Under the pieces are notes generated by a model, which saw only the letters and a program-made list of their open reading frames with translations, had not been told where the DNA came from and did not search any database. A DNA stretch of 64,000 bases, taken from positions 337,478 through 401,477 of the forward strand of contig NZ_BSFN01000003.1 of NCBI RefSeq assembly GCF_027922365.1, written 5' to 3'. Source of the DNA: Pseudomonas turukhanskensis (GTDB lineage: Bacteria > Pseudomonadota > Gammaproteobacteria > Pseudomonadales > Pseudomonadaceae). Below, piece after piece: positions 1-64,000 of this stretch; position 1 is the first letter of the stretch, and each line of letters begins with the position of its first letter. The translations under genes and the position numbers were made by a program.

Positions 1-59
1 ACAAAGCGAGATGCAGGGTTCTCGATTTCTTTGGCCATCGTCAGTGCTACTTGCTGAAA

Positions 60-563
60 TCAGTCCATGCGAAATTCAACGGTCAGGTGGCTGACTTCAT
101 GCACCCATTTGAGTCGCTCGCGAATGCCCTCGGCGTTCGTGGTGCTTTGGCCGATAACGCTGACGATTGCCGCATGCGCTTGCGGCCCCACCCGCCAGAC
201 ATGCAGGTCGGTGATGGTTACATCACCGGGCTGTTCGACGAGCTCGCGAATTTCCTCGGCGATGTGCTCGTCGGTTTGGTCCAGCAGCACGGCGGCCGTG
301 ATGCCGATCGGGCTCCAGGCCCAACGGGCAATTACAACCGCACCGACGATGCCGATTACCGGGTCCAGCCATACCCAGCCCAGATAGTGGCCGGCCAGCA
401 GCGCCACAATGGCCAGAACCGAGGTGAGCGCATCGGCGACGACATGCAGGTAAGCCGACTTCAGGTACCCACACCGTGCGCTTGGCATTTTCTTCATGGG
501 CAGCGCGTAGAAATACGTGGTGGTGTACGTGGTCGGTATTCGAGTTTCCCCGCTGCCAAGCAA
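60..563 (-). pseudogene. Remnant of a cation diffusion facilitator (DmeF-like)
   Basis: The readable frame holds only the C-terminal half of a cation diffusion facilitator: an HVVAD metal-site helix (from SAYLHVVADALTS), one or two further membrane helices, and the cytoplasmic domain with LHVWRVGP and the AHAAI strand. A full-length family member has about 300 residues and six helices; the first three helices are absent. A histidine-rich stretch (DHVHHH) that should join this domain lies in a different frame just upstream, so there is a frameshift as well as the truncation. Family members export divalent metals such as Co or Ni across the inner membrane; this copy should be inactive. The family is a confident call, the broken state fairly so. 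Confidence 0.75.
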
Positions 564-665
564 TGCAACGCGACCGGCTGAGCCAAGTGCACTTTAGAAA
601 AACCTATGCAAAAAATGAAATCTGTATAAGTATTTCGCTGCATCGACCACTCCCGGAGGGCTCCC

Positions 666-1217
666 ATGGGCCTGGCAAATTCCTTCGCCTCGCCATGGCG
701 CGGCGCGATTGCGTTGTGTGTGCTGCTGATGAGCTCTACAGGTTGGGCGGATTGGCGCAGCGACTTACCTGAGCCCGCGCTGGTCGGCCAAGGCGACTTC
801 ACCTGGTTCGGCTTGCGCGTCTATCACGCTCGCTTGTGGTCTGGCGCGCCGGCCGTGAGCTGGGAGCAGCCTTTTGCCCTGGAGCTGACCTACCTGCGCG
901 AGCTATCGCGCGACACGCTGGTAGAGGCCAGCCTGGACGAAATGCGGCGGCTCGGAGCGGGCTCGGTCGATGACGCCCAACTGGCCGCCTGGGGCGTCGA
1001 GCTGCGCAAGGCTTTCGTCGATGTTCAGCCGGGCCAGCGCATTACCGGTGTCTACCTGCCGGGCAAGGGCGGCCGTTTCTATGTTGATAGCGAGTTCCGC
1101 CACGCGGTAACCGATGTCGATCTTTCCCGCGCGTTCTTCGCCATCTGGCTGGATACCCGCACCCGTAATCCCCAGCTCCGTCGCGAGCTGCTGGGGCTCA
1201 ATGAGACAAACCCGTGA
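666..1217 (+). CDS. Chalcone isomerase-like periplasmic protein
   Basis: The 183-residue protein has an N-terminal signal sequence (residues 1 to about 28, ending near STGWA) followed by the chalcone-isomerase-like fold of bacteria, recognisable by FTWFGLRVYHARLW and LTYLRELSRD. Bacterial members are of unknown reaction; they are usually periplasmic and lie beside a DUF3833 lipoprotein, as here. The ATG is preceded by a GGAGG sequence. The stop lies 11 bases before the next start, so the two genes are probably one transcript. Family membership is well supported; a flavonoid substrate should not be assumed. Confidence 0.8.
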   Translation: MGLANSFASPWRGAIALCVLLMSSTGWADWRSDLPEPALVGQGDFTWFGLRVYHARLWSGAPAVSWEQPFALELTYLRELSRDTLVEASLDEMRRLGAGSVDDAQLAAWGVELRKAFVDVQPGQRITGVYLPGKGGRFYVDSEFRHAVTDVDLSRAFFAIWLDTRTRNPQLRRELLGLNETNP

Positions 1218-1228
1218 GGAGGTCGACG

Positions 1229-1768
1229 ATGCGTGTCGGGATATGGCTGTTGGTGGGCCTGTTGCTCAGTGGTTGTGGCGGTATCGAGGTTGAGCGGTAC
1301 GCCGCGCAACGGCCGCAACTGGATTTGCCAGGGTTTTTCTCCAGACCGGTGCAGGCCTGGGGCATCTTCCAGAATCGCTCGGGTGAAGTGGTCAAGCGCT
1401 TCAAAGTCGATATCACCAGCCACCGCGAAGGCGAGCAGCTGATTCTCGACGAGCGTTTTCTTTACAGCGACGGTACCCGCCAACAGCGGGTATGGCACCT
1501 GACGCCAACCGGCGATGGTCGCTGGCGCGGCCGCGCCGCCGACGTGATTGGCGAGGCCGAAGGCGAAATAGCCGGTAACGCCCTGCGCTGGCGCTATCAA
1601 CTCAAGCTGGACGTGGATGGCACCACCTGGGATGTCGACTTCGATGACTGGATGTACCTCATGGACGAAGACACCCTGATCAACCGTTCAAGCATGAGCA
1701 AACTCGGCATAGAACTGGGCCAGGTCACCCTGTTTTTCCGTCGCGACGCCACGCCGACGGCGCATTGA
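1229..1768 (+). CDS. DUF3833 family lipoprotein
   Basis: A 179-residue lipoprotein. The signal peptide ends in a lipobox (LLSGC, Cys16), so the mature protein should be lipid-anchored. The body is a beta-rich domain typical of DUF3833 (VKRFKVDITSHREG, WHLTPTGDGRWRGRA, DDWMYLMDEDTLINRS). An earlier in-frame GTG exists at 1214, but the ATG at 1229 has GAGGAGG seven bases upstream and places the signal peptide correctly, so it was chosen. It follows the chalcone-isomerase-like gene; the pair recurs in gammaproteobacteria, suggesting a joint envelope role that is not known. Confidence 0.8.
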   Translation: MRVGIWLLVGLLLSGCGGIEVERYAAQRPQLDLPGFFSRPVQAWGIFQNRSGEVVKRFKVDITSHREGEQLILDERFLYSDGTRQQRVWHLTPTGDGRWRGRAADVIGEAEGEIAGNALRWRYQLKLDVDGTTWDVDFDDWMYLMDEDTLINRSSMSKLGIELGQVTLFFRRDATPTAH

Positions 1769-1839
1769 AAGGCAAGCAACGCGAGGCGCTTGCCACTGGC
1801 TGTGGCAAGTGCACGTCTGACTGAAAGGAGGAACGGGCA

Positions 1840-2145
1840 ATGAATCTCCAACAACTTGGCGCGGCCGCGCAGGCAGGCAGTGTCGAAGGGCTTGAAGTGG
1901 TGTCCCTGGAGGGCGGCTTTTACCTGCTGCAAGCACGCCTGGCTTCGGGCCTTCAACTGCTGCGCGACGAGCACGGCAAGGTGCTGCACCTGCGCTCAAC
2001 CACCCAGGTCCGCGAGCTGCTGCAAGCAATGCCGCGGGTGCCCTGTGAGCTGATACAGCATTGTGTTCATGACGAAATGTGCGGCTCTCGCGAAGGCCCG
2101 ATTGCGCCCCTGCGCCTGCCGCTGTCACTTGAACAACGCTGGTGA
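1840..2145 (+). CDS. DUF6482 family small protein
   Basis: A 101-residue soluble protein resembling the DUF6482 family common in Pseudomonas: a beta-rich start (VEGLEVVSLEGGFYLLQARL), a helix (TTQVRELLQAMP) and a Cys/His-containing tail (HCVHDEMCG). The start has a strong AAAGGAGG ribosome site. Function is unknown. The last 48 bases of the gene and some 17 bases beyond recur at 4165, on the far side of the acyltransferase gene, which suggests something was inserted at or recombined into its 3' end. Confidence 0.75.
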   Translation: MNLQQLGAAAQAGSVEGLEVVSLEGGFYLLQARLASGLQLLRDEHGKVLHLRSTTQVRELLQAMPRVPCELIQHCVHDEMCGSREGPIAPLRLPLSLEQRW

Positions 2146-2162
2146 GTGGCGCTCCCTTACCT
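2098..2162 (+). repeat. Left copy of a 65-bp direct repeat (DUF6482 gene tail)
   Basis: These 65 bases, covering the last codons and stop of the DUF6482 gene, recur at 4165-4229 with about three mismatches. The two copies bracket the acyltransferase gene. This is the pattern left by insertion into a gene 3' end with target reconstitution, or by a tandem duplication followed by replacement of the interior. Confidence 0.85.
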
Positions 2163-2191
2163 TACGCAAACGTGGACAAAGCGCACCTGTC

Positions 2192-3991
2192 TCAGTGTGC
2201 TAATTGCGCCGCTTGTATCAGCGCCCCCAGCGGACTCGGCTTGATCACCTTCTCGCCAAAGTACTTCGCGCCGTATCGAGTGAGGTGAGTGCGGTCGGTG
2301 CTTAGCAACTGCCCGGCCGCGTCGGTGATCGGTATGGCGCCGTTTATAGCAGTGACGGCCAGTATCGAGATGTAATTCTCGGCCGGTACTGTTTCGGCCA
2401 TTTGTTTCTCAAAACTTACGGTGGTCGCCAACAGTTGATTGGTCCGATTGGCTCGCTCGTGCCTGTCGAGTTGAACCAGCCAGTTCAGGTTGTAACCAAA
2501 ATGCTTGGTGCCAAGGTAGAAAAGTTTCTTGTGGTTTAGCCGGGCAAACTCAGTGTTTGTGTCTATGCAGGCCGGTACGGTGGCGCGGGCAATTACAATC
2601 ACTTCGGCCGCGTTGTAGAGCGACTTGGCCGTTTCACTGGGGAACGGCGAGAGGCACAGGCCCAGGTCGTCGCGGTACACCACGTCAACATTTTTCAGGC
2701 TGAACGACTCGGTCATCATATTGACCAGGTCCCTGCCAAAACTGTCGCCGACTACCAAAATCTTCAAAGAATTGTCTGTAGCGAAGGTGTCTTTCTTATA
2801 GCTGAAGACCCTCGAGTTGTAGATGCGCTTGTCCATTTCCTCCATTTTTACCGAGGCGTCAAACACCCGGGATGGCCAACCGTAGCTGCGGTCCAGATAG
2901 GTGCCAAATGCAACGAACGATAGCGAGAAAACGACGGCCAGTGTCCAGACGGCGCGGCTGCTGATGTGTCTGCGATTACGAAACGGAAGCTCGACAAATT
3001 TCCAGCTGGCAGCGGCCAACAGGAAGGTGGCCACGATCAAGCCGAGGTAGACATAAACGCTGGGTGGCGTGACCGAATAGATTCTCGCAAACGCAAACAG
3101 CGGTTGATGCCACAAATACAGGCTGTAGCTGATCAAGCCTGTTGCCACCATTACCCGGCTAGCCAACAGGCGGTGGGCGAGGGTTTTTTCGGTGGCGAAA
3201 AATATGATCAACACCGCCCCGCTTGTAGGGATGAGTGCGTAAAGGCCGGGCGTGCGGGTCTGTGGTGTGAAGAACACGATCGACGCCAGGATCAGCGCCA
3301 GTCCCGCACCACTCAGCAACTGGTTTCTGATGTGGCTACGGTTGATGTGTGCATGGTGGCGTAAATAGAGCGCTGCTTGCGCCCCGGCCAACAGCTCCCA
3401 CGCCCGGGTGGGGAGTACATAAAATCCCATGTCCGGGCGGGCGATGGATGCCACTAGGGACAGCACGAGACTGCTCACAAATACCAGAGCCAGCATCAAA
3501 CCGAGCTTGCTTTTGAAACGGCGCCAAGCGAACAGCAGCACGAGCGGGAACACCAGGTAGTACTGCTCTTCCACCCCCAGGCTCCAGGTATGCAGCAATG
3601 GCTTGAACTCACTCGCCATCTGCCAATAACCGGTGGTAACGGCCAGCAGCATGTTGTTTGAGAACAGGGTGGTCGCCAGAATCGATTGGCCGAAGTTTTT
3701 GAGCTCGTCGGGCATCATCCATAGGCACGCAAACAGCGTGGACACACTCATCACCACGAACAACGCCGGCAGAATGCGCCGCGCTCTGCGCTCGTAGAAC
3801 GAAATGAACGAGAAGGCACCTGCTTGCACCTCGTCAAGAATGATCGAGGTGATGAGATAACCACTGATGACGAAGAAAATGTCTACGCCAACGAAACCAC
3901 CGCTGAAAAAGCCAAGGCCAGCATGACAAAGCAATACGGGTAGAACGGCCAAGGCCCTCAGGCCATCTATTTCACGTCTATAAGCCAGCAT
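2192..3991 (-). CDS. OafA/YrhL-type O-acyltransferase with SGNH domain
   Basis: A 599-residue inner-membrane protein. Residues 1 to about 370 are an acyltransferase-3 domain with about ten helices, starting with the family hallmark YRREIDGLRALAVLPVLLCHAG and the RRARRILPA loop. The rest is a periplasmic SGNH-hydrolase-like domain with a nucleophile block VVGDSFGRDL and the catalytic DRTHLTRYGA block near the C terminus. Such proteins O-acylate O-antigen, exopolysaccharide or peptidoglycan sugars using a cytoplasmic acyl donor. The gene stands alone between two copies of the neighbouring DUF6482 gene tail, which suggests acquisition as a unit. A second protein of this architecture lies at 27737. 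The polysaccharide substrate cannot be told from sequence. Confidence 0.9.
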   Translation of the reverse strand: MLAYRREIDGLRALAVLPVLLCHAGLGFFSGGFVGVDIFFVISGYLITSIILDEVQAGAFSFISFYERRARRILPALFVVMSVSTLFACLWMMPDELKNFGQSILATTLFSNNMLLAVTTGYWQMASEFKPLLHTWSLGVEEQYYLVFPLVLLFAWRRFKSKLGLMLALVFVSSLVLSLVASIARPDMGFYVLPTRAWELLAGAQAALYLRHHAHINRSHIRNQLLSGAGLALILASIVFFTPQTRTPGLYALIPTSGAVLIIFFATEKTLAHRLLASRVMVATGLISYSLYLWHQPLFAFARIYSVTPPSVYVYLGLIVATFLLAAASWKFVELPFRNRRHISSRAVWTLAVVFSLSFVAFGTYLDRSYGWPSRVFDASVKMEEMDKRIYNSRVFSYKKDTFATDNSLKILVVGDSFGRDLVNMMTESFSLKNVDVVYRDDLGLCLSPFPSETAKSLYNAAEVIVIARATVPACIDTNTEFARLNHKKLFYLGTKHFGYNLNWLVQLDRHERANRTNQLLATTVSFEKQMAETVPAENYISILAVTAINGAIPITDAAGQLLSTDRTHLTRYGAKYFGEKVIKPSPLGALIQAAQLAH

Positions 3992-4164
3992 CGGCAGGGT
4001 TCAATCCTTCGTAATTCATGCTGCATTTTTTTGATGTTCGCCATGGAAGCCGGCGCCAGCAAGCTGAAGCCTCGGATGAGGGCGCGGTAATGTACCGGAT
4101 GTGTATGCAATCTGAAAAACTGTCGTACACGCGGAGCGAAAAGCGGACCCCGTCCCGCCAAAGT

Positions 4165-4229
4165 CCGATTGCGCCCCTGCGCCTGCCGCTGTCGCTTGAA
4201 CAACGCTGGTGAGTGGCGTTCCTTTACCT
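4165..4229 (+). repeat. Right copy of the 65-bp direct repeat (DUF6482 gene tail)
   Basis: Matches 2098-2162 except for about three substitutions and keeps the tail codons ending SLEQRW plus the stop, but no upstream part of the gene. It is probably the displaced original 3' end of the DUF6482 gene, or the duplicate made when the acyltransferase segment arrived. The offset between copies is 2067 bp. Confidence 0.85.
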
Positions 4230-4374
4230 CAGGGAAAAGGCCGGCGGCGTGTCAGGTGCGATTGCAGGCGTGGAGAAATCAGCGGCTGCCTTGCTGGTTG
4301 CGTGAGAGAGGAAGCCGCTTTTTAGGCGGCCAGCAGCCATGGGGCGTGGCAACGTAATCGCTGAGGGGAGGGCG

Positions 4375-4395
4375 GGCTTGGTTTTTTGGCAAGCC
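4375..4395 (-). terminator. Possible hairpin downstream of the SleB-like gene
   Basis: GGCTTG and CAAGCC can pair around a 9-base loop eight bases beyond the stop of the hydrolase gene. There is no clear T-run on the transcript side, so termination is only a suggestion. Confidence 0.3.
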
Positions 4396-4402
4396 AGAGC
4401 GG

Positions 4403-5026
4403 CTAGCGTGCTGCAATATTCTTGGGTTTATAGAATATGAAACTGCCGATTTCCTTGGTCTTTATATAGCGCTTGGACCAATCCAGAGAGGCGCTGCGGT
4501 CGTGGAAAAACAGCGCACCATGGGTGCTGTCTGGCAGTTCCTGGTTAAGCGCTTTGCGGGCGATTTCTTTGGCGACGGTGTAGCGGCTTTCTTCCTCGAC
4601 CTGATCGGATCGGCCGTCACACCACCAGGAAAACTGACAAGGACTTTTTTCTGAACCCTGTTTAACCACTTCGCACACCGTATCGGGGAATCCCTCAGTA
4701 CCCAGACGGTTCAGCACCACACTCGCCACCGCTTCCATATCTTCGCTCGCACCGCCTTTGGCCTCCCAGTAGATCGTGCGGGAGAGGCAAGTAATGGCGT
4801 CGTCCATAGGCGCTTTGCCTGCGGGGTCGACAGCCTGAACCTCGGTTTTGCCCAGCGGCGTCGCTTGAGGCGCGGCTTCGAGGCTGACCTTCTCTGCCGC
4901 TTTTTGCTCCAGCACTTCGGCCTTGTCTTCGGTGGCGGCTTGCACCGCCGGCTGGGCTTCGGCGGCCTGGAGCTGGCCTGCCAACATCAGGAGGCTGACG
5001 CCAATCACGGTTGAGAACACGTGCAT
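4403..5026 (-). CDS. SleB-type cell wall hydrolase (secreted)
   Basis: A 207-residue exported protein with a signal peptide of about 21 residues, a charged Ala/Glu/Lys-rich linker (residues 25-70) and a C-terminal hydrolase-2 (SleB) domain. The domain shows CLSRTIYWEAKGG with the conserved Glu, AVASVVLNRL, a CQFSWWCDG block and the HGALFFHD block. SleB-family enzymes are lytic transglycosylase-like peptidoglycan hydrolases; outside spore formers they act in the periplasm in wall remodelling. The gene stands alone. The domain call is strong; the cellular role is inferred. Confidence 0.85.
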   Translation of the reverse strand: MHVFSTVIGVSLLMLAGQLQAAEAQPAVQAATEDKAEVLEQKAAEKVSLEAAPQATPLGKTEVQAVDPAGKAPMDDAITCLSRTIYWEAKGGASEDMEAVASVVLNRLGTEGFPDTVCEVVKQGSEKSPCQFSWWCDGRSDQVEEESRYTVAKEIARKALNQELPDSTHGALFFHDRSASLDWSKRYIKTKEIGSFIFYKPKNIAAR

Positions 5027-5117
5027 GGTGGTTATCCGTAATCCGAGAAGCGCACGGTCCCGTGCGAAATTATTGTTAGCCCGCCAACGCGCAGGCTTAA
5101 AAGCCCAACAGAAGCTG

Positions 5118-5192
5118 ATGGGGACGGATTTATTTTCATGCTTAGGTGGCCGTCAATTAGAACGCTAGACCAGCAAAATAAATCCGTGCGCT
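5118..5192. repeat. Diverged copy of the GGGGACNGATTTATTTT palindromic element
   Basis: The ends read GGGGACGGATTTATTTTC and AAAATAAATCCGTGC, with a core including TTAGAACGCTAGA. It matches the 84-bp repeat found in better copies at 38.6, 39.4, 40.5 and 41.9 kb, but with more substitutions. It lies upstream of the SleB-like gene and beyond the end of the XRE gene. Confidence 0.6.
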
Positions 5193-5271
5193 TTCTCGTG
5201 TGGTGACTGGGTGCAAGCGGTGGAGAAAAACAGCGCGTGATTTGGAGGCAGGCCTATTTCGATCCAACCAG

Positions 5272-5619
5272 TTACTCGGAATGCTCGCTGTCCGACGTGA
5301 CACATGCGTGAGTGAATTGCCAAATCTCTTCGCGCTGAGCTGGTGAGGCTGACGAGTAAGCAAGAATGAGATCAGCGAGTTGATCGTCCTCGCAGTAGAA
5401 GAAGGCGGGAGACAGGCCCAACACCTTAGCTATTGCTGCCACAAATTGACTTGTTGGTTCGTGAATGCCGCTCTCGTAGCGGCTCATTCGCGCGCTACTC
5501 AATGACTCGTCGAGTCCCACCAGAACGCCGAGCTTGTCTTGCGCGAGACCTGCCCGTTGACGTGCCTGCCGTAGGCGGCGACTTAACGTAGAGGTATTGG
5601 TGCCGGGATGTTTTTTCAT
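5272..5619 (-). CDS. XRE-family helix-turn-helix regulator
   Basis: A 115-residue DNA-binding protein. Residues 10 to about 70 form a Cro/C1-type helix-turn-helix (LRQARQRAGLAQDKLGVLVG ... MSRYESGIHEPT), with a short insertion (DESLSSAR) before the recognition helix that several Pseudomonas XRE proteins share. The remainder is a small acidic helical tail. The frame extends upstream to 5703, but the residues before Met29 do not resemble the family, so the ATG at 5619 was chosen although its ribosome site is weak. It is divergent from the RadC-like gene; a regulator next to such genes often marks an integrated element. Confidence 0.8.
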   Translation of the reverse strand: MKKHPGTNTSTLSRRLRQARQRAGLAQDKLGVLVGLDESLSSARMSRYESGIHEPTSQFVAAIAKVLGLSPAFFYCEDDQLADLILAYSSASPAQREEIWQFTHACVTSDSEHSE

Positions 5620-5776
5620 CCTGCGATATTCGTAGATTGCATTGCCTTTTTCTCTACGAAAAACGTAGAATTGGCTGTCTGAAGGCAGAATGTGTGCTGC
5701 CATGCAGATCGCCAGGTTGTCCGCTCGCGGGTACCGCCCTCGGATCAGCCCATCTAAGTCTGGACAGGAGGTTGGT

Positions 5777-6268
5777 ATGACTCACTCTTACGGCGCAGCA
5801 GAAAGCACCTTTTCCACGCCGCTTACCGGAAAGGAGAGGCTGCTTATAAACCAGGCGGTGCAGTTGCTGGAGAGCAAGCTGTTCCAACGCGAAGGCTGGA
5901 TAACCGACCCGAGCCAAGTGCCGGATTACTTGCGCCTAAAGCTGGCTGGCCAACCAAATGAACTGTTCGGCATTTTGCTTCTGGACTCAGCCAACAAGAT
6001 CATCGGCTTCGAAACGCTGTTTACCGGCACCGTCAATCAGTCGTCCGTATTCCCGCGTCTTATCGTGCAGCGCGCGCTGGCGCGTAACGCTACCGCGGTG
6101 ATTCTGGTGCATAACCATCCTTCCGGGTTTACCACACCGAGTCACTCAGATCGTGTTTTGACCAAGCGAATTCAGGAGGCGTTGGCGCTGATCGAGATCA
6201 CCGTGCTGGATCACTTTGTGGTGGGGAAGGGGGAGCCTTTTTCGTTTGCTACGGCGGGGCTGCTTTGA
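5777..6268 (+). CDS. RadC-like JAB-domain protein
   Basis: A 163-residue protein made almost entirely of the RadC/JAB domain. The metal-site residues are all present: the Glu in IIGFETLFTG, HNHPSG, and the Asp eight residues later in TPSHSD. The usual RadC (about 220 residues) also carries an N-terminal helix-hairpin-helix part, absent here; this short form is typical of genomic islands and plasmids. RadC proteins are named for DNA repair but their reaction is unproven. The ATG at 5777 has AGGAGG five bases upstream. It neighbours the XRE regulator and a deleted IS, consistent with mobile DNA. Confidence 0.85.
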   Translation: MTHSYGAAESTFSTPLTGKERLLINQAVQLLESKLFQREGWITDPSQVPDYLRLKLAGQPNELFGILLLDSANKIIGFETLFTGTVNQSSVFPRLIVQRALARNATAVILVHNHPSGFTTPSHSDRVLTKRIQEALALIEITVLDHFVVGKGEPFSFATAGLL

Positions 6269-6329
6269 GGTTTTGTGTAGGGGGTAGATAAATCTGAACC
6301 CTATTCCGGTAGTCCCTTTTCCGTCCCGC

Positions 6330-6701
6330 TTACCAGCCGTATCCGCTAGATGACTTTAGAAAGTCTTCACCAACTCGCGTTCGGCAATCCGCCTCATGGG
6401 AACTGGCCCATGCCCCGCCATAGGTTCTGGACACGGACTCGCAGAACGAGTCGCGGTAGTTCTCCCAACTCGACCTGGCGGCTTGCAGATCCTTGAGTGA
6501 AGTGGGGTTTGGTTCTTGCCCGGCCTGCTGAAGCAGAAACGCCCATCGTTTCTCGACGTCGTTTCGGACTTTTTCCCACTTGGGCATGGCTGCCTCGTAA
6601 TACTCCGCCTGAGAGCAAGTTACCGTACACGGAGCATCTGCTGCCGAAGCGCTTAAAGAAACCAAAATGAATGGGATAACCAGGCTAGCAAATATGCGCA
6701 T
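6330..6701 (-). CDS. LprI-like secreted small protein
   Basis: A 123-residue protein with a signal peptide (cleavage near SASA-ADAP) and a mature domain with Cys residues and an aromatic/charged pattern (W..YRDSFCESVSRTYGG ... DCRTRV) resembling the lysozyme-inhibitor LprI family. Members are periplasmic or surface proteins, some of which inhibit host lysozyme. No partner gene is adjacent. The similarity is by pattern only, so the inhibitor role is tentative. Confidence 0.6.
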   Translation of the reverse strand: MRIFASLVIPFILVSLSASAADAPCTVTCSQAEYYEAAMPKWEKVRNDVEKRWAFLLQQAGQEPNPTSLKDLQAARSSWENYRDSFCESVSRTYGGAWASSHEADCRTRVGEDFLKSSSGYGW

Positions 6702-6900
6702 ATACGTATTCCGTCCTTGGATTTGGAGTGGGTTGAGTCTGTCTAAAACTATGCCGATCTATCTCGGCCTTACTGGGCTTAACCCCAACTATCTCGGCGC
6801 TGAGATCTAGACAGCTTCAGCCCGCAGGCCTCGCTAGCGTTGCGCTGGGGCGCACTTTCTACACTACTGCTGCATCACCGAAGTTTGTCCGCTATCGGCC

Positions 6901-7894
6901 CAGAGTGTGTAAAAACGCTCGGACAAACCCTTGCTATGATTTCTGAGAAATTCATCGCGAGGGAAACCCATGAAACGGTTTATCCAAGGTGAACACCGAG
7001 GCCAAAGCACCTTGCTTCCTGAGAGCCTCGATGATTACGTCAGCGATACTAATCCGGTGCGCGTAGTCGATGTCTTCGTCGATGAACTTGACCTTGCTAC
7101 GTTGGGTTTTGATGGCGTCATTCCAGCCGAAACCGGCAGACCTGCTTACCACCCAGCGATCCTGCTGAAGATCTATATCTACGGTTATCTGAACCTCATC
7201 CAATCGAGTCGACGGCTTAAATCCTGGCCTGTCACAACGCCAATATCAGTGCCTACGTGCCAAAGCCGATAACCTCAAATGCCAAGGCGGATGGGCGGTT
7301 CAACAAAGATGCCTTCGTTTATGACGCGACAAAAAATGAATATATCTGCCCGGCTGGCGAGGCACTGATCTGGCGTTTTTCCAGCATCGAGAAAGGACTG
7401 AAAATGCACTGCTACTGGAGTTCGAGCTGCCAGAAATGTGCGCTGAAATCTCATTGCACGCCCAGCAAAAATCGTCGAGTCAGGCGCTGGGAACATGAAG
7501 CGGTGTTGGAGCAAATGCAGCATCGATTAAATCAGGCGCCGGACATGATGCGAGTCCGGAAAAGAACTGTTGAGCATCCCTTCGGGACGCTCAAACAATG
7601 GATGGGATCTACGCATTTCCTCACTCGTAAGCTGGTCGGAGTCAGCGCTGAGATGAGCCTTAACGTGCTCGCTTACAACATGAAGCGAGTCATGAAAATC
7701 GTCGGCACCGAAGGTTTGATGAAGGCGATTACGGCGTAAAAGCCACAGCTTTAACTGCACTAGGTGCTGCCAAAGCGCGCCTGGCTAGCTCAGGAGCGTT
7801 ATCGGTGCAGATCTTGGAGATGCTCGGTCTATCGCGCCAACCAGGAGAGGTAGGCTTACTCGCCAACAACTAGAAAGCGTTTTTACACACTCTG
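6901..7894 (+). mobile_element. Internally deleted IS1182-family element
   Basis: A 994-bp element with perfect 19-bp terminal inverted repeats (CAGAGTGTGTAAAAACGCT at 6901-6919, its complement at 7876-7894) flanked by GGCC on both sides (6897-6900 and 7895-7898), the likely 4-bp palindromic target duplication. Intact relatives are about 1.6 kb, so about 0.6 kb has been lost from the middle of the transposase. Removing the element would restore ATCGGCCAGAAGC, a motif also found at the other IS1182-type insertion in this window. Confidence 0.85.
6970..7739 (+). pseudogene. IS1182-family transposase, internal deletion
   Basis: The N-terminal part (6970 to about 7218: MKRFIQGEHRGQSTLLPESL, DDYVSDTNPVRVVDVFVDEL, RPAYHPAILLKIYIYGYLN) and the C-terminal part (from about 7225: ACHNANISAYVPKP, a CPAGEAL/CQKCALKSHC zinc-like block, VEHPFGTLKQWMG) lie in different frames, joined near 7220. 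The central catalytic region is missing. The element cannot make its own transposase but keeps both ends, so it could be moved in trans. Confidence 0.9.
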
Positions 7895-7898
7895 GGCC

Positions 7899-8298
7899 AG
7901 AAGCTGCCGTTAGGAATGGCACCTAACGATTCAGAGGAGCAAAGTTCCCTGTTATTCAGCGCTACCTGCTACTCCGCGGTGTTTTTTTTGAAAAGAATAG
8001 GCAGGTCCGTTTTTTATAACTTGTAGTACTCCGTCAATTGGTATTACTTGGTCGCACCTAGATCAAGAAAACTCATTGCCTCGTCCTTCGGATAAAAACT
8101 GAAGACTTAGTTAACGGCACCATTCACGAATTCTGAAAAACTCTTCGCTTTGTTCATTAGATAGGTCAGAGCTTTAGTCTGAGCGAGTTCGTTCGCCTCA
8201 TCTAGGACGTCACTATAAAGCGGCGCTGCTCCGATATTAGCTCAAGGAGCGGAGCACCTTTGTCACGTTTGCTGCAAGGGTGCTCACGCTTTATATCC
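7899..8298. other. Non-coding stretch between IS remnant and ABC-3C operon
   Basis: About 400 AT-rich bases without a credible reading frame. It begins with the right half of the split AGAAGCTGCCGTTAGG motif and contains CCGTTAGG ... ACCTAACG, a short inverted pair. It serves as the 3' flank of the ABC-3C operon. No terminator is obvious. Confidence 0.5.
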
Positions 8299-10128
8299 TC
8301 AGTCGAGGATTAGACCATAATCTCCACGCAATTCTTTATCTACCAAATGAAATCTGTCCAACGCCAGGCGTTTCCAATGTGTTTCCTTGATATGCTCGAG
8401 CAGTATTATCTGAAATCCCCCCTCTTCGTCCATATGCTTGATAAAAGAATTCATCTCAATTAACGCAGCGTCAAGACTGATAATATCATCCGTTGGTTCT
8501 CCCTCATTAGAGAAGTAAGGGGTGCTGGGCTGATCCAAAACCATGAACGAAGGCATCCACGTCACTTTGTGTCGCTTAGCCACTTGGTGGATCGCAAAAA
8601 AATAAGCTAAGTGAAGATATAGGTAGTTGGATGCACTGCCAATGTCAGGCATTTTTTCTACACAAGACAAATCCTCGGAAAATAAATGAATCAAGCGCTC
8701 TTTCTCACTAAACCGAGCGGTAAAATTATCGTAACCCTTGAGCTTCAGTCTCTTGAGTTTGTCATTGATAAACTCGTTAAGCTTTTGCTCTGCCAACTCC
8801 ACCTTTAGATTATCTTCCTCAATCACACTTTTTAGCTGATCGACTTTAGTCTGAAACTCTTCAGGATCGTATGCAAACGTATGATTATCTGAATCACTGA
8901 AAAGCTGGATTTTTGTGTCTAGCCTCCCGATATATTTGTAATATTCTTTAGGGCTCGAGCGAGATTTCTGGTTTTTTTGTAACGCAGCTAGCTTTTCTTC
9001 TAAATTTTTAATTTCTTTGGTGTTTTCTGATATTAAATCTTTCACCTCTGCCAAAAATGGAGCTTGGCTCTTGCTTTTAAGAGCGGCACGGAGGCGACTA
9101 AGTTCTGTTTGAAGATGATGAATGAGGCTATTGGCCAATTCTGATGGGAAGATCAATTCTGGGTGTTCGTTAAAGAACTCGACTGGACGCAATGCATCCT
9201 CTGCCTGCTTGGTAGAGTTGGAGAACTCAAGTTTTTTATCAGCAAAGGACTCATATTTTTTATTTTTAGAGCGAAGCGAAAATATTTTCTTTTCAAGCGC
9301 CTCTGTCTCACCCTTCCCAGGCAACGGAATATCTGAGTCGATTACCACCTCTTTCAATTTTTTCAAAAGCGCATCGACGTCGGTTGGAACATCCTCAATT
9401 ATGCCCAGAGCAGCCGCCTCCCGACCCAGACCTTGTAAGTCGTCGGAGAACGCTAGTTTATTTTTTTCGAAGATTTCTCTTTTGCGTTCTATAGCTACCT
9501 GCTTCTGCTCGAGATCAAGCAACTTTGTTTTTGCGGTCGAGGTTTTAGCGTTTTCAACTCCTAGCGCCATTCGAAAAGTTCGCTCAATAGACTCTTGATA
9601 TCGCCCGTCAGCTGGCCGTATATACAAATACTCAGGAGCAATAATTGCGTTCTGATCTTGATAGCTATGAGGAAGAAAGCTCCGAAAGGAAACTTTAGAG
9701 CCGGTACGAATGTGCCTGCCACCATATGGAATTTTCAGCTCGGAGTCGATACCAAACGCATCGTTGAGAATCTTCTTAAGATTGTCGACTTTGATATTAA
9801 AGTGTGGTGCTTCTGGAATAATACCATCCTCAGAGAAAAACGCTTGAGAGGTCTCCGCATTTTCTTCAGAAGGGCGTCCAATCAAAATTTCGCGACCGTG
9901 AATATTAATCCTGAGTCCATACCAAGTAACTTTGGAGTCAATATTGGTTTTTGATATTCCTTTCGTTTCACTGGCAAGCAGGCAGTAGTCTATAATATAG
10001 AGTATCGACGACTTGCCTTTTCCAGAGTCCCCAGTGATTACGTTAACCCGGTTCTCAAGGAATTCCAAATTTCTAAGAGTTCCATTTTTTTGCCAAAGAA
10101 GTATATTTTTTATTTGAATACTGCTCAT
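8299..10128 (-). CDS. ABC-3C system ATPase (DUF3732, SMC-like)
   Basis: A 609-residue SMC/RecN-like ATPase. Walker A is GDSGKGKSS (residues 33-41), the middle is long coiled coil (about 190-470), and the C-terminal half carries the SASNYLYLHLA signature-like block and a Walker B of the type hhhhDQPST (Asp near 532). The D-Q-P-S motif and the NY...HLA block are hallmarks of DUF3732 proteins, the ATPase of three-component ABC-3C conflict systems. It starts within the ATGA overlap of the middle-component gene, so it is the third gene of a coupled operon. It probably senses invading nucleic acid or nucleoprotein and controls the nuclease-like effector. The family is confident; a defence function is inference from family. 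Confidence 0.85.
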   Translation of the reverse strand: MSSIQIKNILLWQKNGTLRNLEFLENRVNVITGDSGKGKSSILYIIDYCLLASETKGISKTNIDSKVTWYGLRINIHGREILIGRPSEENAETSQAFFSEDGIIPEAPHFNIKVDNLKKILNDAFGIDSELKIPYGGRHIRTGSKVSFRSFLPHSYQDQNAIIAPEYLYIRPADGRYQESIERTFRMALGVENAKTSTAKTKLLDLEQKQVAIERKREIFEKNKLAFSDDLQGLGREAAALGIIEDVPTDVDALLKKLKEVVIDSDIPLPGKGETEALEKKIFSLRSKNKKYESFADKKLEFSNSTKQAEDALRPVEFFNEHPELIFPSELANSLIHHLQTELSRLRAALKSKSQAPFLAEVKDLISENTKEIKNLEEKLAALQKNQKSRSSPKEYYKYIGRLDTKIQLFSDSDNHTFAYDPEEFQTKVDQLKSVIEEDNLKVELAEQKLNEFINDKLKRLKLKGYDNFTARFSEKERLIHLFSEDLSCVEKMPDIGSASNYLYLHLAYFFAIHQVAKRHKVTWMPSFMVLDQPSTPYFSNEGEPTDDIISLDAALIEMNSFIKHMDEEGGFQIILLEHIKETHWKRLALDRFHLVDKELRGDYGLILD

Positions 10129-10580
10129 AAAACGATCCTAAAATTCTGATATAGCTCAGTGCTATTTTCTTCTAAAATTTTCGCCAACCTTGGAGCAGCA
10201 AGGTAAATTTCGGCTCCTAGTTGCCCTATCGACTTTTGGTTCGTCGACGTAAAAACCTCAGAGACAAGGGATAAAGTTCTTTCGTCAAACTTTGCTACCC
10301 CCATTTCGCATGCAAGTAACACTGTGTTTACCGAGATGCATGAAAAATCTAGGAAGTGGTTACTTACGGCGGAGAAGTCTTTTGGAAATGAAAGCACTAG
10401 ATCGCGACTACTGATATACATCACGTTTTTGTTTTTTAAAATTGAGCGAGTCCGCTTATTAAAGATTAACGGCAAAATCAGCATTGAGTTGGAAAGTTCG
10501 ATCGTTCGATCTGGCATGCATGCCAGCGTTGCTTGGAGCGCCAATACCCCGAGCACTTCGTTCGTTACAAGAGGATTCAT
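10125..10580 (-). CDS. ABC-3C system middle component
   Basis: A small helical protein of 151 residues lying between the effector and ATPase genes, the position and size of the ABC-3C middle component, a winged-helix-like adaptor. Sequence features such as NEVLGVLALQATLACMPDRT and LSNSMLILPLIFNKRTRSIL fit that family. The frame extends to 10613, but Met12 (10580) overlaps the effector stop as ATGA, and the gene's own stop overlaps the ATPase start as ATGA, so the inner start is preferred. Both junctions indicate translational coupling. The role is presumably to bridge effector and ATPase. Confidence 0.8.
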   Translation of the reverse strand: MNPLVTNEVLGVLALQATLACMPDRTIELSNSMLILPLIFNKRTRSILKNKNVMYISSRDLVLSFPKDFSAVSNHFLDFSCISVNTVLLACEMGVAKFDERTLSLVSEVFTSTNQKSIGQLGAEIYLAAPRLAKILEENSTELYQNFRIVL

Positions 10581-11773
10581 TTTAGGTAAAGCTCCTGCCA
10601 ATCTATCTTCCATCCAATCGACGGGGTATTAGAAAGCTTGATGAATTTTCCTCGACTGAACCCGTCTGGAAGTGCAATGTTTTTTATTTTCAACTCTTTA
10701 CTCAGGGTTTTTTCATAGCAAGCTTGAGCGGCCAAAATGGGCTGAGTGCCGTCTTGGGAAAATGTTCCATGAGCTTGCTTGTGTATGTTTTTCCAGCTCA
10801 TCTCGCACTGCTGCTCTAATCGAGTATCATCCTGGTAAGTAAAGTCCCCCTCTTTTTTTAACTCACCTATCAACTCTTCAGTTGCAAGCATCTCAATTCC
10901 GTGCTCAACCGCATCAGCTTCCGTCTTACCAATGTCTAACAACTGAGTGCTAAAAATGCTCCCTAAAAATGATAGGTTTTCTAGTCGCTGAAAATCATAG
11001 TACTTATCATAAAATCTATCATAATCGACATCGTTACTCCTCGATGATCTCAAGATCCTATCAAAACCCATCTGAACTCGGAAAGCCTGATAAGTGATTA
11101 ACACTTTTGCACCCGAGGTAATACTTTCCACCTTGAACTCTTTATAAGCTCCAACTACGAATTTTCGAGTGTCATCTAACTTGCTATCCGGTACGGCAAA
11201 ATAGGCTAGTTTTTTATTTATCTGGTGCTTAATACTTTCGTTATCGGTCTGAAAGCTGAAGCGTTCCAGAAGAAACTCGATTTCTTCATGATTCGCTGTT
11301 GCGAGGGCTTTTACATATCTGAAAATCGGGTTTTCCGGATCGGTCGGCGCTTTTAGCGCCTCAGTCGCTTGGATATCTTCAAAAATAGCCAGAATCGCCT
11401 CAATAATTTTTTCCTTGTTCTCCTTCGCGGCTTTCAAAAGAACAATCAGATTTTGATTATTGAGTTTTTTGTTTGAATATATTTGGAACTCAATATTTTT
11501 GCCGGGTGGCAACTCCGGTACCGATTTCCACCAGTTGTACAGCGTCTTCCACAGGTCGATATCCCTCTCGGTTATATTTCCTCCGGAAAGACTATGTTTA
11601 ACCTGAATAAGGCAGAGATCCTGAGTGATACTCTCGGTGTGAACGTCATCGAACACCTCTAGCCCAATTTGCTCTCCTGGTTTTAATCCAAGCAGAATAT
11701 TGACGAGTACAAGATCCTGATACTCAAAACCTAAAGCGCTTTTATCTGCCGCTGTTTGTTCTAAATGTCCCAT
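10577..11773 (-). CDS. ABC-3C system effector with PD-(D/E)XK-like nuclease domain
   Basis: A 398-residue protein. The N-terminal 100 residues contain ALGFEYQDLVLVNILLGL, then VFDDVH and LCLIQVKHS, the G..YQ / D / (E,Q)xK layout of restriction-like Cap4/DUF4297-type nucleases. The rest is a helical ABC-3C effector-associated region ending in FIKLSNTPSIGWKIDWQ. It is the first gene of the three-gene operon, upstream of the middle component. The ATG at 11773 has AGG six bases upstream and is preferred to the GTG at 11779. DNA is the most likely target. Note that the third catalytic position is Gln rather than Glu (QVK), as in several active members. Base composition is visibly AT-richer than the core genes, suggesting transfer. 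Confidence 0.75.
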   Translation of the reverse strand: MGHLEQTAADKSALGFEYQDLVLVNILLGLKPGEQIGLEVFDDVHTESITQDLCLIQVKHSLSGGNITERDIDLWKTLYNWWKSVPELPPGKNIEFQIYSNKKLNNQNLIVLLKAAKENKEKIIEAILAIFEDIQATEALKAPTDPENPIFRYVKALATANHEEIEFLLERFSFQTDNESIKHQINKKLAYFAVPDSKLDDTRKFVVGAYKEFKVESITSGAKVLITYQAFRVQMGFDRILRSSRSNDVDYDRFYDKYYDFQRLENLSFLGSIFSTQLLDIGKTEADAVEHGIEMLATEELIGELKKEGDFTYQDDTRLEQQCEMSWKNIHKQAHGTFSQDGTQPILAAQACYEKTLSKELKIKNIALPDGFSRGKFIKLSNTPSIGWKIDWQELYLK

Positions 11774-12123
11774 ACGCACCTACCGGAAACCATACTTCCG
11801 AGAAAATTTCTATGCTCAGGAAAACCTGAGCGCGAATCTGTCCGACAGCCGGCATCAGCTGGAGGCCACGCCCTAATTTATGGCTAGCGCAGTTTCCAGC
11901 GGTGGATGCCCAGAGGATTTTTGACTGGCTTATGCTTCATGCACGGATAGACCTCCTGGAGCGGCACTGATACCTGCTGATGAGGCCGACAGGCATGGAT
12001 GGCATATTGACATAACTCTATCGATGGTGGTGAGTGTGAGGATCGGTGCCCGCATCGTTTTAGCGATGGGAAAAGGGGACACCCATTAGCCGATCCCAAG
12101 TCAAGGTTAAAAGCCACCTCTCC

Positions 12124-12142
12124 CTGCCACTTTTAGTGGCAG
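12124..12142. repeat. Perfect hairpin CTGCCAC/GTGGCAG
   Basis: A 7-bp perfect stem with loop TTTTA (CTGCCACTTTTAGTGGCAG). It could be a bidirectional terminator or a mark of an element boundary. The T-run is short. Confidence 0.5.
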
Positions 12143-12403
12143 GTTTGCTTTGTTAGCCAACCTGATCGGTTGAACCTGTCGAACCCGTTTCCTCGTTGCT
12201 GGCTACGACCGAGTCGTGCCTAACACCCATTTGGATCAAGCCATTGCGCTACTGCAAGCAAAGCCCTAGCAGCTAACTGCTCCAGAGAAACGTTGGTGCC
12301 GCCAATGCGTCCAAAACGTGTCACAGAACTGTGGCTCGTGCCGAGGCACGTCCAGTCTCAACTGGCTCACTTGGCAGACGACCCGGTTACAACACACTCA
12401 GGC

Positions 12404-12473
12404 GGTGATAGTCGACCTCCACTCAGATTTCATGGTTCGTGACCAGTCCCTTTTTGGTTGATCGACTATCACC
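12404..12473. repeat. 12-bp inverted repeat near the IS110 gene 3' end
   Basis: GGTGATAGTCGA (12404-12415) pairs perfectly with TCGACTATCACC (12462-12473) around 46 bases, ending 11 bases before the transposase stop. In IS110/IS1111 elements one non-coding end encodes a structured guide (bridge/seek) RNA; this fold is in the right place for the IS1111 branch but could equally be an element terminal structure. Confidence 0.45.
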
Positions 12474-12484
12474 TAACTCGCCTC

Positions 12485-13498
12485 CTAAGCGAAACAGCGC
12501 TTGGCATCAAAAGGCTGTTTCTCCTTCAAAATGTGGTAACTCGCCCGCGCCAACTTGTGAGCCAGTGCTTTAGTGGCGACCACTGAATTGGTTTTGGCTT
12601 TTTTCTTTTCGAAAAAACGTTTGGCGTCATCGCTAAAGCGCCTAGCAAAATTAGCCGCTTCGATGAAGGCCCAAATAAGGTACGCGTTACCGTTCTTGGC
12701 GTTGCCTTCACCCTTCTTTTTGCCGTTCGAGCAATGCCCACTTTTCACGCATCGTGCATAGGACGCGAAATTGCCCACTTCGGCGAAACGCTCAATATTT
12801 CCCGTCTCCAACATAATGACCGTAGCCAGGACCTGACCAACTCCAGGCATAGTTTTCAACAGCGAATACTCTGGGCGCAAAGCGACCTCATGCAGCAGGC
12901 GATCTTCGATAACTTCAATCTGAACCTGTACTGCCTGAATAATGGCGACGTTGGCTTTCATCGCCAAAGCGATATCCGTTGGAAGGCCTAGCCTGTCAAC
13001 GGATGTCGCTGAAAGGGCTTTAACTGCGTTGCAACTCAATCGCCCACCCAGTTGACGCGCCAAAATGCTCTCAACGGCAAGAATGTGCTGTGTTCTGCTA
13101 CGTACCAATTGAATGCGCTTACGTGCCAAATCTCGCAATGCCCGCTCTTGTGGCGGATGGATATAGCCGGTTGGCAAAATCCCGAGCCGCAGCAGATGCG
13201 CCAAAAAGAACGCGTCATCCTTATCGTCAGCATGCTTCAAGCCGTCGTAGCGTTTAATCGCAACTGGGTTGGCTAGCCGGACCACATACCCTGCTGCCAT
13301 GAGCCCATCAACCAGCCAGTACCAGTTGTAAGTGGACTCAACTACCGCGCCCGCCAGCTCTGCACGATAGGGCTCCAGTACGTCGAGAATTTTCTTCAGG
13401 TCATTGGGGCAACGTCGGGAGACCAGGACCCGGTCTGTTTCGTCGATGACCACCACAACGCTATTGTTTGAATGCAGGTCTATGCCACAGAATTTCAT
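12485..13498 (-). CDS. IS110-family transposase
   Basis: A 337-residue DEDD-type recombinase. The N-terminal RuvC-like domain shows GIDLHSN (Asp7), VVESTYNWYWLVDGL (Glu) and KHADDKDDAFFLAHLLR (the two Asp), and the C-terminal transposase-20 domain shows LLKTMPGVGQVLATVIMLE and GNFASYARCV. The ATG at 13498 lies five bases after GAGGAGG and is preferred to the preceding GTG. Length and motifs look intact, so the element may be active. IS110 enzymes insert without inverted-repeat cleavage and use a guide RNA from the element end. It borders the ABC-3C island on its right. Confidence 0.9.
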   Translation of the reverse strand: MKFCGIDLHSNNSVVVVIDETDRVLVSRRCPNDLKKILDVLEPYRAELAGAVVESTYNWYWLVDGLMAAGYVVRLANPVAIKRYDGLKHADDKDDAFFLAHLLRLGILPTGYIHPPQERALRDLARKRIQLVRSRTQHILAVESILARQLGGRLSCNAVKALSATSVDRLGLPTDIALAMKANVAIIQAVQVQIEVIEDRLLHEVALRPEYSLLKTMPGVGQVLATVIMLETGNIERFAEVGNFASYARCVKSGHCSNGKKKGEGNAKNGNAYLIWAFIEAANFARRFSDDAKRFFEKKKAKTNSVVATKALAHKLARASYHILKEKQPFDAKRCFA

Positions 13499-13501
13499 CA
13501 C

Positions 13502-13671
13502 GGCCTCCTCACAGCAAAAGACAATGTTCGCACCTTGAATTTTGCGCCACCTCGGTGGCGGGGAGGTCGGCTAGATGATCCTCAGATTTGTTTCCCTACT
13601 CTCTGGCCCTTCGCCAACCCCGACCCCCATTTATCCCTCAATAGCGGCCTCCTTCAGGGAGAAACAATCTT
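13502..13671. other. IS110 upstream end with hairpin
   Basis: Non-coding. It contains CGCCACC-TC-GGTGGCG near 13546, a tight hairpin, upstream of the transposase. This is the other candidate position for an IS110-type guide RNA. The element boundary was not resolved. Confidence 0.4.
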
Positions 13672-14682
13672 TCACCCATCCCTCTTCACCCACCCCTGAA
13701 CCGCCACCCTCAGACACCTCCACGCAATAAACCCAATGATCAGCACCTCGGCAACGCCGGCCAGCACATTGAGTGAAAAGGTGAGCGGCTGCTCGGCCCA
13801 GTAGAAGCTCGATGAGCTCGAGCGCATGCCGCTGAAGCGCAGTTGCCCGGTAAAGAGTGCGCGTACCAGCGCGATAACCTGAGTGAGCTCCAGCACTGCC
13901 AAAAAAGCACCGATCAGGGTCAGCAGTAGGCGCCCGGGAATGCCGATTTTCTCGGTCGGCTCCTGCGCCGCAGGCGACCCGTTGCCCTTGGGCGGGGTGC
14001 GCTTTGGCGCGCCTTGGCGGGCTAACGCTGGAGCAGGTTGATGGGGTACTCCTAGAACGGTTGCCGGCATCTCGACTACTTCGGTTGGCACGGGCACTTC
14101 CAGGTAGTCGGCGAGCTCGCGTAACCACACCTCGGTGCGTTTACTGCCCGGCACTACTGGCACCGTGTCGGTGGTCAGGCGGTGCTCGGGGCCGTCGCGC
14201 ATCACTAGCCACAGCTGGGTGTAGAGGTGCTCGGCGTGTTGGCGGCGGCGCAGTTCCAGGCGTTTGGGGCCTTTGATTTTAAATGCCTCCACGCGCTCGC
14301 GGCGGCCAAAAAAGTTCTGCGTGCGGCGCTTGCCTTCGCCGTCGCGGCGCGACAGCAGTAACGTCTCGCGCGTGCCGGTGTACACCGCCATCAGCACAGC
14401 GAGCGCGGGAATCAGCAGCAGCGCGAGAACGATCAAGAGCAGGTGCAGTGGATGCATCTGCCCCGGTATGTCGGAGGCGAACGCAAACACCACAAACGCC
14501 ACCGGCGCGGCTAACGAGACTGCGCCTGCCAGCACAATGGCGATACTTTGCGCCCGGTTGTACGAGTGAATATGCAAGTCACCCTGCGCCGTGCGTTCAA
14601 ACCGATGGCCAAGCAACATGCGATTAACTTCCTGACTGGGGCCCAGCGCACCAACGTCTGTAAGTGCTATTTCGCGCGACAT
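13672..14682 (-). CDS. Hypothetical four-helix membrane protein
   Basis: A 336-residue protein that I do not recognise. Two adjacent helices lie at about residues 45-70 and 80-102, followed by a cytoplasmic basic region (RRDGEGKRRTQNFFGRRERV), a beta-rich stretch and a Pro/Ala-rich linker. Two more helices lie at about 258-280 and 308-330. The layout resembles membrane proteins with a PH-like internal domain, but no motif fixes this. It stands alone, divergent from nothing close, in normal core composition. An adjacent nitrilase on the same strand is about 110 bases away. Confidence 0.7.
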   Translation of the reverse strand: MSREIALTDVGALGPSQEVNRMLLGHRFERTAQGDLHIHSYNRAQSIAIVLAGAVSLAAPVAFVVFAFASDIPGQMHPLHLLLIVLALLLIPALAVLMAVYTGTRETLLLSRRDGEGKRRTQNFFGRRERVEAFKIKGPKRLELRRRQHAEHLYTQLWLVMRDGPEHRLTTDTVPVVPGSKRTEVWLRELADYLEVPVPTEVVEMPATVLGVPHQPAPALARQGAPKRTPPKGNGSPAAQEPTEKIGIPGRLLLTLIGAFLAVLELTQVIALVRALFTGQLRFSGMRSSSSSFYWAEQPLTFSLNVLAGVAEVLIIGFIAWRCLRVAVQGWVKRDG

Positions 14683-14797
14683 GAAGCTATCGCAAAGGCC
14701 GGGAAGCGCTCTTGCCCAAGACCGTACGCGAATGCCCGAAAGCCCAAAAGAGCGGTTCTGCTATTTCAGTGATAAGGCATTCTCACCCATCCAGGGC

Positions 14798-15538
14798 TCA
14801 GACCTTACCCGATAAACTCAGCAACGCTCCCTTGCCGGTGCCCAGCTCGTAACTAACCAGCGCCTCGCCAGCGGCATCCGCGCCAATGATCAATTGGCCA
14901 TCGGCATCCCAAAAACCCGACTGCCCGGCGCTGACAAAGTTGTCGGCCGGGCCCACGCAATTGGCCATCATCACCGTCAGCGCGTGCTGTTTTGCGATAC
15001 GTGGATAGTGACCATAGGCAGCGCCCACGCCCCGCGCGGATTTCGCCACGCTGGCGCAATAGACGTGTGCACCTGCGTCTGCCGCCTGTTGGGCGTGTTG
15101 TAGCTGCAGCGACTCATAACAAATGGCCGGTGCCAGTACCTGATCAGCACAGGCAAACACCCGCGTCCCCACGCCTGGGGAAAAGAACGGCAACTCATCC
15201 GCGTGCAAAAGCTGTTTGGAATATGTGCTGCGCGGCACGCCTGGCTGGAAGGTGATCATGCTGATCTCATTGCCTCGTTCACCACGCGTGGGCACCCCCA
15301 CGGCAATCAGCAGATTGAGGCGATCACTGAGCCGCTGGAATACATCCAGGCGCTCATCGCCAGCGCCTATGGCCAGCGCTTGGGCAAGGTGTGGCTCATA
15401 CCCGGTAAGCGACAGCTCAGGGAAAAACACGGCGTCAGCACGTTGGCTGCCTGCGAGCTCAACCACCGCAACGTGCTTGCGGATGTTTGCCGCCATGTCG
15501 CCTGGGATAGAGGAAATTTGTGCGGCCATCAGTTTCAT
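14798..15538 (-). CDS. Carbon-nitrogen hydrolase (nitrilase superfamily)
   Basis: A 246-residue amidase of the nitrilase superfamily with the full catalytic triad: Glu41 (FFPELSLTGYE), Lys108 (TYSKQLLHADE) and Cys140 (APAICYESLQ). These enzymes hydrolyse amides or nitriles through a Cys-acyl intermediate. The protein is short and lacks extra domains, so it resembles small cytoplasmic amidases such as omega-amidase or N-carbamoyl-type enzymes; the substrate cannot be assigned. A RidA gene lies upstream on the same strand, about 110 bases away. Confidence 0.88.
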   Translation of the reverse strand: MKLMAAQISSIPGDMAANIRKHVAVVELAGSQRADAVFFPELSLTGYEPHLAQALAIGAGDERLDVFQRLSDRLNLLIAVGVPTRGERGNEISMITFQPGVPRSTYSKQLLHADELPFFSPGVGTRVFACADQVLAPAICYESLQLQHAQQAADAGAHVYCASVAKSARGVGAAYGHYPRIAKQHALTVMMANCVGPADNFVSAGQSGFWDADGQLIIGADAAGEALVSYELGTGKGALLSLSGKV

Positions 15539-15648
15539 TACGGGTCCTTGTTATTACCACGACAACGGCTGAGTGCTCCTGCCTGCCAGGCGCAATCGGC
15601 TACCTGCACCTTACTTAATCGCTCCGGTTTTTACCCGGTCAGCAGGGC

Positions 15649-16050
15649 TTAGCCGTGCTGGCGTTGTACGGCCACGCATTTGATTTCCAGCAACAGGGCC
15701 GGGTGCGCGAGCGCCGCCACGCCGATGCAGGTCCAGGCAGCAGTTCCCCTGGGGAAAAAGCGGTCTCGAACTTCTCGATAAAGGTCCAGGTGGGTGGCGA
15801 GGTCAACGTGGTAGGTCGTCATATCCACCACGTCTTCGAAGGTGCAGCCACCGGCGTGCAGGACGTCGCGCATATTTTCCCAGGCTGCCACGAACTGCGC
15901 TTCCGGTTCTTCAATAATCACCAGGTCTGCGGTTCGCCCAATCTGGCCAGAGCAAAACAGCGTGCCGCCAACCTTTACGGCGGGCACATAGCCAATGCGC
16001 TCGGGAATGAGCGCCATGGATTCGGGAATGATGAGCTCGCGGTCTGACAT
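15649..16050 (-). CDS. RidA family protein
   Basis: A 133-residue member of the RidA/YjgF/UK114 family: IGYVPAVKVGGTLFCSGQIG, a central helix (AAWENMRDVLHAGGCTFEDVVDMTTYHVD) and a C-terminal ALLLEIKCVAVQ strand. Classical RidA has an Arg-Thr pair near the C terminus that binds 2-aminoacrylate; here the corresponding Arg is not seen (LLLEIKCVAV), so this belongs to a sub-group without proven imine deaminase activity. The start at 16050 has GAGGAT upstream and is preferred to the longer frame. Confidence 0.8.
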   Translation of the reverse strand: MSDRELIIPESMALIPERIGYVPAVKVGGTLFCSGQIGRTADLVIIEEPEAQFVAAWENMRDVLHAGGCTFEDVVDMTTYHVDLATHLDLYREVRDRFFPRGTAAWTCIGVAALAHPALLLEIKCVAVQRQHG

Positions 16051-16217
16051 TGCTAAATCCTCGTGGCGGTTAGAAGTGGAGTAGGGCTGCAAACGGGGGT
16101 CGCTTGCCCAGGTAATACGGTCGCTTATGGTCATTCAAGGAAGGTGCCAAATCCATCTGCGCAAGCCTGCGGCATTTGCTTTTACACTTGCCGTTTCTTT
16201 CCGGACGGACAATCACC

Positions 16218-16637
16218 GTGGCGCGTTTTCTTTCCTTGCTGTTGTTAGTGTTGCCTGGCTTGGCTGCGGCGGCGCAGTTGCCGCCGGCGCTTGAAAACAC
16301 CGAGCTGTACAGCAAAGTCGCCAGCGATTGCCATGATGTGGACCTGGCGAGCTGGAAGCATCCGACCCGCGCGGTGCTGGAGAGCAACAAGGTTCCCATC
16401 GAGCGAGTGGAGCTGTGCAACGGCGGGCGTTACCCGATTTTCCATGTGCAGTTTCCCTATGATCCACAAGGCCAGACCCGTGATTTCTTCGCGCCACTGT
16501 ACGAGCAAATGAGGAAGGCCAACGGCAAATGGCCCTATGCCTTTGTCGACAGCAATGACGCGCAGGTGCTGTACATCAGCTACCGCGACAATGGCACCAC
16601 CGCCATGGATTACGAGTTTTATACGCTCCCTCAGTGA
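16218..16637 (+). CDS. Hypothetical secreted protein
   Basis: A 139-residue protein beginning at GTG. It has a clear signal peptide (RFLSLLLLVLPGLAAAA) and a mature domain of about 120 residues with two Cys (DCHDVD, ELCNGG). I do not recognise the family. The mature part reads like a small periplasmic protein with alternating strands (YPIFHVQFPYDPQG, VLYISYRDNG). An upstream TTG at 16176 would add 14 residues before the signal. No operon partner is evident. Confidence 0.6.
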   Translation: MARFLSLLLLVLPGLAAAAQLPPALENTELYSKVASDCHDVDLASWKHPTRAVLESNKVPIERVELCNGGRYPIFHVQFPYDPQGQTRDFFAPLYEQMRKANGKWPYAFVDSNDAQVLYISYRDNGTTAMDYEFYTLPQ

Positions 16638-16708
16638 AGGGAGCGGGGGCGTTTAGCAAGTGTGCTTTTCGCCGGGGAAGCTCGGCGCACCCTGGCGGCG
16701 ACAGACGA

Positions 16709-18208
16709 CTACTCAAAGCGCAAAAACTCTTCGCCTTTGGCCGCAACCATCTCGTCAAACACCGGCAGCCTGGCGACGAAGTGCTCGGCAAACGCCAGGT
16801 AGCGATCCTGCCCGGGCACGTAGTAGATCGGCGGTTTTTCCCTTGGAATATCCCGCGAGGTCAGCTTCAGCACCTGGTTGCTTCGCTGGTTCCACCACCA
16901 GGCCAAGGCCTGGGTGCCAAAGCTGTTGGTGTGGTAGTTCCACACCCACCAGTCGCCGTGGCCTTTGGAGACGTGCAGTTGGCCGTAGAAGGTGCGCAGG
17001 GTGATTTTGCGTTTGGGCTGGTTGGTAAATATCTGCGTCTCTTGGCGTACCTCGCTGCCCAAACTATCCAGCAGCGCTTTGCCGGTGGCGCCGGTTACCA
17101 GGTTGAAGCGCCAGGCCATGAGCACGTGTTCGTTGTAGGCGCTGTCTTCGAGGTTTTGCCGGTCGGTTTCGCTGAACAGCAGAATGTTGTCGTCGCCCAG
17201 GTAGGCGGTGGCCTCCACCAGCGTGCGCTCGTGGGTGGGCAAGGGGCGGGTGGGCGTGGTGTGGTGCGGCGTTTGCCGGTCCCATATCCAGCACTGCGGG
17301 GCGTTGTGCCGCATAAACAGCAGGCGGCCTGCGCCTATGGGCAGGATGTGCAGGTCATGGGCGTACTCGAAAATGACCTCGCTGCTGGTCGGGGTAATCC
17401 GCCAGATGCGGGTGACCTGCTCGGGCTCGTACAGGCGCTGGCGTTCGAAAATTTCCCCGTCCACCACTACCGCAGGGTCTTCGAATTCGGGCCAGTGTTC
17501 GCCGGCCGGGCCGAAGCGCTGCACGGTGTTGCCTTGGCGAATTTCATATTCGTAGCGGTCATCGCCGCTGCGTTCACCCCGAACCACCCGGCGCTTCCAC
17601 AGGCTGCCCTGCGGGCTGGCGTCGATAAGCTGAAGGTCGGCGGCATCGACCTCAGGTCGGTGTTCGAGCACGTCCTGTTCGGTGGGTGGCCAGGGGTTGA
17701 AGTCGATCAGAAAACACAGCCACTGATCCTCGTCCTGTTCGGTAATGGCCGCATAACCGTTGCGGTAGTTGTAAGCCTGTACATAGGTGGGCGCAGGGTA
17801 GTCGTGCACCTCCTGCAGCCAGTTGAGCTTGGCGGTTTTGCGTTTGGGTTTTGCCGGCGCGGCGGGTGCTTCGGGTTCGATGCGTACGGGGGTGAGCGCC
17901 AGGCCGCCGTGGGGCTTTTGCCAGTGCGCGGCAAACGCCTGGCGTTGGTCGCTGGGGATAAGGGTAGGGCGGTAATCATCGGCGCCGGCGTCGAGGTTCC
18001 ATAGGTCATAACCGTGCGTTATCAGCAGGGGCGCCAAGGCCTGAAAGCAGACCTCGGCCATTTCGTTGCTGAGCTCATCCAGCAACGCCTCGAACGGGGC
18101 CCCGGAGAAAATCGGAATGTCCGGGTAATAGTGCTGCAGCAATGCCAGCAACTCGCCGCCGGGTATTTTCCAATCGACATGCACCCGAGGTTCGAAATCC
18201 ATCTGCAT
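16709..18208 (-). CDS. Hypothetical protein, about 500 residues
   Basis: A 499-residue soluble protein without recognised domains. The first 90 residues are helical (LLALLQHYYPDIPIF, PFEALLDELSNEMAEV). A basic linker PAAPAKPKRKTAK follows, and the remainder is rich in Trp and Tyr with repeated strand blocks (e.g. YEYEIRQGNTVQRFGP, LFMRHNAPQCWIWDRQT) resembling a beta-propeller-like region. The ATG at 18208 has AAGGAAGG upstream and is preferred to the frame start at 18262. It is divergent from the ubiquitin-autotransporter gene with 127 bases between. A link to it is possible but unsupported. Confidence 0.7.
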   Translation of the reverse strand: MQMDFEPRVHVDWKIPGGELLALLQHYYPDIPIFSGAPFEALLDELSNEMAEVCFQALAPLLITHGYDLWNLDAGADDYRPTLIPSDQRQAFAAHWQKPHGGLALTPVRIEPEAPAAPAKPKRKTAKLNWLQEVHDYPAPTYVQAYNYRNGYAAITEQDEDQWLCFLIDFNPWPPTEQDVLEHRPEVDAADLQLIDASPQGSLWKRRVVRGERSGDDRYEYEIRQGNTVQRFGPAGEHWPEFEDPAVVVDGEIFERQRLYEPEQVTRIWRITPTSSEVIFEYAHDLHILPIGAGRLLFMRHNAPQCWIWDRQTPHHTTPTRPLPTHERTLVEATAYLGDDNILLFSETDRQNLEDSAYNEHVLMAWRFNLVTGATGKALLDSLGSEVRQETQIFTNQPKRKITLRTFYGQLHVSKGHGDWWVWNYHTNSFGTQALAWWWNQRSNQVLKLTSRDIPREKPPIYYVPGQDRYLAFAEHFVARLPVFDEMVAAKGEEFLRFE

Positions 18209-18335
18209 CGCGCGGCCTTCCTTTTGGCTGTGTGGGTGCCAGCTTAGCGGCTGGCGAGACACGATTCATCCCAGCATCGTGCTTATCTGAGTGATGTTAC
18301 TCTGCTACTATCGCCGGCTTTTTACCGTCTAGCTG

Positions 18336-19595
18336 GTGCCTTTCGTGATGTTGCCTACCGTTCGAGTCCCCCTTTTTGTTCGCGCCTTGTTGCTGGTAGT
18401 GGCCTGTGGCATAGCCACGCCGGCATTTGCCATGCAGATATTCGTCAAGACGCAAACCGGCAAAACCATCTCGCTGGAAGTGGAGCCCAGTGACTCGATC
18501 GAGAACGTCAAATCCAAGATTCAGGAAAAGGAAGGCATTGCGCCCGAGAAACAGAAGCTGATCTTTGCCGGCAAGTTGCTGGAGGACGGCCGCACGCTTT
18601 CGGACTACAACATCCAGAAAGAATCGACCCTTCACTTGGCGGCGGTGCAGGCCGTCGTGCAGCCGGCCGGGTTGGATGGCCTGGCCCGCCAGGCCAGTGG
18701 CTTGTCAAAACTCGCCGTGGATTCGGCAGTGTTGGTGCTGAGCGGCAACCATGGTCACCCCCTGGATTTTCGCGTGGCCGCTGGCAAGCAACAGTGCGCC
18801 TGGCTGGCCGGTGACTGGGGTGGCGATAACCTCGGCGGTGCCGACGGTTCGGTTGGCGTTGCCGAGGTGGGCGGTTGCCAGCGCCTGACGGAAAACGGCG
18901 CGCAGTTGGGCGCCGCCATCGGCAAGAGCCGTGTCCGTGATAACGCCGGCGCGGGCAATGAAATCACCCAGCGCGGCACTTACCTGCTGGTGGAATTCAT
19001 CGCGCCAGTCACGGCGCTGTCGCCTGATCTCTGGTCGACGCTGACCGCCTATTACAACCATGGCGATGCGGACGTGAGCCGCAGCTATTCAACGCTGTTG
19101 GGCAGCGAAGGCTCCAGCGCTTCGCCCGGCGTCGATACCGCCGCGCTGCGCACCCGTCTGGACTGGGAAGGCCTGTGGCGGCCCATGGGCGTGACGCTCT
19201 CGCCCTATGTCGACCTGAACTACGTGCAGACGCGCATTGGCTCCTATACCGAGTCCGGTGGCAGCCAGCCCATGTCGCTGGGTGAGCGCGATAGCAGCGT
19301 TTCCGAGCTGCGTGTGGGGGTCAATGGCAACTACCTGTTGGCCGATCACCTTCAACTGCTGGCGGGCGTTGAAGGCGTTCGCCGTGTTCATGATGATGCC
19401 GACCCAGTGGATGCCTATTGGCAGTCGCAGCATCTTCGACTGGCTGCCGAGCAAAGCGACCGCGCCTGGGTGCGCAGCCAGCTCGGCGCGGCGTGGTTGA
19501 TGCGCGATAGCCGCGTGATGGTGTTGCTCAATGCCACCAGTGAAGGCGAGCAGCCGGCACGCTGGGTGGCCGTGAGCTGGACCGGGTCGTTCTGA
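18336..19595 (+). CDS. Ubiquitin domain fused to an autotransporter-type beta-barrel
   Basis: A 419-residue exported protein. Residues 1-32 are a signal peptide ending PAFA. Residues 33-101 are ubiquitin, matching human ubiquitin at 59 of 69 positions; the differences are L8Q, T14S, T22S, A28S, D32E, P37A, D39E, Q40K, R42K and Q49L. All seven lysines and Ile44 are kept. The terminal V-L-R-L-R-G-G is replaced by AAVQAVV, so it cannot be activated by an E1. A short linker leads to about 270 residues of alternating strands typical of an autotransporter barrel ([26 protein letters not shown]), ending in Trp-Thr-Gly-Ser-Phe. The predicted result is ubiquitin held on or released from the outer membrane. 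GTG at 18336 gives the signal; ATG at 18348 is also possible. About three quarters of ubiquitin codons end in G or C, so the domain looks adapted to this genome. Confidence 0.9.
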
Positions 19596-19602
19596 TAGCG
19601 CG

Positions 19603-19670
19603 CATCGAGGCAAAAGCCTCTCCTACACCGAAACGCAGTCACCTGTAGGAGAGGCTTCAGCCTCGATGCT
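19603..19670. repeat. REP pair (inverted) between convergent genes
   Basis: Two 26-base arms, one starting GCATCGAGGC and the other ending GCCTCGATGC, each containing the AGGCTTC/TAGGAG core, form a nearly perfect hairpin. This is a Pseudomonas REP doublet. It lies between convergent genes and probably acts as a bidirectional terminator. Its right arm overlaps the last codons of the GNAT gene. Confidence 0.8.
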
Positions 19671-20183
19671 TTTGCCATCCTGGCCAATCGCAGCATGCCG
19701 ATCAGCCAAACGTTGAAGCGCACGATCATCCATCTGATACGCCCGCCATTTGCTGTCCGGCCTGCCGCCCAGGCGCTGATAAAACGCCTCGGCATTGTTA
19801 TTACCCGCCAGCACGTCCCACTTCAAACGCCCGGCATGGCGGGCCGTTCCCCATTGCGCCACCTTCTGCATCAAGGCCTTGCCCAGTCCCTCACCGCGAA
19901 AGGCCTCGGCGATATACAGCTCTTTCAATACCAGGGTGGGCCGCAGGTCGAAGGTAAACGGAATTTCCAGCAGCACGGCATAGCCGGCCAGTTTCCCGCA
20001 GCCCGCTGCAACGAACAGCTGGCACTGCGGGTTGTCGCCGAACGCACGGGCCATGAGCTCGCGCTCATCCAATCGAAATGCCTCGATATAGTCTTCAAAG
20101 ACGGCCAGTGCGCGCATCAGTTCAAGCAGCGCCGGTACGTCGGCCGGCAGGGCCGCACGCACCGTAAGGGGCTCACTCAACAT
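19623..20183 (-). CDS. GNAT family N-acetyltransferase
   Basis: A 186-residue acetyltransferase. The acetyl-CoA-binding motif A is present (LYIAEAFRGEGLGKALMQKV), preceded by an LVLKEL strand and followed by motif B (WDVLAGNNNAEAFYQRLGGR). Such sequences are close to the diamine/spermidine and small-molecule GNATs, but the substrate is not fixed. The last 16 or so residues after RLADRHAAIGQDGK are encoded by the REP element and are unlikely to matter. The start overlaps the rhodanese stop by seven bases, so the two genes are cotranscribed. Confidence 0.85.
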   Translation of the reverse strand: MLSEPLTVRAALPADVPALLELMRALAVFEDYIEAFRLDERELMARAFGDNPQCQLFVAAGCGKLAGYAVLLEIPFTFDLRPTLVLKELYIAEAFRGEGLGKALMQKVAQWGTARHAGRLKWDVLAGNNNAEAFYQRLGGRPDSKWRAYQMDDRALQRLADRHAAIGQDGKSIEAEASPTGDCVSV

Positions 20184-20617
20184 GCGCAGGAAATTGCCGT
20201 GTGGTCGGCCCGTGGCGACGGGTTACTGCCTTGCAAAACCAGCCCTTCATCGAGCCAGCCGGTAACGCCGCCAAGCATTTCCTTTACCGCATAACCCAGC
20301 GCCGCCAAGCGCACGGCAGCACGGTGCACACCGTTGCAGTGCGGGCCGGCGCAATACACCACGAACAGTGTGTCGGCTGCGAACTCGGCCATGCGCTCGG
20401 CACTGATCTGGCGGCTGGGGATGTTGATGGCGCCCGGTACATGGCCGGCGTCAAAGGCCTGATTGCCGCGCACATCCACCAACACATAGTCGAGCTCGCC
20501 GCCTTGCTGACTATGGAAGACGTCGGAGCAGTCGGTCTCAAAACGCAAGCGGCTGCTGAAGTGGGCGAGGGCGGCGGCAGGTTCGGCGGCTGGGGTCTCA
20601 CTGACAAGGCTGGGCAT
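20177..20617 (-). CDS. Single-domain rhodanese
   Basis: A 146-residue rhodanese-like protein. DYVLVDVRGNQAFDAGHVPGA and the active-site loop FVVYCAGPHCNGVHRAA with the sulfur-carrying Cys are intact, followed by the MLGGVTGWLDEG tail. Rhodanese domains move sulfane sulfur between thiols. The gene is divergent from ftrA, an arrangement found in many proteobacteria in which the FtrA-type regulator controls the rhodanese. The ATG at 20617 has AGGAG upstream and is preferred to 20647. Confidence 0.88.
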   Translation of the reverse strand: MPSLVSETPAAEPAAALAHFSSRLRFETDCSDVFHSQQGGELDYVLVDVRGNQAFDAGHVPGAINIPSRQISAERMAEFAADTLFVVYCAGPHCNGVHRAAVRLAALGYAVKEMLGGVTGWLDEGLVLQGSNPSPRADHTAISCAC

Positions 20618-20711
20618 GGCGGTTACTCCTGATTGATGTGGCCTCACTGTATTTGCGCAGCCCGGCTCGCTACAGTGGCGAACTCGACATCAACTGGTAG
20701 TTTTCCGCCAA

Positions 20712-21695
20712 ATGCATACCGACCCCGGTTTGGTGGCCGTTCTGGCCTATGACGGTTTGTGCACATTCGAATTCGGCATTGCCGTGGAGATTTTTGGTCT
20801 GCCCCGGCCGGAATTCGATTTTCCCTGGTATCGCCACTGCATCGTCGCCGTGGACGAGGGGCCGATGCGCGCGCTGGGTGGCTTTCAGGTGCTGGCCGAT
20901 GCCGGCCTTGAGGCGCTGACGCAGGCGCGGACCATCATCGTGCCAGGCTGGCGCAATCGCGAAGAGGCGCCGCCCGCGCCGCTGCTGCAGGCGCTGCGGC
21001 TGGCCCACGAGCGCGGGGCGCGGCTGCTGTCGATCTGCTCGGGGGTGTTTGTGCTGGCTGCCGCCGGCTTGCTGGATGCAAAGCGCGCCACCACGCATTG
21101 GCGCTATACCGACGAACTCGCCGCACGGTTTCCCGCTGTGGAGGTGGACCCGGCGGTGCTTTATGTGGACAGCGGCCAGGTGATCACTTCGGCCGGCAGC
21201 GCCGCTGGCATCGATGCCTGCCTGCACCTGGTGGCGCGTGACTTTGGCGCCTATGTCGCCAATACCGTGGCGCGGCGGTTGGTGATGGCACCGCAGCGTT
21301 CGGGCGGGCAGGCACAGTTCATTCCAGCACCCGTGGCGCAGACCCCGCGAGACGACTTGTCCGCCGTGCTCGCCTGGGCGCAACAGCGGTTGAATGAGCC
21401 ACTGTCGGTGACGCAATTGGCGGCCAAGGCCTTGATGAGCGAGCGCACGTTTTTACGGCGCTTCAGCGAAGCGACCGGCATGACGCCCAAGCGTTGGCTG
21501 CAGCACGCACGCATGACCCAGGCGCGCGCGTTGCTGGAAAGCTCGCGCCTGAACAACGAACAGATCGCCGAACGTTGTGGCTTTGGCTCCGTGGAAAGTT
21601 TTCGTGTGGCGTTTCGCAAGTCGGTCGGCCTGGCGCCGTCGTTTTATCGCGAGCGCTTCGGGCAGGGCGAAGGATATTCTGTTGGCGCATTTTAA
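20712..21695 (+). CDS. ftrA: GlxA/FtrA-type transcriptional regulator
   Basis: A 327-residue regulator. The N-terminal half is a DJ-1/PfpI-like domain (VAVLAYDGLCTFEFGIAVE, LLSICSGVFVLAAAGLL) and the C-terminal 100 residues are an AraC-type pair of helix-turn-helix motifs (LSVTQLAAKALMSERTFLRR, NEQIAERCGFGSVESFRVAF). The order and motifs match FtrA. It is divergent from the rhodanese/GNAT operon and probably controls it. The stop codon lies inside the first of three operator-like repeats preceding the hip-like operon. Confidence 0.85.
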   Translation: MHTDPGLVAVLAYDGLCTFEFGIAVEIFGLPRPEFDFPWYRHCIVAVDEGPMRALGGFQVLADAGLEALTQARTIIVPGWRNREEAPPAPLLQALRLAHERGARLLSICSGVFVLAAAGLLDAKRATTHWRYTDELAARFPAVEVDPAVLYVDSGQVITSAGSAAGIDACLHLVARDFGAYVANTVARRLVMAPQRSGGQAQFIPAPVAQTPRDDLSAVLAWAQQRLNEPLSVTQLAAKALMSERTFLRRFSEATGMTPKRWLQHARMTQARALLESSRLNNEQIAERCGFGSVESFRVAFRKSVGLAPSFYRERFGQGEGYSVGAF

Positions 21696-21784
21696 TGCGC
21701 TAAAGCCTCGGGTTTTGAATTGTTTGGTGCATTATATTGCGCCATTCGCGCGCCAAGGCTATGCTTCGAAGCATTATAGTGCGC
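21687..21784 (+). promoter_or_regulatory. Three operator-like repeats at exact 42-bp spacing
   Basis: GCATTTTAATGCGC (21687-21700), GCATTATATTGCGC (21729-21742) and GCATTATAGTGCGC (21771-21784) share the pattern GCATTwTAnTGCGC and start exactly 42 bp apart. Forty-two bp is four helical turns, so a regulator bound to each would sit on one face of the DNA. The third ends two bases before the hipA start, well placed to block initiation. They are probably bound by the HipB-like product of the downstream gene. Confidence 0.6.
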
Positions 21785-21786
21785 TG

Positions 21787-23124
21787 ATGGCGGCTTCCAT
21801 CATGGCTAAAGAGCTAACCGTCCAGGTGTTCGCTGATGGCGTCTGGCAAGACGCCTATAGCCTGACATTTCAGGATCCGTTGAATCCCCATGAGGGAACC
21901 TGCATCACGGGTTACCTCACGCCGTTCTATGTCAACAATATCGAGCACGAGAACTCGTTTTTCGAGAGCTCCATAAGCGTTGTACATCGCCTGGACTTGA
22001 ACATCAGCCACTCGCAGGGCTATCCGGCCTTCCTGCTGGATATTATTCCCGCAGGCGCGGCATTTCGTTCGCTAAAGAAGCGCTTTGCGGCCCGCAAGCC
22101 TGAGGGCATCGCCCTTGATCTGTTCCTCCTTGAGCGCTGCACACCCTCGCCAATCGGCCACCTGCGGATCAAGCAATCGCTTCCTTATCTGGATGAAGGG
22201 GAGCCCATGGGCTTCACCCGCAAGGAGGTAGCTGAGCGCAATACCGATTTTCTCGAGTACGCCTACGAGCAAGGTGCAGCCATTGGCGGAGCGACGGGTG
22301 CAGGCGGTGAGGCACCTAAGCTGTTGCTGGCGGAAAACCACGACGGCCTGATGTTCGCCGAGGCTACGCTCGCGGTTGAGCAGACCAGGCGACACTGGTT
22401 TGTGAAATTCCCCAGAAACCGAGCGGCCGCTGTCGACAAGGACATCCTGAGAGCGGAGTACCACTATTACTGCGCGATCACCGAGATCGGGATGAACACC
22501 ATCTCGACTGATGGCCTTGAGCTGATCGATGACGGTAAACACAGACCCAGCTTGTGGATGCCCCGCTTTGACCGCGAGGTAACCGAGCAGGGCATTGTTC
22601 GTCACCCGGTTGAGTCGATTTACTCGTTATGTAATGTGACTGAGAACGGCGCATTCCTGGGCCATGAGTTCGTGCTTGGCCGTCTTGCTGAAATCTGGAC
22701 GATGGCGGGGCAAGCGGATGAGTTGTTCGACTTGATCGTCGAGTACATCGCCAGAGATCTACTGAACCGCATCCTGGGCAACTCGGATAATCACGGGCGA
22801 AACATGTCGATCCTTCGCGGCGCAGGCAAGCTGAAGCTAGCCCCTGTCTACGACCTGGCTCCCATGGTGCTCGACCCTGACGGCATTTCCAGGGTGTTGA
22901 AGTGGGACCATGAAAGGGCCGGCGCACCGAACTGGAGGCAGGCCTGCCAGGCCATGGCGCACGGTGCATCCGCTGATGTGTATTTCGATGCGCTGCGCGA
23001 GCAGGCTCAGCGCATGCGTGCTCTGCCGGATCTGTTGGCTAACCTGCCGGAGCGTGTCCGCAATGCGCAAAGCATTCCGCTCAATAACCTCGATACGCGC
23101 CTGAAGGAATGGGGGTTGATATGA
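21787..23124 (+). CDS. HipA-like serine/threonine kinase (toxin)
   Basis: A 445-residue HipA-family kinase. A Gly-rich ATP loop GGATGAGGEAPK (residues 167-178) is followed by the catalytic block NSDNHGRN (residues 332-339, Asp334) and YDLAP (Asp356, the metal-binding Asp). E. coli HipA phosphorylates glutamyl-tRNA synthetase and causes growth arrest; this protein keeps the key residues, so it is probably an active toxin. The ATG at 21787 is preferred over the upstream frame, which overlaps ftrA. It overlaps the next gene as ATGA. Toxin comes before the helix-turn-helix gene, the reverse of E. coli hipBA. Confidence 0.88.
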   Translation: MAASIMAKELTVQVFADGVWQDAYSLTFQDPLNPHEGTCITGYLTPFYVNNIEHENSFFESSISVVHRLDLNISHSQGYPAFLLDIIPAGAAFRSLKKRFAARKPEGIALDLFLLERCTPSPIGHLRIKQSLPYLDEGEPMGFTRKEVAERNTDFLEYAYEQGAAIGGATGAGGEAPKLLLAENHDGLMFAEATLAVEQTRRHWFVKFPRNRAAAVDKDILRAEYHYYCAITEIGMNTISTDGLELIDDGKHRPSLWMPRFDREVTEQGIVRHPVESIYSLCNVTENGAFLGHEFVLGRLAEIWTMAGQADELFDLIVEYIARDLLNRILGNSDNHGRNMSILRGAGKLKLAPVYDLAPMVLDPDGISRVLKWDHERAGAPNWRQACQAMAHGASADVYFDALREQAQRMRALPDLLANLPERVRNAQSIPLNNLDTRLKEWGLI

Positions 23125-23459
23125 AAGAGATGTCTCTGGAAGACCGCAAAGCCTACATTCAAGGCGTGGCGCAGGAGGTTGCGCAGGGCAAGCTGACGCT
23201 CGGTGGCGCTGTCAAACGTCTGCGGGAAAATCTGCTGGGCATCAACCAGGAACGGTTCGCCAGAGCCTGCAAGATCTCCAAGCGGGCGCTGTCGCAGCTG
23301 GAGGTCGACAGCGGCAATCCGACCCTCGCGACCCTGGATGCTGTATTCAGAAAATTTGGCCTCACCATCGGCCTGGTTCACATGAGCCCCATGGAACTCA
23401 ACGCCGCTGACGCGTTGAAAAACAAGGCTCGCCTTGGCTTTCCTTCCGTGGCGCCTTGA
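23121..23459 (+). CDS. HipB-like XRE antitoxin/regulator
   Basis: A 112-residue DNA-binding protein. A helical N terminus (EDRKAYIQGVAQEVAQGKL) is followed by an XRE helix-turn-helix at about residues 28-85 (AVKRLRENLLGINQERFARA, SKRALSQLEVDSGNPTLATL). The start overlaps the hipA stop as ATGA, so translation is coupled. HipB-type proteins bind the operator and block the kinase; the repeated sites before hipA are good targets. The C-terminal 25 residues are short compared with the usual antitoxin tail. Confidence 0.85.
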   Translation: MKEMSLEDRKAYIQGVAQEVAQGKLTLGGAVKRLRENLLGINQERFARACKISKRALSQLEVDSGNPTLATLDAVFRKFGLTIGLVHMSPMELNAADALKNKARLGFPSVAP

Positions 23460-23506
23460 CCAAGCTGGACGTTTAACGCATTGCCAGGTTTGCCGGGCTA
23501 ACGCAA

Positions 23507-23534
23507 GGTGCGCGTAGCACACCCTACGAAAAGC
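23507..23534. repeat. Single arm of a GGTGCGC...CACACCCTAC repeat
   Basis: Matches one arm of the large inverted repeat at 62304-62370 (GGTGCGCnnAGCACACCCTAC). It lies just past the hip-like operon and next to the fahA stop. Confidence 0.6.
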
Positions 23535-23541
23535 ACCCGAC

Positions 23542-24825
23542 CTACAGCGCTGCGCTCACCCGGCCGCGGCATTCGCCAAAGCCAATCGAGGCAAATCCTT
23601 CGCGCGTGCAGCGCGCGCGCAGAATGATTTCATCGCCGTCTTGCAGGAAGGTGCGGGTTTCGCCGTTACCGAGGGTGAGGGGATTTTTGCCGCCTTCGGT
23701 GAGCTCCAGCAGACTGCCGAGCTGGCTGCGTTGCGGGCCGGACAAGGTGCCGCTGCCGAGCAGGTCCCCGGCTTGCAGTTTGCAGCCGTTGACGGTGTGG
23801 TGGCTGATCATCTGGCCCACGGTCCAGTACATGTTGAGCGTGTTGCTCAGCGCCAGACGCTCGGGGGCCAGGCCGGCTTCGCGCATGGCGTTGGTAAGCA
23901 GCAGCACTTCCAGTTCAATGGCCAGGGCGCCGGTTCGTTGGTCGTGGTCGTCCCACAGGTAGGGCAGGGGCTGCGGGTCGCCGTCGGGGCGCGGGGGCTG
24001 CGCTTGGCGGAAGGGTTCCAGCGCTTCGGGGGTTACGACCCAGGGCGATACCGTGGTGGCAAAGCTCTTCGACAAAAAGGGCCCCAATGGCTGGTACTCC
24101 CAGGCTTGCAGGTCGCGGGCGGACCAGTCGTTGAGCAGGCAGAAACCCGCGACTTGTTCGTGGCTGCTGCCAATGGGCACCGGCTGGCCGTGGTCGTTGC
24201 CGGGGCCGATCCAGATGCCCAGTTCCAGCTCATAGTCCAGGCGCTTGCTGGGACCGAAATTCGGCGCGGTGTTGCCCGGCGCCAGGGTTTGCCCCAGCGG
24301 GCGACGCACCAGCATGTCATTGACGCCCACGGTGGAGGCGCGGCCGTGGTAGCCGATGGGCACGTACTTGTAGTTGGGCAGCAGCGGGTTGTCTGGGCGG
24401 AACAGTTTGCCGACGTTTTCGGCGTGGTGAATGCCGACGTAAAAGTCGGTGTAGTCACCAATATGCGCCGGCAAGTGCAGGCGGCAGTCGGCTTGCCGGT
24501 GCAGCAGTTCGTCGCGGCGCGGGCTGGCTTCGTCGAGCAGGGCCAACAACGCGTCGCGCAGTGCCCGCCGTGGGCCGCTGCCCAGGGCGAACAGGGCATT
24601 GAGCCCCTCGCCGGTGGCGGCGTTGGCCGCACGTAAGGCATCGCCAGTGAAGAGCTGGGCGGCACCGGCGGCGCTCAGGTCGAAGATGTAATCACCGATG
24701 GCGACGCCGGCACGGGGTGCAAGGCCGGCCGGGCTGAAGACGCCGAAGGGCAGGTTGTCGAGGGGAAAGTCCGGGTGGCCGTTGGCCGACTCAACCCAAC
24801 TGCGACGGCTGTGCAAACGGCTCAT
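23542..24825 (-). CDS. fahA: Fumarylacetoacetase
   Basis: A 427-residue fumarylacetoacetate hydrolase, which cleaves fumarylacetoacetate to fumarate and acetoacetate, the last step of tyrosine/homogentisate breakdown. Motifs are [20 protein letters not shown] with the catalytic His, [14 protein letters not shown] with metal-binding acids, and [21 protein letters not shown]. The start overlaps the hmgA stop by four bases, so it is translationally coupled and under the same HmgR-controlled promoter. Confidence 0.95.
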
Positions 24826-26120
24826 GCCTTGTCTCCTGTGAAGGTGTTTTTGATGTCCGCCCAGCAGGTGTCGTAATCGTCTTGCAGGTCGGTGCTTTCA
24901 AGGGCGTGGCGGGTGGCGCGCAGCACTTTAGAGGTCTCGAACATAAAGGCCATGGTGCCGTCGATTTTGTGCGGTTGCAGGTCGGCAGCGATGGCTTTTT
25001 CTACCGTGGCGTTGTCCGGCCCGTGAGCGCTCATGCAGTTGTGCAGCGACGAGCCGCCCGGCGAAAAGCCCTCGGCCTTGGCGTCGTAGGTGCCGTCAAT
25101 CAAGCCCATGAACTCGTTCATGATGTTGCGGTGGAACCACGGCGGGCGGAAGGTGTTCTGCGCCACCATCCAGCGCGGCGGGAAGATCACGAAGTCGACA
25201 TTGGCGACGCCATGCACGGCGCTGGGGGCGGTGAGCACGGTGAAAATCGACGGGTCCGGGTGGTCGTAGCTGATCGAGCCAATGGTGTTGAAGCGGCGCA
25301 GGTCGTATTTGTACGGCACGTTGTTGCCGTGCCAGGCGACCACGTCGAACGGCGAGTGATCGAGCTGTGTGGTCCACAGTTCGCCGAGAAACTTCTGCAC
25401 CAGCTCGCAGGGTTCGCGGCGGTCTTCGAAGTGGGCCACGGGGGCCAGAAAATCACGCGGGTTGGCCAGGCCATTGCTGCCAATGGGGCCCAGGTCAGGA
25501 AGGCGCAGGGCGCTGCCATGGTTCTCGCAGATATAACCGCGGGCCTCGGCATCCAGCAGCTCCACGCGAAATTTCATGCCGCGCGGCAGCAGCAGAATTT
25601 CCTGCGGCTGCACCTCTAACACACCCAGCTCGGTGACCATCCGCAAGCGCCCCTGTTGCGGCACTACTAACCACTCACCGTCGGCATTGAAAAAGGCGCG
25701 TTGCATGGACACGTTGGCGGTGTACAGGTGCACGGTGATGCCGTCTGCCTGCTCGGCAGGCGAGGTGGCGGCCATGGTCACCAGGCCGTCGATAAAGTCG
25801 GTAGCGCTGCCAGCAATGGCCGGTGGGTTCCAGCGCAGGCGATTGGGCGTCACCGGGCCCAGCACGGCGCCGGTGATCTGCCGGGCGGCGCGCTCGTAGC
25901 GTGGGTGGTTGGCCGAGGGTTTGATGCGGTACAGCCAGGTTCGCCGCGCTTCGGTGCGGGGCACGGTAAAGGCGGTGCCCGAGAGCAATTCGGTGTACAG
26001 CCCGTGGCTGTGGCGTTGCGGAGAGTTTTGGCCCACAGGCAGGGCGCCAACCAGGGCCTCGCTGCTGAATTCGTTGCCGAAGCCGCTTTGGTAAAGCGGT
26101 GAGTCGGAGTGGGAAAGCAT
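24822..26120 (-). CDS. hmgA: Homogentisate 1,2-dioxygenase
   Basis: A 432-residue iron dioxygenase converting homogentisate to maleylacetoacetate. The metal ligands are visible in [18 protein letters not shown] (His and Glu) and [13 protein letters not shown] (His). The N terminus [13 protein letters not shown] is typical. The ATG at 26120 follows GGAGG and is chosen over 26135. The promoter lies in the 113-base gap to the divergent hmgR, where a palindromic operator is seen. Confidence 0.95.
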
Positions 26121-26163
26121 GGCGACCTCCACCATCGATTGACGTATTTATTTTTGTAAATCA

Positions 26164-26180
26164 ATTACGCATAACGTAAT
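26164..26180. promoter_or_regulatory. Palindromic HmgR operator
   Basis: ATTACG-CATAA-CGTAAT is a 17-bp interrupted palindrome in the hmgA-hmgR intergenic region. The HmgR protein of Pseudomonas putida is known to bind a 17-bp palindrome at this position. It should mediate homogentisate-sensitive repression of hmgA-fahA, and perhaps of hmgR. Confidence 0.7.
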
Positions 26181-26233
26181 TTTACTGTCATCCGGGGTCA
26201 AGCGATAAAGCGGCCCTGTGCAGAGGCCCCAGT

Positions 26234-27037
26234 TTGATGACAAGCGAACCGATAGATTCACCGCTAAACCGCCAGCAGAAGGTCCAGTCTGCCGAGGTCG
26301 GCACGGGCGTTCTCAAAGCACTGGCCGATCTGGCGCCGGCGACTTCGCTGTCGCACCTGGCCGAGCACCTGGGCATGCCGGCGGCCAAGGTGCACCGCTA
26401 CCTGCAAGCCCTGATTGCCAGCGGCTTCGCCGAGCAAGACCCGCTTACCAATCACTATGGCCTGGGCCGCGAAGCCTTGTACGTCGGCCTGGCTGCCCTT
26501 GGTCGCCTGGACGTGGTGCGCATCGCCACGCCGCATCTGGTGTCACTGCGCGAAGCCCTGAACGAAACCTGCTTTCTGGCGGTGTGGGGCAACAAGGGCC
26601 CGACCGTTGTGCACATCGAGCAAGCGGTGGGCGAGGTGACATTGGTGACCCGCGTGGGGTCGGTGTTGCCGTTGCTGAACTCCTCCACGGGCATGGTGTT
26701 TGATGCCTTTTTGGCAGACCCGGTGTTGCACGACATGCGCGAAGCAGAATTGCAGCGCGGTGGTGCGGCGTTTCGCAAGCAGGTGCTGGCAGATGCCGAT
26801 GCACGCCGGGCGCGTATTCGTGCCACGGGCCTCAACCAGATTCAGGGCCTGTTGATGCCGGGCGTTAACGCGCTTTCGGCACCCTTGTTCGCCACCGGCG
26901 ACCGCCTGGTGGGGGTGCTCACCGTGATCGGCGCGGCCTCGGTGCTGATTGATGAACACCGCACGGCGGCGCTGGCGCGGCTCGATGCCACGGCCAAGGC
27001 TATTACCGCGCGCATGGCGGGCACTCACCCGCAGTGA
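26234..27037 (+). CDS. hmgR: IclR-family repressor of the homogentisate pathway
   Basis: A 267-residue IclR-type regulator. The N-terminal winged helix (TGVLKALADLAP, LSHLAEHLGMPAAKVHRYLQ) precedes a ligand-binding domain (GREALYVGLAALGRLD, LNQIQGLLMPGVNALSAPLF). Position divergent from hmgA and the operator palindrome make it HmgR; homogentisate is the known inducer. Its 3' end stops one base before the maiA stop on the other strand. Confidence 0.9.
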   Translation: MMTSEPIDSPLNRQQKVQSAEVGTGVLKALADLAPATSLSHLAEHLGMPAAKVHRYLQALIASGFAEQDPLTNHYGLGREALYVGLAALGRLDVVRIATPHLVSLREALNETCFLAVWGNKGPTVVHIEQAVGEVTLVTRVGSVLPLLNSSTGMVFDAFLADPVLHDMREAELQRGGAAFRKQVLADADARRARIRATGLNQIQGLLMPGVNALSAPLFATGDRLVGVLTVIGAASVLIDEHRTAALARLDATAKAITARMAGTHPQ

Positions 27038-27038
27038 G

Positions 27039-27671
27039 TCAAGCCGGCGTATCCGGCTGGTTGGCCGGGTGCGCGGTTTGAAACGCCGGGTGCTCCAGCG
27101 CCGCGCCTTCGACGCGAAGAATGCGCGGATAGGCCGCCAGGTCCACGGCAAACCGCCGCGCCGCATACAGCTGCGGCACCAGGTAAACGTCCGCCAGGCC
27201 GGGCGTGTCAAAGCAGAAGCCGTGGTCACCAATCATCTGTTCCACGGCGTTAAAGCCTTCGCTGATCCAGTGGCCGATCCAGGCCGTTACATCGCCCTCA
27301 TCAACCCCCAAACCTCGCAAGCGCTTTAGCACCGCCACGTTGTGCAAGGGATGGATGTCGCAGCCAATAAGCGCGGCCACACTGCGTACCCGCGCGCGCT
27401 CCAGCGGCTCGGCCGGCAGCAGGGGCGGGTTCGGGTAGCACTCGTCGAGGTATTCAATGATGGCCGGCGATTGCATCAGCAACTCGCCCGTGTCGGTGCG
27501 CAGCGTCGGCACGCGGCCTTGTGGATTGAGCGCGCGATACGCCGGCGCCAGGTGCTCGCCGCCATGGGCCACGAGGTTGACCGGCAGTGCGTGGTAGGCC
27601 AGCCTCTTGAGCGCCAGTGCAATGCGCACACGGTAGGATGACGTAGAGCGGTAATAGGAATAGAGGTCCAT
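27039..27671 (-). CDS. maiA: Maleylacetoacetate isomerase
   Basis: A 210-residue zeta-class glutathione transferase. The signature SSSYRVRIALALKR near the N terminus is the family's SSxxxR glutathione-activating motif, and NPQGRVPTLRTDTGELLMQS follows. It isomerises maleylacetoacetate to fumarylacetoacetate using glutathione. In P. putida it follows fahA in one operon; here it lies on the far side of hmgR, convergent with it and 66 bases downstream of an acyltransferase gene, so its control may differ. The ATG at 27671 follows GTGAGGA and gives the usual N terminus. Confidence 0.93.
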   Translation of the reverse strand: MDLYSYYRSTSSYRVRIALALKRLAYHALPVNLVAHGGEHLAPAYRALNPQGRVPTLRTDTGELLMQSPAIIEYLDECYPNPPLLPAEPLERARVRSVAALIGCDIHPLHNVAVLKRLRGLGVDEGDVTAWIGHWISEGFNAVEQMIGDHGFCFDTPGLADVYLVPQLYAARRFAVDLAAYPRILRVEGAALEHPAFQTAHPANQPDTPA

Positions 27672-27736
27672 GGCGGATGCGTCCTCACGTATGGGCATTA
27701 TGGCCAGAGGCCTCGTACAAGACGGGGTGGCGTGGC

Positions 27737-29827
27737 TTAGCGCAGCTTATCGGTTCTTGGCTGCGCGCGGGGCCCATGCTGGTTGGTGTTGAGCCAGGGC
27801 AAGAAGTTTTTGCTGTACAGGTCGCTGCCGCGCAGGCTGAGGTGGTGCGCATCACGGTAGACCGTCACGTCGTGGACGATGGCCTGGCACAGCGCGGCAT
27901 CGCACACCAGGCCAATGGGGTCGTACAGCTTGGTATTGGGGTGCGCCTGCACCAGCCTCTGCAGCAGCGCCCGGTGCACAGCCTGGCGCTGTTCCACATC
28001 ACGGCGGGCCACCACGCAATCGATGTTTTTTTCCGCGAGGGGCCGGTCGATGCAATGGCGTGGCGAAAACGGCAATTCAGGGGTGTCGATGGTAATCAGC
28101 ACTTGTTTGCCGGCGGCCTCCAGCTGGCTCACCGTGCGCTCCAAACCGAAGTAGAACAGCTCCGGCTTGCTGGTGAACGACGACGCGTCGCTGGTGATGG
28201 AGACGCCATTGGACTTGCTGCCGTTTTCTTGCAGGTGGTGTGGGTAATGGGTGTCGAGCACATAACTGGCAAAAAACGACAGCACCACGGTGGTGATGTC
28301 CCGGTTGTTGGCCACGTAGTCGACGGCCTTTTCCATCAGGTCTTCGCAGTTGCCGTAGCTGGCGCGCACGTTGACGTCGGTCACCGGCGGGCAGCCGTAG
28401 TTGCCGATCAGCAGCCAGGAGCGATCGTCGTTCTTGGCGATGCCCTGAAAGATCGCGTCGGCGTGGCTGTCACCGATCAAGGCAATGGACGGCGTTTTAC
28501 CGGGTTTGGAAACGCTGCAGTAGCCGATTTTCGGCTCATCGTCGGTGAGGCCAACGCTGCACTCGCCATACTTCGACGCACTGGTATCCCAGGCGAAATC
28601 CTCGAATTTGACCCCATGGTTCTGCCGTGCGAGCGCTTGCATGCCGGCGCGCTCCGCCATGCCGCCCTGTTTGAAAGTGGTTATGCCCACAACCCCGACA
28701 ACCACCAGCGCGGTGCTCGCCCAGGCGGTGGGTGACCGACCGATTCTGCTGCGGCGTAGCGGCAGTTCCAGCAGGCGGTACGTCAGCCAGGCCAGCAGAA
28801 AACTGGCGGCTACGGCCGCCACAATTACCCAGCGGTTGGGCTCGCCCATTTCCAGAATTCTGGCGAAAGACAGGATGGGCCAGTGCCACAGGTACAGCGG
28901 GTAGCTGATCAACCCGATCGCCACCATCAACGGGTGCGCCATCACCGTGCGATTAAGCCATGCAGCGGGCCCGGCCAAAATCAGCAAGAGCGTGCCGCCC
29001 ACCGGCAACAGCGCATACCAGCCGGGAAAGAGACTGCCTTTGTCGATGCACAGCAAACCGGCGGCCAGCAGGCCAGCCCCCAGCGAGGCGAGCAGATTGT
29101 TGAGCAGCGCCACACGTTTGGCCGCCTGCTCGGGCCCAGGATACAGGCGCGCCAGCAACAGGCTGCGTTGCAAAAACGCCGACAGCTCGGCGCGCCGGAA
29201 CAGCTGCAGGTAAGCCAGAATTGCACCTGCCAGCAGCTCCCAGAAGCGCGTTTGGGCAAAGAAAAAGGTGCCGTTGGGGTCTTGTTGAACGCGCAGAACG
29301 TTCAGTGCAAAAGAACCTAGGGCCAACACCAGCATAATCGCCAACACATTCAATCCCGCCCGCCACGCCGCCCAGAGCAGCAGCGGATAGAGCAGATAGA
29401 ACTGCTCCTCAATCGCCAGCGACCACAAGTGCATCAGCGGTTTGAAATCGGACGCCACATCGAAATAGCCGGCCTCCTGGTACAGCACCAGGTTCTGCAA
29501 GAAGGTCGTGGAGGCTGCGATGTGTTTGCCCAGTTGGGCGAACTCGTCCGGCAAGAGCGCAAACCAGCCGAAGGCGTACGTGCCGCAGAGCATGGCGAGA
29601 AGGGCAGGGAAAATACGTTTGGCGCGCTTGGCGTAGAACTGCGCGAAGCTGAATTCATTGCGCATCAAGCTGTGCACAATGATGCTGGAAATCAGAAAAC
29701 CGGAGATGACGAAAAAGATATCAACCCCGATAAAACCGCCTTGTAACTTGGCGGGGAATGCGTGAAAGAGAACGACGCAGAGAATGGCAACGGCCCTCAG
29801 GCCATCGATGTCGGCGCGATAGGTCAT
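27737..29827 (-). CDS. OafA/YrhL-type O-acyltransferase with SGNH domain
   Basis: A 696-residue membrane protein of the same architecture as the one at 2192: an acyltransferase-3 domain with about ten helices (TYRADIDGLRAVAILCVVLF, KRAKRIFPALLA, SLAIEEQFYLLYPL) and a periplasmic SGNH domain with IALIGDSHADAIF and YRDAHHLSLRGSDLYSK. It probably acetylates a surface polysaccharide. Met15 of the longer frame (29827) begins at the usual family start. It lies upstream of maiA on the same strand and reads toward it. Confidence 0.9.
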   Translation of the reverse strand: MTYRADIDGLRAVAILCVVLFHAFPAKLQGGFIGVDIFFVISGFLISSIIVHSLMRNEFSFAQFYAKRAKRIFPALLAMLCGTYAFGWFALLPDEFAQLGKHIAASTTFLQNLVLYQEAGYFDVASDFKPLMHLWSLAIEEQFYLLYPLLLWAAWRAGLNVLAIMLVLALGSFALNVLRVQQDPNGTFFFAQTRFWELLAGAILAYLQLFRRAELSAFLQRSLLLARLYPGPEQAAKRVALLNNLLASLGAGLLAAGLLCIDKGSLFPGWYALLPVGGTLLLILAGPAAWLNRTVMAHPLMVAIGLISYPLYLWHWPILSFARILEMGEPNRWVIVAAVAASFLLAWLTYRLLELPLRRSRIGRSPTAWASTALVVVGVVGITTFKQGGMAERAGMQALARQNHGVKFEDFAWDTSASKYGECSVGLTDDEPKIGYCSVSKPGKTPSIALIGDSHADAIFQGIAKNDDRSWLLIGNYGCPPVTDVNVRASYGNCEDLMEKAVDYVANNRDITTVVLSFFASYVLDTHYPHHLQENGSKSNGVSITSDASSFTSKPELFYFGLERTVSQLEAAGKQVLITIDTPELPFSPRHCIDRPLAEKNIDCVVARRDVEQRQAVHRALLQRLVQAHPNTKLYDPIGLVCDAALCQAIVHDVTVYRDAHHLSLRGSDLYSKNFLPWLNTNQHGPRAQPRTDKLR

Positions 29828-30106
29828 CGCAGCCTGTTGTCCATGTGCCACTTTTCGTTCCTTGAGCAATACCGACAGTGGCTAAGTACGACCGAGCTTA
29901 TCGGAATCATTCGGACATTCGTAGCCTTTTTGTACGACCGAAAGGATGGCGCAGCCTGGCACTTTTTTGGCTCGTAAATCCGCCGCTATGCCTCGACTTA
30001 GAGCGCTTTAATGAATTTGATGAGGAGTGTTTCTGACGCCGGTAAAATGGCATTGTTGACGCGAGTTCCCGGCCCCCTTACAGGCACCTGATTGCCGCCT
30101 GAATGG

Positions 30107-30598
30107 TTACTCGCTGCGGGTGGAGGGCGATGTTTTTTGGCGCCGCCGCTTCTTCACCACCCGCTGACGATGACACTCCTGTGGCCCGATAAGCGCGCCG
30201 CTCGCCGAGCGCACCTCCAGCGGCAGCAGTGGCTGGGCGTTCTCGTTATCCAGCAACACCGAATGGGTTTCACCCGGTGCAAACAGAAACCGCTCGCCCC
30301 ATTGGCGCAGGCTAACCACGATGGGAAATACCGCGTGGCCTTGTTCGGTCAGCACGTACTCCTTGTACGCGCTGCCATCGGATGCCGGGCGCACCTCCAG
30401 CACGCCGATCTCCACCAGCGCTTTCAGGCGCGCAGCCAAAATATTTTTCGCCACGCCCAGGCTTTTTTGCAGCTCGCTGAAGCGCCGAATGCCGTCAAAG
30501 GCATCACGCAAAATCATCAATGACCAGCGATCACCAATCGCCTCCAGCGCACGCGCCACTGGGCATTCGCCGGGTTGTTCCGCTAGTTGCTCGCTCAT
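30107..30598 (-). CDS. HxlR-family transcriptional regulator
   Basis: A 163-residue winged-helix regulator: CPVARALEAIGDRWSLMILR, RRFSELQKSLGVAKNILAAR, and the wing DGSAYKEYVLTEQG, all typical of HxlR/MarR-like proteins. The Cys near the N terminus (CPVARAL) is where redox-sensing members react. It is divergent from an MFS transporter with about 100 bases between, and probably represses it. The start at 30598 begins directly before the HxlR domain; the longer frame runs into the divergent gene. Confidence 0.88.
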   Translation of the reverse strand: MSEQLAEQPGECPVARALEAIGDRWSLMILRDAFDGIRRFSELQKSLGVAKNILAARLKALVEIGVLEVRPASDGSAYKEYVLTEQGHAVFPIVVSLRQWGERFLFAPGETHSVLLDNENAQPLLPLEVRSASGALIGPQECHRQRVVKKRRRQKTSPSTRSE

Positions 30599-30704
30599 TC
30601 GAACCTGCCTGCCGGATAAAACTGGTTGCAGATAAAAACCAGAGTGGCTGACAATGCAGACTCTGGTTTCAATTTGAAACCTCATTAAACACCATGGACA
30701 TGCC

Positions 30705-31916
30705 ATGCGCGCAAAAACTTCTGCGGCCGCCGAGCCCGCCGCCATCACCACCCCGCTAACCCTGTTATTTGCCGTGACCTGCGCGCTGGCGGTGGCCAAC
30801 GTGTATGTCGCCCAACCGTTGCTGGACGCCATCGCCCAGAGCCTGGCCGTCGCGCCGGCGAGTATCGGCGCCGTGGTAAGCGCAACGCAGTTGGGTTACG
30901 CGCTGGGGCTGCTGTTGATCGTGCCGTTGGGCGACCTGATTAACCGCAATGTGCTGGTGGTGGGCCAGTTGCTGCTGTCGGCACTGGCCCTGGCGGTGGT
31001 GGGCATGGCCCAGCAGTGGGCGACCTTGCTGGCCGCGCTGATGTTGGTGGGCCTGCTGGCGGTACTGGTGCAAGTGGTGGTGGCCTACGCCGCCGCGCTG
31101 GCCAGCCCGCAACAGCGTGGGCAGGTGGTAGGGGCGGTGACCAGCGGTATAGTGCTGGGCATACTGCTGGCGCGTTTGAGCGCCGGGCTTATTGCCGATT
31201 TTGCCGGCTGGCGCGCCGTGTATTTCGTGTCGTCGGCCCTGATGTTGGTTGCCGCCGCGCTGCTCTGGAAAGCCCTGCCGGCTGCCAGCCAACCCAGCCA
31301 ACCCAGCCACACCGGCTCGTATTTCGCCTTGCTGCGCTCAGTGTTCACCCTGCTCGGCAGCGAGCGCACCTTGCAGGTACGCGGCGTGCTGGCGATGCTG
31401 ATTTTTGCCGCCTTCAGCGTACTGTGGACGTCCATGGTGTTGCCCCTGAGCGCCGCGCCATTTGCCCTGTCACACACCCAGATCGGCCTGTTCGGGCTGG
31501 CTGGCATTGCCGGTGCGCTGGCCGCCAGCCGGGCAGGGCGCTGGGCCGACAAAGGCCTGGGCCAGCGGGTTACCGGCATTGCACTGGTACTGCTCACGCT
31601 GTCCTGGCTGCCCACCGCCTTACTGCACACCTCACTGCTGGCCCTGGTGCTCGGCGTACTGCTGCTCGACTTCGCCGTACAGGCCGTGCACGTCACCAAC
31701 CAGAGCCTGATTTTCGCCGCCCGGCCCGATGCCCACAGCCGCCTGGTGGGCGCGTATATGTGCTTTTACTCACTCGGCAGTGCCGTGGGCGCGGCGGCCG
31801 CCACCCATGTGTATGCGCTGTGGGGCTGGGGCGCGGTGTGTGGGCTGGGGGCGGGAATTAGTGCGCTGGCGTGGGTGTTTTGGCGGGTTACGCTTCCCAC
31901 TGCGCGTCAGCAATAG
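30705..31916 (+). CDS. MFS efflux transporter
   Basis: A 403-residue major facilitator protein with twelve predicted helices. The motif GYALGLLLIVPLGDLINRN is the family's motif A loop; ANVYVAQPLLDAIAQ is typical of the DHA1 drug-efflux type. It should export small toxic compounds using the proton gradient. Divergent from the HxlR regulator, which is the usual pairing for an inducible exporter. Confidence 0.9.
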   Translation: MRAKTSAAAEPAAITTPLTLLFAVTCALAVANVYVAQPLLDAIAQSLAVAPASIGAVVSATQLGYALGLLLIVPLGDLINRNVLVVGQLLLSALALAVVGMAQQWATLLAALMLVGLLAVLVQVVVAYAAALASPQQRGQVVGAVTSGIVLGILLARLSAGLIADFAGWRAVYFVSSALMLVAAALLWKALPAASQPSQPSHTGSYFALLRSVFTLLGSERTLQVRGVLAMLIFAAFSVLWTSMVLPLSAAPFALSHTQIGLFGLAGIAGALAASRAGRWADKGLGQRVTGIALVLLTLSWLPTALLHTSLLALVLGVLLLDFAVQAVHVTNQSLIFAARPDAHSRLVGAYMCFYSLGSAVGAAAATHVYALWGWGAVCGLGAGISALAWVFWRVTLPTARQQ

Positions 31917-32024
31917 GCGGGCGCCGGAAAAATAAAACGGTGCCCGATCGTCATTGCCCTTACTACAATATGCACCCGAATAGCCCGGCCATGCACATGG
32001 CTGCACCGCAAGGAACCTGCCGCC

Positions 32025-32522
32025 ATGGCCTCTCCCGACAAACAACACAAACGCGCCCAGCGAGCAAAAGCCAAAGCCAAGCAGAACCGCATGGGCAAGG
32101 GCAAAGCCGCTGTCGTGCACCCGGTGCTGGCCAACCCGCTGATTGATGAACCGTTCGATGACGTGGAGATCGACCTCAGCACCTTCGACTTCAAAGACAT
32201 CGAAGAAAACGGCTTTGACCCCGCCGACTTCGACGACCTGTTCCAAGCCATGAAAGCCGGCGAGAGCATCAGCCTGCTGGCCATGTGCGTGGTGTTTCTG
32301 CAATACCCGGTGCTGGAACTGGTGATTGCCGAAGAAGCGCAAGACGCCGCCACCGACTTTATGATGGGCCTGCTTATCACCTACCGTGGCTTGTTCCACA
32401 ACGAAGACGAAGACACCGCTGTGGAGTGGATTGGCGGCGACGCCTTCCAGCGTGCCTACAACGAAGCGTCCGATATCCTGCTGAAGAAAAACGCCCGCGG
32501 TACGCCCGGCGCCCGTGCCTGA
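32025..32522 (+). CDS. Hypothetical acidic protein
   Basis: A 165-residue protein with a very basic N terminus (KQHKRAQRAKAKAKQNRMGKGKA) and an acidic helical body (IDEPFDDVEIDLSTFDFKDI, EENGFDPADFDDLFQAMKAG). No known domain was recognised. The basic tail could bind nucleic acid. It is followed 23 bases later by a small DUF7079-like gene on the same strand. Confidence 0.7.
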   Translation: MASPDKQHKRAQRAKAKAKQNRMGKGKAAVVHPVLANPLIDEPFDDVEIDLSTFDFKDIEENGFDPADFDDLFQAMKAGESISLLAMCVVFLQYPVLELVIAEEAQDAATDFMMGLLITYRGLFHNEDEDTAVEWIGGDAFQRAYNEASDILLKKNARGTPGARA

Positions 32523-32544
32523 CGCGCAGAGCAGGGCATAGAAA

Positions 32545-32895
32545 ATGGCCAGCGTTGAGCCTCGGCGTCTGGCCCTCTGGCGGGCGTTTTCCTCGCTCTT
32601 TCTCGACACCGATATCGACGACCAGACCTTCACCTATATCGCCCGCGTGGTGCTTGAGACCGGCTATTCCCCCGAGCAGGTACAGCACATTCTGTGGGCC
32701 GAAGTGTTCCCAGTGCTGGCCGCCAACCTGCGCAGCGTGGCCGGCGAATGGGCCGGTTGGTCCGACGCCTGGCTGCTGGAAAACCTCCAGGTAATGCCAG
32801 GCCCCGCGCGCAAAGGCTGGGGCGGCAGTGTACGAAAAGAGATCGCCCGCTGCTGGGCCGAGGTGGCCGCTCGGCTTCCACCGGAATTCGCTTGA
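32545..32895 (+). CDS. DUF7079-like small protein
   Basis: A 116-residue helical protein (RLALWRAFSSLFLDTDIDDQ, YSPEQVQHILWAEVFPVLAA) resembling DUF7079, whose members are often orphan or immunity-like genes. No catalytic motif is seen. It is probably cotranscribed with the gene at 32025. Confidence 0.65.
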   Translation: MASVEPRRLALWRAFSSLFLDTDIDDQTFTYIARVVLETGYSPEQVQHILWAEVFPVLAANLRSVAGEWAGWSDAWLLENLQVMPGPARKGWGGSVRKEIARCWAEVAARLPPEFA

Positions 32896-32997
32896 AAACG
32901 GCCCGCGCCAGCCGCTTGTGTTGCTGAAAGCCGACTACGCTTTTCTCCGACCAAACCAACCCGCCGGCCAACACCCGGCGCTAATCGGGGACATTTC

Positions 32998-33792
32998 ATG
33001 CATATCGACCTCACCGGCAAAACCGCACTGGTAACCGCCTCAACCGGCGGCATCGGCTATGCCATCGCCCACGGCCTGGCACTCACTGGCGCCGCCGTGA
33101 TCATCAACGGCCGCAGCGACGGCTCCGTGCAAAAAGCCCTGGCGCGCCTGCGCGAAGCCGCGCCCGACGCCACCCTCACCGGCGTGGTGGCAGACCTCGG
33201 CGATGCGGCTGGCGCCGACACCTTGCTCGCCGGATTGCCGGCCGTGGACATTCTGGTCAACAACGCCGGCATCTATGGCCTGGTCGATTTCTTCGAAACC
33301 GACGACGACACCTGGGAAACCTACTGGCAAACCAACGTGATGTCCGGCGTACGCCTGAGCCGCGCGCTGGTGCCGGCCATGGTCAAGAGCGGCTGGGGCA
33401 GGGTGGTGTTTATCTCTTCCGAATCGGGCCGCAATATTCCGGCCGACATGGTGCACTACGGCGTCACCAAAACCGCCCAGATCTCCCTGTCGCGTGGCCT
33501 GGCCAAGCGTGTCGCTGGCAGCGGCGTCACCGTGAACAGCGTGCTGCCCGGGCCAACCTTGTCCGACGGGCTGGCCGTGATGCTCGAAGAGCAACGCGCC
33601 AAAACCGGCAAAACCCTGGAAGCCGTGGCCGCCGAATTTGTGATGGCACACCGGCCCACCTCGCTGATACAGCGCGCCGCGAACGTGGATGAAGTAGCCA
33701 ATATGGTCGTGTACATCTGCTCCACCCAGGCCTCCGCCACGAGCGGTGCGGCACTGCGAGTGGATGGTGGCGTGGTGGACGATATTCTGTAG
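32998..33792 (+). CDS. Short-chain dehydrogenase/reductase
   Basis: A 264-residue classical SDR. The cofactor motif is TASTGGIG (TGxxxGIG-type), NNAGIY stabilises the core, and the active site Ser-Tyr-Lys is present (FISSESGRN, YGVTK). The C terminus GAALRVDGGVVDDIL is typical. It reduces or oxidises an unknown alcohol or ketone with NAD(P). It appears to stand alone. Confidence 0.92.
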   Translation: MHIDLTGKTALVTASTGGIGYAIAHGLALTGAAVIINGRSDGSVQKALARLREAAPDATLTGVVADLGDAAGADTLLAGLPAVDILVNNAGIYGLVDFFETDDDTWETYWQTNVMSGVRLSRALVPAMVKSGWGRVVFISSESGRNIPADMVHYGVTKTAQISLSRGLAKRVAGSGVTVNSVLPGPTLSDGLAVMLEEQRAKTGKTLEAVAAEFVMAHRPTSLIQRAANVDEVANMVVYICSTQASATSGAALRVDGGVVDDIL

Positions 33793-34073
33793 CGGCCGCG
33801 CCGTAAGGCTGGCGTAGAACAAAAGCAGGGGCTTACGGGCCGTGTGAAAACTTCTGCGTGCGGTTAAGCGGCCTTAAACGCTTGACGTTGCTATCACTTC
33901 GTAAGATGGGTTGAGCCAAAGGCGAAACCCATCGCGATCTTGCGATCAAGCAAATCGCTACAGGCGCTCAATCAGCCGGGCCCTTACCAAATGCGGGGAG
34001 CCCCGTTGTCGTGAGCAAGACTGCCGCCGCATACTGCGCCGCGACAACTGCCTGGCCTACACAAGGACGTCCC
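33793..34073. other. Intergenic stretch before the DUF2628 gene
   Basis: About 280 bases. I see no gene or clear structure; only short frames without ribosome sites. Confidence 0.4.
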
Positions 34074-34514
34074 ATGGAATCGCCAAACCCCTATGCACCG
34101 CCTGCCTCCGACCTCGGCGTAGCGGGCGAGACACTGTCCCAGACGCGTATCAACGCGCTGGACGTATCGCCAAAGTGGAAAGAACGCTTTATCGCCATTT
34201 CTCACGCCGGCGGATCGAAACTGCCCAACTTCAAACAACTGCCCCGGCACGAACGGCAGAAGGCCATGAGCCTGAACTTCCTGGCGTTTTTCTTCGGGCC
34301 CATTTACTACGCGGTCAAAGGCATGTGGAAACGCGGCCTGGTTTACTTTGCGCTGGGTGCGGTGGTGATTGTGATCGCCGGGCTCATTCTTGAGCACTTT
34401 GGCTTTGGCCTGATTGCCCGTTCCCTGCACTTTGGCCTTTCTGCGATTTACGGCATGCGCGCCAATATCGATTTCTATAAGAAAAACGTGGAAGGCGATA
34501 ACGGGTGGTGGTGA
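34074..34514 (+). CDS. DUF2628 family membrane protein
   Basis: A 146-residue protein. A soluble N terminus (ESPNPYAPPASDLGV) leads to a block NFLAFFFGPIYYAVKGMWKR typical of DUF2628, with one or two helices (residues 68-84 and 92-110) and a C-terminal MRANIDFYKKNV. Members are small inner-membrane proteins of unknown role. The ATG at 34074 follows AAGGA. Confidence 0.75.
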   Translation: MESPNPYAPPASDLGVAGETLSQTRINALDVSPKWKERFIAISHAGGSKLPNFKQLPRHERQKAMSLNFLAFFFGPIYYAVKGMWKRGLVYFALGAVVIVIAGLILEHFGFGLIARSLHFGLSAIYGMRANIDFYKKNVEGDNGWW

Positions 34515-34529
34515 GGCGGTAGGCTACTG

Positions 34530-34994
34530 ATGAGTACGGATTCCCAAGTCATCGCAAACATTGTTGCAGCATTCGCCAACGTCGAACGCCCCCAACACTT
34601 TTGCAACTATCTGCACTGCGAAGAATGCGCCGAACATGACGCGGTGCTGGTGAGCCATGATCGTGAAACGCTTACGGTCGATCACGTCGCCAACCCAGGC
34701 TGGGACCCTATAGGGTTCTGCTCCGCGCAGGGCAAGGCCTACTACCTGCCGAGCCTTGCGCAGTTTGCTTTGCAAGGCTCGGCAGACGACAGCCCCTACC
34801 TGATGCAGCTGATTCACCACCTTGAGGGAAACGGTGCGCGCAACGCCCTTGTAAGCTATTGCTCCCAACGCCAGCGCCGGGCGGTAGCGGCCTTCCTTGA
34901 GCATGTGGTTGAAACAAGGACGCCTTACCTAGCCGATAACGATCCGTTTGATCAGGTGCTTCGCACGTATGGGTATTGGTCCGCGGACACCTGA
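34530..34994 (+). CDS. Hypothetical protein
   Basis: A 154-residue soluble protein with a His/Cys cluster near the N terminus (FCNYLHCEECAEHDAVL) and a helical C terminus (QRQRRAVAAFLEHVVETRTP). I do not recognise it. It follows the DUF2628 gene by 15 bases and is probably cotranscribed. Confidence 0.7.
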   Translation: MSTDSQVIANIVAAFANVERPQHFCNYLHCEECAEHDAVLVSHDRETLTVDHVANPGWDPIGFCSAQGKAYYLPSLAQFALQGSADDSPYLMQLIHHLEGNGARNALVSYCSQRQRRAVAAFLEHVVETRTPYLADNDPFDQVLRTYGYWSADT

Positions 34995-35050
34995 ACGGCA
35001 GTCAGCCGAAGCGTTAGTCAGAACAGGGTATGTGCCCGTTATGAATCGCT

Positions 35051-35105
35051 AAGTTCCTACCCGTCAGAACATTAGAACCGCATAATAAATCTGACGCCTT
35101 TAAGC
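35051..35105. repeat. Partial copy of the 84-bp palindromic element (right half)
   Basis: AAGTTCCTACCCGTCAGAAC and TAATAAATCTGACGCC match the core and right end of the 84-bp repeat. The left end is missing. Confidence 0.7.
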
Positions 35106-35109
35106 TCGA

Positions 35110-35568
35110 TCACCTGTTTTTGCTAAGAACGTAAACGTGGTCGTTACCCGTAAGACGTAGGCAGTACTGCTTTATTTCTTTGAGGTTTCTGGACAGTACA
35201 AAGCTACCTTTCAACTGACATCGATATAGATTAGTAACGTCGCTTTCAGGGCCAATAATGGCTTGTGCGTCCAGGTGAAAAATAATGCCGCCGCTGCCGG
35301 CAATAGTCAGCGTTTCGATGCCGTCACACCACATCGGCGTCTGGTTAACGCAATTCTTTATCCGCCAGCTTATAAGCCACTCTAGGCTGCTGCGCACGTT
35401 CTGTAGTTCACATTGAGAGTACTTAGTGTCAGCGCGAAGTTGGCAAACCTCCTGGGCAAGTTGCCGCTCCATTTTCCGGATGATTTGGTTTTTCCGCCGG
35501 CGACTGGCATAAGTTTTCGCCCGTTTTCTCGCCCATTTCTCTTCGTGTTCAGCCTCGTCGACGTCCAT
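35110..35568 (-). CDS. Hypothetical protein
   Basis: A 152-residue protein with a strongly charged helical N terminus (KWARKRAKTYASRRRKNQII, a possible coiled coil) followed by a mixed region (WLISWRIKNCVNQTPMWCDG, CQLKGSFVLSRNLKEIKQYC). No family recognised. It sits in the accessory patch between a repeat remnant and a palindrome, and its base composition is lower in GC than the core. Confidence 0.55.
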   Translation of the reverse strand: MDVDEAEHEEKWARKRAKTYASRRRKNQIIRKMERQLAQEVCQLRADTKYSQCELQNVRSSLEWLISWRIKNCVNQTPMWCDGIETLTIAGSGGIIFHLDAQAIIGPESDVTNLYRCQLKGSFVLSRNLKEIKQYCLRLTGNDHVYVLSKNR

Positions 35569-35647
35569 GCGTTTCCTATGATTATTGGGCTGGGGATAGA
35601 TTGCGCAATGAAGCTAAGTCATTCCTCTACTCAGAACGGCCGTTTTT

Positions 35648-35685
35648 GGCCGATTGCTGCCGTTGGCGACCGGCAGCAATCGGCC
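35648..35685. repeat. Perfect 15-bp palindrome GGCCGATTGCTGCCG
   Basis: GGCCGATTGCTGCCG (35648-35662) and CGGCAGCAATCGGCC (35671-35685) form a perfect stem with an 8-base loop. Its right end, GGCC, is the target of the IS1182-family element that follows. The same motif recurs at 37901. Confidence 0.8.
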
Positions 35686-37292
35686 GATTCTGTTGAAAAA
35701 GTAGCTTCAGCGGCAGCCAACCGGTCATGAGTGCCTGCTGTCGAAGTGGCTGCAAGCCACTTCAAGTTGCCTTCCGGCGTTTCACTGAGCGTCCTTGCTC
35801 AGGTTTAAGGGTTAATTTGAGGGTTTCTGCTCGTAGCAGGCATACCTATCCCGTGATCGGTGGCCCGTGAGGCAGCAGCTTGGCCATACGTCTCAGGTTT
35901 TGCACAGTCGCGGCCAAGGTGAATTCGTCAGTCGCACCCGTCAGTCCACGCAGTCGTAAACGGTCGAGTTTCATGATCCGTTTGAGGTGGGCGAACAGCA
36001 TCTCCACCTTCTTCCGTTCGCAACGAGAGACGAGGTATTCCGGTGTCTTGGCGATGCTTCGCGCCACGTCACGGGCCGCTTCATGGATGCTCCGAGCGAT
36101 CTTGCGGAATGTGGTATTGGGGCAGCACTTCGCTTTCAGCGGACAGGTGGCGCAGTCGCTTTGGCTGGAGCGGTAGATGATGGTGTTGGCCTTGGTCACC
36201 CGAGACCGTTGCTGGGTGAAGGCACGCCATTCACTGCGTAGTGGTTTGCCGGCTGGGCAGCGGTATTCATTGGCCTCCGGATTCCAGAGGAAGTTGTTAC
36301 TGGAGAGACTGTCGTCCTTGCGCTCGGTTTTGTCCCACACCGGCACATGCGGTTCGATGTTCCTTTCTTCGACCATCCAGGCCAGCATCGGGGCAGTGCC
36401 ATAAGCGGTATCACCGATGAGTCGTTCCGGCGTGAGGTCGAACTGCGATTCGACACGTGCCACCATCGTCCTGGTCGAATCGACTTCGGCGGTACGGTGC
36501 GCCGGGGTAGCCTCCACGTCCATGATCACACCGTGTTCAGTGTCGATCAGGTAATTCGTGGAGTAGGCAAAAAAGGCCGGGCCACCTGGCGCTGCTGTCC
36601 AACGGGACTGAGGATCTGTGAGCGAAATTTTCTTGGGAAGAGCCTCAACCAGCGCCTCTTCATCAAGGGCTTCGAGGTACTCGCGCACTGCGCGGCTGCT
36701 GAGCTTTGGATCGTTCCAATCGACCTCATCTCCCGCCACCCCACGTTGCCGACTGGCATCCGCCTTGATGATGCTGGCGTCGACGGCGAAACCTTCACCC
36801 TTGACTAGCCCGACTGCCATGCAGCGCCGCAGCACCTCATTGAATAACCAGCGGAACAGATCGCTGTCACGAAAACGCCCATGGCGATTCTTCGAGAAGG
36901 TCGAGTGATTTGGGACTTCGTCTTCCAGACCCAGCCGGCAGAACCAGCGATAGGCCAGGTTCAGGTGCACTTCTTCGCACAATCGCCGCTCGGAACGAAT
37001 GCCATAGCAGTAGCCGACGACCAGCATGCGTACCATCAACTCCGGGTCAATCGAGGGACGCCCGATGGGGCTATAAAAATCCGCCAGGTAGGCACGCAGA
37101 TCACTGAGATCCAGGCACTGGTCGATGCTGCGCAGGAGGTGTTGGGGCGGGACGTGATCTTCCAGGTTGAACGAGTAGAACAGACGCTGCTGTCCTCCCG
37201 GTAACTGTCCCATCATGCTGTTCGCCTCCACGCTCGCTGACAAAGCAATTTTGCCAACGGCATGGGGAGGCCGCTACTTTTTCAACAGAATC
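35686..37292 (-). mobile_element. Intact IS1182-family insertion sequence
   Basis: A 1607-bp element with perfect 20-bp terminal inverted repeats (GATTCTGTTGAAAAAGTAGC at 35686-35705 and its complement at 37273-37292). GGCC flanks both sides (35682-35685 and 37293-37296), the likely 4-bp target duplication. The transposase is full length. Confidence 0.88.
35846..37216 (-). CDS. IS1182-family transposase
   Basis: A 456-residue DDE transposase. The N-terminal domain (HVPPQHLLRSIDQCLDLSDL, GRPSIDPELMVRMLVVGYCY) is followed by the catalytic domain: GFAVDASIIKADAS (first Asp), RLIGDTAYGTAPM (second Asp) and a C-terminal Glu in VEMLFAHLKR; a CPAGKPL/CATCPLKAKCC zinc-like block lies between. The ATG at 37216 follows GGAGG with eight-base spacing; the longer frame start at 37243 lacks a site. 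It looks intact and could act in trans on related ends. Confidence 0.93.
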   Translation of the reverse strand: MMGQLPGGQQRLFYSFNLEDHVPPQHLLRSIDQCLDLSDLRAYLADFYSPIGRPSIDPELMVRMLVVGYCYGIRSERRLCEEVHLNLAYRWFCRLGLEDEVPNHSTFSKNRHGRFRDSDLFRWLFNEVLRRCMAVGLVKGEGFAVDASIIKADASRQRGVAGDEVDWNDPKLSSRAVREYLEALDEEALVEALPKKISLTDPQSRWTAAPGGPAFFAYSTNYLIDTEHGVIMDVEATPAHRTAEVDSTRTMVARVESQFDLTPERLIGDTAYGTAPMLAWMVEERNIEPHVPVWDKTERKDDSLSSNNFLWNPEANEYRCPAGKPLRSEWRAFTQQRSRVTKANTIIYRSSQSDCATCPLKAKCCPNTTFRKIARSIHEAARDVARSIAKTPEYLVSRCERKKVEMLFAHLKRIMKLDRLRLRGLTGATDEFTLAATVQNLRRMAKLLPHGPPITG

Positions 37293-37332
37293 GGCCAGAA
37301 GCGGTCATAGCGTGTATGAAAGCGGGGGTGGT

Positions 37333-37845
37333 TCATCCCTTCAAGTCCTCGGCAAGCTTTTGCAGATCCCGGTATTTCTGGATGACGTCCCCGTAGATAT
37401 GCTCGTGTTCGATAACTCTGAATTTCTCGTGATTCTTCAGCGCCCACTGAGAAAACTCGGCGACGTAAGCTGCAATGAACGCCAACTCCTTTGGGTGCTC
37501 TATGAGCTTTCTCAGGAGGAGATTCGCTAGCCCGTTGTAAACATCAATGTCATCCCTGGCTCCCGCTTCCTGCAAGTACCTGCACGCACCCAGTATGTAA
37601 AAGCGCAAGGCCAAAGGGCCCACGTGGCTCCAGTCATGAAGAACGGACAGCGAGCAGTGCGTGTAATAGCGCTTTCGGGCAAATTCGATGTCTTTGCCGA
37701 GGTAGTGTTCTCTGGCCCATTTTTCATCACACTCGCCGTCGTAGTAGAAATCTTCAGAGGTGGGAAGGGATTCGAAAATGGGTTCGTCTAACACTGCATC
37801 AGTCCTTGATAAATAGATGGCAAACGGGGGATGAGCCGAACGCAC
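37333..37845 (-). CDS. Hypothetical protein
   Basis: A 170-residue soluble protein of aromatic-rich helices (KWAREHYLGKDIEFARKRYY, LHDWSHVGPLALRFYILGAC, FIAAYVAEFSQWALKNHEKF). The pattern resembles immunity-type proteins often found in cassettes, but no family is assigned. It lies between the IS element and a long palindrome. Confidence 0.65.
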   Translation of the reverse strand: MRSAHPPFAIYLSRTDAVLDEPIFESLPTSEDFYYDGECDEKWAREHYLGKDIEFARKRYYTHCSLSVLHDWSHVGPLALRFYILGACRYLQEAGARDDIDVYNGLANLLLRKLIEHPKELAFIAAYVAEFSQWALKNHEKFRVIEHEHIYGDVIQKYRDLQKLAEDLKG

Positions 37846-37900
37846 TCACCAGATAATCCAGGCGTTTTACTCGCCTCCGATTGAGCCAGTCAAATGACCG

Positions 37901-37948
37901 CTATTGGCCGATTGCTGCCGGTCGCCAACGGCAGCAATCGGTCAATAG
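37901..37948. repeat. Long palindrome containing GGCCGATTGCTGCCG
   Basis: CTATTGGCCGATTGCTGCCG and CGGCAGCAATCGGTCAATAG pair over 20 bases (one G-T) around an 8-base loop. It shares its core with 35648. It could be a strong bidirectional terminator, or an insertion hotspot for IS1182-type elements. Confidence 0.8.
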
Positions 37949-38114
37949 CGGGCTTTCAAAGTGAAGAAAAGAAATCTCCATTTCTTCTGTCTGGACAGAT
38001 TCAGCATTTCCCCGTAATTTCCGCCGAGGGCGCACGCTTGCTAGGCGCTCTGAATGCCTGAATCGTCAGACTCGACGGTTATTTTCCTGATTGCGGTGCA
38101 GAACCGCCATTTTC

Positions 38115-38540
38115 ATGAGAGCTAAAGTTTTACCCCCTCGCTATGACGCGCTTATACGAGGTCGAACCCACGGGTTTGATGTGCTTTTAGACGCTGTTCT
38201 GAATGAACCCCATAAAGTCCCTTCTATTGTTGCCGAAAATCCAGCGTTGCTTTACGAGACGAACTGGACCGGCGAGAACGTACTGCACTGGCTCTCAGTC
38301 GAAAATTTGCATGAAGAAGTCAGGTTGCTTAGGGGGCTGGGCTCGCCAATCCCAGCGTACGCGCTGATAGACGCCGTTGATCACGGGTACTTGGAAACTA
38401 TTATTGCGTTGCTGGAACTTGGTGCTGAAGTGGTGCCGAGCTGTATCACTAGCGCGCTTAATAACGAATATTTTGCCCTCAGCAGGAAAAAGAAGTCGCT
38501 GATAAGGCGCTATTTCAGACAGTTTGGGCACGAGATATAG
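38115..38540 (+). CDS. Ankyrin-repeat-like protein
   Basis: A 141-residue protein with helical pairs reminiscent of ankyrin repeats (TGENVLHWLSVENLHEEVRL, ALIDAVDHGYLETIIALLEL). Small ankyrin proteins frequently act as immunity proteins or adaptors. The frame starts at 38091 with TTG; the ATG at 38115 is preferred. No toxin gene is adjacent. Confidence 0.65.
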   Translation: MRAKVLPPRYDALIRGRTHGFDVLLDAVLNEPHKVPSIVAENPALLYETNWTGENVLHWLSVENLHEEVRLLRGLGSPIPAYALIDAVDHGYLETIIALLELGAEVVPSCITSALNNEYFALSRKKKSLIRRYFRQFGHEI

Positions 38541-38597
38541 GTATCGCTAAGAGCGGTGAAAAGGAGGCGGTTCAGATTTATTTTTACTTCTCTAAAG

Positions 38598-38681
38598 AAA
38601 AGGGGAAAGATTTATTTTTCATACTTTAAGTTTCTACCCGTTAGAACATTAGAGCAGCATAAATAAATCCGTCCCCTTTAG
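38598..38681. repeat. 84-bp palindromic MITE-like element
   Basis: The left end is AAAGGGGAAAGATTTATTTT and the right end TAAATAAATCCGTCCCCTTT, with a core CTTTAAGTTTCTACCCG...TTAGAAC. A partial second copy (CAGATTTATTTTTAC) precedes it. Ends are inverted relative to each other and the core also folds on itself. Confidence 0.85.
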
Positions 38682-38717
38682 CTCGTTGAAGCCCTAGGGC
38701 GCGGTTGGCAAGTCGCC

Positions 38718-39191
38718 TCACCCAGGTACTTGTGGATGCAGCTCTTCGTAGGTGGGGTCGGCGTGTTCCCAATCGACATCGCTATCCGTCAGGAAATGAC
38801 AGACTTCCCAAAAGTCGCAGTGCGGCTGAATGTTGATTGTGAAGGAACGGTAACCGTCACCTTCGTAGCCGCAATCGAACTTCTTTAGCTGCTCAAGTAT
38901 TTGTCGAGACTGCTCGGACTCTCTTAAGGGCTCATCGAGAATTATTCGGACGGTCTTATGGCCCGACTTCTCGACAACTTTAACGAAGTGCGGTCTTTCG
39001 TCGTCATCTTCCGGGCACGGCCGAGCCTCAAAAATGTCGTCAAACGACAGTCCATAAAATGTGAACGGGAAGTTTTTTAGTTGGTACAGGTCGTTGCCCA
39101 GCGACTCAGCCCAAGGCGTTTCCACTTCGGGGTGAGCGCCGTCTTCATACGTCTGCTGTAGAACGACTTTCACTAGGTTGTCACTGCCCAT
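38718..39191 (-). CDS. DUF4265 family protein
   Basis: A 157-residue protein with YQLKNFPFTFYGLSFDDIFE, the DUF4265 hallmark, then an acidic stretch (CPEDDDERPHF) and a C-terminal domain (SFTINIQPHCDFWEVCHFLT). Members lie near polymorphic toxins and are thought to be immunity proteins. The ATG at 39191 (MGSDNLVKV) is preferred over 39245. It has no visible toxin partner. Confidence 0.75.
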   Translation of the reverse strand: MGSDNLVKVVLQQTYEDGAHPEVETPWAESLGNDLYQLKNFPFTFYGLSFDDIFEARPCPEDDDERPHFVKVVEKSGHKTVRIILDEPLRESEQSRQILEQLKKFDCGYEGDGYRSFTINIQPHCDFWEVCHFLTDSDVDWEHADPTYEELHPQVPG

Positions 39192-39390
39192 GATTCGCGT
39201 CCCTCTCCAACGGTTTGCGACGGCGTTGGTTCTGATGGGAGGCATGACGTTCCTTATTCATTGGTACTCCTGAGTCAACGTTCCCGGCCGTCTGCGAGGC
39301 CGGCAATGGGCAAAATATACACGAACCGCCTGCAGGCAGCGCGTCACGACTTTTTACTTCAGGTTCTCTCTGTTACGGAAAAAGAGGAAG

Positions 39391-39474
39391 AAAAGGGGAC
39401 AGATTTATTTTCCATACTCTAAGTTCCTACCCGTTAGAACATTAGAGCAGCATAAATAAATCCGTCCACTTTTA
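39391..39474. repeat. 84-bp palindromic MITE-like element
   Basis: AAAAGGGGACAGATTTATTT ... CTCTAAGTTCCTACCCGTTA ... AATAAATCCGTCCACTTTT. Nearly identical to the copies at 40495 and 41897. Confidence 0.88.
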
Positions 39475-39557
39475 GCTCATTGGCAGATTTCAACCGCACA
39501 GCAGTCTGCAATCGGCCAGAGGCGGACCTCCGTGGACAGTGATTGATAGCTTCAAAG

Positions 39558-39583
39558 CTGAAAATAAATCCGTGCCCATTTCG
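39558..39583. repeat. Right-end remnant of the 84-bp element
   Basis: GCTGAAAATAAATCCGTGCC matches only the right terminus of the repeat. It lies just upstream of the broken gene at 39604. Confidence 0.55.
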
Positions 39584-39603
39584 CTAGTAACCAGGTACAG
39601 GAA

Positions 39604-39894
39604 ATGCCCCGAACTCGCACTGCAAGCGCCAATGCCGCTGGCAAACTTATCAAAGAGATTCAACGAGTTTGGAACTACAACATTGAGTATGGGCAGCCAA
39701 ATGCCAGCCGGAGCGAAGAGATCCAGGGGCTTGCACATGATCTCCTTCAAGCCCGAGATACCCCAGGTATAAAACGACTGCTTGGCTCAAGAAGTGTGAA
39801 GTAGTATCTCGGCAGCCTCTGGGTTGGGTCTCATCCAGAGGTGAAAGCTCGCCTCGAGCAGCTTGAGCAGGCAATTGCCAGTGAGGCCGCATGA
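39604..39894 (+). pseudogene. Small hypothetical gene with an in-frame amber codon
   Basis: The frame begins ATG at 39604 with CAGGA before it and reads MPRTRTASANAAGKLIKEIQ onward, stopping at TAG (39802-39804) after 66 residues. The same frame continues without another stop for 29 codons to TGA (39892), reading YLGSLWVGSHPEVKARLEQL and ending in SEAA. The tail has the helical look of the first part, so the amber probably interrupts a 96-residue protein. The function is unknown. Confidence 0.5.
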
Positions 39895-39965
39895 TGATTA
39901 AGCACTTCAGCAGTAACAGTAACGCACGAATCGGTTAAAAGGTCTGCTCTCGGACGCCCGCTACT

Positions 39966-40015
39966 AGCCGATTGCAGCCGGTCATGACAGGGCGTTATCG
40001 GTCAGAAAAGGACGG
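39966..40015. repeat. Imperfect GCCGATTGCAGCCGG palindromic relic
   Basis: TAGCCGATTGCAGCCGG and TTATCGGTCAGAAAAG resemble the arms of the motif at 35648 and 37901, but with several mismatches. It is in a 212-base gap without a gene. Confidence 0.45.
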
Positions 40016-40106
40016 AGCATTTTTGGCAATCGACCCCCGTCCATTTTGATCGCAACCAAGTCCAGGAAGCTTCTCGCGGATTTTGAGATGGAGCGCTTAA
40101 TTCGCC

Positions 40107-40337
40107 TTATAGCCAAGGCAAAAGATGCGCGAGTTCCTCCCGGAACTTTGGTTTAGCGAACCAGCTCGTCCAAAAACAGGTAAGTGCCAGAGCAGCTAGC
40201 GACAGTTGTCCCCAGAGAGAAAAGCCGGATTCGCCGCACAGCGTAATAACCAGCACGACCAAGCTAGTGACGCCGAAAATGGAAAGAACGATGCGTGAAG
40301 TTCTATCAGCTCTTGCGGACCAGTGGTTTGACTGCAT
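40107..40337 (-). CDS. Small two-helix membrane protein
   Basis: A 76-residue frame with two hydrophobic helices (residues 16-35: IVLSIFGVTSLVVLVITLCG; and 42-60: WGQLSLAALALTCFWTSWF). There is no recognised family and no strong ribosome site. It lies alone in the accessory patch. Real but uncertain. Confidence 0.4.
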   Translation of the reverse strand: MQSNHWSARADRTSRIVLSIFGVTSLVVLVITLCGESGFSLWGQLSLAALALTCFWTSWFAKPKFREELAHLLPWL

Positions 40338-40843
40338 TGCCTGTTCCAGTTTTTGAATTTAAAGGGGCCGGCTGAGTCAACCGGTCGCGGGAGCAAGGAG
40401 CTTCGAGCTACCAGCCAGTGTTTCGAAATCCAATGTCTGTGTCGCTCGTGCAACGCCTGTCAGTGTGGGCCTAGTCGACTTACAAAACGGAAAGAAAAGG
40501 GGACAGATTGATTTTTCATGCCCTAAGTTCCTGCCTGTTAGAACAATAGAGCAGCATAAATAAATCCGTCCCTTCTAGCTCGTCCCCTTTTCGGATTTAG
40601 CATGCCAACTGGGCGATAAACAACTGTGAATATTACGGCGATGGATAGGCCCACCTCTGGCCGAAAATAGCTCGTCGGGAAAGACTGCGTACGGCCAGAA
40701 GCCGTCTTAACGCTACGCGTTCCCTCTGATTCGCTAGGGTGAGTTTCCTAATGCTCCTGAGGCCACTCATGTCCGCCGTGACTTTGCAGCGGCCTACTTG
40801 ACTCGGTTAGCTGTTTCTAACAGGCTCTCCCCCAGATGGGAGG
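40338..40843. other. Repeat-bearing gap upstream of the EAL gene end
   Basis: About 500 bases with no supported gene. It contains one 84-bp repeat (40495-40577) and a pair of CTGGCCGAAAA/CGGCCAGAAGCCG fragments near 40655-40690 that resemble the palindrome motif. Confidence 0.5.
40495..40577. repeat. 84-bp palindromic MITE-like element
   Basis: AAAAGGGGACAGATTGATTT ... CCCTAAGTTCCTGCCTGTTA ... TAAATAAATCCGTCCCTTC. The same family as 39391. The extra CCCCTTTTCGG 3' of it may be a second right end. Confidence 0.88.
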
Positions 40844-41734
40844 CTACCCGCCGAATGATGGAAAAAGCCCGAATACATCACGTGCTTCCCTGCAATCTTC
40901 AGTCTCACCACGGTAGTACTGCTCGAAAGCCTCTATAGGCAGAGCCTTAGCGAAAAGATCACCCTGAGCAAAGTGCACGTTGTAAGCCCGAAGGTAGTCG
41001 AGCTGTTCTCGAGTCTCGACTCCTTCGGCCACGACGAAAAGCTTTAGAGTAGTCGCCATCTCAATCACGTCACTAACGAGTGATTCGACAGAGCCATCCA
41101 TTCCAATTCCATTTACAAAAGCCTTATCGATTTTCAACGCATCGAGCGGTAGCTGCCCCATCGACTGCAAGCTGGAAGAGCCAATATCAAAGTCTTCCAC
41201 AGCAGCTATGTGGCCTAGGGCGCGAGCTTTTCTGAGCGTCAACTTCGCAGACTGGTGATGCATGTATCCACCCTCGGTTGTCTCCAACCAAACCTGGCCA
41301 GGAAGCACATTGAATGACTTCATGTGTTGCTGGAGTCCTGGTAGGAACCGACCACTGCACACTTCTGAAGCGGCAAGGTTTATCGCAATGTGCAGGGAGC
41401 GGTCGGCAGCAAGCATGGCTCCCATATCACGCATTACGCGCTCAATAATCTGGTCAGTAATTGGACGGATTAAACCGCTCTCTTGCGCAAGAGGGAGGAA
41501 TGAATCGGGCCTCGCCATAGTTCCATCCGATTTGCGCCAACGTACCAGCGCCTCTGCACCGAGGCATCGCCCTAATCTGAGATTAATTATGGGTTGGTAG
41601 TGGACGATGAATTCATGATTGCGAACCGCAGCTTCGAGCTCTGCTAGGAGTGGTGGACGTCGCCTTGCGAACGAAACCACCGACGCGAGGAGTTTCCTGA
41701 TGAATGATCGTGCCGTGACAGGAGAGTGGTTCAT
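40844..41734 (-). CDS. EAL-domain protein, N-terminally short, possibly degenerate
   Basis: A 296-residue EAL-domain protein. Glu61-Ala62-Leu63 (AEALVRW), Asn (INLAASEV), Lys (LKIDKAFV) and Glu (VVAEGVETR) are kept, but the usual DDFGTG loop 6 block reads EDFDIG, changing one metal-binding Asp to Glu and disturbing the loop. Typical members of this type carry an N-terminal periplasmic CSS domain and membrane helices; only an arginine-rich start (RKLLASVVSFARRRP) remains here. It would be a cyclic-di-GMP phosphodiesterase if active. A truncated or non-catalytic form is likely. Confidence 0.8.
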   Translation of the reverse strand: MNHSPVTARSFIRKLLASVVSFARRRPPLLAELEAAVRNHEFIVHYQPIINLRLGRCLGAEALVRWRKSDGTMARPDSFLPLAQESGLIRPITDQIIERVMRDMGAMLAADRSLHIAINLAASEVCSGRFLPGLQQHMKSFNVLPGQVWLETTEGGYMHHQSAKLTLRKARALGHIAAVEDFDIGSSSLQSMGQLPLDALKIDKAFVNGIGMDGSVESLVSDVIEMATTLKLFVVAEGVETREQLDYLRAYNVHFAQGDLFAKALPIEAFEQYYRGETEDCREARDVFGLFPSFGG

Positions 41735-42305
41735 GGGATGCCTTGGTCTCAGCGACCGTCATGGTGGCACCTCAACGATTTCGTCAAGTGAGCACCAGAT
41801 GGCAATAATATAAGCTGACTCAAAGGTCAGGATTTGTCCCAGATCAACTCATCGCCTGCCTTAGTCGCCTGCCGTCTAAAAGCCTTATCAGGGAAGAAAA
41901 GGGGGACAGATTTATTTTTCATACTCTAAGTTCCTACCCGTTAGAACATTAGAGCAGCATAAATAAATCCGTCCCCTTTTAGCTTCGTTCCGCGCAGCGT
42001 AGCGGAGGCGTTTGATCAGCGCCGTGGCCCGCGATGTTAGCCCTCTGGTGTCGCCGCCATGCAAACCCGCGTGAGGACCTAAACCGGGGCGTTACAGATT
42101 TCGAAATACTTGGCGGCGTACGAAAAAGCCTATGTAAAGGTAGGATTCCCTCCCGAAATCAGTTCCAGGCCGAAATGAACGCCCCCCAAGATCCTCCCAG
42201 TAGATACACAACCCTCACCCCTCCGGGCGCTCGCCCGATGGCGCGCCTACGCAGCTTAGAACGCCTGCGCCGCGCTTGCCCTGCCACGCGGGGAGTCTGA
42301 TCAGC
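41735..42305. other. Gap between EAL gene and TerC-like gene
   Basis: About 570 bases without a supported gene. The 84-bp repeat occupies 41897-41980. The rest includes GC-rich sequence before the TerC-like gene that could hold a leader, but I could not match it to a known riboswitch. Confidence 0.5.
41897..41980. repeat. 84-bp palindromic MITE-like element
   Basis: AAAAGGGGGACAGATTTATT ... CTCTAAGTTCCTACCCGTTA ... AATAAATCCGTCCCCTTTT. This is the clearest copy: outer ends pair, and CTCTAAGTTC with GAACATTAGAG makes an inner hairpin. Confidence 0.9.
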
Positions 42306-43877
42306 ATGGAATGGATCGCAGACCCCACGGCCTGGCTAGGCCTGCTCACTCTGATCGTGCTGGAGTTGGTGCTCGGCATCGACAATCTGGTTTTTATCGC
42401 CATCCTCGCCGACAAACTGCCACCCGAGCAGCGTGACCGTGCGCGGGTGATCGGCCTGTCGCTAGCGCTGATCATGCGCCTGGGCCTGCTGGCCAGTATT
42501 TCCTGGATGGTGACGCTCACTGAGCCGTTGCTCGAGGTGTGGGGGAAAAGCTTCTCCGGCCGAGACCTGATCATGCTGTTCGGCGGCATTTTCCTGCTGT
42601 TCAAAGCAACCATGGAGTTGCATGAACGCCTCGAAGGCCATATTGCCGAACGCAGCGCCGGTGCTGGTTACGCCCTGTTCTGGCCCATCGTCGCGCAGAT
42701 TGTGGTGCTCGATGCGGTGTTCTCGCTCGATGCGGTGATCACTGCAGTGGGCATGGTTGAACACCTGGCCGTGATGATGATTGCGGTGGTGGTGTCTATC
42801 GGCCTGATGATCGTCGCCAGCAAACCGCTGACCGCTTTCGTCAACGCCCGCCCCACGGTGATCATGCTGTGCCTGGGCTTTTTGATGATGATCGGCTTCA
42901 GCCTCGCGGCCGAAGGCTTGGGCTTTCATATTCCCAAGGGCTACCTGTATGCCGCCATTGGCTTCTCGATTCTGATCGAGCTGTTTAACCAACTGGCCCG
43001 TCGCGGGCGCAAGCGCTCAGTGCAAGGCCAACGACCGATGCGCGCCCGAACCGCCCATGCGGTGATGCGCCTGCTCGGCGGTCGCGCGCTGAACGCCGAC
43101 GAGGTGGGCGAGGAAATCGTCGACCTGGTGGGCGGCGAAGACAGCGAGCCGGTGTTCAACCGCCGCGAGCGGGTGATGATCAGCGGCGTGCTGCAAATGG
43201 CCGAACGCCCGGTGCGCGCCGCCATGACCGCGCGTGCCGACGTGGTGTACCTCGACGTGGCCGACAGCCCGCAGGCGATCCGCGAAAAACTCATGCACTC
43301 GTCCTACTCACGCTTGCCGCTGATTCGCGAAGGGCGCATCGACGAGCCGCTGGGCTTCGTGCACAAAAAAGAACTGCTCAAGGAAATGCTCGCCGGCAAC
43401 CAGCCCGAACTGGAAACCGTGGCGCGCCAGGCCATCAACCTGCTGGAGCACTTCACCATCCTCAACGCCCTGGAACAGATGCGCCAACAGTCGACCCACA
43501 TCGCCTTTGTGGTGAGTGAATTCGGCGACTTTATCGGCATTCTGACTATGACCGACATCCTCGAATCCATCGCCGGCGAGCTGCCCGACGCCAGTGAAAT
43601 CGACGGCCCGGACATCGTCGAAGAACAGGGCGCCTACCTGGTGAGCGGCGCGCTCAACCTGAGCCTGGTGCGCGAACGTATCGGCTTCGAAGCCACCCCC
43701 ACGGACGACTACCAGACCGTGGCCGGACTGGTGATGAGTTTGCTGGATCGCCTGCCGCTGGTGGGCGACGACGTGCAGTGGGCGGGCTGGCGGTTGCAGG
43801 TGATCGCGGTAGCGGAGCGGCGGGTAGTGCGGGTGCGGCTGAGTCCGGCCGCTGGCGAGCCGCTCGGTAACCCGTAG
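42306..43877 (+). CDS. TerC family membrane protein with CBS and CorC domains
   Basis: A 523-residue membrane protein. Residues 1-230 are a TerC domain with seven helices and metal-site acids ([40 protein letters not shown]). Residues about 290-420 carry two CBS domains ([20 protein letters not shown]) and the last 90 a CorC/HlyC-type domain. TerC proteins are linked to manganese or other metal export. The ATG at 42306 has GGGGAG upstream. It stands alone; the long GC-rich leader before it could carry regulation. Confidence 0.88.
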
Positions 43878-43947
43878 GGCGAATATCGGCGCAGACGATA
43901 TCCGCCGTTCCACCAGACCTGCCACGGCGGATGTTGGCGCACCCTCC

Positions 43948-43974
43948 TGTAGGAGCGGCTTCAGACGCGATTGG
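43948..43974. repeat. REP-like element
   Basis: TGTAGGAGCGGCTTCAGACG and the following CGATTGG match the Pseudomonas REP consensus. It lies 70 bases past the TerC-like gene, as REP units usually do. Confidence 0.75.
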
Positions 43975-44008
43975 CCAGGCCTGAAAAAGGCAACCCGCAA
44001 GCCAGCAG

Positions 44009-44034
44009 AAAAGGGGACAGAATCCGTCCCCTTT
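44009..44034. repeat. Core-deleted remnant of the 84-bp element
   Basis: AAAAGGGGACAG is directly joined to AATCCGTCCCCTTT: the two ends without any core. It still forms a hairpin and sits 30 bases past the stop of the convergent secreted-protein gene. Confidence 0.75.
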
Positions 44035-44063
44035 CTCCTTCACAAATGACTATGGCTATCCGC

Positions 44064-45302
44064 TCACTGCGGCCCTTCGCCTGCGTTCTCCTTCGCCGGA
44101 AAACGCACATACAACTGCTGCGCAAACGCCCTCAAAGCCGCGAATTCTTTGAGGTTCGGCTGGTAGTCCATACGCTTGGGCCACAGCTGCGCCGCGGTTT
44201 TATGCCAATACAAAATGGCATCGTGCCCGGCAATCGAGTCGGGCACCTGGCGGCGGGTGAATTCCCACGGTTCGCCGTTCACCCAACGCCATTCGCGGCT
44301 GACGTCGTCGGGTTCATCCATGGTGTAGGCCTTCACCAACTGGCCGTCGGCAAAGTTGTAGAAATAGCGCATATAGCTTTCATCGCCGGTGCCGGTCAGC
44401 CAGATGGTGCACACCTCGCCACTGGGTTTGCTGGTGACGTACACCTCGGTTTTATGCTGGTACGGCCAGCCCACCGCAGGCGGCAGCGTGGCGTAGTAGG
44501 TGCTGTTCACGTAGCTCTGTTGCTCGGGAATGGCGCAGTAGTCGCTGAGGTCGTTATTGCCCCGTGCCGCGTTCCAGACCCAGCGGTTGTCGGGCGTTGG
44601 AATCGCCGGAAACGTACTGAGCAGGTCGTGGCTGACCATTTGCTGCTCGTCAGCAAAATGCCCGCGAATCCGCGCGATCACCGTATCGCGGTTCGACCAG
44701 GTGGTTTCATCGCCCAGCCGCAACCCGCAATCCGCCACCCCAGGGTGGGCTTTCGCGCCGCGTGAGTAGCTGAGCACCACGCCATCGGCCAGTACCTCGC
44801 CGTGATCGACGTCGTCGGCGTAACAGCTCAGGCGAATATCCATGCGCTGGTCCTCGCAGCCTTTTGCGCACGTCATATAGGCCAGCACCAGATCGGCGAT
44901 GGCGAACGTGCCACCGTGATCCTCAATCACCGGGGCGACGTCCAGGTTCAACGTGTTCGGGCCGGCCGCTTTCATTTGTGCGGCCGGCAGCATGCGTTGC
45001 ACCTCACGGTTGCGCGTGACGGTGCAGGTTTTGAATGACGGCACTATGGATCCGAAGCGCGAGGGCGTGGCGCAGTTGGCGCGCGAGGTGGTGGTTTCAG
45101 TGGTATTGGGCGAGCCCTCCACCAGTGGTCGATAGCTGACATACACCTTGACCCGCCATTGGCTCAGCGGCGGGGCAGCGGGGTCCAGCACGCGCACGCT
45201 GACCCGATGGTTTTCCGGAGCCAGGCTTTGGGCCACGCACAACGTTGAAGCGCCGAGGCCGGCTATGAGCAAGAGGGCGAGCCAGGGCAGGCGGGTTTTC
45301 AT
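44064..45302 (-). CDS. Hypothetical secreted protein
   Basis: A 412-residue protein with a signal peptide (LPWLALLLIAGLGASTLCVA) and no recognised domain. The mature part is rich in Cys pairs (YMTCAKGCEDQRMDIRLSCY, ADCGLRL), Trp and Tyr, suggesting a folded periplasmic protein with disulfides. It stands alone between convergent neighbours. The RNA end is close to the repeat remnant at 44009. Confidence 0.7.
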   Translation of the reverse strand: MKTRLPWLALLLIAGLGASTLCVAQSLAPENHRVSVRVLDPAAPPLSQWRVKVYVSYRPLVEGSPNTTETTTSRANCATPSRFGSIVPSFKTCTVTRNREVQRMLPAAQMKAAGPNTLNLDVAPVIEDHGGTFAIADLVLAYMTCAKGCEDQRMDIRLSCYADDVDHGEVLADGVVLSYSRGAKAHPGVADCGLRLGDETTWSNRDTVIARIRGHFADEQQMVSHDLLSTFPAIPTPDNRWVWNAARGNNDLSDYCAIPEQQSYVNSTYYATLPPAVGWPYQHKTEVYVTSKPSGEVCTIWLTGTGDESYMRYFYNFADGQLVKAYTMDEPDDVSREWRWVNGEPWEFTRRQVPDSIAGHDAILYWHKTAAQLWPKRMDYQPNLKEFAALRAFAQQLYVRFPAKENAGEGPQ

Positions 45303-45555
45303 GGGGCAGGGGACCGTTGGCGGCGAGTGGGTGGGTTTAGTGGGATTCGACCAATCGTGCCATCCATGAAGACGCCAATAGCCAAAACAGCACCGCAGTA
45401 AACACAGTGCGTGGTTCTAAAAAAGCAAATGAAGGCATTTATTCGCCACAGGACCGCTTTGGCCGAAGACTGTGCATGTATTGGACAGCCAATCGGCCAA
45501 TAACGAAACCCCTGCATACAACCGCCAGCACCGAGTCCAAACGCCTCAGCCGGCC
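45303..45555. other. Gap with GGCCAAT palindrome-like relics
   Basis: About 250 bases. TTGGCCGAAGACTG (about 45459) and CAATCGGCCAATAACG (about 45488) resemble arms of the palindromic motif seen in the 35-40 kb patch. No gene. Confidence 0.4.
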
Positions 45556-46011
45556 TCAGCGTTCGACGTAGAGGTAGCCAGTAAAATCGATGCTGTGCCA
45601 AACCATAGAGGTTGCCGTACTACGGACAATTTCCAACTTGTTCTCCATCGCGGACTTGAAGACAACCTCACTCCCGGAGCAGGTATAAGGAAAGTCCTGC
45701 TTGATGAAGCCGTCGTTCTCCACCATCCCATCCGGGGAAAACGTCCATTTCTGCGAGTCGCTGGCGATAAGGTCTTTGTCCAGCACCTCCGAGATATGCG
45801 TTAACCGCCAGTGCCCCAGCAGTGGATGGTCGCAACCCGGTGGATTAAGGCTTGCGCCCTTGGGGGCCGACTTTTGTTCCGTCTGAATCTGCCCGCTCTC
45901 ACAAGGCTGCGCTTGAAAAGTGGTTTTCCCGTCAGGGGTTTTGCAACTGTAGACCTGAGCGTTGGAATAGCTGGCCCATAGAGCCAGAGCGAACAGCATT
46001 GCGTATTTCAT
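45556..46011 (-). CDS. DUF4124-type secreted protein
   Basis: A 151-residue exported protein. The signal peptide (MKYAMLFALALWASYSNA) is followed by QVYSCKTPDGKTTFQAQPC, the DUF4124 repeat with its two Cys, and a lipocalin-like C-terminal domain (WTFSPDGMVENDGFIKQDFP). It probably acts in the periplasm; the role is unknown. The ATG at 46011 begins the signal. Confidence 0.75.
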   Translation of the reverse strand: MKYAMLFALALWASYSNAQVYSCKTPDGKTTFQAQPCESGQIQTEQKSAPKGASLNPPGCDHPLLGHWRLTHISEVLDKDLIASDSQKWTFSPDGMVENDGFIKQDFPYTCSGSEVVFKSAMENKLEIVRSTATSMVWHSIDFTGYLYVER

Positions 46012-46264
46012 AGGCACTCCTTTGCACACACACAGATAAGGCAGACGGTATCAGACGATTTGCCAGGTTCCCCTCAAGCAACGGGTAGGGTGCCCCGTCC
46101 TCAAAACAAACCCATTCTTTCAGGTCATCTGCACGAGTCGTTCAATCTGCACAAAGGGCACATGCTTTACAAACAAAGAAATCCGCAGGTGTTGTGCGCG
46201 TCACACCTGAACACCTGCGCCATCACCCGCCGGGCGGCGTCCGTCAACGCCGCCCGCAAAAGCA

Positions 46265-47848
46265 CTAAATAACGTAAAAACCATGGGTGCCGTCGCGCCC
46301 CAGTTGCGCCACCAGGCCGTACTCCCAGTCGAGGTATCCCTGCATGGCGGCCACCGGGTTGTCGGTGCCTTCGTAGGGGCGGCGATAGCGGTCGATACGC
46401 GGCGAGGCAAGGTGGGTTTCGCCGTGTTCCAGCGCCTGGCCCGCTTCGATCCAGGCACCGGTGCCGCCTTCCAGTACGTGCACGGGCACCTGGGTCAGGG
46501 CCTGCAAATCAGCCGCGGCAAAGCGTGCGAGCAGGCTGCTGCCGCAGGTGAGTACGTAGCGTTCGGCTACCGGCAAATGCTCCAGGGCCTCGCGCAAGTG
46601 GGCTCGGAGCACCCAATGCGCACCGGGGATATGGCGTTTGACGTAGTTGGCGCTGGCGGTGAAATCGAGCACCAGTGTGCCGGGCGTTTGCTGCCAGGCG
46701 CGCAAGGTGGCTACGCTGATTTCGGCTACCGCCGGTACGGGCGGCAGCGGCGCCTGCCAGGGGCCGATGGCGTCGAACCGTTCGGCCGGTTGGGGGGCCA
46801 GCGCCCACACCTCCCAGCCCATTTGCGCGAGCCAGGACGCGCTCATTTTTGCCCGTACCCCCTCGCTGTCCACCAGCACCACGCGTGCACCACGCACGCT
46901 GGCGACGTGGTCGGTTTCCTGCACCAACTGGCCGCCTTCTACCCAGCGCGCAGTGGGTAAATGCCCCGCCTCGTATTCGGCCGCGGTGCGCACGTCAAAC
47001 ACATAGGTGGTGCGGCTGCTGTCGGCTTGCCACTGCTGCAGAACTTCCAGGCTGACCTCGGCAACGCCGGCTTTTTCGGCCACCTGTTGCGCGGCTTTTC
47101 GGGCGGCATCGAGGTGGCTGGGCGGCGTCAGTTCAAAGCGGCGGTTCTGCCCGTGCTCCAGGGTTTGCCCGGCAAGGGTCCAGCCGATGGTGCCGTTGCG
47201 CAGTGCGGCGACCTTGTTGGGGATGCCGGCATTCACCAGCGACTGGGTGCCAATGATGCTGCGGGTGCGCCCGGCGCAATTGACGATCACCTGAGTGGCC
47301 GGGTTCGGCGCCAGCTCACGCACGCGCAGTAGCAATTCGGCCCCCGGAACGCTGATGGAGCCGGGAATGTTCATGGTCTGGTATTCGTCGAAGCGCCGCG
47401 CATCCAGCACCACCACATCGGCCTGGGCGGTCAGCAGCGCCTGTACCTCTTCAGCCCCGAGAGACGGCGTATGACGCTGGCTTTCGACCAGCTCGCCAAA
47501 CGCCTTGCTCGGCACGTTTACGTCCTGGAACAGCTCGCCACCGGCCGCCTGCCAGCCACGCAGCCCACCGGCCAGCAAGGCCACGTTGCTGTAGCCCAAC
47601 GCGTGCAGGCGTTGGGCCGCACGCTCGGCCAGGCCTTCGCCATTGTCGTAGACGGTAATCGGCGTATGGCGAAGCGGCACGCGGGCAAAAATTTCCAGCT
47701 CCAGTTTCGACAAGGGTAGGTTGGCGGCGAACAGCGGGTGGGCTTCGGCGAACGGCGCTTCTTCGCGCACGTCCAGCAAGGCCAGTTCCTCGCGGGCGAG
47801 CAGGGCGGTACGCAGGTCGGCATAGCTACGTTGGGAGAATTCACTCAT
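46265..47848 (-). CDS. Four-domain rhodanese protein
   Basis: A 527-residue protein made of four rhodanese-like domains (about 1-110, 130-235, 270-360 and 395-500). Domains 2 and 4 carry a clear active-site Cys (IVNCAGRTRS and VLTCGSSLLARF); domains 1 and 3 do not, so they are probably structural. Multi-domain rhodaneses move sulfane sulfur from thiosulfate or persulfides. The gene overlaps the cysteine-dioxygenase-type gene by four bases and follows it, a pairing seen in Pseudomonas for oxidation of sulfur amino acids and related thiols. Confidence 0.88.
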   Translation of the reverse strand: MSEFSQRSYADLRTALLAREELALLDVREEAPFAEAHPLFAANLPLSKLELEIFARVPLRHTPITVYDNGEGLAERAAQRLHALGYSNVALLAGGLRGWQAAGGELFQDVNVPSKAFGELVESQRHTPSLGAEEVQALLTAQADVVVLDARRFDEYQTMNIPGSISVPGAELLLRVRELAPNPATQVIVNCAGRTRSIIGTQSLVNAGIPNKVAALRNGTIGWTLAGQTLEHGQNRRFELTPPSHLDAARKAAQQVAEKAGVAEVSLEVLQQWQADSSRTTYVFDVRTAAEYEAGHLPTARWVEGGQLVQETDHVASVRGARVVLVDSEGVRAKMSASWLAQMGWEVWALAPQPAERFDAIGPWQAPLPPVPAVAEISVATLRAWQQTPGTLVLDFTASANYVKRHIPGAHWVLRAHLREALEHLPVAERYVLTCGSSLLARFAAADLQALTQVPVHVLEGGTGAWIEAGQALEHGETHLASPRIDRYRRPYEGTDNPVAAMQGYLDWEYGLVAQLGRDGTHGFYVI

Positions 47849-48453
47849 GGCGCGGGGTTCTCTTTGGACAGGTCCCAGATATTGGGCAAGTGTTGGTTGG
47901 AATAACCGGAGATAAAGGCCTTCTCGCTGCCGTCGGCCAGGTACACCGCGCGCTGCAAGGCGCCGATGTTGCCGCCATAGACATGAATGCTGATGGAGGG
48001 GCGGTCGCTGAAGGCGTTGCGCACTTGATGGATATCGCCAATGCGCGGCGACACCGCTTCCACCTGGCCTGGCAGCAACCGTTGCAGCGTGCCGAGGGCG
48101 TGCAGGGCGCCGCTGCTGTCACGCCGAAACGCCTGGGCGTCTTCTGCGCCGCGCAGCATGCCGATCAGCCCCCACACGCGGTGGTCGTGCACCGGCGTCG
48201 CCTGGCCCGGGCCCCAGACAAAACTCACCACACTGAAGCGCTGCGCCGAATCCACGTGCAGCACGTATTGTTGGTAACGCTCGGGGCTGGGTTGGGCGAA
48301 CTCGGCAGGCAGCCAATCGTCGTGGCTGACCAACTCGCTCAGCAACCGAGCGCCGCGCTCAAGCAAAACCGGCTCCTCGGGTTGCGTGTGCAACAGTTCG
48401 GCCAATGCGCCGATAAAGCCGCGTAAACGTGCGGCATTTACATTTTGTGCCAT
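47845..48453 (-). CDS. Cysteine-dioxygenase family cupin
   Basis: A 202-residue thiol dioxygenase. The iron ligands are three His: His89 and His91 (TPVHDHRVWGLIGML) and His142 (GDIHQVRN). Such enzymes oxidise cysteine, 3-mercaptopropionate or a related thiol to the sulfinate. It overlaps the rhodanese gene by four bases. It is divergent from a LysR regulator about 100 bases away, which probably controls both genes. Confidence 0.87.
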   Translation of the reverse strand: MAQNVNAARLRGFIGALAELLHTQPEEPVLLERGARLLSELVSHDDWLPAEFAQPSPERYQQYVLHVDSAQRFSVVSFVWGPGQATPVHDHRVWGLIGMLRGAEDAQAFRRDSSGALHALGTLQRLLPGQVEAVSPRIGDIHQVRNAFSDRPSISIHVYGGNIGALQRAVYLADGSEKAFISGYSNQHLPNIWDLSKENPAP

Positions 48454-48549
48454 GGTTCCCTCCAGTTGGTGAAGTTGCTGTACACCCTGAAGGCGAAAGG
48501 TATTATTCTTATCTGGTATTTTTCCACTACTTTATTATGTGAAAAAAGA

Positions 48550-49440
48550 ATGAAGATAGACGATATCGATGCGTTCGTGGCGGTCATCCGTTGTCAGTCC
48601 ATCAGTCAGGCTGCGGAAACATTGCAGCTCACCCAGCCGGCGATCACCCGGCGGGTGCAGAACTTCGAGGACGACTTGGGCGCCAACCTGCTGGACCGCA
48701 ACACCAAACCCCTCAAGCCCACTTCGCTGGGCATGCGCGTGTACGAACAGTGCCTCAACGTGCAGCGCGAGATGGGTGCGTTGCGTGAGCTGGTGCTAAG
48801 CGATTCGGCCCCCACCGGCACCCTGCGCCTGGGCGTGCCGCAGACCATTGGCGACGTGGTGTTGCTGGATGCCCTGAGCCAGTTGAAAACCCTGTATCCG
48901 GAGCTCCAGGCGCAGGTGTCCACCGGTTGGGGCAGCCATTTGCTGGGCAAGATCGAGAACGGTGAGCTCGATGCCGTGGCGGCCTTGTTTCCGGCGGGCA
49001 AGGTATTCCCCGAAGGCATGGTCGGCCGCTCGCTGGCGCGGATGAACCTGGTGGTGGTCGCCGCCAAGGACGAGGTGCGTAAACGCAGCTACAAGCTGGC
49101 CGACTGTTACCAGCGCGGCTGGGTGTTGAACCCCGACGGTTGTGGTTTCCGCGCGGGCTTGCAGCGCGCGCTAAGTGCCGAGGGGCTGTCGCTGAAGGTC
49201 AATCTGGAAACCTTTGGCACGGAGTTGCAGTTGGGCTTGATCGCCAACGGGCTGGGGTACGGCTTGGTGCCGATGCCGTTGCTGGAAAACAGCAGCCACC
49301 GCGCGCGGCTGGCGGTGGTGCCGGTGAGTGATTTCAAACCGGTGATTGACCTGTGGTTGGTGCACCCGCGCTTTCTCGGCAACCTGCAAGTGCCGGTTAG
49401 CGAGTTTGGCGAGATGGTGGCGCAGCGCGTAGGGGCATAA
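48550..49440 (+). CDS. LysR-type transcriptional regulator
   Basis: A 296-residue LysR protein. The N-terminal helix-turn-helix (MKIDDIDAFVAVIRCQSISQ, AAETLQLTQPAITRRVQNFE) is followed by a substrate-binding domain (LRLGVPQTIGDVVLLDALSQ, GLIANGLGYGLVPM). It is divergent from the dioxygenase/rhodanese pair. The intergenic region is AT-rich and suited to a LysR operator. The start at 48550 follows an A-rich GA site; the longer frame reads upstream sequence. Confidence 0.87.
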   Translation: MKIDDIDAFVAVIRCQSISQAAETLQLTQPAITRRVQNFEDDLGANLLDRNTKPLKPTSLGMRVYEQCLNVQREMGALRELVLSDSAPTGTLRLGVPQTIGDVVLLDALSQLKTLYPELQAQVSTGWGSHLLGKIENGELDAVAALFPAGKVFPEGMVGRSLARMNLVVVAAKDEVRKRSYKLADCYQRGWVLNPDGCGFRAGLQRALSAEGLSLKVNLETFGTELQLGLIANGLGYGLVPMPLLENSSHRARLAVVPVSDFKPVIDLWLVHPRFLGNLQVPVSEFGEMVAQRVGA

Positions 49441-49486
49441 GGGCATGGCGGCGTACCGCGCACTCCGCCGTTCCCAGCCCGTTCCA

Positions 49487-49513
49487 TGTAGGAGAGGCTT
49501 CAGCCTCGATTCC
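49487..49513. repeat. REP-like element
   Basis: TGTAGGAGAGGCTTCAGCCT and following CGATTCC match the Pseudomonas REP. It follows the LysR gene by 46 bases. Confidence 0.75.
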
Positions 49514-49703
49514 TGGAAACGTTGACCTCGGCATATCTAATCCAACTAAATATTACTATTGGACATAACGTTGTTCGCTATAAATGCGCAAAATACATAT
49601 TAGCTTAGAATTAAAACGAATTTCACGACGCTTTCTTATGTAGTTAGCATGGCTTTGCCGTGGGGTGCTGGTGGCTCCATTTGCTGACTTATAGGGAGAT
49701 GTC
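49514..49703 (+). promoter_or_regulatory. AT-rich leader of the ABC transporter run
   Basis: This stretch is much more AT-rich than the genes on either side and lies directly before a long same-strand run. It probably carries the promoter of the transporter operon. I could not place -35/-10 boxes with confidence. Confidence 0.45.
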
Positions 49704-50495
49704 ATGTCGCTGCGATCGCATAGTCGCTGGCCGTTCTGGCGCAATTTGGGCGCACGGTTGCTCAGCCCGTTGCTGCTGTTGCTGCTCTGGGAAGCGGCGT
49801 CGCAAAGCGGCGTGTTGCCGGCACGAATTATTGCGGCGCCCAGCGCCATCGGCGGCACGTTGTGGCAAATGCTGGCCAGCGGCGAGTTGGCTGGGCATTT
49901 GTGGGTGTCGCTGATCCGCGCACTCAGTGGTCTGGCAATTGGCGTCAGTGTCGGCGCCTCGCTGGCGTTGGTCGCCGGGCTGTCACGCGGCGGTGAGCTG
50001 GCGATCGACTCGCCTATGCAAATGCTGCGTACCTTGCCGTTTCTGGCCATCGTGCCGTTGTTCATCTTGTGGTTCGGGGTTGGCGAGACACCGAAAATCG
50101 CCCTCATCGCACTGGGCACCACCTTTCCTGTTTACCTCACCTTGTTTGCCGGCATCCGTGGCCTTGATCCGAAGCTGATCGAAGCCGCCACGCTGTTTGG
50201 TCTCAACCGCCGCGAGCGGGTCTGGCACGTGATTCTGCCGGGCGCCTTGCCGTCGTTTTTTGTTGGTTTGCGTTATGCCTTTGGCATCAGTTGGCTGGGG
50301 CTGGTGGTGGTCGAGCAGATCAACGCAACCGCCGGCATCGGTTATCTGGTCAACGACGCGCGCGACTTTATGCGCACCGACGTCATCGTTATCTGCCTGC
50401 TGGTGTACAGCGTGCTGGGCCTGGGCATCGATGCCCTGGTGCGCGGGCTGGAGCGTTTCACCCTGGCCTGGCGACCAGCGTTTATCAGGAGTTGA
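49704..50495 (+). CDS. ABC transporter permease, sulfonate/nitrate/taurine type
   Basis: A 263-residue inner-membrane permease of the SsuC/TauC class, six helices. The EAA loop is present (IEAATLFGLNRRERVWHVIL). It pairs with the next gene, an ATPase, and with one or both binding proteins downstream. Such transporters bring in aliphatic sulfonates, taurine, nitrate or related small compounds; the sulfur-linked neighbours point to sulfonates. An ATG at 49704 with GGGAG upstream supports the start. Confidence 0.87.
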   Translation: MSLRSHSRWPFWRNLGARLLSPLLLLLLWEAASQSGVLPARIIAAPSAIGGTLWQMLASGELAGHLWVSLIRALSGLAIGVSVGASLALVAGLSRGGELAIDSPMQMLRTLPFLAIVPLFILWFGVGETPKIALIALGTTFPVYLTLFAGIRGLDPKLIEAATLFGLNRRERVWHVILPGALPSFFVGLRYAFGISWLGLVVVEQINATAGIGYLVNDARDFMRTDVIVICLLVYSVLGLGIDALVRGLERFTLAWRPAFIRS

Positions 50496-50497
50496 AC

Positions 50498-51259
50498 ATG
50501 CCTCGTAGTGCTTCAGTGGCGGCGGTGTCGGTACGCCAGGCGGTTCGCCAATTTGGTGAGCAGCGGATTCTCGATGGGTTGGACCTGGACATTGGCGCCG
50601 GTCAGTTCGTGGCCCTGCTCGGCCGCAGTGGTTCGGGCAAGACCACCTTGCTGCGCGCACTGGCCGGGCTGGACCGCATTGATGGCGGCCAGCTGCAGGT
50701 GCCGCAAGCCCGCGCTGCGGTGTTTCAGGAGCCTCGGTTAATGCCGTGGAAGCGTGCCTGGCGCAATGTCAGCCTCGGGCTGCGCGGCGCCAACCCCGAA
50801 GCGCGGGCGCGGGCGGCCATGGAGGAGGTGGGCTTGCAGCATCGTCTGTCGGCCTGGCCCGGCACCTTGTCCGGTGGCGAGGCGCAGCGTGTGGCATTGG
50901 CCCGGGCACTGGTGCGCGAGCCCAAGTTGCTGCTGCTCGATGAACCCTTCGCCGCGCTGGATGCGCTGACCCGCATTCGTATGCAGCAGCTGGTGCTGGA
51001 GTTGTGGCGCAAACACGCGCCGGCGGTATTGCTGGTGACCCATGACGTGGATGAAGCCGTGCTGCTGGCCGACCGCGTGCTGGTGTTGGACCGGGGCCGC
51101 ATTGTCGACGACCTGCACATCGCCCAGCCGCGCCCGCGCGAGATTGCCACCCGCCACTTGCAGGAGGTGCGCCGCCACTTGCTCGGTTTGCTTGGCGTGG
51201 AAAGCAACGCTGAGCCGGCGCCCAATCATTCCTTTTACCTGACAGGGACCCACCGATGA
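50498..51259 (+). CDS. ABC transporter ATPase, sulfonate type
   Basis: A 253-residue ABC ATPase of the SsuB class. Walker A is GRSGSGKTT, the signature is LSGGEAQRVALARAL, Walker B is LLLLDEPFAALDALTR, and the H-loop is THDVDEA. The ATG at 50498 lies two bases after the permease stop with AGGAG in the permease tail. It energises import by the permease. The stop overlaps the next start by four bases. Confidence 0.92.
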   Translation: MPRSASVAAVSVRQAVRQFGEQRILDGLDLDIGAGQFVALLGRSGSGKTTLLRALAGLDRIDGGQLQVPQARAAVFQEPRLMPWKRAWRNVSLGLRGANPEARARAAMEEVGLQHRLSAWPGTLSGGEAQRVALARALVREPKLLLLDEPFAALDALTRIRMQQLVLELWRKHAPAVLLVTHDVDEAVLLADRVLVLDRGRIVDDLHIAQPRPREIATRHLQEVRRHLLGLLGVESNAEPAPNHSFYLTGTHR

Positions 51260-52452
51260 CCGCTAACGCCCAACCCGCCATCGCGGTGGACACCCGCCCC
51301 GATCTGGACAGCCCGGCGTTTGCCCAGGTGCTGCAACAACTCACCGCGCACTTTGCGGCCAGCGCCGCCCATTACGACCGACACAGCGAGTTCCCGCACG
51401 CCAACCTGGCACGCTTGCAAGCACTGGATCTGCTCGCGCTCACGGTGCCGCGCGAGCTGGGCGGCAGTGGCGCCAGCCTGGCGCAAGCGCGGCGGGTAAT
51501 CAGTGCGGTGGCCAAGGGCGAGCCGTCCACTGCCTTGGTGTTGGTCATGCAATACCTGCAGCACACGCGCCTGCAAAAGAACCTGGCCTGGCCGGAGTAC
51601 CTGCGCTTGCGCGTGGCGCGCGAGGCCGTGGAGCAGGGCGCGCTGATTAACGCGCTGCGCGTGGAGCCTGAACTGGGCACACCGGCCCGTGGCGGTTTAC
51701 CCGCTACCCTGGCCACCCGTGTTCCGGAGGGCTGGCGCCTGAATGGGCGAAAAATTTACTCCACCGGCATTCCGGGGCTGACCTGGCTGGCCGTGTGGGC
51801 ACGCAGTGATGACAACGTGCCCCGCGTCGGCACCTGGCTGGTGCACCGCGACACGCCGGGCATTCGTATTGAAGAAACCTGGGACCACCTGGGCATGCGC
51901 GCCACCGGCAGCCACGACGTGGTGTTCGATAATGTGCTGGTGCCGTTTGACCATGCCGTCGATGTGCAGCCGGCCGACGTGCCGCGTACCTCTGAACTCG
52001 ACCCCTCCGGCGTACTGTGGCTGGCGGTGCTGCTGTCGAGCATTTACGACGGCGTCGCGCAGGCCGCGCGTGACTGGCTCGTGGGGTGGCTGAAGGGGCG
52101 CACGCCGGCCAACCTCGGCGCGCCGCTGGCCAGCCTGCCGCGTTTTCAGGAACTGGTCGGCCGTATCGACGCCCTGTTGTTATCCAACCGCGTGCTGCTC
52201 GATGCTGCGGCAGAAGGGCGGGTGCCGGCGAGCGAGGCTACGCAGGTCAAGTACCTGGTCACCCATCAGGCCATCAAGGCGGTGGAGCTGGGTATCGAGG
52301 CCATTGGCAATCCTGCCCTGGCACGTGGCAATCCGCTGGAACGGCATTATCGCGACGTGCTGTGCAGCCGCATCCACACGCCCCAGGACGATGCCATTCT
52401 CGGTGCCGCCGGCCGCGCCGCGTTTGCTGCCGCACCGGGCGCACTGGTATGA
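51256..52452 (+). CDS. Acyl-CoA dehydrogenase-like flavoenzyme
   Basis: A 398-residue flavoprotein of the acyl-CoA dehydrogenase superfamily: LDLLALTVPRELGGSGASLA, GWRLNGRKIYSTGIPGLTWL, WDHLGMRATGSHDVVFDNVL. These motifs fit the DszC/SfnB-type flavin monooxygenases that desulfurise sulfones and related compounds, as well as true dehydrogenases. No catalytic Glu for acyl-CoA oxidation is evident at the usual site. Coupled to the ATPase and the next gene by four-base overlaps, so it belongs to the same operon. Confidence 0.82.
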   Translation: MTANAQPAIAVDTRPDLDSPAFAQVLQQLTAHFAASAAHYDRHSEFPHANLARLQALDLLALTVPRELGGSGASLAQARRVISAVAKGEPSTALVLVMQYLQHTRLQKNLAWPEYLRLRVAREAVEQGALINALRVEPELGTPARGGLPATLATRVPEGWRLNGRKIYSTGIPGLTWLAVWARSDDNVPRVGTWLVHRDTPGIRIEETWDHLGMRATGSHDVVFDNVLVPFDHAVDVQPADVPRTSELDPSGVLWLAVLLSSIYDGVAQAARDWLVGWLKGRTPANLGAPLASLPRFQELVGRIDALLLSNRVLLDAAAEGRVPASEATQVKYLVTHQAIKAVELGIEAIGNPALARGNPLERHYRDVLCSRIHTPQDDAILGAAGRAAFAAAPGALV

Positions 52453-53408
52453 GCGCGTTACGCATCGCCAGTCAGCTGGACGTGGCGTTCAACGCCCGTT
52501 TACGCCAAATGCTGCCCGGCGTGGACGTGCTGGACTGGCCGCGCGGCGTATTCGCCGGCCTGCCCGCCACCGTGCAGGTCATGCTCGCCGCGCCCCATCC
52601 GAAACTGAAAAGTGCCGAAGAGCCGGCCGGGTGGCCCTATGGTTTGCAGTGGATTCAGTTGGTCACCTCCGGCGTCGATTTTTTTCCGCCCTGGTTGCTG
52701 GAGCGGGTGCCGGTCGCCAGCGCGCGCGGCACCACGGCCGAGGCCATCGCCGAGTTCGCCGTGGCAGCTGTTTTCGCCGCCGCCAAGCAACTGCCGGCAC
52801 TGTGGGTCAACAACGCCGGGCACTGGCAGCAACGTTCGCTTGCCTCGGTAAGCGGCAGCACGCTGGGGTTGTTCGGCTTTGGCCGCATCGCCCAAAGCAC
52901 CGCGCGTAAGGCACAGGCCCTCGGTATGAAGGTGGTGGCGCTGCGGGCTTCCGAGCAGCCATTCGAGTTGCCGGGCATTGAAGCGGCGCGCGATCTCCAC
53001 GACCTGTTTGCCCGTGCCGATCACCTGCTGCTCGCCGCGCCCGCCACCGCGCGCACGTACCGTGTCATCGACCGTGCGGTGCTGGCCTCAGCCAAGCCTG
53101 GCTTGCATCTGATCAACGTGGCGCGCGGCAGCCTGATCGATCAGGACGCGCTGCGCGACGCCCTGGATGCCGGCCAAATCGGCCTCGCCAGTCTGGATGT
53201 CAGCGACCCCGAACCCTTGCCCGAAGGCCATTGGCTGTACCGCCATCCACGGGTGCATCTGTCGCCGCATACCTCGGCCAACTCGCCGCAGGTTTACCTC
53301 AATATCGCCGAGCTGCTGGCGCGCAATATTCAGCATTGGCGCGTCGGGCAAGCGTTGGAAAACGCCGTGTTTACCGCGCGCCAATCTATTCAAGGAGTAC
53401 CGGCATGA
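52449..53408 (+). CDS. D-2-hydroxyacid dehydrogenase (NAD type)
   Basis: A 319-residue dehydrogenase of the D-isomer-specific 2-hydroxyacid family. NAD motif GLFGFGRIAQ, the HLINVARGSLIDQDALRDAL block with the catalytic Arg, and HLSPHTSANSP with the catalytic His. It reduces a 2-oxoacid or oxidises a D-hydroxyacid. It starts within the ATGA overlap after the flavoenzyme. Confidence 0.88.
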   Translation: MSALRIASQLDVAFNARLRQMLPGVDVLDWPRGVFAGLPATVQVMLAAPHPKLKSAEEPAGWPYGLQWIQLVTSGVDFFPPWLLERVPVASARGTTAEAIAEFAVAAVFAAAKQLPALWVNNAGHWQQRSLASVSGSTLGLFGFGRIAQSTARKAQALGMKVVALRASEQPFELPGIEAARDLHDLFARADHLLLAAPATARTYRVIDRAVLASAKPGLHLINVARGSLIDQDALRDALDAGQIGLASLDVSDPEPLPEGHWLYRHPRVHLSPHTSANSPQVYLNIAELLARNIQHWRVGQALENAVFTARQSIQGVPA

Positions 53409-54229
53409 GTGCCCAACCGCCTGGCCTGCCAAGGCCGTCAGCCTATGGCCTAAAACGCGACGGCCACACGGTTTACCGCTGGCAACATCCGCCGCAACAA
53501 ACCAGCTACGCGGCCGAACGGCTGGTGCGGCGGCAGCGGCTGGCCGCCGGGTTTCGCCTGTTTGCCCGCTTCGGTTTTGACATGGGCGGTGCCGGCCATA
53601 TCACCGTGCGCGACCCTGAGTTTCCCGAGCATTTCTGGGTGAATCCGGTGGGGGTTTATTTCGGTCATATCCGCGTGAGCGATCTGCTGCTGGTCAATCC
53701 CGACGGTGAAATTGTCGAAGGCGAGGGCTCGCTGAACCTGGCGGCATTTGCCATCCATGCGGCCCTGCACAAGGCGCGGCCGGATGTGGTCGCCGCTGCC
53801 CACGCCCATTCGCTGTATGGCAAAGCCTGGTCCAGCCTCGGGCGCCTGCTCGACCCGCTGACGCAGGACGCCTGCGCCTTTTATGAAAAGCACGCGCTGT
53901 TCGATAACTTCAGCGGTGTGGTGCTGGAAGAAAGCGAAGGCGCGCGCATTGCCGCCACGCTGGGCGCGGATAACGTCGCGCTTATTCTGCAAAACCACGG
54001 GTTGCTCACCGTCGGTGAAACCGTGGAGGCGGCGGTGTGGCGTTTTATTGCCCTGGACAACGCCGCCCACAGCCAACTGCTGGCCGAAGCGGCCGGCACG
54101 CCCAAACCGATTCCGGCCGACGTGGCGCGCCATACCGCCGGCCAGGTAGGCACTGAATTTGGCAGCTGGTTTGCCCTGCAATCGCACTGGGACCGGCTGG
54201 TGCGCGAAGAACCCGATTTTCTCGAGTGA
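53405..54229 (+). CDS. Class II aldolase/adducin family protein
   Basis: A 274-residue protein with the class II aldolase zinc site: VVAAAHAHSLYGKAW (His-x-His) and the third His in LILQNHGLLTVGETVEAA. Members are aldolases, epimerases or decarboxylases acting on sugar- or hydroxyacid-like compounds. It overlaps the preceding gene as ATGA. The substrate is unknown. Confidence 0.85.
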   Translation: MSAQPPGLPRPSAYGLKRDGHTVYRWQHPPQQTSYAAERLVRRQRLAAGFRLFARFGFDMGGAGHITVRDPEFPEHFWVNPVGVYFGHIRVSDLLLVNPDGEIVEGEGSLNLAAFAIHAALHKARPDVVAAAHAHSLYGKAWSSLGRLLDPLTQDACAFYEKHALFDNFSGVVLEESEGARIAATLGADNVALILQNHGLLTVGETVEAAVWRFIALDNAAHSQLLAEAAGTPKPIPADVARHTAGQVGTEFGSWFALQSHWDRLVREEPDFLE

Positions 54230-54241
54230 AGGAACACCGTT

Positions 54242-55204
54242 ATGAACCGTCGCGACTTTATCCAGCGCTCGGCCATTGCCGGGCTGGCCGCTGCCTTGCC
54301 CTGGCGCCTGGCCCACAGCGCCGCCCCTTGGCAGGGCGCGAGTTTGCACGTGGCGACCTACAAGGGCGCGGCGCCGACCTTCTTCAAGGAGGCTGGCATT
54401 GAACCGGCACCCTATCCGGTGAAATACGCCGAATTCACCGGCGGCAACCTGGCCTTCGAGGCGTTGGTCAGCGGGACGCTCGACATTGCGCCGATGAGCG
54501 AAATTCCGCCGATCTTCGGCATCAAAAACGCAGCGCCGGTGAAGCTGATTGCCGTGTTGACCGGAGACGTCAACAACCAGGCGATCATCGTGCCCAAGGG
54601 GTCTGCTATCGAGAACCTGAGCGACCTGCGCGGCAAACGCATCGGCTACGTTCGCTCCACCACCTCGCATTTCCTGCTGCTTAAAGCCCTGAAAGAACAG
54701 GGCCTGAGCTTCGCCGATATCACGCCCATGGCGCTCACGCCGCAAGATGGTTTTGCCGCGTTTCAAAACGGCAACCTCGATGCTTGGGTGACCTATGGCT
54801 ATTTCATCCAGCTGGCTGAACTGCGCAGTGGCGCGCGGGTGTTGCGCACGGGGCAGGGTTATTTATCGGGCAACTACGTGATTGCCGCGAATGCGCAGGC
54901 CATTGGCGACCCGAAAAAACACGCCGCCATCACCGATTACATCCTGCGCGAGTACCACACCTGGCAATGGATTCAACACAACCCCGAGGCGTGGGCCGCC
55001 AAGAGCGAGCAGATTCTCGGCATTCCCAAAGAAGTGTTTATCGCCCAGTTCAAAGCCCAGAGCGGGCCACGCATTCTGCAGCCGGTGGACGATGCGGCGG
55101 TGCGCTCGCAGCAGGAAGTGGCCGACCTGTTTCACCAGGCCGGTGTGCTGCCCAACGCGCTCGATGTGTCGCCACTGTGGGATCGCAGTTTTCGCTGGGG
55201 TTAA
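54242..55204 (+). CDS. ABC substrate-binding protein, Tat-type signal
   Basis: A 320-residue SsuA/TauA-type binding protein. The N terminus NRRDFIQRSAIAGLAAALPW is a twin-arginine-like signal, so it may be exported folded. ATYKGAAPTFFKEAG, GGNLAFEALVSGTLDIAPMS, GKRIGYVRSTTSHFLLLKAL are typical. It should deliver a sulfonate-like ligand to the permease at 49704. Confidence 0.86.
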   Translation: MNRRDFIQRSAIAGLAAALPWRLAHSAAPWQGASLHVATYKGAAPTFFKEAGIEPAPYPVKYAEFTGGNLAFEALVSGTLDIAPMSEIPPIFGIKNAAPVKLIAVLTGDVNNQAIIVPKGSAIENLSDLRGKRIGYVRSTTSHFLLLKALKEQGLSFADITPMALTPQDGFAAFQNGNLDAWVTYGYFIQLAELRSGARVLRTGQGYLSGNYVIAANAQAIGDPKKHAAITDYILREYHTWQWIQHNPEAWAAKSEQILGIPKEVFIAQFKAQSGPRILQPVDDAAVRSQQEVADLFHQAGVLPNALDVSPLWDRSFRWG

Positions 55205-55207
55205 GCC

Positions 55208-56428
55208 ATGCAACGCCTTCGCCATGGCCTGACGCTGACTCTGCTGCTGGCCGCCAGCGCGCAGGCCGATGACCGCTCCACAGCGCCGCGCCCGATCCTG
55301 CTCGACAGCCACCTCGACACGCCCATGCACCTGGCCCGTCCGGGCTGGGATATCACCGCGCGCCACCGCTATGCCGACGACCTGTCGCAGGTCGACTTGC
55401 CGCGTATGCGCGAGGGCGGCCTGGATGGAGGTTTTTGGGCGATCTTCACCCCGCAGGGGCCACGCACCGATGAAGGTCGCACGCTTGCCAGTGAGCATGG
55501 GCTGGCCGTGCTTACGCGCATTCGCGACATGGTCGCCAGCCACCCGAACGACTTCGAGCTGGCCCTCTGCGCCAACGATGCCCGGCGGATTGCGGCGGCG
55601 GGCAAGCGGGTGGTGCTTATCTCCATGGAAAACGCCGAGCCGTTGGCGGCAGATCCGGGTCGCTTGCTCACGTATCAGCGGTTGGGGCTGCGCATGCTGG
55701 GTTTGGTGCACGCGGCAAACAACAGCTTCGCCGATTCGGCCACCGCGCTGCCGGAGTGGCATGGGCTGAGCGCTGCGGGCCGGGCGCTGGTGGGGGAGGC
55801 CAATCGGCTGGGCATTGTGCTGGATGTGTCCCATGCCTCGGATGCCACGTTCGACCAGGTGCTGGCGTTGTCGCGGGCGCCCGTTATTGCCTCGCACTCG
55901 GGCAGCCGGGTGGTCGCGGCCAGCCCGCGCAACCTGGATGACGCGCGCCTGCGAAGGTTGGCGGCCCAGGGCGGGCTGGTGGCGATCAACAGTTTTGCCA
56001 GTGACTTGATCACCCGGCGGCCGAACCCGATGCGGGACAAGGCGCTGGGGCCGTTGTATCGGCAATTCAGAAATGCTGCCGCGCTAAGCCCGGCGCAGGT
56101 GGCGGAACTGGCCGGGCGTATTCGTGCCGCGCAGGCGCTGTATCCGCAGCAGCCGGTGACCTTCGAAGACTTTATCAACCACGTCTTGCATGTGCTGGCG
56201 GTGGTTGGTCCGCAGCACGTGGGGATTGGCGCGGACTGGGATGGCGGTGGCGGTGTCGAGGGCATGGACGATGTCTCCCAGCTGCCGCGCATCCGTCAGC
56301 GGCTGTTGGCAGCCGGGTACAGCGAAACGGACGTGGCAGATATCTATGGCGGCAATCTGTTGAGGCTGGTTGAGGCGGTGCAGCGTTCGGCGGCCGCTCA
56401 AGACCGGCCGTCAGGCTGCGCACACTGA
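55208..56428 (+). CDS. M19 family membrane dipeptidase
   Basis: A 406-residue zinc peptidase of the renal dipeptidase family with a signal peptide (LTLTLLLAASAQA). The metal ligands are visible: His-x-Asp in LLDSHLDTPMHLA, Glu in LISMENAEPLA, and His in DVSHASD and ASHSGSR. It removes residues from dipeptides, including D-amino-acid and cysteinyl-type dipeptides in the periplasm. The position next to binding protein and oxidase suggests it processes the transported compound. Three bases after the binding-protein stop. Confidence 0.87.
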   Translation: MQRLRHGLTLTLLLAASAQADDRSTAPRPILLDSHLDTPMHLARPGWDITARHRYADDLSQVDLPRMREGGLDGGFWAIFTPQGPRTDEGRTLASEHGLAVLTRIRDMVASHPNDFELALCANDARRIAAAGKRVVLISMENAEPLAADPGRLLTYQRLGLRMLGLVHAANNSFADSATALPEWHGLSAAGRALVGEANRLGIVLDVSHASDATFDQVLALSRAPVIASHSGSRVVAASPRNLDDARLRRLAAQGGLVAINSFASDLITRRPNPMRDKALGPLYRQFRNAAALSPAQVAELAGRIRAAQALYPQQPVTFEDFINHVLHVLAVVGPQHVGIGADWDGGGGVEGMDDVSQLPRIRQRLLAAGYSETDVADIYGGNLLRLVEAVQRSAAAQDRPSGCAH

Positions 56429-56664
56429 CGCCGATTGTGAGCTGTTGCCTCGATTGTTGTTATGCATTTCTTGCAGATTGCAGTCACTTTAAAATTAAAC
56501 AATTTAATATTTGCATATGACTAAAATGTATTTCTCTCAGTTTATTTCCGTCAGTAGGATGGCTCCCATAGACGAATTAAGCAGCCTAAGCGTAGCTGTC
56601 TATAACAATGCGCAATATAGGCTGCGGGGCCAGATCGGCCCGTCCAGACGATGGGGAAACAGGG
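56429..56664 (+). promoter_or_regulatory. AT-rich gap before the flavin oxidase gene
   Basis: 236 bases, clearly AT-richer than the flanking genes, with CTTTAAAATTAAACAATT and further AT tracts. It probably holds a promoter for the second half of the cluster (oxidase, RidA, receptor, binding protein). Elements were not resolved. Confidence 0.45.
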
Positions 56665-58254
56665 ATGCCATTGACCAGAAGAGCGCTGATTGCACGCGTT
56701 GCCGCCATTGGGGGTTACCGCGCGGCGTATGGCGCGATGGGGGCGTTGGGGCTGCTGTCGCCAGCCTGGGCGCAGCCTTCCAACGGCCAGGAAAGCTACG
56801 CGAGCTTGCCAACCGCTCACGTCGGTAATGGCGCCAGCGTGGTGGTAATCGGTGCGGGAATCGGCGGCTTGGTCAGCGCGTATGAGCTGCGCAAGGCGGG
56901 CTTCAAGGTCACGGTGCTGGAAGCCCGCGACCGTGTCGGTGGGCGCAACTGGACGCTGCGCAAAGGCGACCGCGTGGAGTACACCGACGGCACCGTGCAA
57001 GTCGCCAATTTTGCCGAAGGCTTTTATTTCAACGCCGGCCCCGCCCGGTTGCCGAGTCACCACCAGTTGATGCTGGGCTACTGCCGGGAACTGGGGGTGG
57101 AGCTGGAGGTGCTGGTGAACACCAGCCGCAATGCGCTGGTGCGGCCCAATCTCGCCGAGCCGCCGATGCAAATTCGTCAGGCGGTAAACGACAGCCGCGG
57201 GCATATCGCCGAATTGCTTGCCAAGGCGGTCAATCGCCAAGCCTTGAACGCCGAGCTGACTGCAGACGATCAACGTGCGTTGCTGGGGTTTTTGCGCACC
57301 TTTGGCGACTTGTCGGAAAAGCTCGAATACCTTGGTTCGGCGCGCTCGGGCTACAAAGTCTGGCCCGGTGCCGGTGAGCAGCTGGCGCAGAAGAATGAGC
57401 CGTTGCCGCTGCGCACGCTGCTCAATCCGGCGCTGGCCAATGCGTTGATGATCGACGAATACCCGGAGTTTTCGCCGACCATGTTTCAGCCGGTCGGCGG
57501 CATGGACCGCATTCCCAAAGCCTTTGAAAAACACTTGGGTGGCGCGTTGCGCTTAGGCAGCGAAGTGCGTGCCATTCATAACCAGGACAACGGCGTGCAG
57601 GTCGCTTATGTGGAACGCAAAAGCCGGCGTGAACACACCCTTACGGCTGACTACGCAGTGGTGGCCTTGCCGCTGCCGTTACTGGCCAAGCTGGACACCA
57701 ATTTCACCGCGCCGGTGCAGCAGGCGATAGATGCCGTGCAGTTCGGCTATGCCAACAAAGTGGCCTGGCAGTCACGACGGTTCTGGGAGCGGGATTACCA
57801 GATTTATGGTGGCCTGTCGTTTGTGAATCAGGAGGCTTCCGGTCTCTGGTATCCCAGCGGTGGGTTCAATCAGGAGCAGGGCATTCTGATTGCCGCCTAC
57901 AACAACGGCGAAACCGCGCGGGTGTTTGGCGAGAAAAACATTGCCGAACAGATCGCCGCCTCCAAACAAGCGGTGGAGCTGCTCCACCCGGGGCATTCGG
58001 CGGAGCTGCGCAATCCGCTGGCAGTGGCTTGGAGCCGAATCCCATACAACCTTGGGCCATGGATCAATCATGAGGTCGCCGAGCCGGCCTACAGCCTGCT
58101 CAACCAGGCCCAGGGACGCATTCACCTGACCAGCGATGGCCTGGCCCATAGCGGTGTCGGCATCTGGCAGGAAGCGGCGGCCGGTGCAGCACGCCGTGTG
58201 GTGCGAAACCTGTTCGAGCGTGTGCAAAACACGCCTTATCGGCAAACGGCCTGA
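56665..58254 (+). CDS. Flavin amine/amino-acid oxidase
   Basis: A 529-residue FAD enzyme with a Tat-like N terminus (PLTRRALIARVAAIGG) and the Rossmann motif VVVIGAGIGGLVSAYELRKA, then EARDRVGGRNWT. The C-terminal HLTSDGLAHSGVGIWQEAAA is the FAD end typical of L-amino-acid oxidases and related monoamine oxidases. It oxidises an amino acid or amine to imine and then oxoacid, releasing ammonia and peroxide. The next gene, an exported RidA, could remove the imine. The ATG at 56665 follows AGGG. Confidence 0.85.
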   Translation: MPLTRRALIARVAAIGGYRAAYGAMGALGLLSPAWAQPSNGQESYASLPTAHVGNGASVVVIGAGIGGLVSAYELRKAGFKVTVLEARDRVGGRNWTLRKGDRVEYTDGTVQVANFAEGFYFNAGPARLPSHHQLMLGYCRELGVELEVLVNTSRNALVRPNLAEPPMQIRQAVNDSRGHIAELLAKAVNRQALNAELTADDQRALLGFLRTFGDLSEKLEYLGSARSGYKVWPGAGEQLAQKNEPLPLRTLLNPALANALMIDEYPEFSPTMFQPVGGMDRIPKAFEKHLGGALRLGSEVRAIHNQDNGVQVAYVERKSRREHTLTADYAVVALPLPLLAKLDTNFTAPVQQAIDAVQFGYANKVAWQSRRFWERDYQIYGGLSFVNQEASGLWYPSGGFNQEQGILIAAYNNGETARVFGEKNIAEQIAASKQAVELLHPGHSAELRNPLAVAWSRIPYNLGPWINHEVAEPAYSLLNQAQGRIHLTSDGLAHSGVGIWQEAAAGAARRVVRNLFERVQNTPYRQTA

Positions 58255-58343
58255 ACCCGCCGCGCCTTTCAAAAAACCGAAAACAACGATGTGCCAGGTA
58301 GCGGACCTCCGAGGCTGGCGATAAAGACCTTGGAGTATTTGCC

Positions 58344-58853
58344 ATGCCTATCAATAAAGCCCTGCTGGGGTTGGGGATCCTATGCGCTGCCGGCGCCACT
58401 GCCGGCCACGCCGCCGACATCCAACGCGTGCCTTCCACCTACCCGAACTCGCCGATTCTGCAAGCGGTGACGCTGCCGGGAAACAGCCAAGTGACTTACC
58501 TGTCCGGAATCCTGCCGGACCCGGTGGACGCCAAAGCGCCCAAGGATCAGCTGCGCGCCGCCGGCACTACCGAACAACAGACCCTGGTGGTGTTTCGCAA
58601 GATCGAGGCGGTGCTTGCCGAGCGCGGCCTGACCCTTGGCGATGTGGTGCAGGTGCGGGTGTATCTGGTGGGCGACCCGGCCAAGCGCGGGCGTCTGGAC
58701 TTCGACGGCCTGCAGGCCGGTTTCCGGCAATTTTTCGGCACCGAAAAACAGCCGCTGAAACCGGCGCGTACCACGGTGCAGGTAGCCGGGCTGGTGTTGC
58801 CCGGCGCCTTGATCGAAGTCGAAGTGGTCGCCGCCATCGGCGCAAAAAACTAA
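58344..58853 (+). CDS. Exported RidA-family protein
   Basis: A 169-residue RidA-type protein with a signal peptide (KALLGLGILCAAGATAGHAA). The fold is recognisable (SQVTYLSGILPD, LTLGDVVQVRVYLVGDP, GALIEVEVVAAIG), and the catalytic-type Arg is present in QVRVYL and TARTTVQVAG. Periplasmic RidA proteins often partner flavin oxidases by hydrolysing imines. It lies between the oxidase and the receptor. Confidence 0.85.
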   Translation: MPINKALLGLGILCAAGATAGHAADIQRVPSTYPNSPILQAVTLPGNSQVTYLSGILPDPVDAKAPKDQLRAAGTTEQQTLVVFRKIEAVLAERGLTLGDVVQVRVYLVGDPAKRGRLDFDGLQAGFRQFFGTEKQPLKPARTTVQVAGLVLPGALIEVEVVAAIGAKN

Positions 58854-58886
58854 TTACCCCAGACGCTCATAACAGGAAGTTTTTCA

Positions 58887-61352
58887 ATGCGTACTGCGTT
58901 CAGCAAAACCTTTGCCTTGTCATCCCTTAGCGCTGCCTTGCTGGCAGCGGGAATACCGGTCCACGCCCTGGCCGATGACCCGACACTTGATACCGTGGTG
59001 GTCACCGGTGTACGTGGCAGTGCGCCGCGTACCGTGACCGACAGCCCGGTGCCGATCGATGTGATTACCGCCGAACAGTTGGAGAAAACCGGCCAGAACG
59101 GCCTCAAGGACATCCTTACGCGCCTGCTGCCTTCGTTCAACGCGCCGACCATCAACGGCGGCGGTACCGCCTTTCTGGTGCGCGGTATCAGCATGCGTGG
59201 CCTGGGCGGCGACCAGGTGCTGATTCTGGTCAACGGCAAACGCCGGCACAACACGGCGATGATCAACAACAACGCCCGCGTCGGCACGGCTGCCGTGCCG
59301 GTGGACCTGGACCTGATTCCCACCGCCGCGATCGAACGCATCGAAGTGCTGCGCGATGGCGCGGCCGCTCAATACGGTTCGGATGCGATTGCCGGGGTGA
59401 TCAATATCATCCTCAAGAAGGACAACGCCGGCATCACCTCCGACAGCTCCCTCGGCCAGTACTACAGCGGCGATGGCACCACCGGGCACGAAGCGGCCAA
59501 CCTCGGCACCACCCTCGGCGATGGCGGCTTTTTCAACCTGTCGTTCGATGCCAAATCCCAGGAACCCTATGACCGCGCAGGCTCGGTGGAAGGCAACTTC
59601 GGCCCGTTGTGGGATGGCTCTCCCGACCCGCGCAACAGCCAGACCCATGGTTGGGGGGAGGAATACGGCCTGGGCCGCGACCGCACTGCCAGCACCGCGT
59701 ACAACCTTGAGCTGCCGCTTGAGAACGACGTGACCCTGTACTCGTTCTCGACCCTCAGTTACCGCGACGGCAAGAAGGTGCTCGGTCACCGCGCGCCTAC
59801 CGATATCACCGCCATGGTCGGCAACACCGATGGCCAGCCCTATCCCAAAGGCGGCCAGGCCACGCGCGAAGTGAAGGAAACCGACTACCAGTTCGCCGTT
59901 GGCGGCAAAGGCCTGGCGGCCGGTTGGAACTGGGACCTGTCCACCACCTATGGCCGCGACAAGGCCAAGCTGTATACCGACAACAACCTGAACATTTCCA
60001 ACGGCCCGGACTTCAGCCAGCAGCGCTTCCACCTGGCCGATGAAACCTTTGACCAGTGGACCAATAACCTCGACTTCACCCGCGCGCTGGATATCGGTTG
60101 GAGCAGCCCGCTGGAGACCTCGTTCGGCATCGAATACCGCTGGGAAAAATTCGAGCTGGGGGAGGGCGAACCGAACTCCTATAACTACGGCGATTACGTG
60201 ATTCCCAGCGGGCAATACGCCGGGCGGCGACCCGACCCGGGCTTGTTTTCGGTCAACGGCACCAGCCCGGAAGACGCCAACGCGAAAATCCGCCACAGCG
60301 GTGCGGCGTATGTCGACTTCGGTCTTAACATCACCTCCCAGTGGTACGCCGCCTTTGCCTTGCGCCAGGAGCAGTACAACCAGGGCATTGGCGAAACCAC
60401 CAGCGGCAAGTTCACCACCCGCTACGAGTTTCTGCCGGGCTACGCCGTGCGGGCCGCAGTGAGCAACGGCTTCCGTGCGCCTTCACTGGCGCAGAATGCC
60501 TTCTCGTCCACCAGCTCGGTCACCCAGTTCCTCGGCGGCGGCGTGACCACCACGGCACGGACCAAACAGATGCGCCCCGACTCGCCGGAAGCCATTGCCC
60601 TGGGCGCCGAAACCCTCAAGCCGGAAAAGTCGCGCAACTACAGCCTGGGCTTTACCGCCGAGCCCATCGAACGCCTGCGTTTTACCGCTGACCTGTACCT
60701 GATCGATATCGACGACCGCATTCTGCAAACCGGGATTCTCTCGGGCACCGCAGTCTCCGACATCCTTGAGGCCAATGGCCTGCCGCGTAACCTGTCGGGC
60801 CAGTATTTTGCCAACGCGGCCGACACCCGTACCAAGGGTATCGACCTGGTGCTCGACTATAGCCAGAACTTCGGTGAATACGGCCAGGCGAAATGGAGCG
60901 TGGCTTACAACCATAACAAGACCACCATTCGTGACCTCGCCGAAACGCCGTCGGAGCTTTCGAGCCTGGGGTCCGGCTATGTGTTGTTCGACCGTCAGCA
61001 GCAGCTAGACCTGACCAAGGCCACGCCCAAGGACAAATGGATTCTGTCCACCAACTACCGCCTCGACGACTGGAACGTCAACCTGGCTGTCACCCGCTAC
61101 GGCGAATACACCGAAGGCAACAACAACGCGGAAAACGACCGCACGTACAGCCCCAAGTGGATCACTGATATCGACGTGGCCTACGACATCAGCGACAACG
61201 TGACGGTGGCAGTCGGTGCCAACAACCTGTTCGACGAGTACCCGGACAGTATTGGTATCGTGCCGTGGGCCGGCACCTACGAGTACGGCATGTTCTCGCC
61301 CTATGGCCTGGGTGGTGGTTACTACTACGGCCGCTTGAGCCTGGCCTTCTGA
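58887..61352 (+). CDS. TonB-dependent outer-membrane receptor
   Basis: An 821-residue receptor. Signal peptide (SLSAALLAAGIPVHALA), then TonB-box-like residues (LDTVVVTG), a plug domain (TDSPVPIDVITAEQLEKTGQ, RVGTAAVPVDLDLIPTAAIE), and a 22-strand-type barrel ending in GRLSLAF with the terminal Phe. It imports a substrate at the outer membrane; the ABC genes before it would take it further. The substrate is not known but the sulfur and amino-acid enzymes limit the choices. The TGA overlaps the next ATG by one base. Confidence 0.92.
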   Translation: MRTAFSKTFALSSLSAALLAAGIPVHALADDPTLDTVVVTGVRGSAPRTVTDSPVPIDVITAEQLEKTGQNGLKDILTRLLPSFNAPTINGGGTAFLVRGISMRGLGGDQVLILVNGKRRHNTAMINNNARVGTAAVPVDLDLIPTAAIERIEVLRDGAAAQYGSDAIAGVINIILKKDNAGITSDSSLGQYYSGDGTTGHEAANLGTTLGDGGFFNLSFDAKSQEPYDRAGSVEGNFGPLWDGSPDPRNSQTHGWGEEYGLGRDRTASTAYNLELPLENDVTLYSFSTLSYRDGKKVLGHRAPTDITAMVGNTDGQPYPKGGQATREVKETDYQFAVGGKGLAAGWNWDLSTTYGRDKAKLYTDNNLNISNGPDFSQQRFHLADETFDQWTNNLDFTRALDIGWSSPLETSFGIEYRWEKFELGEGEPNSYNYGDYVIPSGQYAGRRPDPGLFSVNGTSPEDANAKIRHSGAAYVDFGLNITSQWYAAFALRQEQYNQGIGETTSGKFTTRYEFLPGYAVRAAVSNGFRAPSLAQNAFSSTSSVTQFLGGGVTTTARTKQMRPDSPEAIALGAETLKPEKSRNYSLGFTAEPIERLRFTADLYLIDIDDRILQTGILSGTAVSDILEANGLPRNLSGQYFANAADTRTKGIDLVLDYSQNFGEYGQAKWSVAYNHNKTTIRDLAETPSELSSLGSGYVLFDRQQQLDLTKATPKDKWILSTNYRLDDWNVNLAVTRYGEYTEGNNNAENDRTYSPKWITDIDVAYDISDNVTVAVGANNLFDEYPDSIGIVPWAGTYEYGMFSPYGLGGGYYYGRLSLAF

Positions 61353-62290
61353 TGAAGCGCGCCATGCTGCTGTTGGCTGCGTTGCTGGCCCTCGCCCCGG
61401 CTGTTCAGGGCGAGGAGCTGCTGCGGGTTTCAAGCCAGAAAGCGTCGCTGAAGATTCTGCTGGAAGCAGCAGGCGAGCTGAACAATCTGCCGTACCGCAT
61501 CGAGTTCGCCTCGTTCGGTGCGGCGGCGCCCACCGCCGAAGCGCTGGCCGCCGGTGCGGTGGATATCGGCACGCTGGGGGATGCGCCCTTTGTGTTTGCC
61601 GCCGGCGCCGGCGCGCCGCTGAAAACCGTCGGCGTGGTGCGGGTAAACGTTACGCAAACGGCGGTGGCCATTGTCGTCAACCAGGATTCGCCGCTACGCG
61701 ATGCGGCGAGTTTAAAGGGGCGAAAAATCACCACCACGCGCGGCTCCATCGGCCATTACCTGGCGCTGGCGGCGCTGCGCGGGGCGGGGCTGACAGGCAA
61801 GGATGTGCAGTTCATTTTCCTGCAACCGGCCGAATCCCGAGGCCTCTTGGCCAACGGCGAGGCTGACGCCTGGGCGACCTGGGACCCCTACACCAGCATG
61901 AGCCAGATCGAGGGCGGCACGCGGGTGCTGGTCAGTGGTGAAGGCTTGTTCGCCGGCAATATGTTGCTGGTGGCCAACGACGCGGCGATTCGCGACAAGC
62001 CGGCGCTGCTGGCAGATTTTCTGCAACGTCTGGCCCGTGCCTATGCCTGGGCCAATGCCAACGAGCCGGCGTTTTCGGCCATTCAAGCGCGCTACAGCGG
62101 CTTGCCGGTGGACATACACAGCCGCTCCAACCGCTACTCGCAACCGCACCGCGTGCCCATAGACGCTGGCGTGATTGCCGACGTGCAACGTACCGCCGAC
62201 CTGTATCGGGCTGAAGGCCTTATCAGCCAGCCGTTCGATGCCACTGGCCGTTTTGCCCCGCAGTTCAACCCGGAGCACTCACCTCAATAA
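61352..62290 (+). CDS. ABC substrate-binding protein, Sec-type signal
   Basis: A 312-residue SsuA-type binding protein with a Sec signal (AMLLLAALLALAPAVQG). ASFGAAAPTAEALAAGAVDI, GRKITTTRGSIGHYLALAAL and GEADAWATWDPYTSMSQIEG are typical. It is the second binding protein of the cluster for one permease/ATPase pair. Start and receptor stop overlap (TGATG), so translation is coupled. Confidence 0.87.
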   Translation: MKRAMLLLAALLALAPAVQGEELLRVSSQKASLKILLEAAGELNNLPYRIEFASFGAAAPTAEALAAGAVDIGTLGDAPFVFAAGAGAPLKTVGVVRVNVTQTAVAIVVNQDSPLRDAASLKGRKITTTRGSIGHYLALAALRGAGLTGKDVQFIFLQPAESRGLLANGEADAWATWDPYTSMSQIEGGTRVLVSGEGLFAGNMLLVANDAAIRDKPALLADFLQRLARAYAWANANEPAFSAIQARYSGLPVDIHSRSNRYSQPHRVPIDAGVIADVQRTADLYRAEGLISQPFDATGRFAPQFNPEHSPQ

Positions 62291-62303
62291 AACACCACGG
62301 TCC

Positions 62304-62370
62304 GTAGGGTGTGCTCTGCGCACCGGTGCGATTGCCCAGCTACTGCAAAGGTGCGCAGAGCACACCCTAC
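62304..62370. repeat. Perfect 21-bp inverted repeat
   Basis: A 21-base arm starting GTAGGGTGTGCTCTGC (62304-62324) pairs perfectly with the arm at 62350-62370 around 25 bases. It lies between the second binding protein and the oxygenase and probably ends transcription or belongs to a repeat family, since a related single arm occurs at 23507. Confidence 0.8.
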
Positions 62371-62457
62371 GAAAAGCAAACGAAGCCATGAGTTGCCCGT
62401 GACGCAACCCGCTGTTGGTCGAACCTTCATTCCATCCAGGGACGTTCAGGAGTCTGT

Positions 62458-63234
62458 ATGTTCACCACCCTTACTGCCGATCAATTGCAGGCCTCGCATA
62501 TCGCCGACGTGCTGCACAAACGTGCTTATGGTGTGCGCCTCAAAGGCTTCTGCCCGGCGGACACCGTGCAATTGGCCCGCGAGCGCCTGGCTCGCCATGA
62601 GCTGCGCGGCTCGTTCAGCGAGCAGAAAGAATTCAACCGCCTGGGCAAGGCCTATATCGAGATCGGCGACGAGCAAAGTCGCCAGGCGTATCACGCCCAG
62701 GCGCTGACCAACATCCGCAAGATTCGCGACGCCTTTCGCCCGCTGGCATCGCCCATCGACGAGCTGCGCTTACTGCTCGATGAGGTGTGGCCCAAGGGCG
62801 CGCGGCTGCTGGATGTAAACGGTGAAAAATGCTTTGTCGGCATCGCCCGTTTTCAAGGCAGCGGTGTCGACCTGACGCCTCACACCGACAACCTCGAACG
62901 CAACGCGCCCGCCGACCACGAACCGCGCTTGCTCACGCAGCTGTCCACCAACATTTATCTGGAAATTCCCGAAGACGGCGGCGAGCTGGAGATCTGGGGC
63001 ATCGAGCCCGACGAGCAACAGTACGAACGCCTGCGCGGCACCCGCGCCTATGGCATCGAGCGCGATTTGCTGCCGCCGCCGGACTTTGTCATCAAGCCCG
63101 AACCCGGCGACCTGATTCTGCTTAACCCCCGCCTGATTCATGCCGTGCGCCCCTCGGCCACCAGCACGCGCGTCACCCTCGGCGTGTTTATCGGCTATTT
63201 CGGCGACAACCAACCCTTGGCCTACTGGAGCTAA
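62458..63234 (+). CDS. 2OG-Fe(II) oxygenase
   Basis: A 258-residue dioxygenase. The iron triad is His142 and Asp144 (TPHTDNLE) with His228 (LIHAVRP), and Arg238 (STRVTLGVFIGYFG) should bind 2-oxoglutarate. These enzymes hydroxylate or desaturate. The five-base gap to the cyclodipeptide synthase gene suggests that it tailors the cyclic dipeptide product. Confidence 0.83.
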   Translation: MFTTLTADQLQASHIADVLHKRAYGVRLKGFCPADTVQLARERLARHELRGSFSEQKEFNRLGKAYIEIGDEQSRQAYHAQALTNIRKIRDAFRPLASPIDELRLLLDEVWPKGARLLDVNGEKCFVGIARFQGSGVDLTPHTDNLERNAPADHEPRLLTQLSTNIYLEIPEDGGELEIWGIEPDEQQYERLRGTRAYGIERDLLPPPDFVIKPEPGDLILLNPRLIHAVRPSATSTRVTLGVFIGYFGDNQPLAYWS

Positions 63235-63239
63235 CGACC

Positions 63240-63992
63240 ATGAGCGATGTGGAAGCGATCAATCTCAAAGCCTATTTCAACAAGGGCGGTGAGGAGCTGG
63301 ATTTCACCGGCAAACGCTGCGTGTTGGCGGTGAGCGTAGGGCAGGAGTACCACGAGCAGCAGAAGCTCAGTTCCACCGTACACCTGATCAACAAATCCGG
63401 TTTTAGCCACGTAAAAGTGGTGGTGGCCGACACCCTGCAGCGCCACAACAAACACGGCAAGTCGCCGGGCCTGGCGTTGTCGGCGTCGATTCGCGATGGC
63501 GAGGCGTGGCTCAAGCGCAATCGCAAATACCTCGATGGCCTGGAGGCCAAGGTCACCATCAGCCGCTGGAACGAAGAGCTGGCCTCAGATCGTTACGCCG
63601 ACCTGCGCTTGCAGGTCAATGAGGTGTACGCCCAGCCCGACAGCCGCTTGCGCGCGGCCATCGACACCACCATTGGCGTGTTTATCGAACGCCTGTTGCT
63701 GCGTGACCCGGCGGCGGATACCCAGCAGGCCGCCGCGCAGTGCCGCGAATACATTCTGGAAGAGATTCCGATCATCTTGCCGCTGTGGGCCGAGCAGGGT
63801 TACGACTTCATCATCTACCCGCAACAGATGACCCACGCCATGGCCACGGCGCGCGAGTTGTTGATCGAGCCGGTGCACCCTGAGCGGGTGCATTGGTTGC
63901 CGCTGAAGTTCAAAAAGCGCGGCATTCCCATTCCGTTCAGCCTGCCGGGGGTGGTGCACCCGGCGTGGTCGCACACGGCGGTTGCTGTTTAG
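63240..63992 (+). CDS. tRNA-dependent cyclodipeptide synthase (XYP type)
   Basis: A 250-residue cyclodipeptide synthase, which joins two aminoacyl-tRNAs into a diketopiperazine. The Ser nucleophile is Ser32 in LAVSVGQEYHEQ. The VVVADTLQRHN block is a family hallmark. Tyr171 and Glu175 (EYILEEIPIILPL) fit the catalytic Tyr/Glu, and Tyr193-Pro194 (IIYPQQM) put it in the XYP subfamily. The product cannot be predicted. The oxygenase gene directly before it probably acts on the product. It is complete, ending 9 bases before the window end. Confidence 0.85.
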   Translation: MSDVEAINLKAYFNKGGEELDFTGKRCVLAVSVGQEYHEQQKLSSTVHLINKSGFSHVKVVVADTLQRHNKHGKSPGLALSASIRDGEAWLKRNRKYLDGLEAKVTISRWNEELASDRYADLRLQVNEVYAQPDSRLRAAIDTTIGVFIERLLLRDPAADTQQAAAQCREYILEEIPIILPLWAEQGYDFIIYPQQMTHAMATARELLIEPVHPERVHWLPLKFKKRGIPIPFSLPGVVHPAWSHTAVAV

Positions 63993-64000
63993 GTTCGGTG

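What the first reader, a model, noticed from the sequence alone, without database searches (positions are those of the whole stretch)
18336..19595. Near-canonical ubiquitin displayed by an autotransporter-type fusion
A single bacterial gene encodes signal peptide, ubiquitin (59 of 69 identities to human ubiquitin) and a C-terminal beta-barrel domain ending in Phe. Bacterial ubiquitin-like proteins are usually remote; close copies are rare (a secreted ubiquitin of Bacteroides fragilis is the known case). I know of no described autotransporter that carries one. Codon usage is already GC-rich, so it is not an obvious recent contaminant. It could mimic host ubiquitin outside the cell, bind ubiquitin receptors of a eukaryotic host or predator, or be processed by host enzymes.
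Basis: partly seen in the sequence, partly recalled or inferred. Interest (0 to 1): 0.96.

Follow-up and report, generated by a model that had tools for sequence, protein, structure and literature searches.

The report
Bacterial autotransporter that displays ubiquitin
A Pseudomonas gene joins a predicted export signal, a close copy of ubiquitin without its attachment tail, and an outer-membrane barrel, so the cell is predicted to show ubiquitin on its surface; ubiquitin heads with predicted export signals occur in eleven bacterial phyla, some on surface-anchor domains, and what they bind is unknown.

Summary

It is not isolated. Of the best 80, 69 carry a predicted signal peptide ending right before ubiquitin Met1, in 11 bacterial phyla. 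Of 79 scanned, 13 are autotransporters; others carry SLH, dockerin, IPTL-CTERM or T9SS modules. A barrel tree forces at least two label changes, so probably several fusions. LRLRGG is kept in 5 of 78, and in 0 of 25 window-type fusions, so conjugation or DUB cleavage is unlikely.

Likely role: a tethered surface ligand. Whether it targets bacteria (as secreted BfUbb does) or eukaryotes is untested.

The parts
18336..19595 (+). Ubiquitin-autotransporter fusion gene, 419 aa, GTG start (alternative ATG at 18348), stop 19593-19595
   Evidence: translation; PF00240 and PF03797; nucleotide similarity to the homologue in G092 runs from 18316 to 19595 and not into the neighbours
18336..18431 (+). Predicted signal peptide, residues 1-32, likely cut AFA^M so that the mature protein would begin at ubiquitin Met1
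   Evidence: hydrophobic stretch and small residues at -1/-3 before M33; 25 of 25 aligned fusions pass this test; a slightly stricter form of it (start codon also required) passes 38 of 1584 internal Met controls. No dedicated predictor (SignalP) was available
18432..18638 (+). Ubiquitin domain, residues 33-101 (ubiquitin 1-69), no LRLRGG tail
18663..18740 (+). Predicted linker helix, residues 110-135, of the kind that fills the barrel pore
   Evidence: AF2 helix 110-135; aligned together with the barrel to EstA from residue 108 and EspP from 107
18792..19592 (+). Autotransporter (type Va) translocator barrel, residues 153-419, 12 main strands by my count, C-terminal Phe
19651..19664 (+). Terminator-like hairpin downstream (weak: 2 found in the region, 1.2 expected by chance)
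   Evidence: no sigma-70-like promoter found in 18150-19750

Best explanation
The gene encodes a predicted export signal, a tail-less ubiquitin and an autotransporter barrel in one frame, and its product is predicted to sit in the outer membrane and hold ubiquitin on the cell surface, where it would likely act as a fixed protein-binding ligand. Steps: the Sec pathway would export the protein and signal peptidase would cut before ubiquitin Met1 (inferred from sequence); the C-terminal barrel would insert through BAM and the helix 110-135 would thread the pore (predicted by model and homology); the ubiquitin would refold outside and stay tethered, as the passenger does in EstA (inferred; no cleavage site was looked for by any tool). 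Because the RGG tail is missing, the ubiquitin likely cannot be conjugated to anything or freed by deubiquitinases, so it would work by binding. I commit to contact with other cells as its role, more likely neighbouring bacteria (as for the secreted B. fragilis ubiquitin BfUbb) than eukaryotic ubiquitin machinery, since in this clade the F4 face is conserved and the I44 docking patch is not. The wider family suggests the same principle: an exported ubiquitin head joined to the surface anchors the bacterium uses.
Against: Nothing here shows surface exposure or any partner. Ubiquitin is a fast, stable folder (recalled) and could fold in the periplasm and block its own passage through the pore. 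BfUbb works as a free, secreted protein, whereas this one is tethered. The I44-versus-F4 contrast may be drift and rests on recalled patch definitions. 10 of 25 fusions do not end in Phe (7 Leu, 2 Ile, 1 Val; one of them, P0136, has a divergent C-terminal end). Such heads are rare: none in 397 other sampled genomes of the phylum at E<=1e-8. The sigma-70 scan found no promoter.
Confidence: 0.55

Rival explanations
1. The displayed ubiquitin is aimed at eukaryotes: it would mimic extracellular or vacuolar ubiquitin towards a protist predator, plant or animal host, binding ubiquitin receptors or blocking ubiquitin enzymes, and the missing GG would keep host deubiquitinases from removing it.
For: Near-canonical sequence kept under purifying selection. 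In the other heads the I44 patch is mostly intact (hydrophobic at 8, 44, 70 in 70 of 78). BfUbb inhibits ubiquitination in vitro and binds human E1 (PMC3352274, passages including the abstract).
Against: In the window's clade the I44 patch is eroded (11 of 25 keep hydrophobic residues at 8, 44 and 70). No host of the window's strain is known to me.
Confidence: 0.25
2. The ubiquitin is a structural cap: a very stable small fold that protects the exposed N-terminus or stops the passenger from sliding back, with no specific partner.
For: The ubiquitin core is kept at 0.95 while several surface positions vary. Many unrelated modules carry it.
Against: A cap would not obviously need positions 2, 4, 10, 62-64 and 68 (exposed, by recall) to be invariant in 25 fusions, nor the same protein in 11 phyla.
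Confidence: 0.15
3. The ubiquitin stays in the periplasm as a folded plug or periplasmic binding domain of an outer-membrane barrel.
For: Ubiquitin folds fast and could stall before translocation (recalled). The linker between ubiquitin and the predicted helix is short.
Against: Relatives with SLH domains in Saccharibacillus and Cohnella have no outer membrane (recalled) and would place the same head outside. The linker helix aligns with the helix-containing translocators of EstA and EspP.
Confidence: 0.1
4. Assembly chimera or eukaryotic contamination.
For: Some of the 80 loci elsewhere are short metagenome contigs and a few may be eukaryotic.
Against: Window gene: 506-kb contig, 0% contamination, GC3 equal in both halves, 27 further fusion proteins, fusion shared in synteny by G166 and G187.
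Confidence: 0.01

Closest known systems
BfUbb, the secreted ubiquitin of Bacteroides fragilis (PMC3352274, PMC5705921)
   Same: Near-canonical ubiquitin, signal peptide cut exactly before Met1, no C-terminal GG, present in some strains only
   Different: BfUbb is a free 76-residue protein with no anchor; here the ubiquitin is fused to an outer-membrane barrel. Antagonism is shown for BfUbb only
EstA-type (type Va) autotransporters of Pseudomonas
   Different: EstA carries an esterase passenger (recalled); here the passenger is about 70 residues of ubiquitin
Autotransporters with a related barrel and no ubiquitin (P0142-P0146, L006-L010)
   Same: Nearest barrels without ubiquitin (27-34% identity; tree)
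   Different: Other passengers; P0143, P0145, P0146, L007, L009 and L010 show long repeats that look like HAF repeats (name recalled, no call); no ubiquitin
Other ubiquitin-headed bacterial proteins (L031-L110), not described in any paper I found
   Same: Predicted signal peptide directly followed by ubiquitin at the N-terminus (69 of 80), mostly without GG
   Different: Joined to SLH, dockerin, IPTL-CTERM, T9SS, other autotransporter barrels or to sequence without a Pfam name

Membership tests
Type Va autotransporter | N-terminal Sec signal peptide | tested here: met
   rule-based test, 25 of 25 aligned fusions; control 38 of 1584; no SignalP run
Type Va autotransporter | C-terminal 12-strand translocator barrel | tested here: met
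Type Va autotransporter | Linker helix through the pore | tested here: met
   predicted helix 110-135, aligned with the barrel to EstA and EspP; a model, not a solved structure
Type Va autotransporter | C-terminal aromatic residue for BAM | tested here: inconclusive
   Phe in the window and in 15 of 25 fusions in all; Leu, Ile or Val in 10
Type Va autotransporter | Passenger exposed on the cell surface | not testable with these tools
   needs an experiment
Ubiquitin (modifier) | Ubiquitin fold and sequence | tested here: met
Ubiquitin (modifier) | C-terminal Gly-Gly for activation and conjugation | tested here: not met
   absent in 25 of 25 fusions
Ubiquitin (modifier) | A conjugating enzyme (E2) in the same cell | tested here: inconclusive
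   PF00179 not found in G000, but the 14 control genomes were silent too
BfUbb-like exported bacterial ubiquitin | Signal peptide ending right before Met1, no GG | tested here: met
   BfUbb features
BfUbb-like exported bacterial ubiquitin | Free, secreted 76-residue protein | tested here: not met
   fused in frame to a barrel domain
BfUbb-like exported bacterial ubiquitin | Inhibits related strains | not testable with these tools
   needs a competition assay

The most novel reading that the evidence does not exclude
Ubiquitin is a general surface module of bacteria: across at least 11 phyla, bacteria carry an exported, mostly tail-less ubiquitin head and have joined it, more than once independently, to whatever surface anchor they own (autotransporter barrels, S-layer domains, dockerins, exosortase and T9SS tails), so that a second, conjugation-free ubiquitin biology works outside bacterial cells.
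Probability: 0.5. Interest if true: 0.94.

Novelty: new variant of a known kind. Interest (0 to 1): 0.87.

Why it matters
Ubiquitin is the textbook eukaryotic modifier, and the only exported bacterial ubiquitin I found in print is BfUbb. A conserved ubiquitin-autotransporter, and beyond it a broad set of ubiquitin-headed proteins with predicted export signals, would mean that bacteria have repeatedly taken the ubiquitin fold and used it outside the cell without conjugation. That raises direct questions: what binds it, does it arm bacteria against each other or against protists, and do eukaryotic ubiquitin receptors meet it. The fold also makes it likely to be detectable with existing anti-ubiquitin reagents, so display can be tested at once.

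Tried and rejected
Chimera or contamination: rejected for the window. Phage cargo: no match in 50,697 phage records; 10 viral-contig loci encode ubiquitin relatives, some of which look like bacterial genes and others like viral or eukaryotic-type ubiquitins, so no phage link to the window gene. Plasmids: 20 records match, none over 80% of the query; three are ubiquitin heads (Ruminococcus albus 7, two Pseudoalteromonas), the other 17 match the barrel part only. Operon or immunity partner: none of 20 neighbouring window ORFs (8-30 kb, some overlapping, not all real genes) has a tblastn match in the 15.5-kb regions around the fusion in G092, G166, G187 and G325. Empty-site test by the downstream acetyltransferase gene: uninformative, only the own genome of 57 has it at E<=1e-40. 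Prevalence in the phylum: the first try used a whole Ub-autotransporter and mostly rang on barrels; with the ubiquitin head alone only the own genome of 398 matched. Ubiquitin tree: 70 columns, 83 of 130 inner branches open; window-type heads did not form one group there (7 changes of the label), so it is not used to date or count transfers. E2 enzyme search: silent in controls too, inconclusive. The full-length database search was swamped by eukaryotic polyubiquitins and was repeated on the barrel.

Its query A2 began with the Ala before Met1, so the ranking leans slightly towards heads with Ala at that place. Of the 11 loci of 80 that fail the signal-peptide rule, four (L052, L061, L073, L105) appear to have a signal peptide with a longer spacer before Met1; the others lack one or have the ubiquitin inside the frame. 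L086 is cut off by its contig end and was left out of A3 and of the tail counts; L089, being window-type, was left out of the 'others'; the 78 others include loci without a signal peptide. A1 holds 25 of the 28 fusions (P0102, P0103, P0105 left out as near copies of P0100; P0001 stands for P0047). Barrel-tree rows were cut to the last 288-300 residues, and several long branches make deep joins unsure. In one search the stand-alone test covered 7 (L011-L017) of the ten loci L011-L020. Patch definitions (I44, F4) and core positions are recalled, from no call.

Papers: searches listed no paper on a ubiquitin autotransporter or on a broad class of ubiquitin-headed bacterial surface proteins, as far as titles and abstract starts tell; where more papers matched than were listed (20 of 33; 25 of 392; 15 of 53) the rest were not seen. 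The library holds open-licence papers only. PMC11354881 was searched in passages; it shows no bacterial ubiquitin autotransporter there. Databases already label members automatically ('ubiquitin/uncharacterized protein YhjY with autotransporter beta-barrel domain'; 'ubiquitin-like protein' for Pseudomonas sp. PDM14).

Full report
WHAT IS THERE. Window 18336-19595 on the + strand is one open frame of 419 codons plus stop. It starts with GTG; an in-frame ATG at 18348 is where several homologues start. Residues 1-32 look like a signal peptide ending in Ala-Phe-Ala; Met33 is the first residue of a ubiquitin that matches human ubiquitin at 59 of 69 positions and Pfam PF00240 at E 1.1e-27. Residues 161-390 match the autotransporter beta-domain PF03797 at E 1.9e-15. 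The ubiquitin stops at its residue 69-70; the LRLRGG tail is gone. The gene is single copy, on a 506-kb contig of a 5.88-Mb genome listed as 99.99% complete with 0% contamination.

RECURRENCE. A database search on the barrel alone returned 34 proteins; the 28 best (46-100% identity; one is the window's own) all carry ubiquitin plus the barrel, the other six do not carry ubiquitin. In 398 sampled genomes of the genus, 5 (own included) hold the fusion; in G325 the barrel is shortened. Between five genomes the ubiquitin part has dN/dS 0.04-0.21 (8 of 10 pairs; 2 saturated at synonymous sites) and the barrel 0.06-0.17 (9 of 10 pairs; 1 saturated), so both halves are kept by selection. The gene appears to have moved by itself: none of 20 neighbouring window ORFs (some overlapping) has a match within the 15.5-kb regions around the fusion in G092, G166, G187 and G325, and nucleotide similarity to G092 begins 20 bases before the GTG and ends at the stop codon. 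G166 and G187 do share their surroundings at about 80% nucleotide identity, so descent looks vertical there.

THE WIDER CLASS. In 69 of these 80 a signal peptide by a simple rule ends directly before ubiquitin Met1; the same rule passes 38 of 1584 internal Met positions of other frames in the same DNA, and 0 of 7 tested stand-alone ubiquitin genes of the genus. The 69 fall in 11 bacterial phyla plus one archaeal metagenome bin (phyla as printed). By my reading of the titles 16 of the 80 are isolates, among them Paracidovorax valerianellae, Pseudovibrio denitrificans, Ruminococcus albus 8, Rhodopirellula maiorica and Saccharibacillus species; all 16 pass the rule. Behind the ubiquitin come very different modules: of 80 proteins scanned (window plus 79 loci) 14 have an autotransporter barrel, 6 SLH domains, 6 dockerins, 4 IPTL-CTERM, 2 a T9SS tail; many others have no such anchor in the part of the list that was shown. 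Ten proteins that I picked because they looked like autotransporters all had ubiquitin plus PF03797. The common part is the exported ubiquitin head; what follows differs.

HOW OFTEN FUSED. In a tree of 44 barrels the window-type fusions group with one from Akkermansiaceae (L099, another phylum; support 90/78) beside autotransporters without ubiquitin, while the ubiquitin barrels of Methylotenera, Neptunomonas and Opitutae, the pair Pseudorhodobacter and Loktanella, and four single or twin lineages sit on other branches; the tree needs three changes of the label and its well-supported branches force at least two. One gain with losses is not excluded. The ubiquitin tree is too short to add to this.

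WHAT THE SEQUENCE SAYS ABOUT FUNCTION. The tail needed for activation, and by recall for cleavage by deubiquitinases, is absent in 25 of 25 window-type fusions; in 78 others LRLR is kept in 18 and LRLRGG in 5. So these ubiquitins most likely act by binding. In window-type fusions the ubiquitin core (0.95) and lysines (0.95) are conserved and so are positions 2, 4 and 12 (0.96), while positions 8, 44, 68 and 70, the usual docking patch, average 0.61 (position 68 itself is invariant) and are hydrophobic at 8, 44 and 70 in 11 of 25; among the others they are so in 70 of 78. I read this as a retained ligand whose docking face in this clade is not the usual one. The patches are recalled definitions and the contrast could be drift.

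MECHANISM AND CHOICE. Display on the cell surface is the best-supported step (predicted, not shown). For the partner, the one tested exported bacterial ubiquitin that I found, BfUbb, has its signal peptide cut exactly before Met1, lacks GG, and inhibits 13 of 40 B. fragilis strains, whereas bovine ubiquitin had no activity against the strains tested (PMC5705921: part 1 of 6 of the text and passages); it also binds human E1 and inhibits ubiquitination in vitro (PMC3352274: passages). A later paper on BfUbb (Nat. Microbiol. 10.1038/s41564-023-01541-5) is cited in PMC12853789 (passages) but is not held. I therefore favour contact with other bacteria, with a eukaryote-directed role as main rival.

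RESULTS AGAINST. Heads of this kind are rare: only the own genome among 398 of the phylum at E<=1e-8. Ten of 25 fusions end in Leu, Ile or Val instead of Phe. The sigma-70 scan found no promoter. Some of the 80 loci are short metagenome contigs, and the scan's ranking leaned slightly towards Ala before Met1. In the ubiquitin tree the window-type heads do not form one group. The E2 search was uninformative.

NOVELTY. None of ten literature searches (listings only, three of them cut) showed a description of a ubiquitin autotransporter or of the wider class; automatic labels in databases already hint at the combination. Each part is of a known kind; the combination and its breadth are what is new.

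Noticed in passing
L011 (G245:C1:1458841-1459077): A stand-alone ubiquitin with a complete LRLRGG end and no signal peptide in a genome of the same genus; GC 0.48 against 0.64 for the locus. Several other genus genomes hold diverged or broken tail-less copies without signal peptide (L012-L019).
   Followed up: partly
L047:4905-5228 (Dyella sp. OK004): Predicted signal peptide plus a complete ubiquitin that ends at RLRGG and stops: a bacterial gene for a likely secreted ubiquitin with an intact tail. L121 from a viral contig has the same layout.
   Followed up: no
L005 (G325): A fusion whose barrel is shortened in frame to 338 codons stop to stop, a likely decaying copy.
   Followed up: no
L117, L119, L120 (IMG/VR contigs): Near-identical signal-peptide-ubiquitin genes with an end that looks like IPTL-CTERM (by eye) on contigs filed as viral.
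   Followed up: no
L038:800-5278 (Methanothrix metagenome bin): A 1,493-residue predicted surface protein with ubiquitin head and SdrD-like B repeats, possibly a misbinned bacterial contig.
   Followed up: no
L122, L123 (viral contigs): Proteins with two or more diverged ubiquitin repeats and RGG joints, unlike the exported heads.
   Followed up: no
window 12485-13501 and 21577-23124: An IS110-type transposase gene and a HipA-like kinase gene lie on either side of the fusion, about 5 and 2 kb away.
   Followed up: no
NC_014824.1 (Ruminococcus albus 7 plasmid) 388216-388506: A plasmid-borne ubiquitin head annotated 'ubiquitin family protein', 65% identical to the window protein over residues 4-101, so signal-peptide part included.
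   Followed up: no
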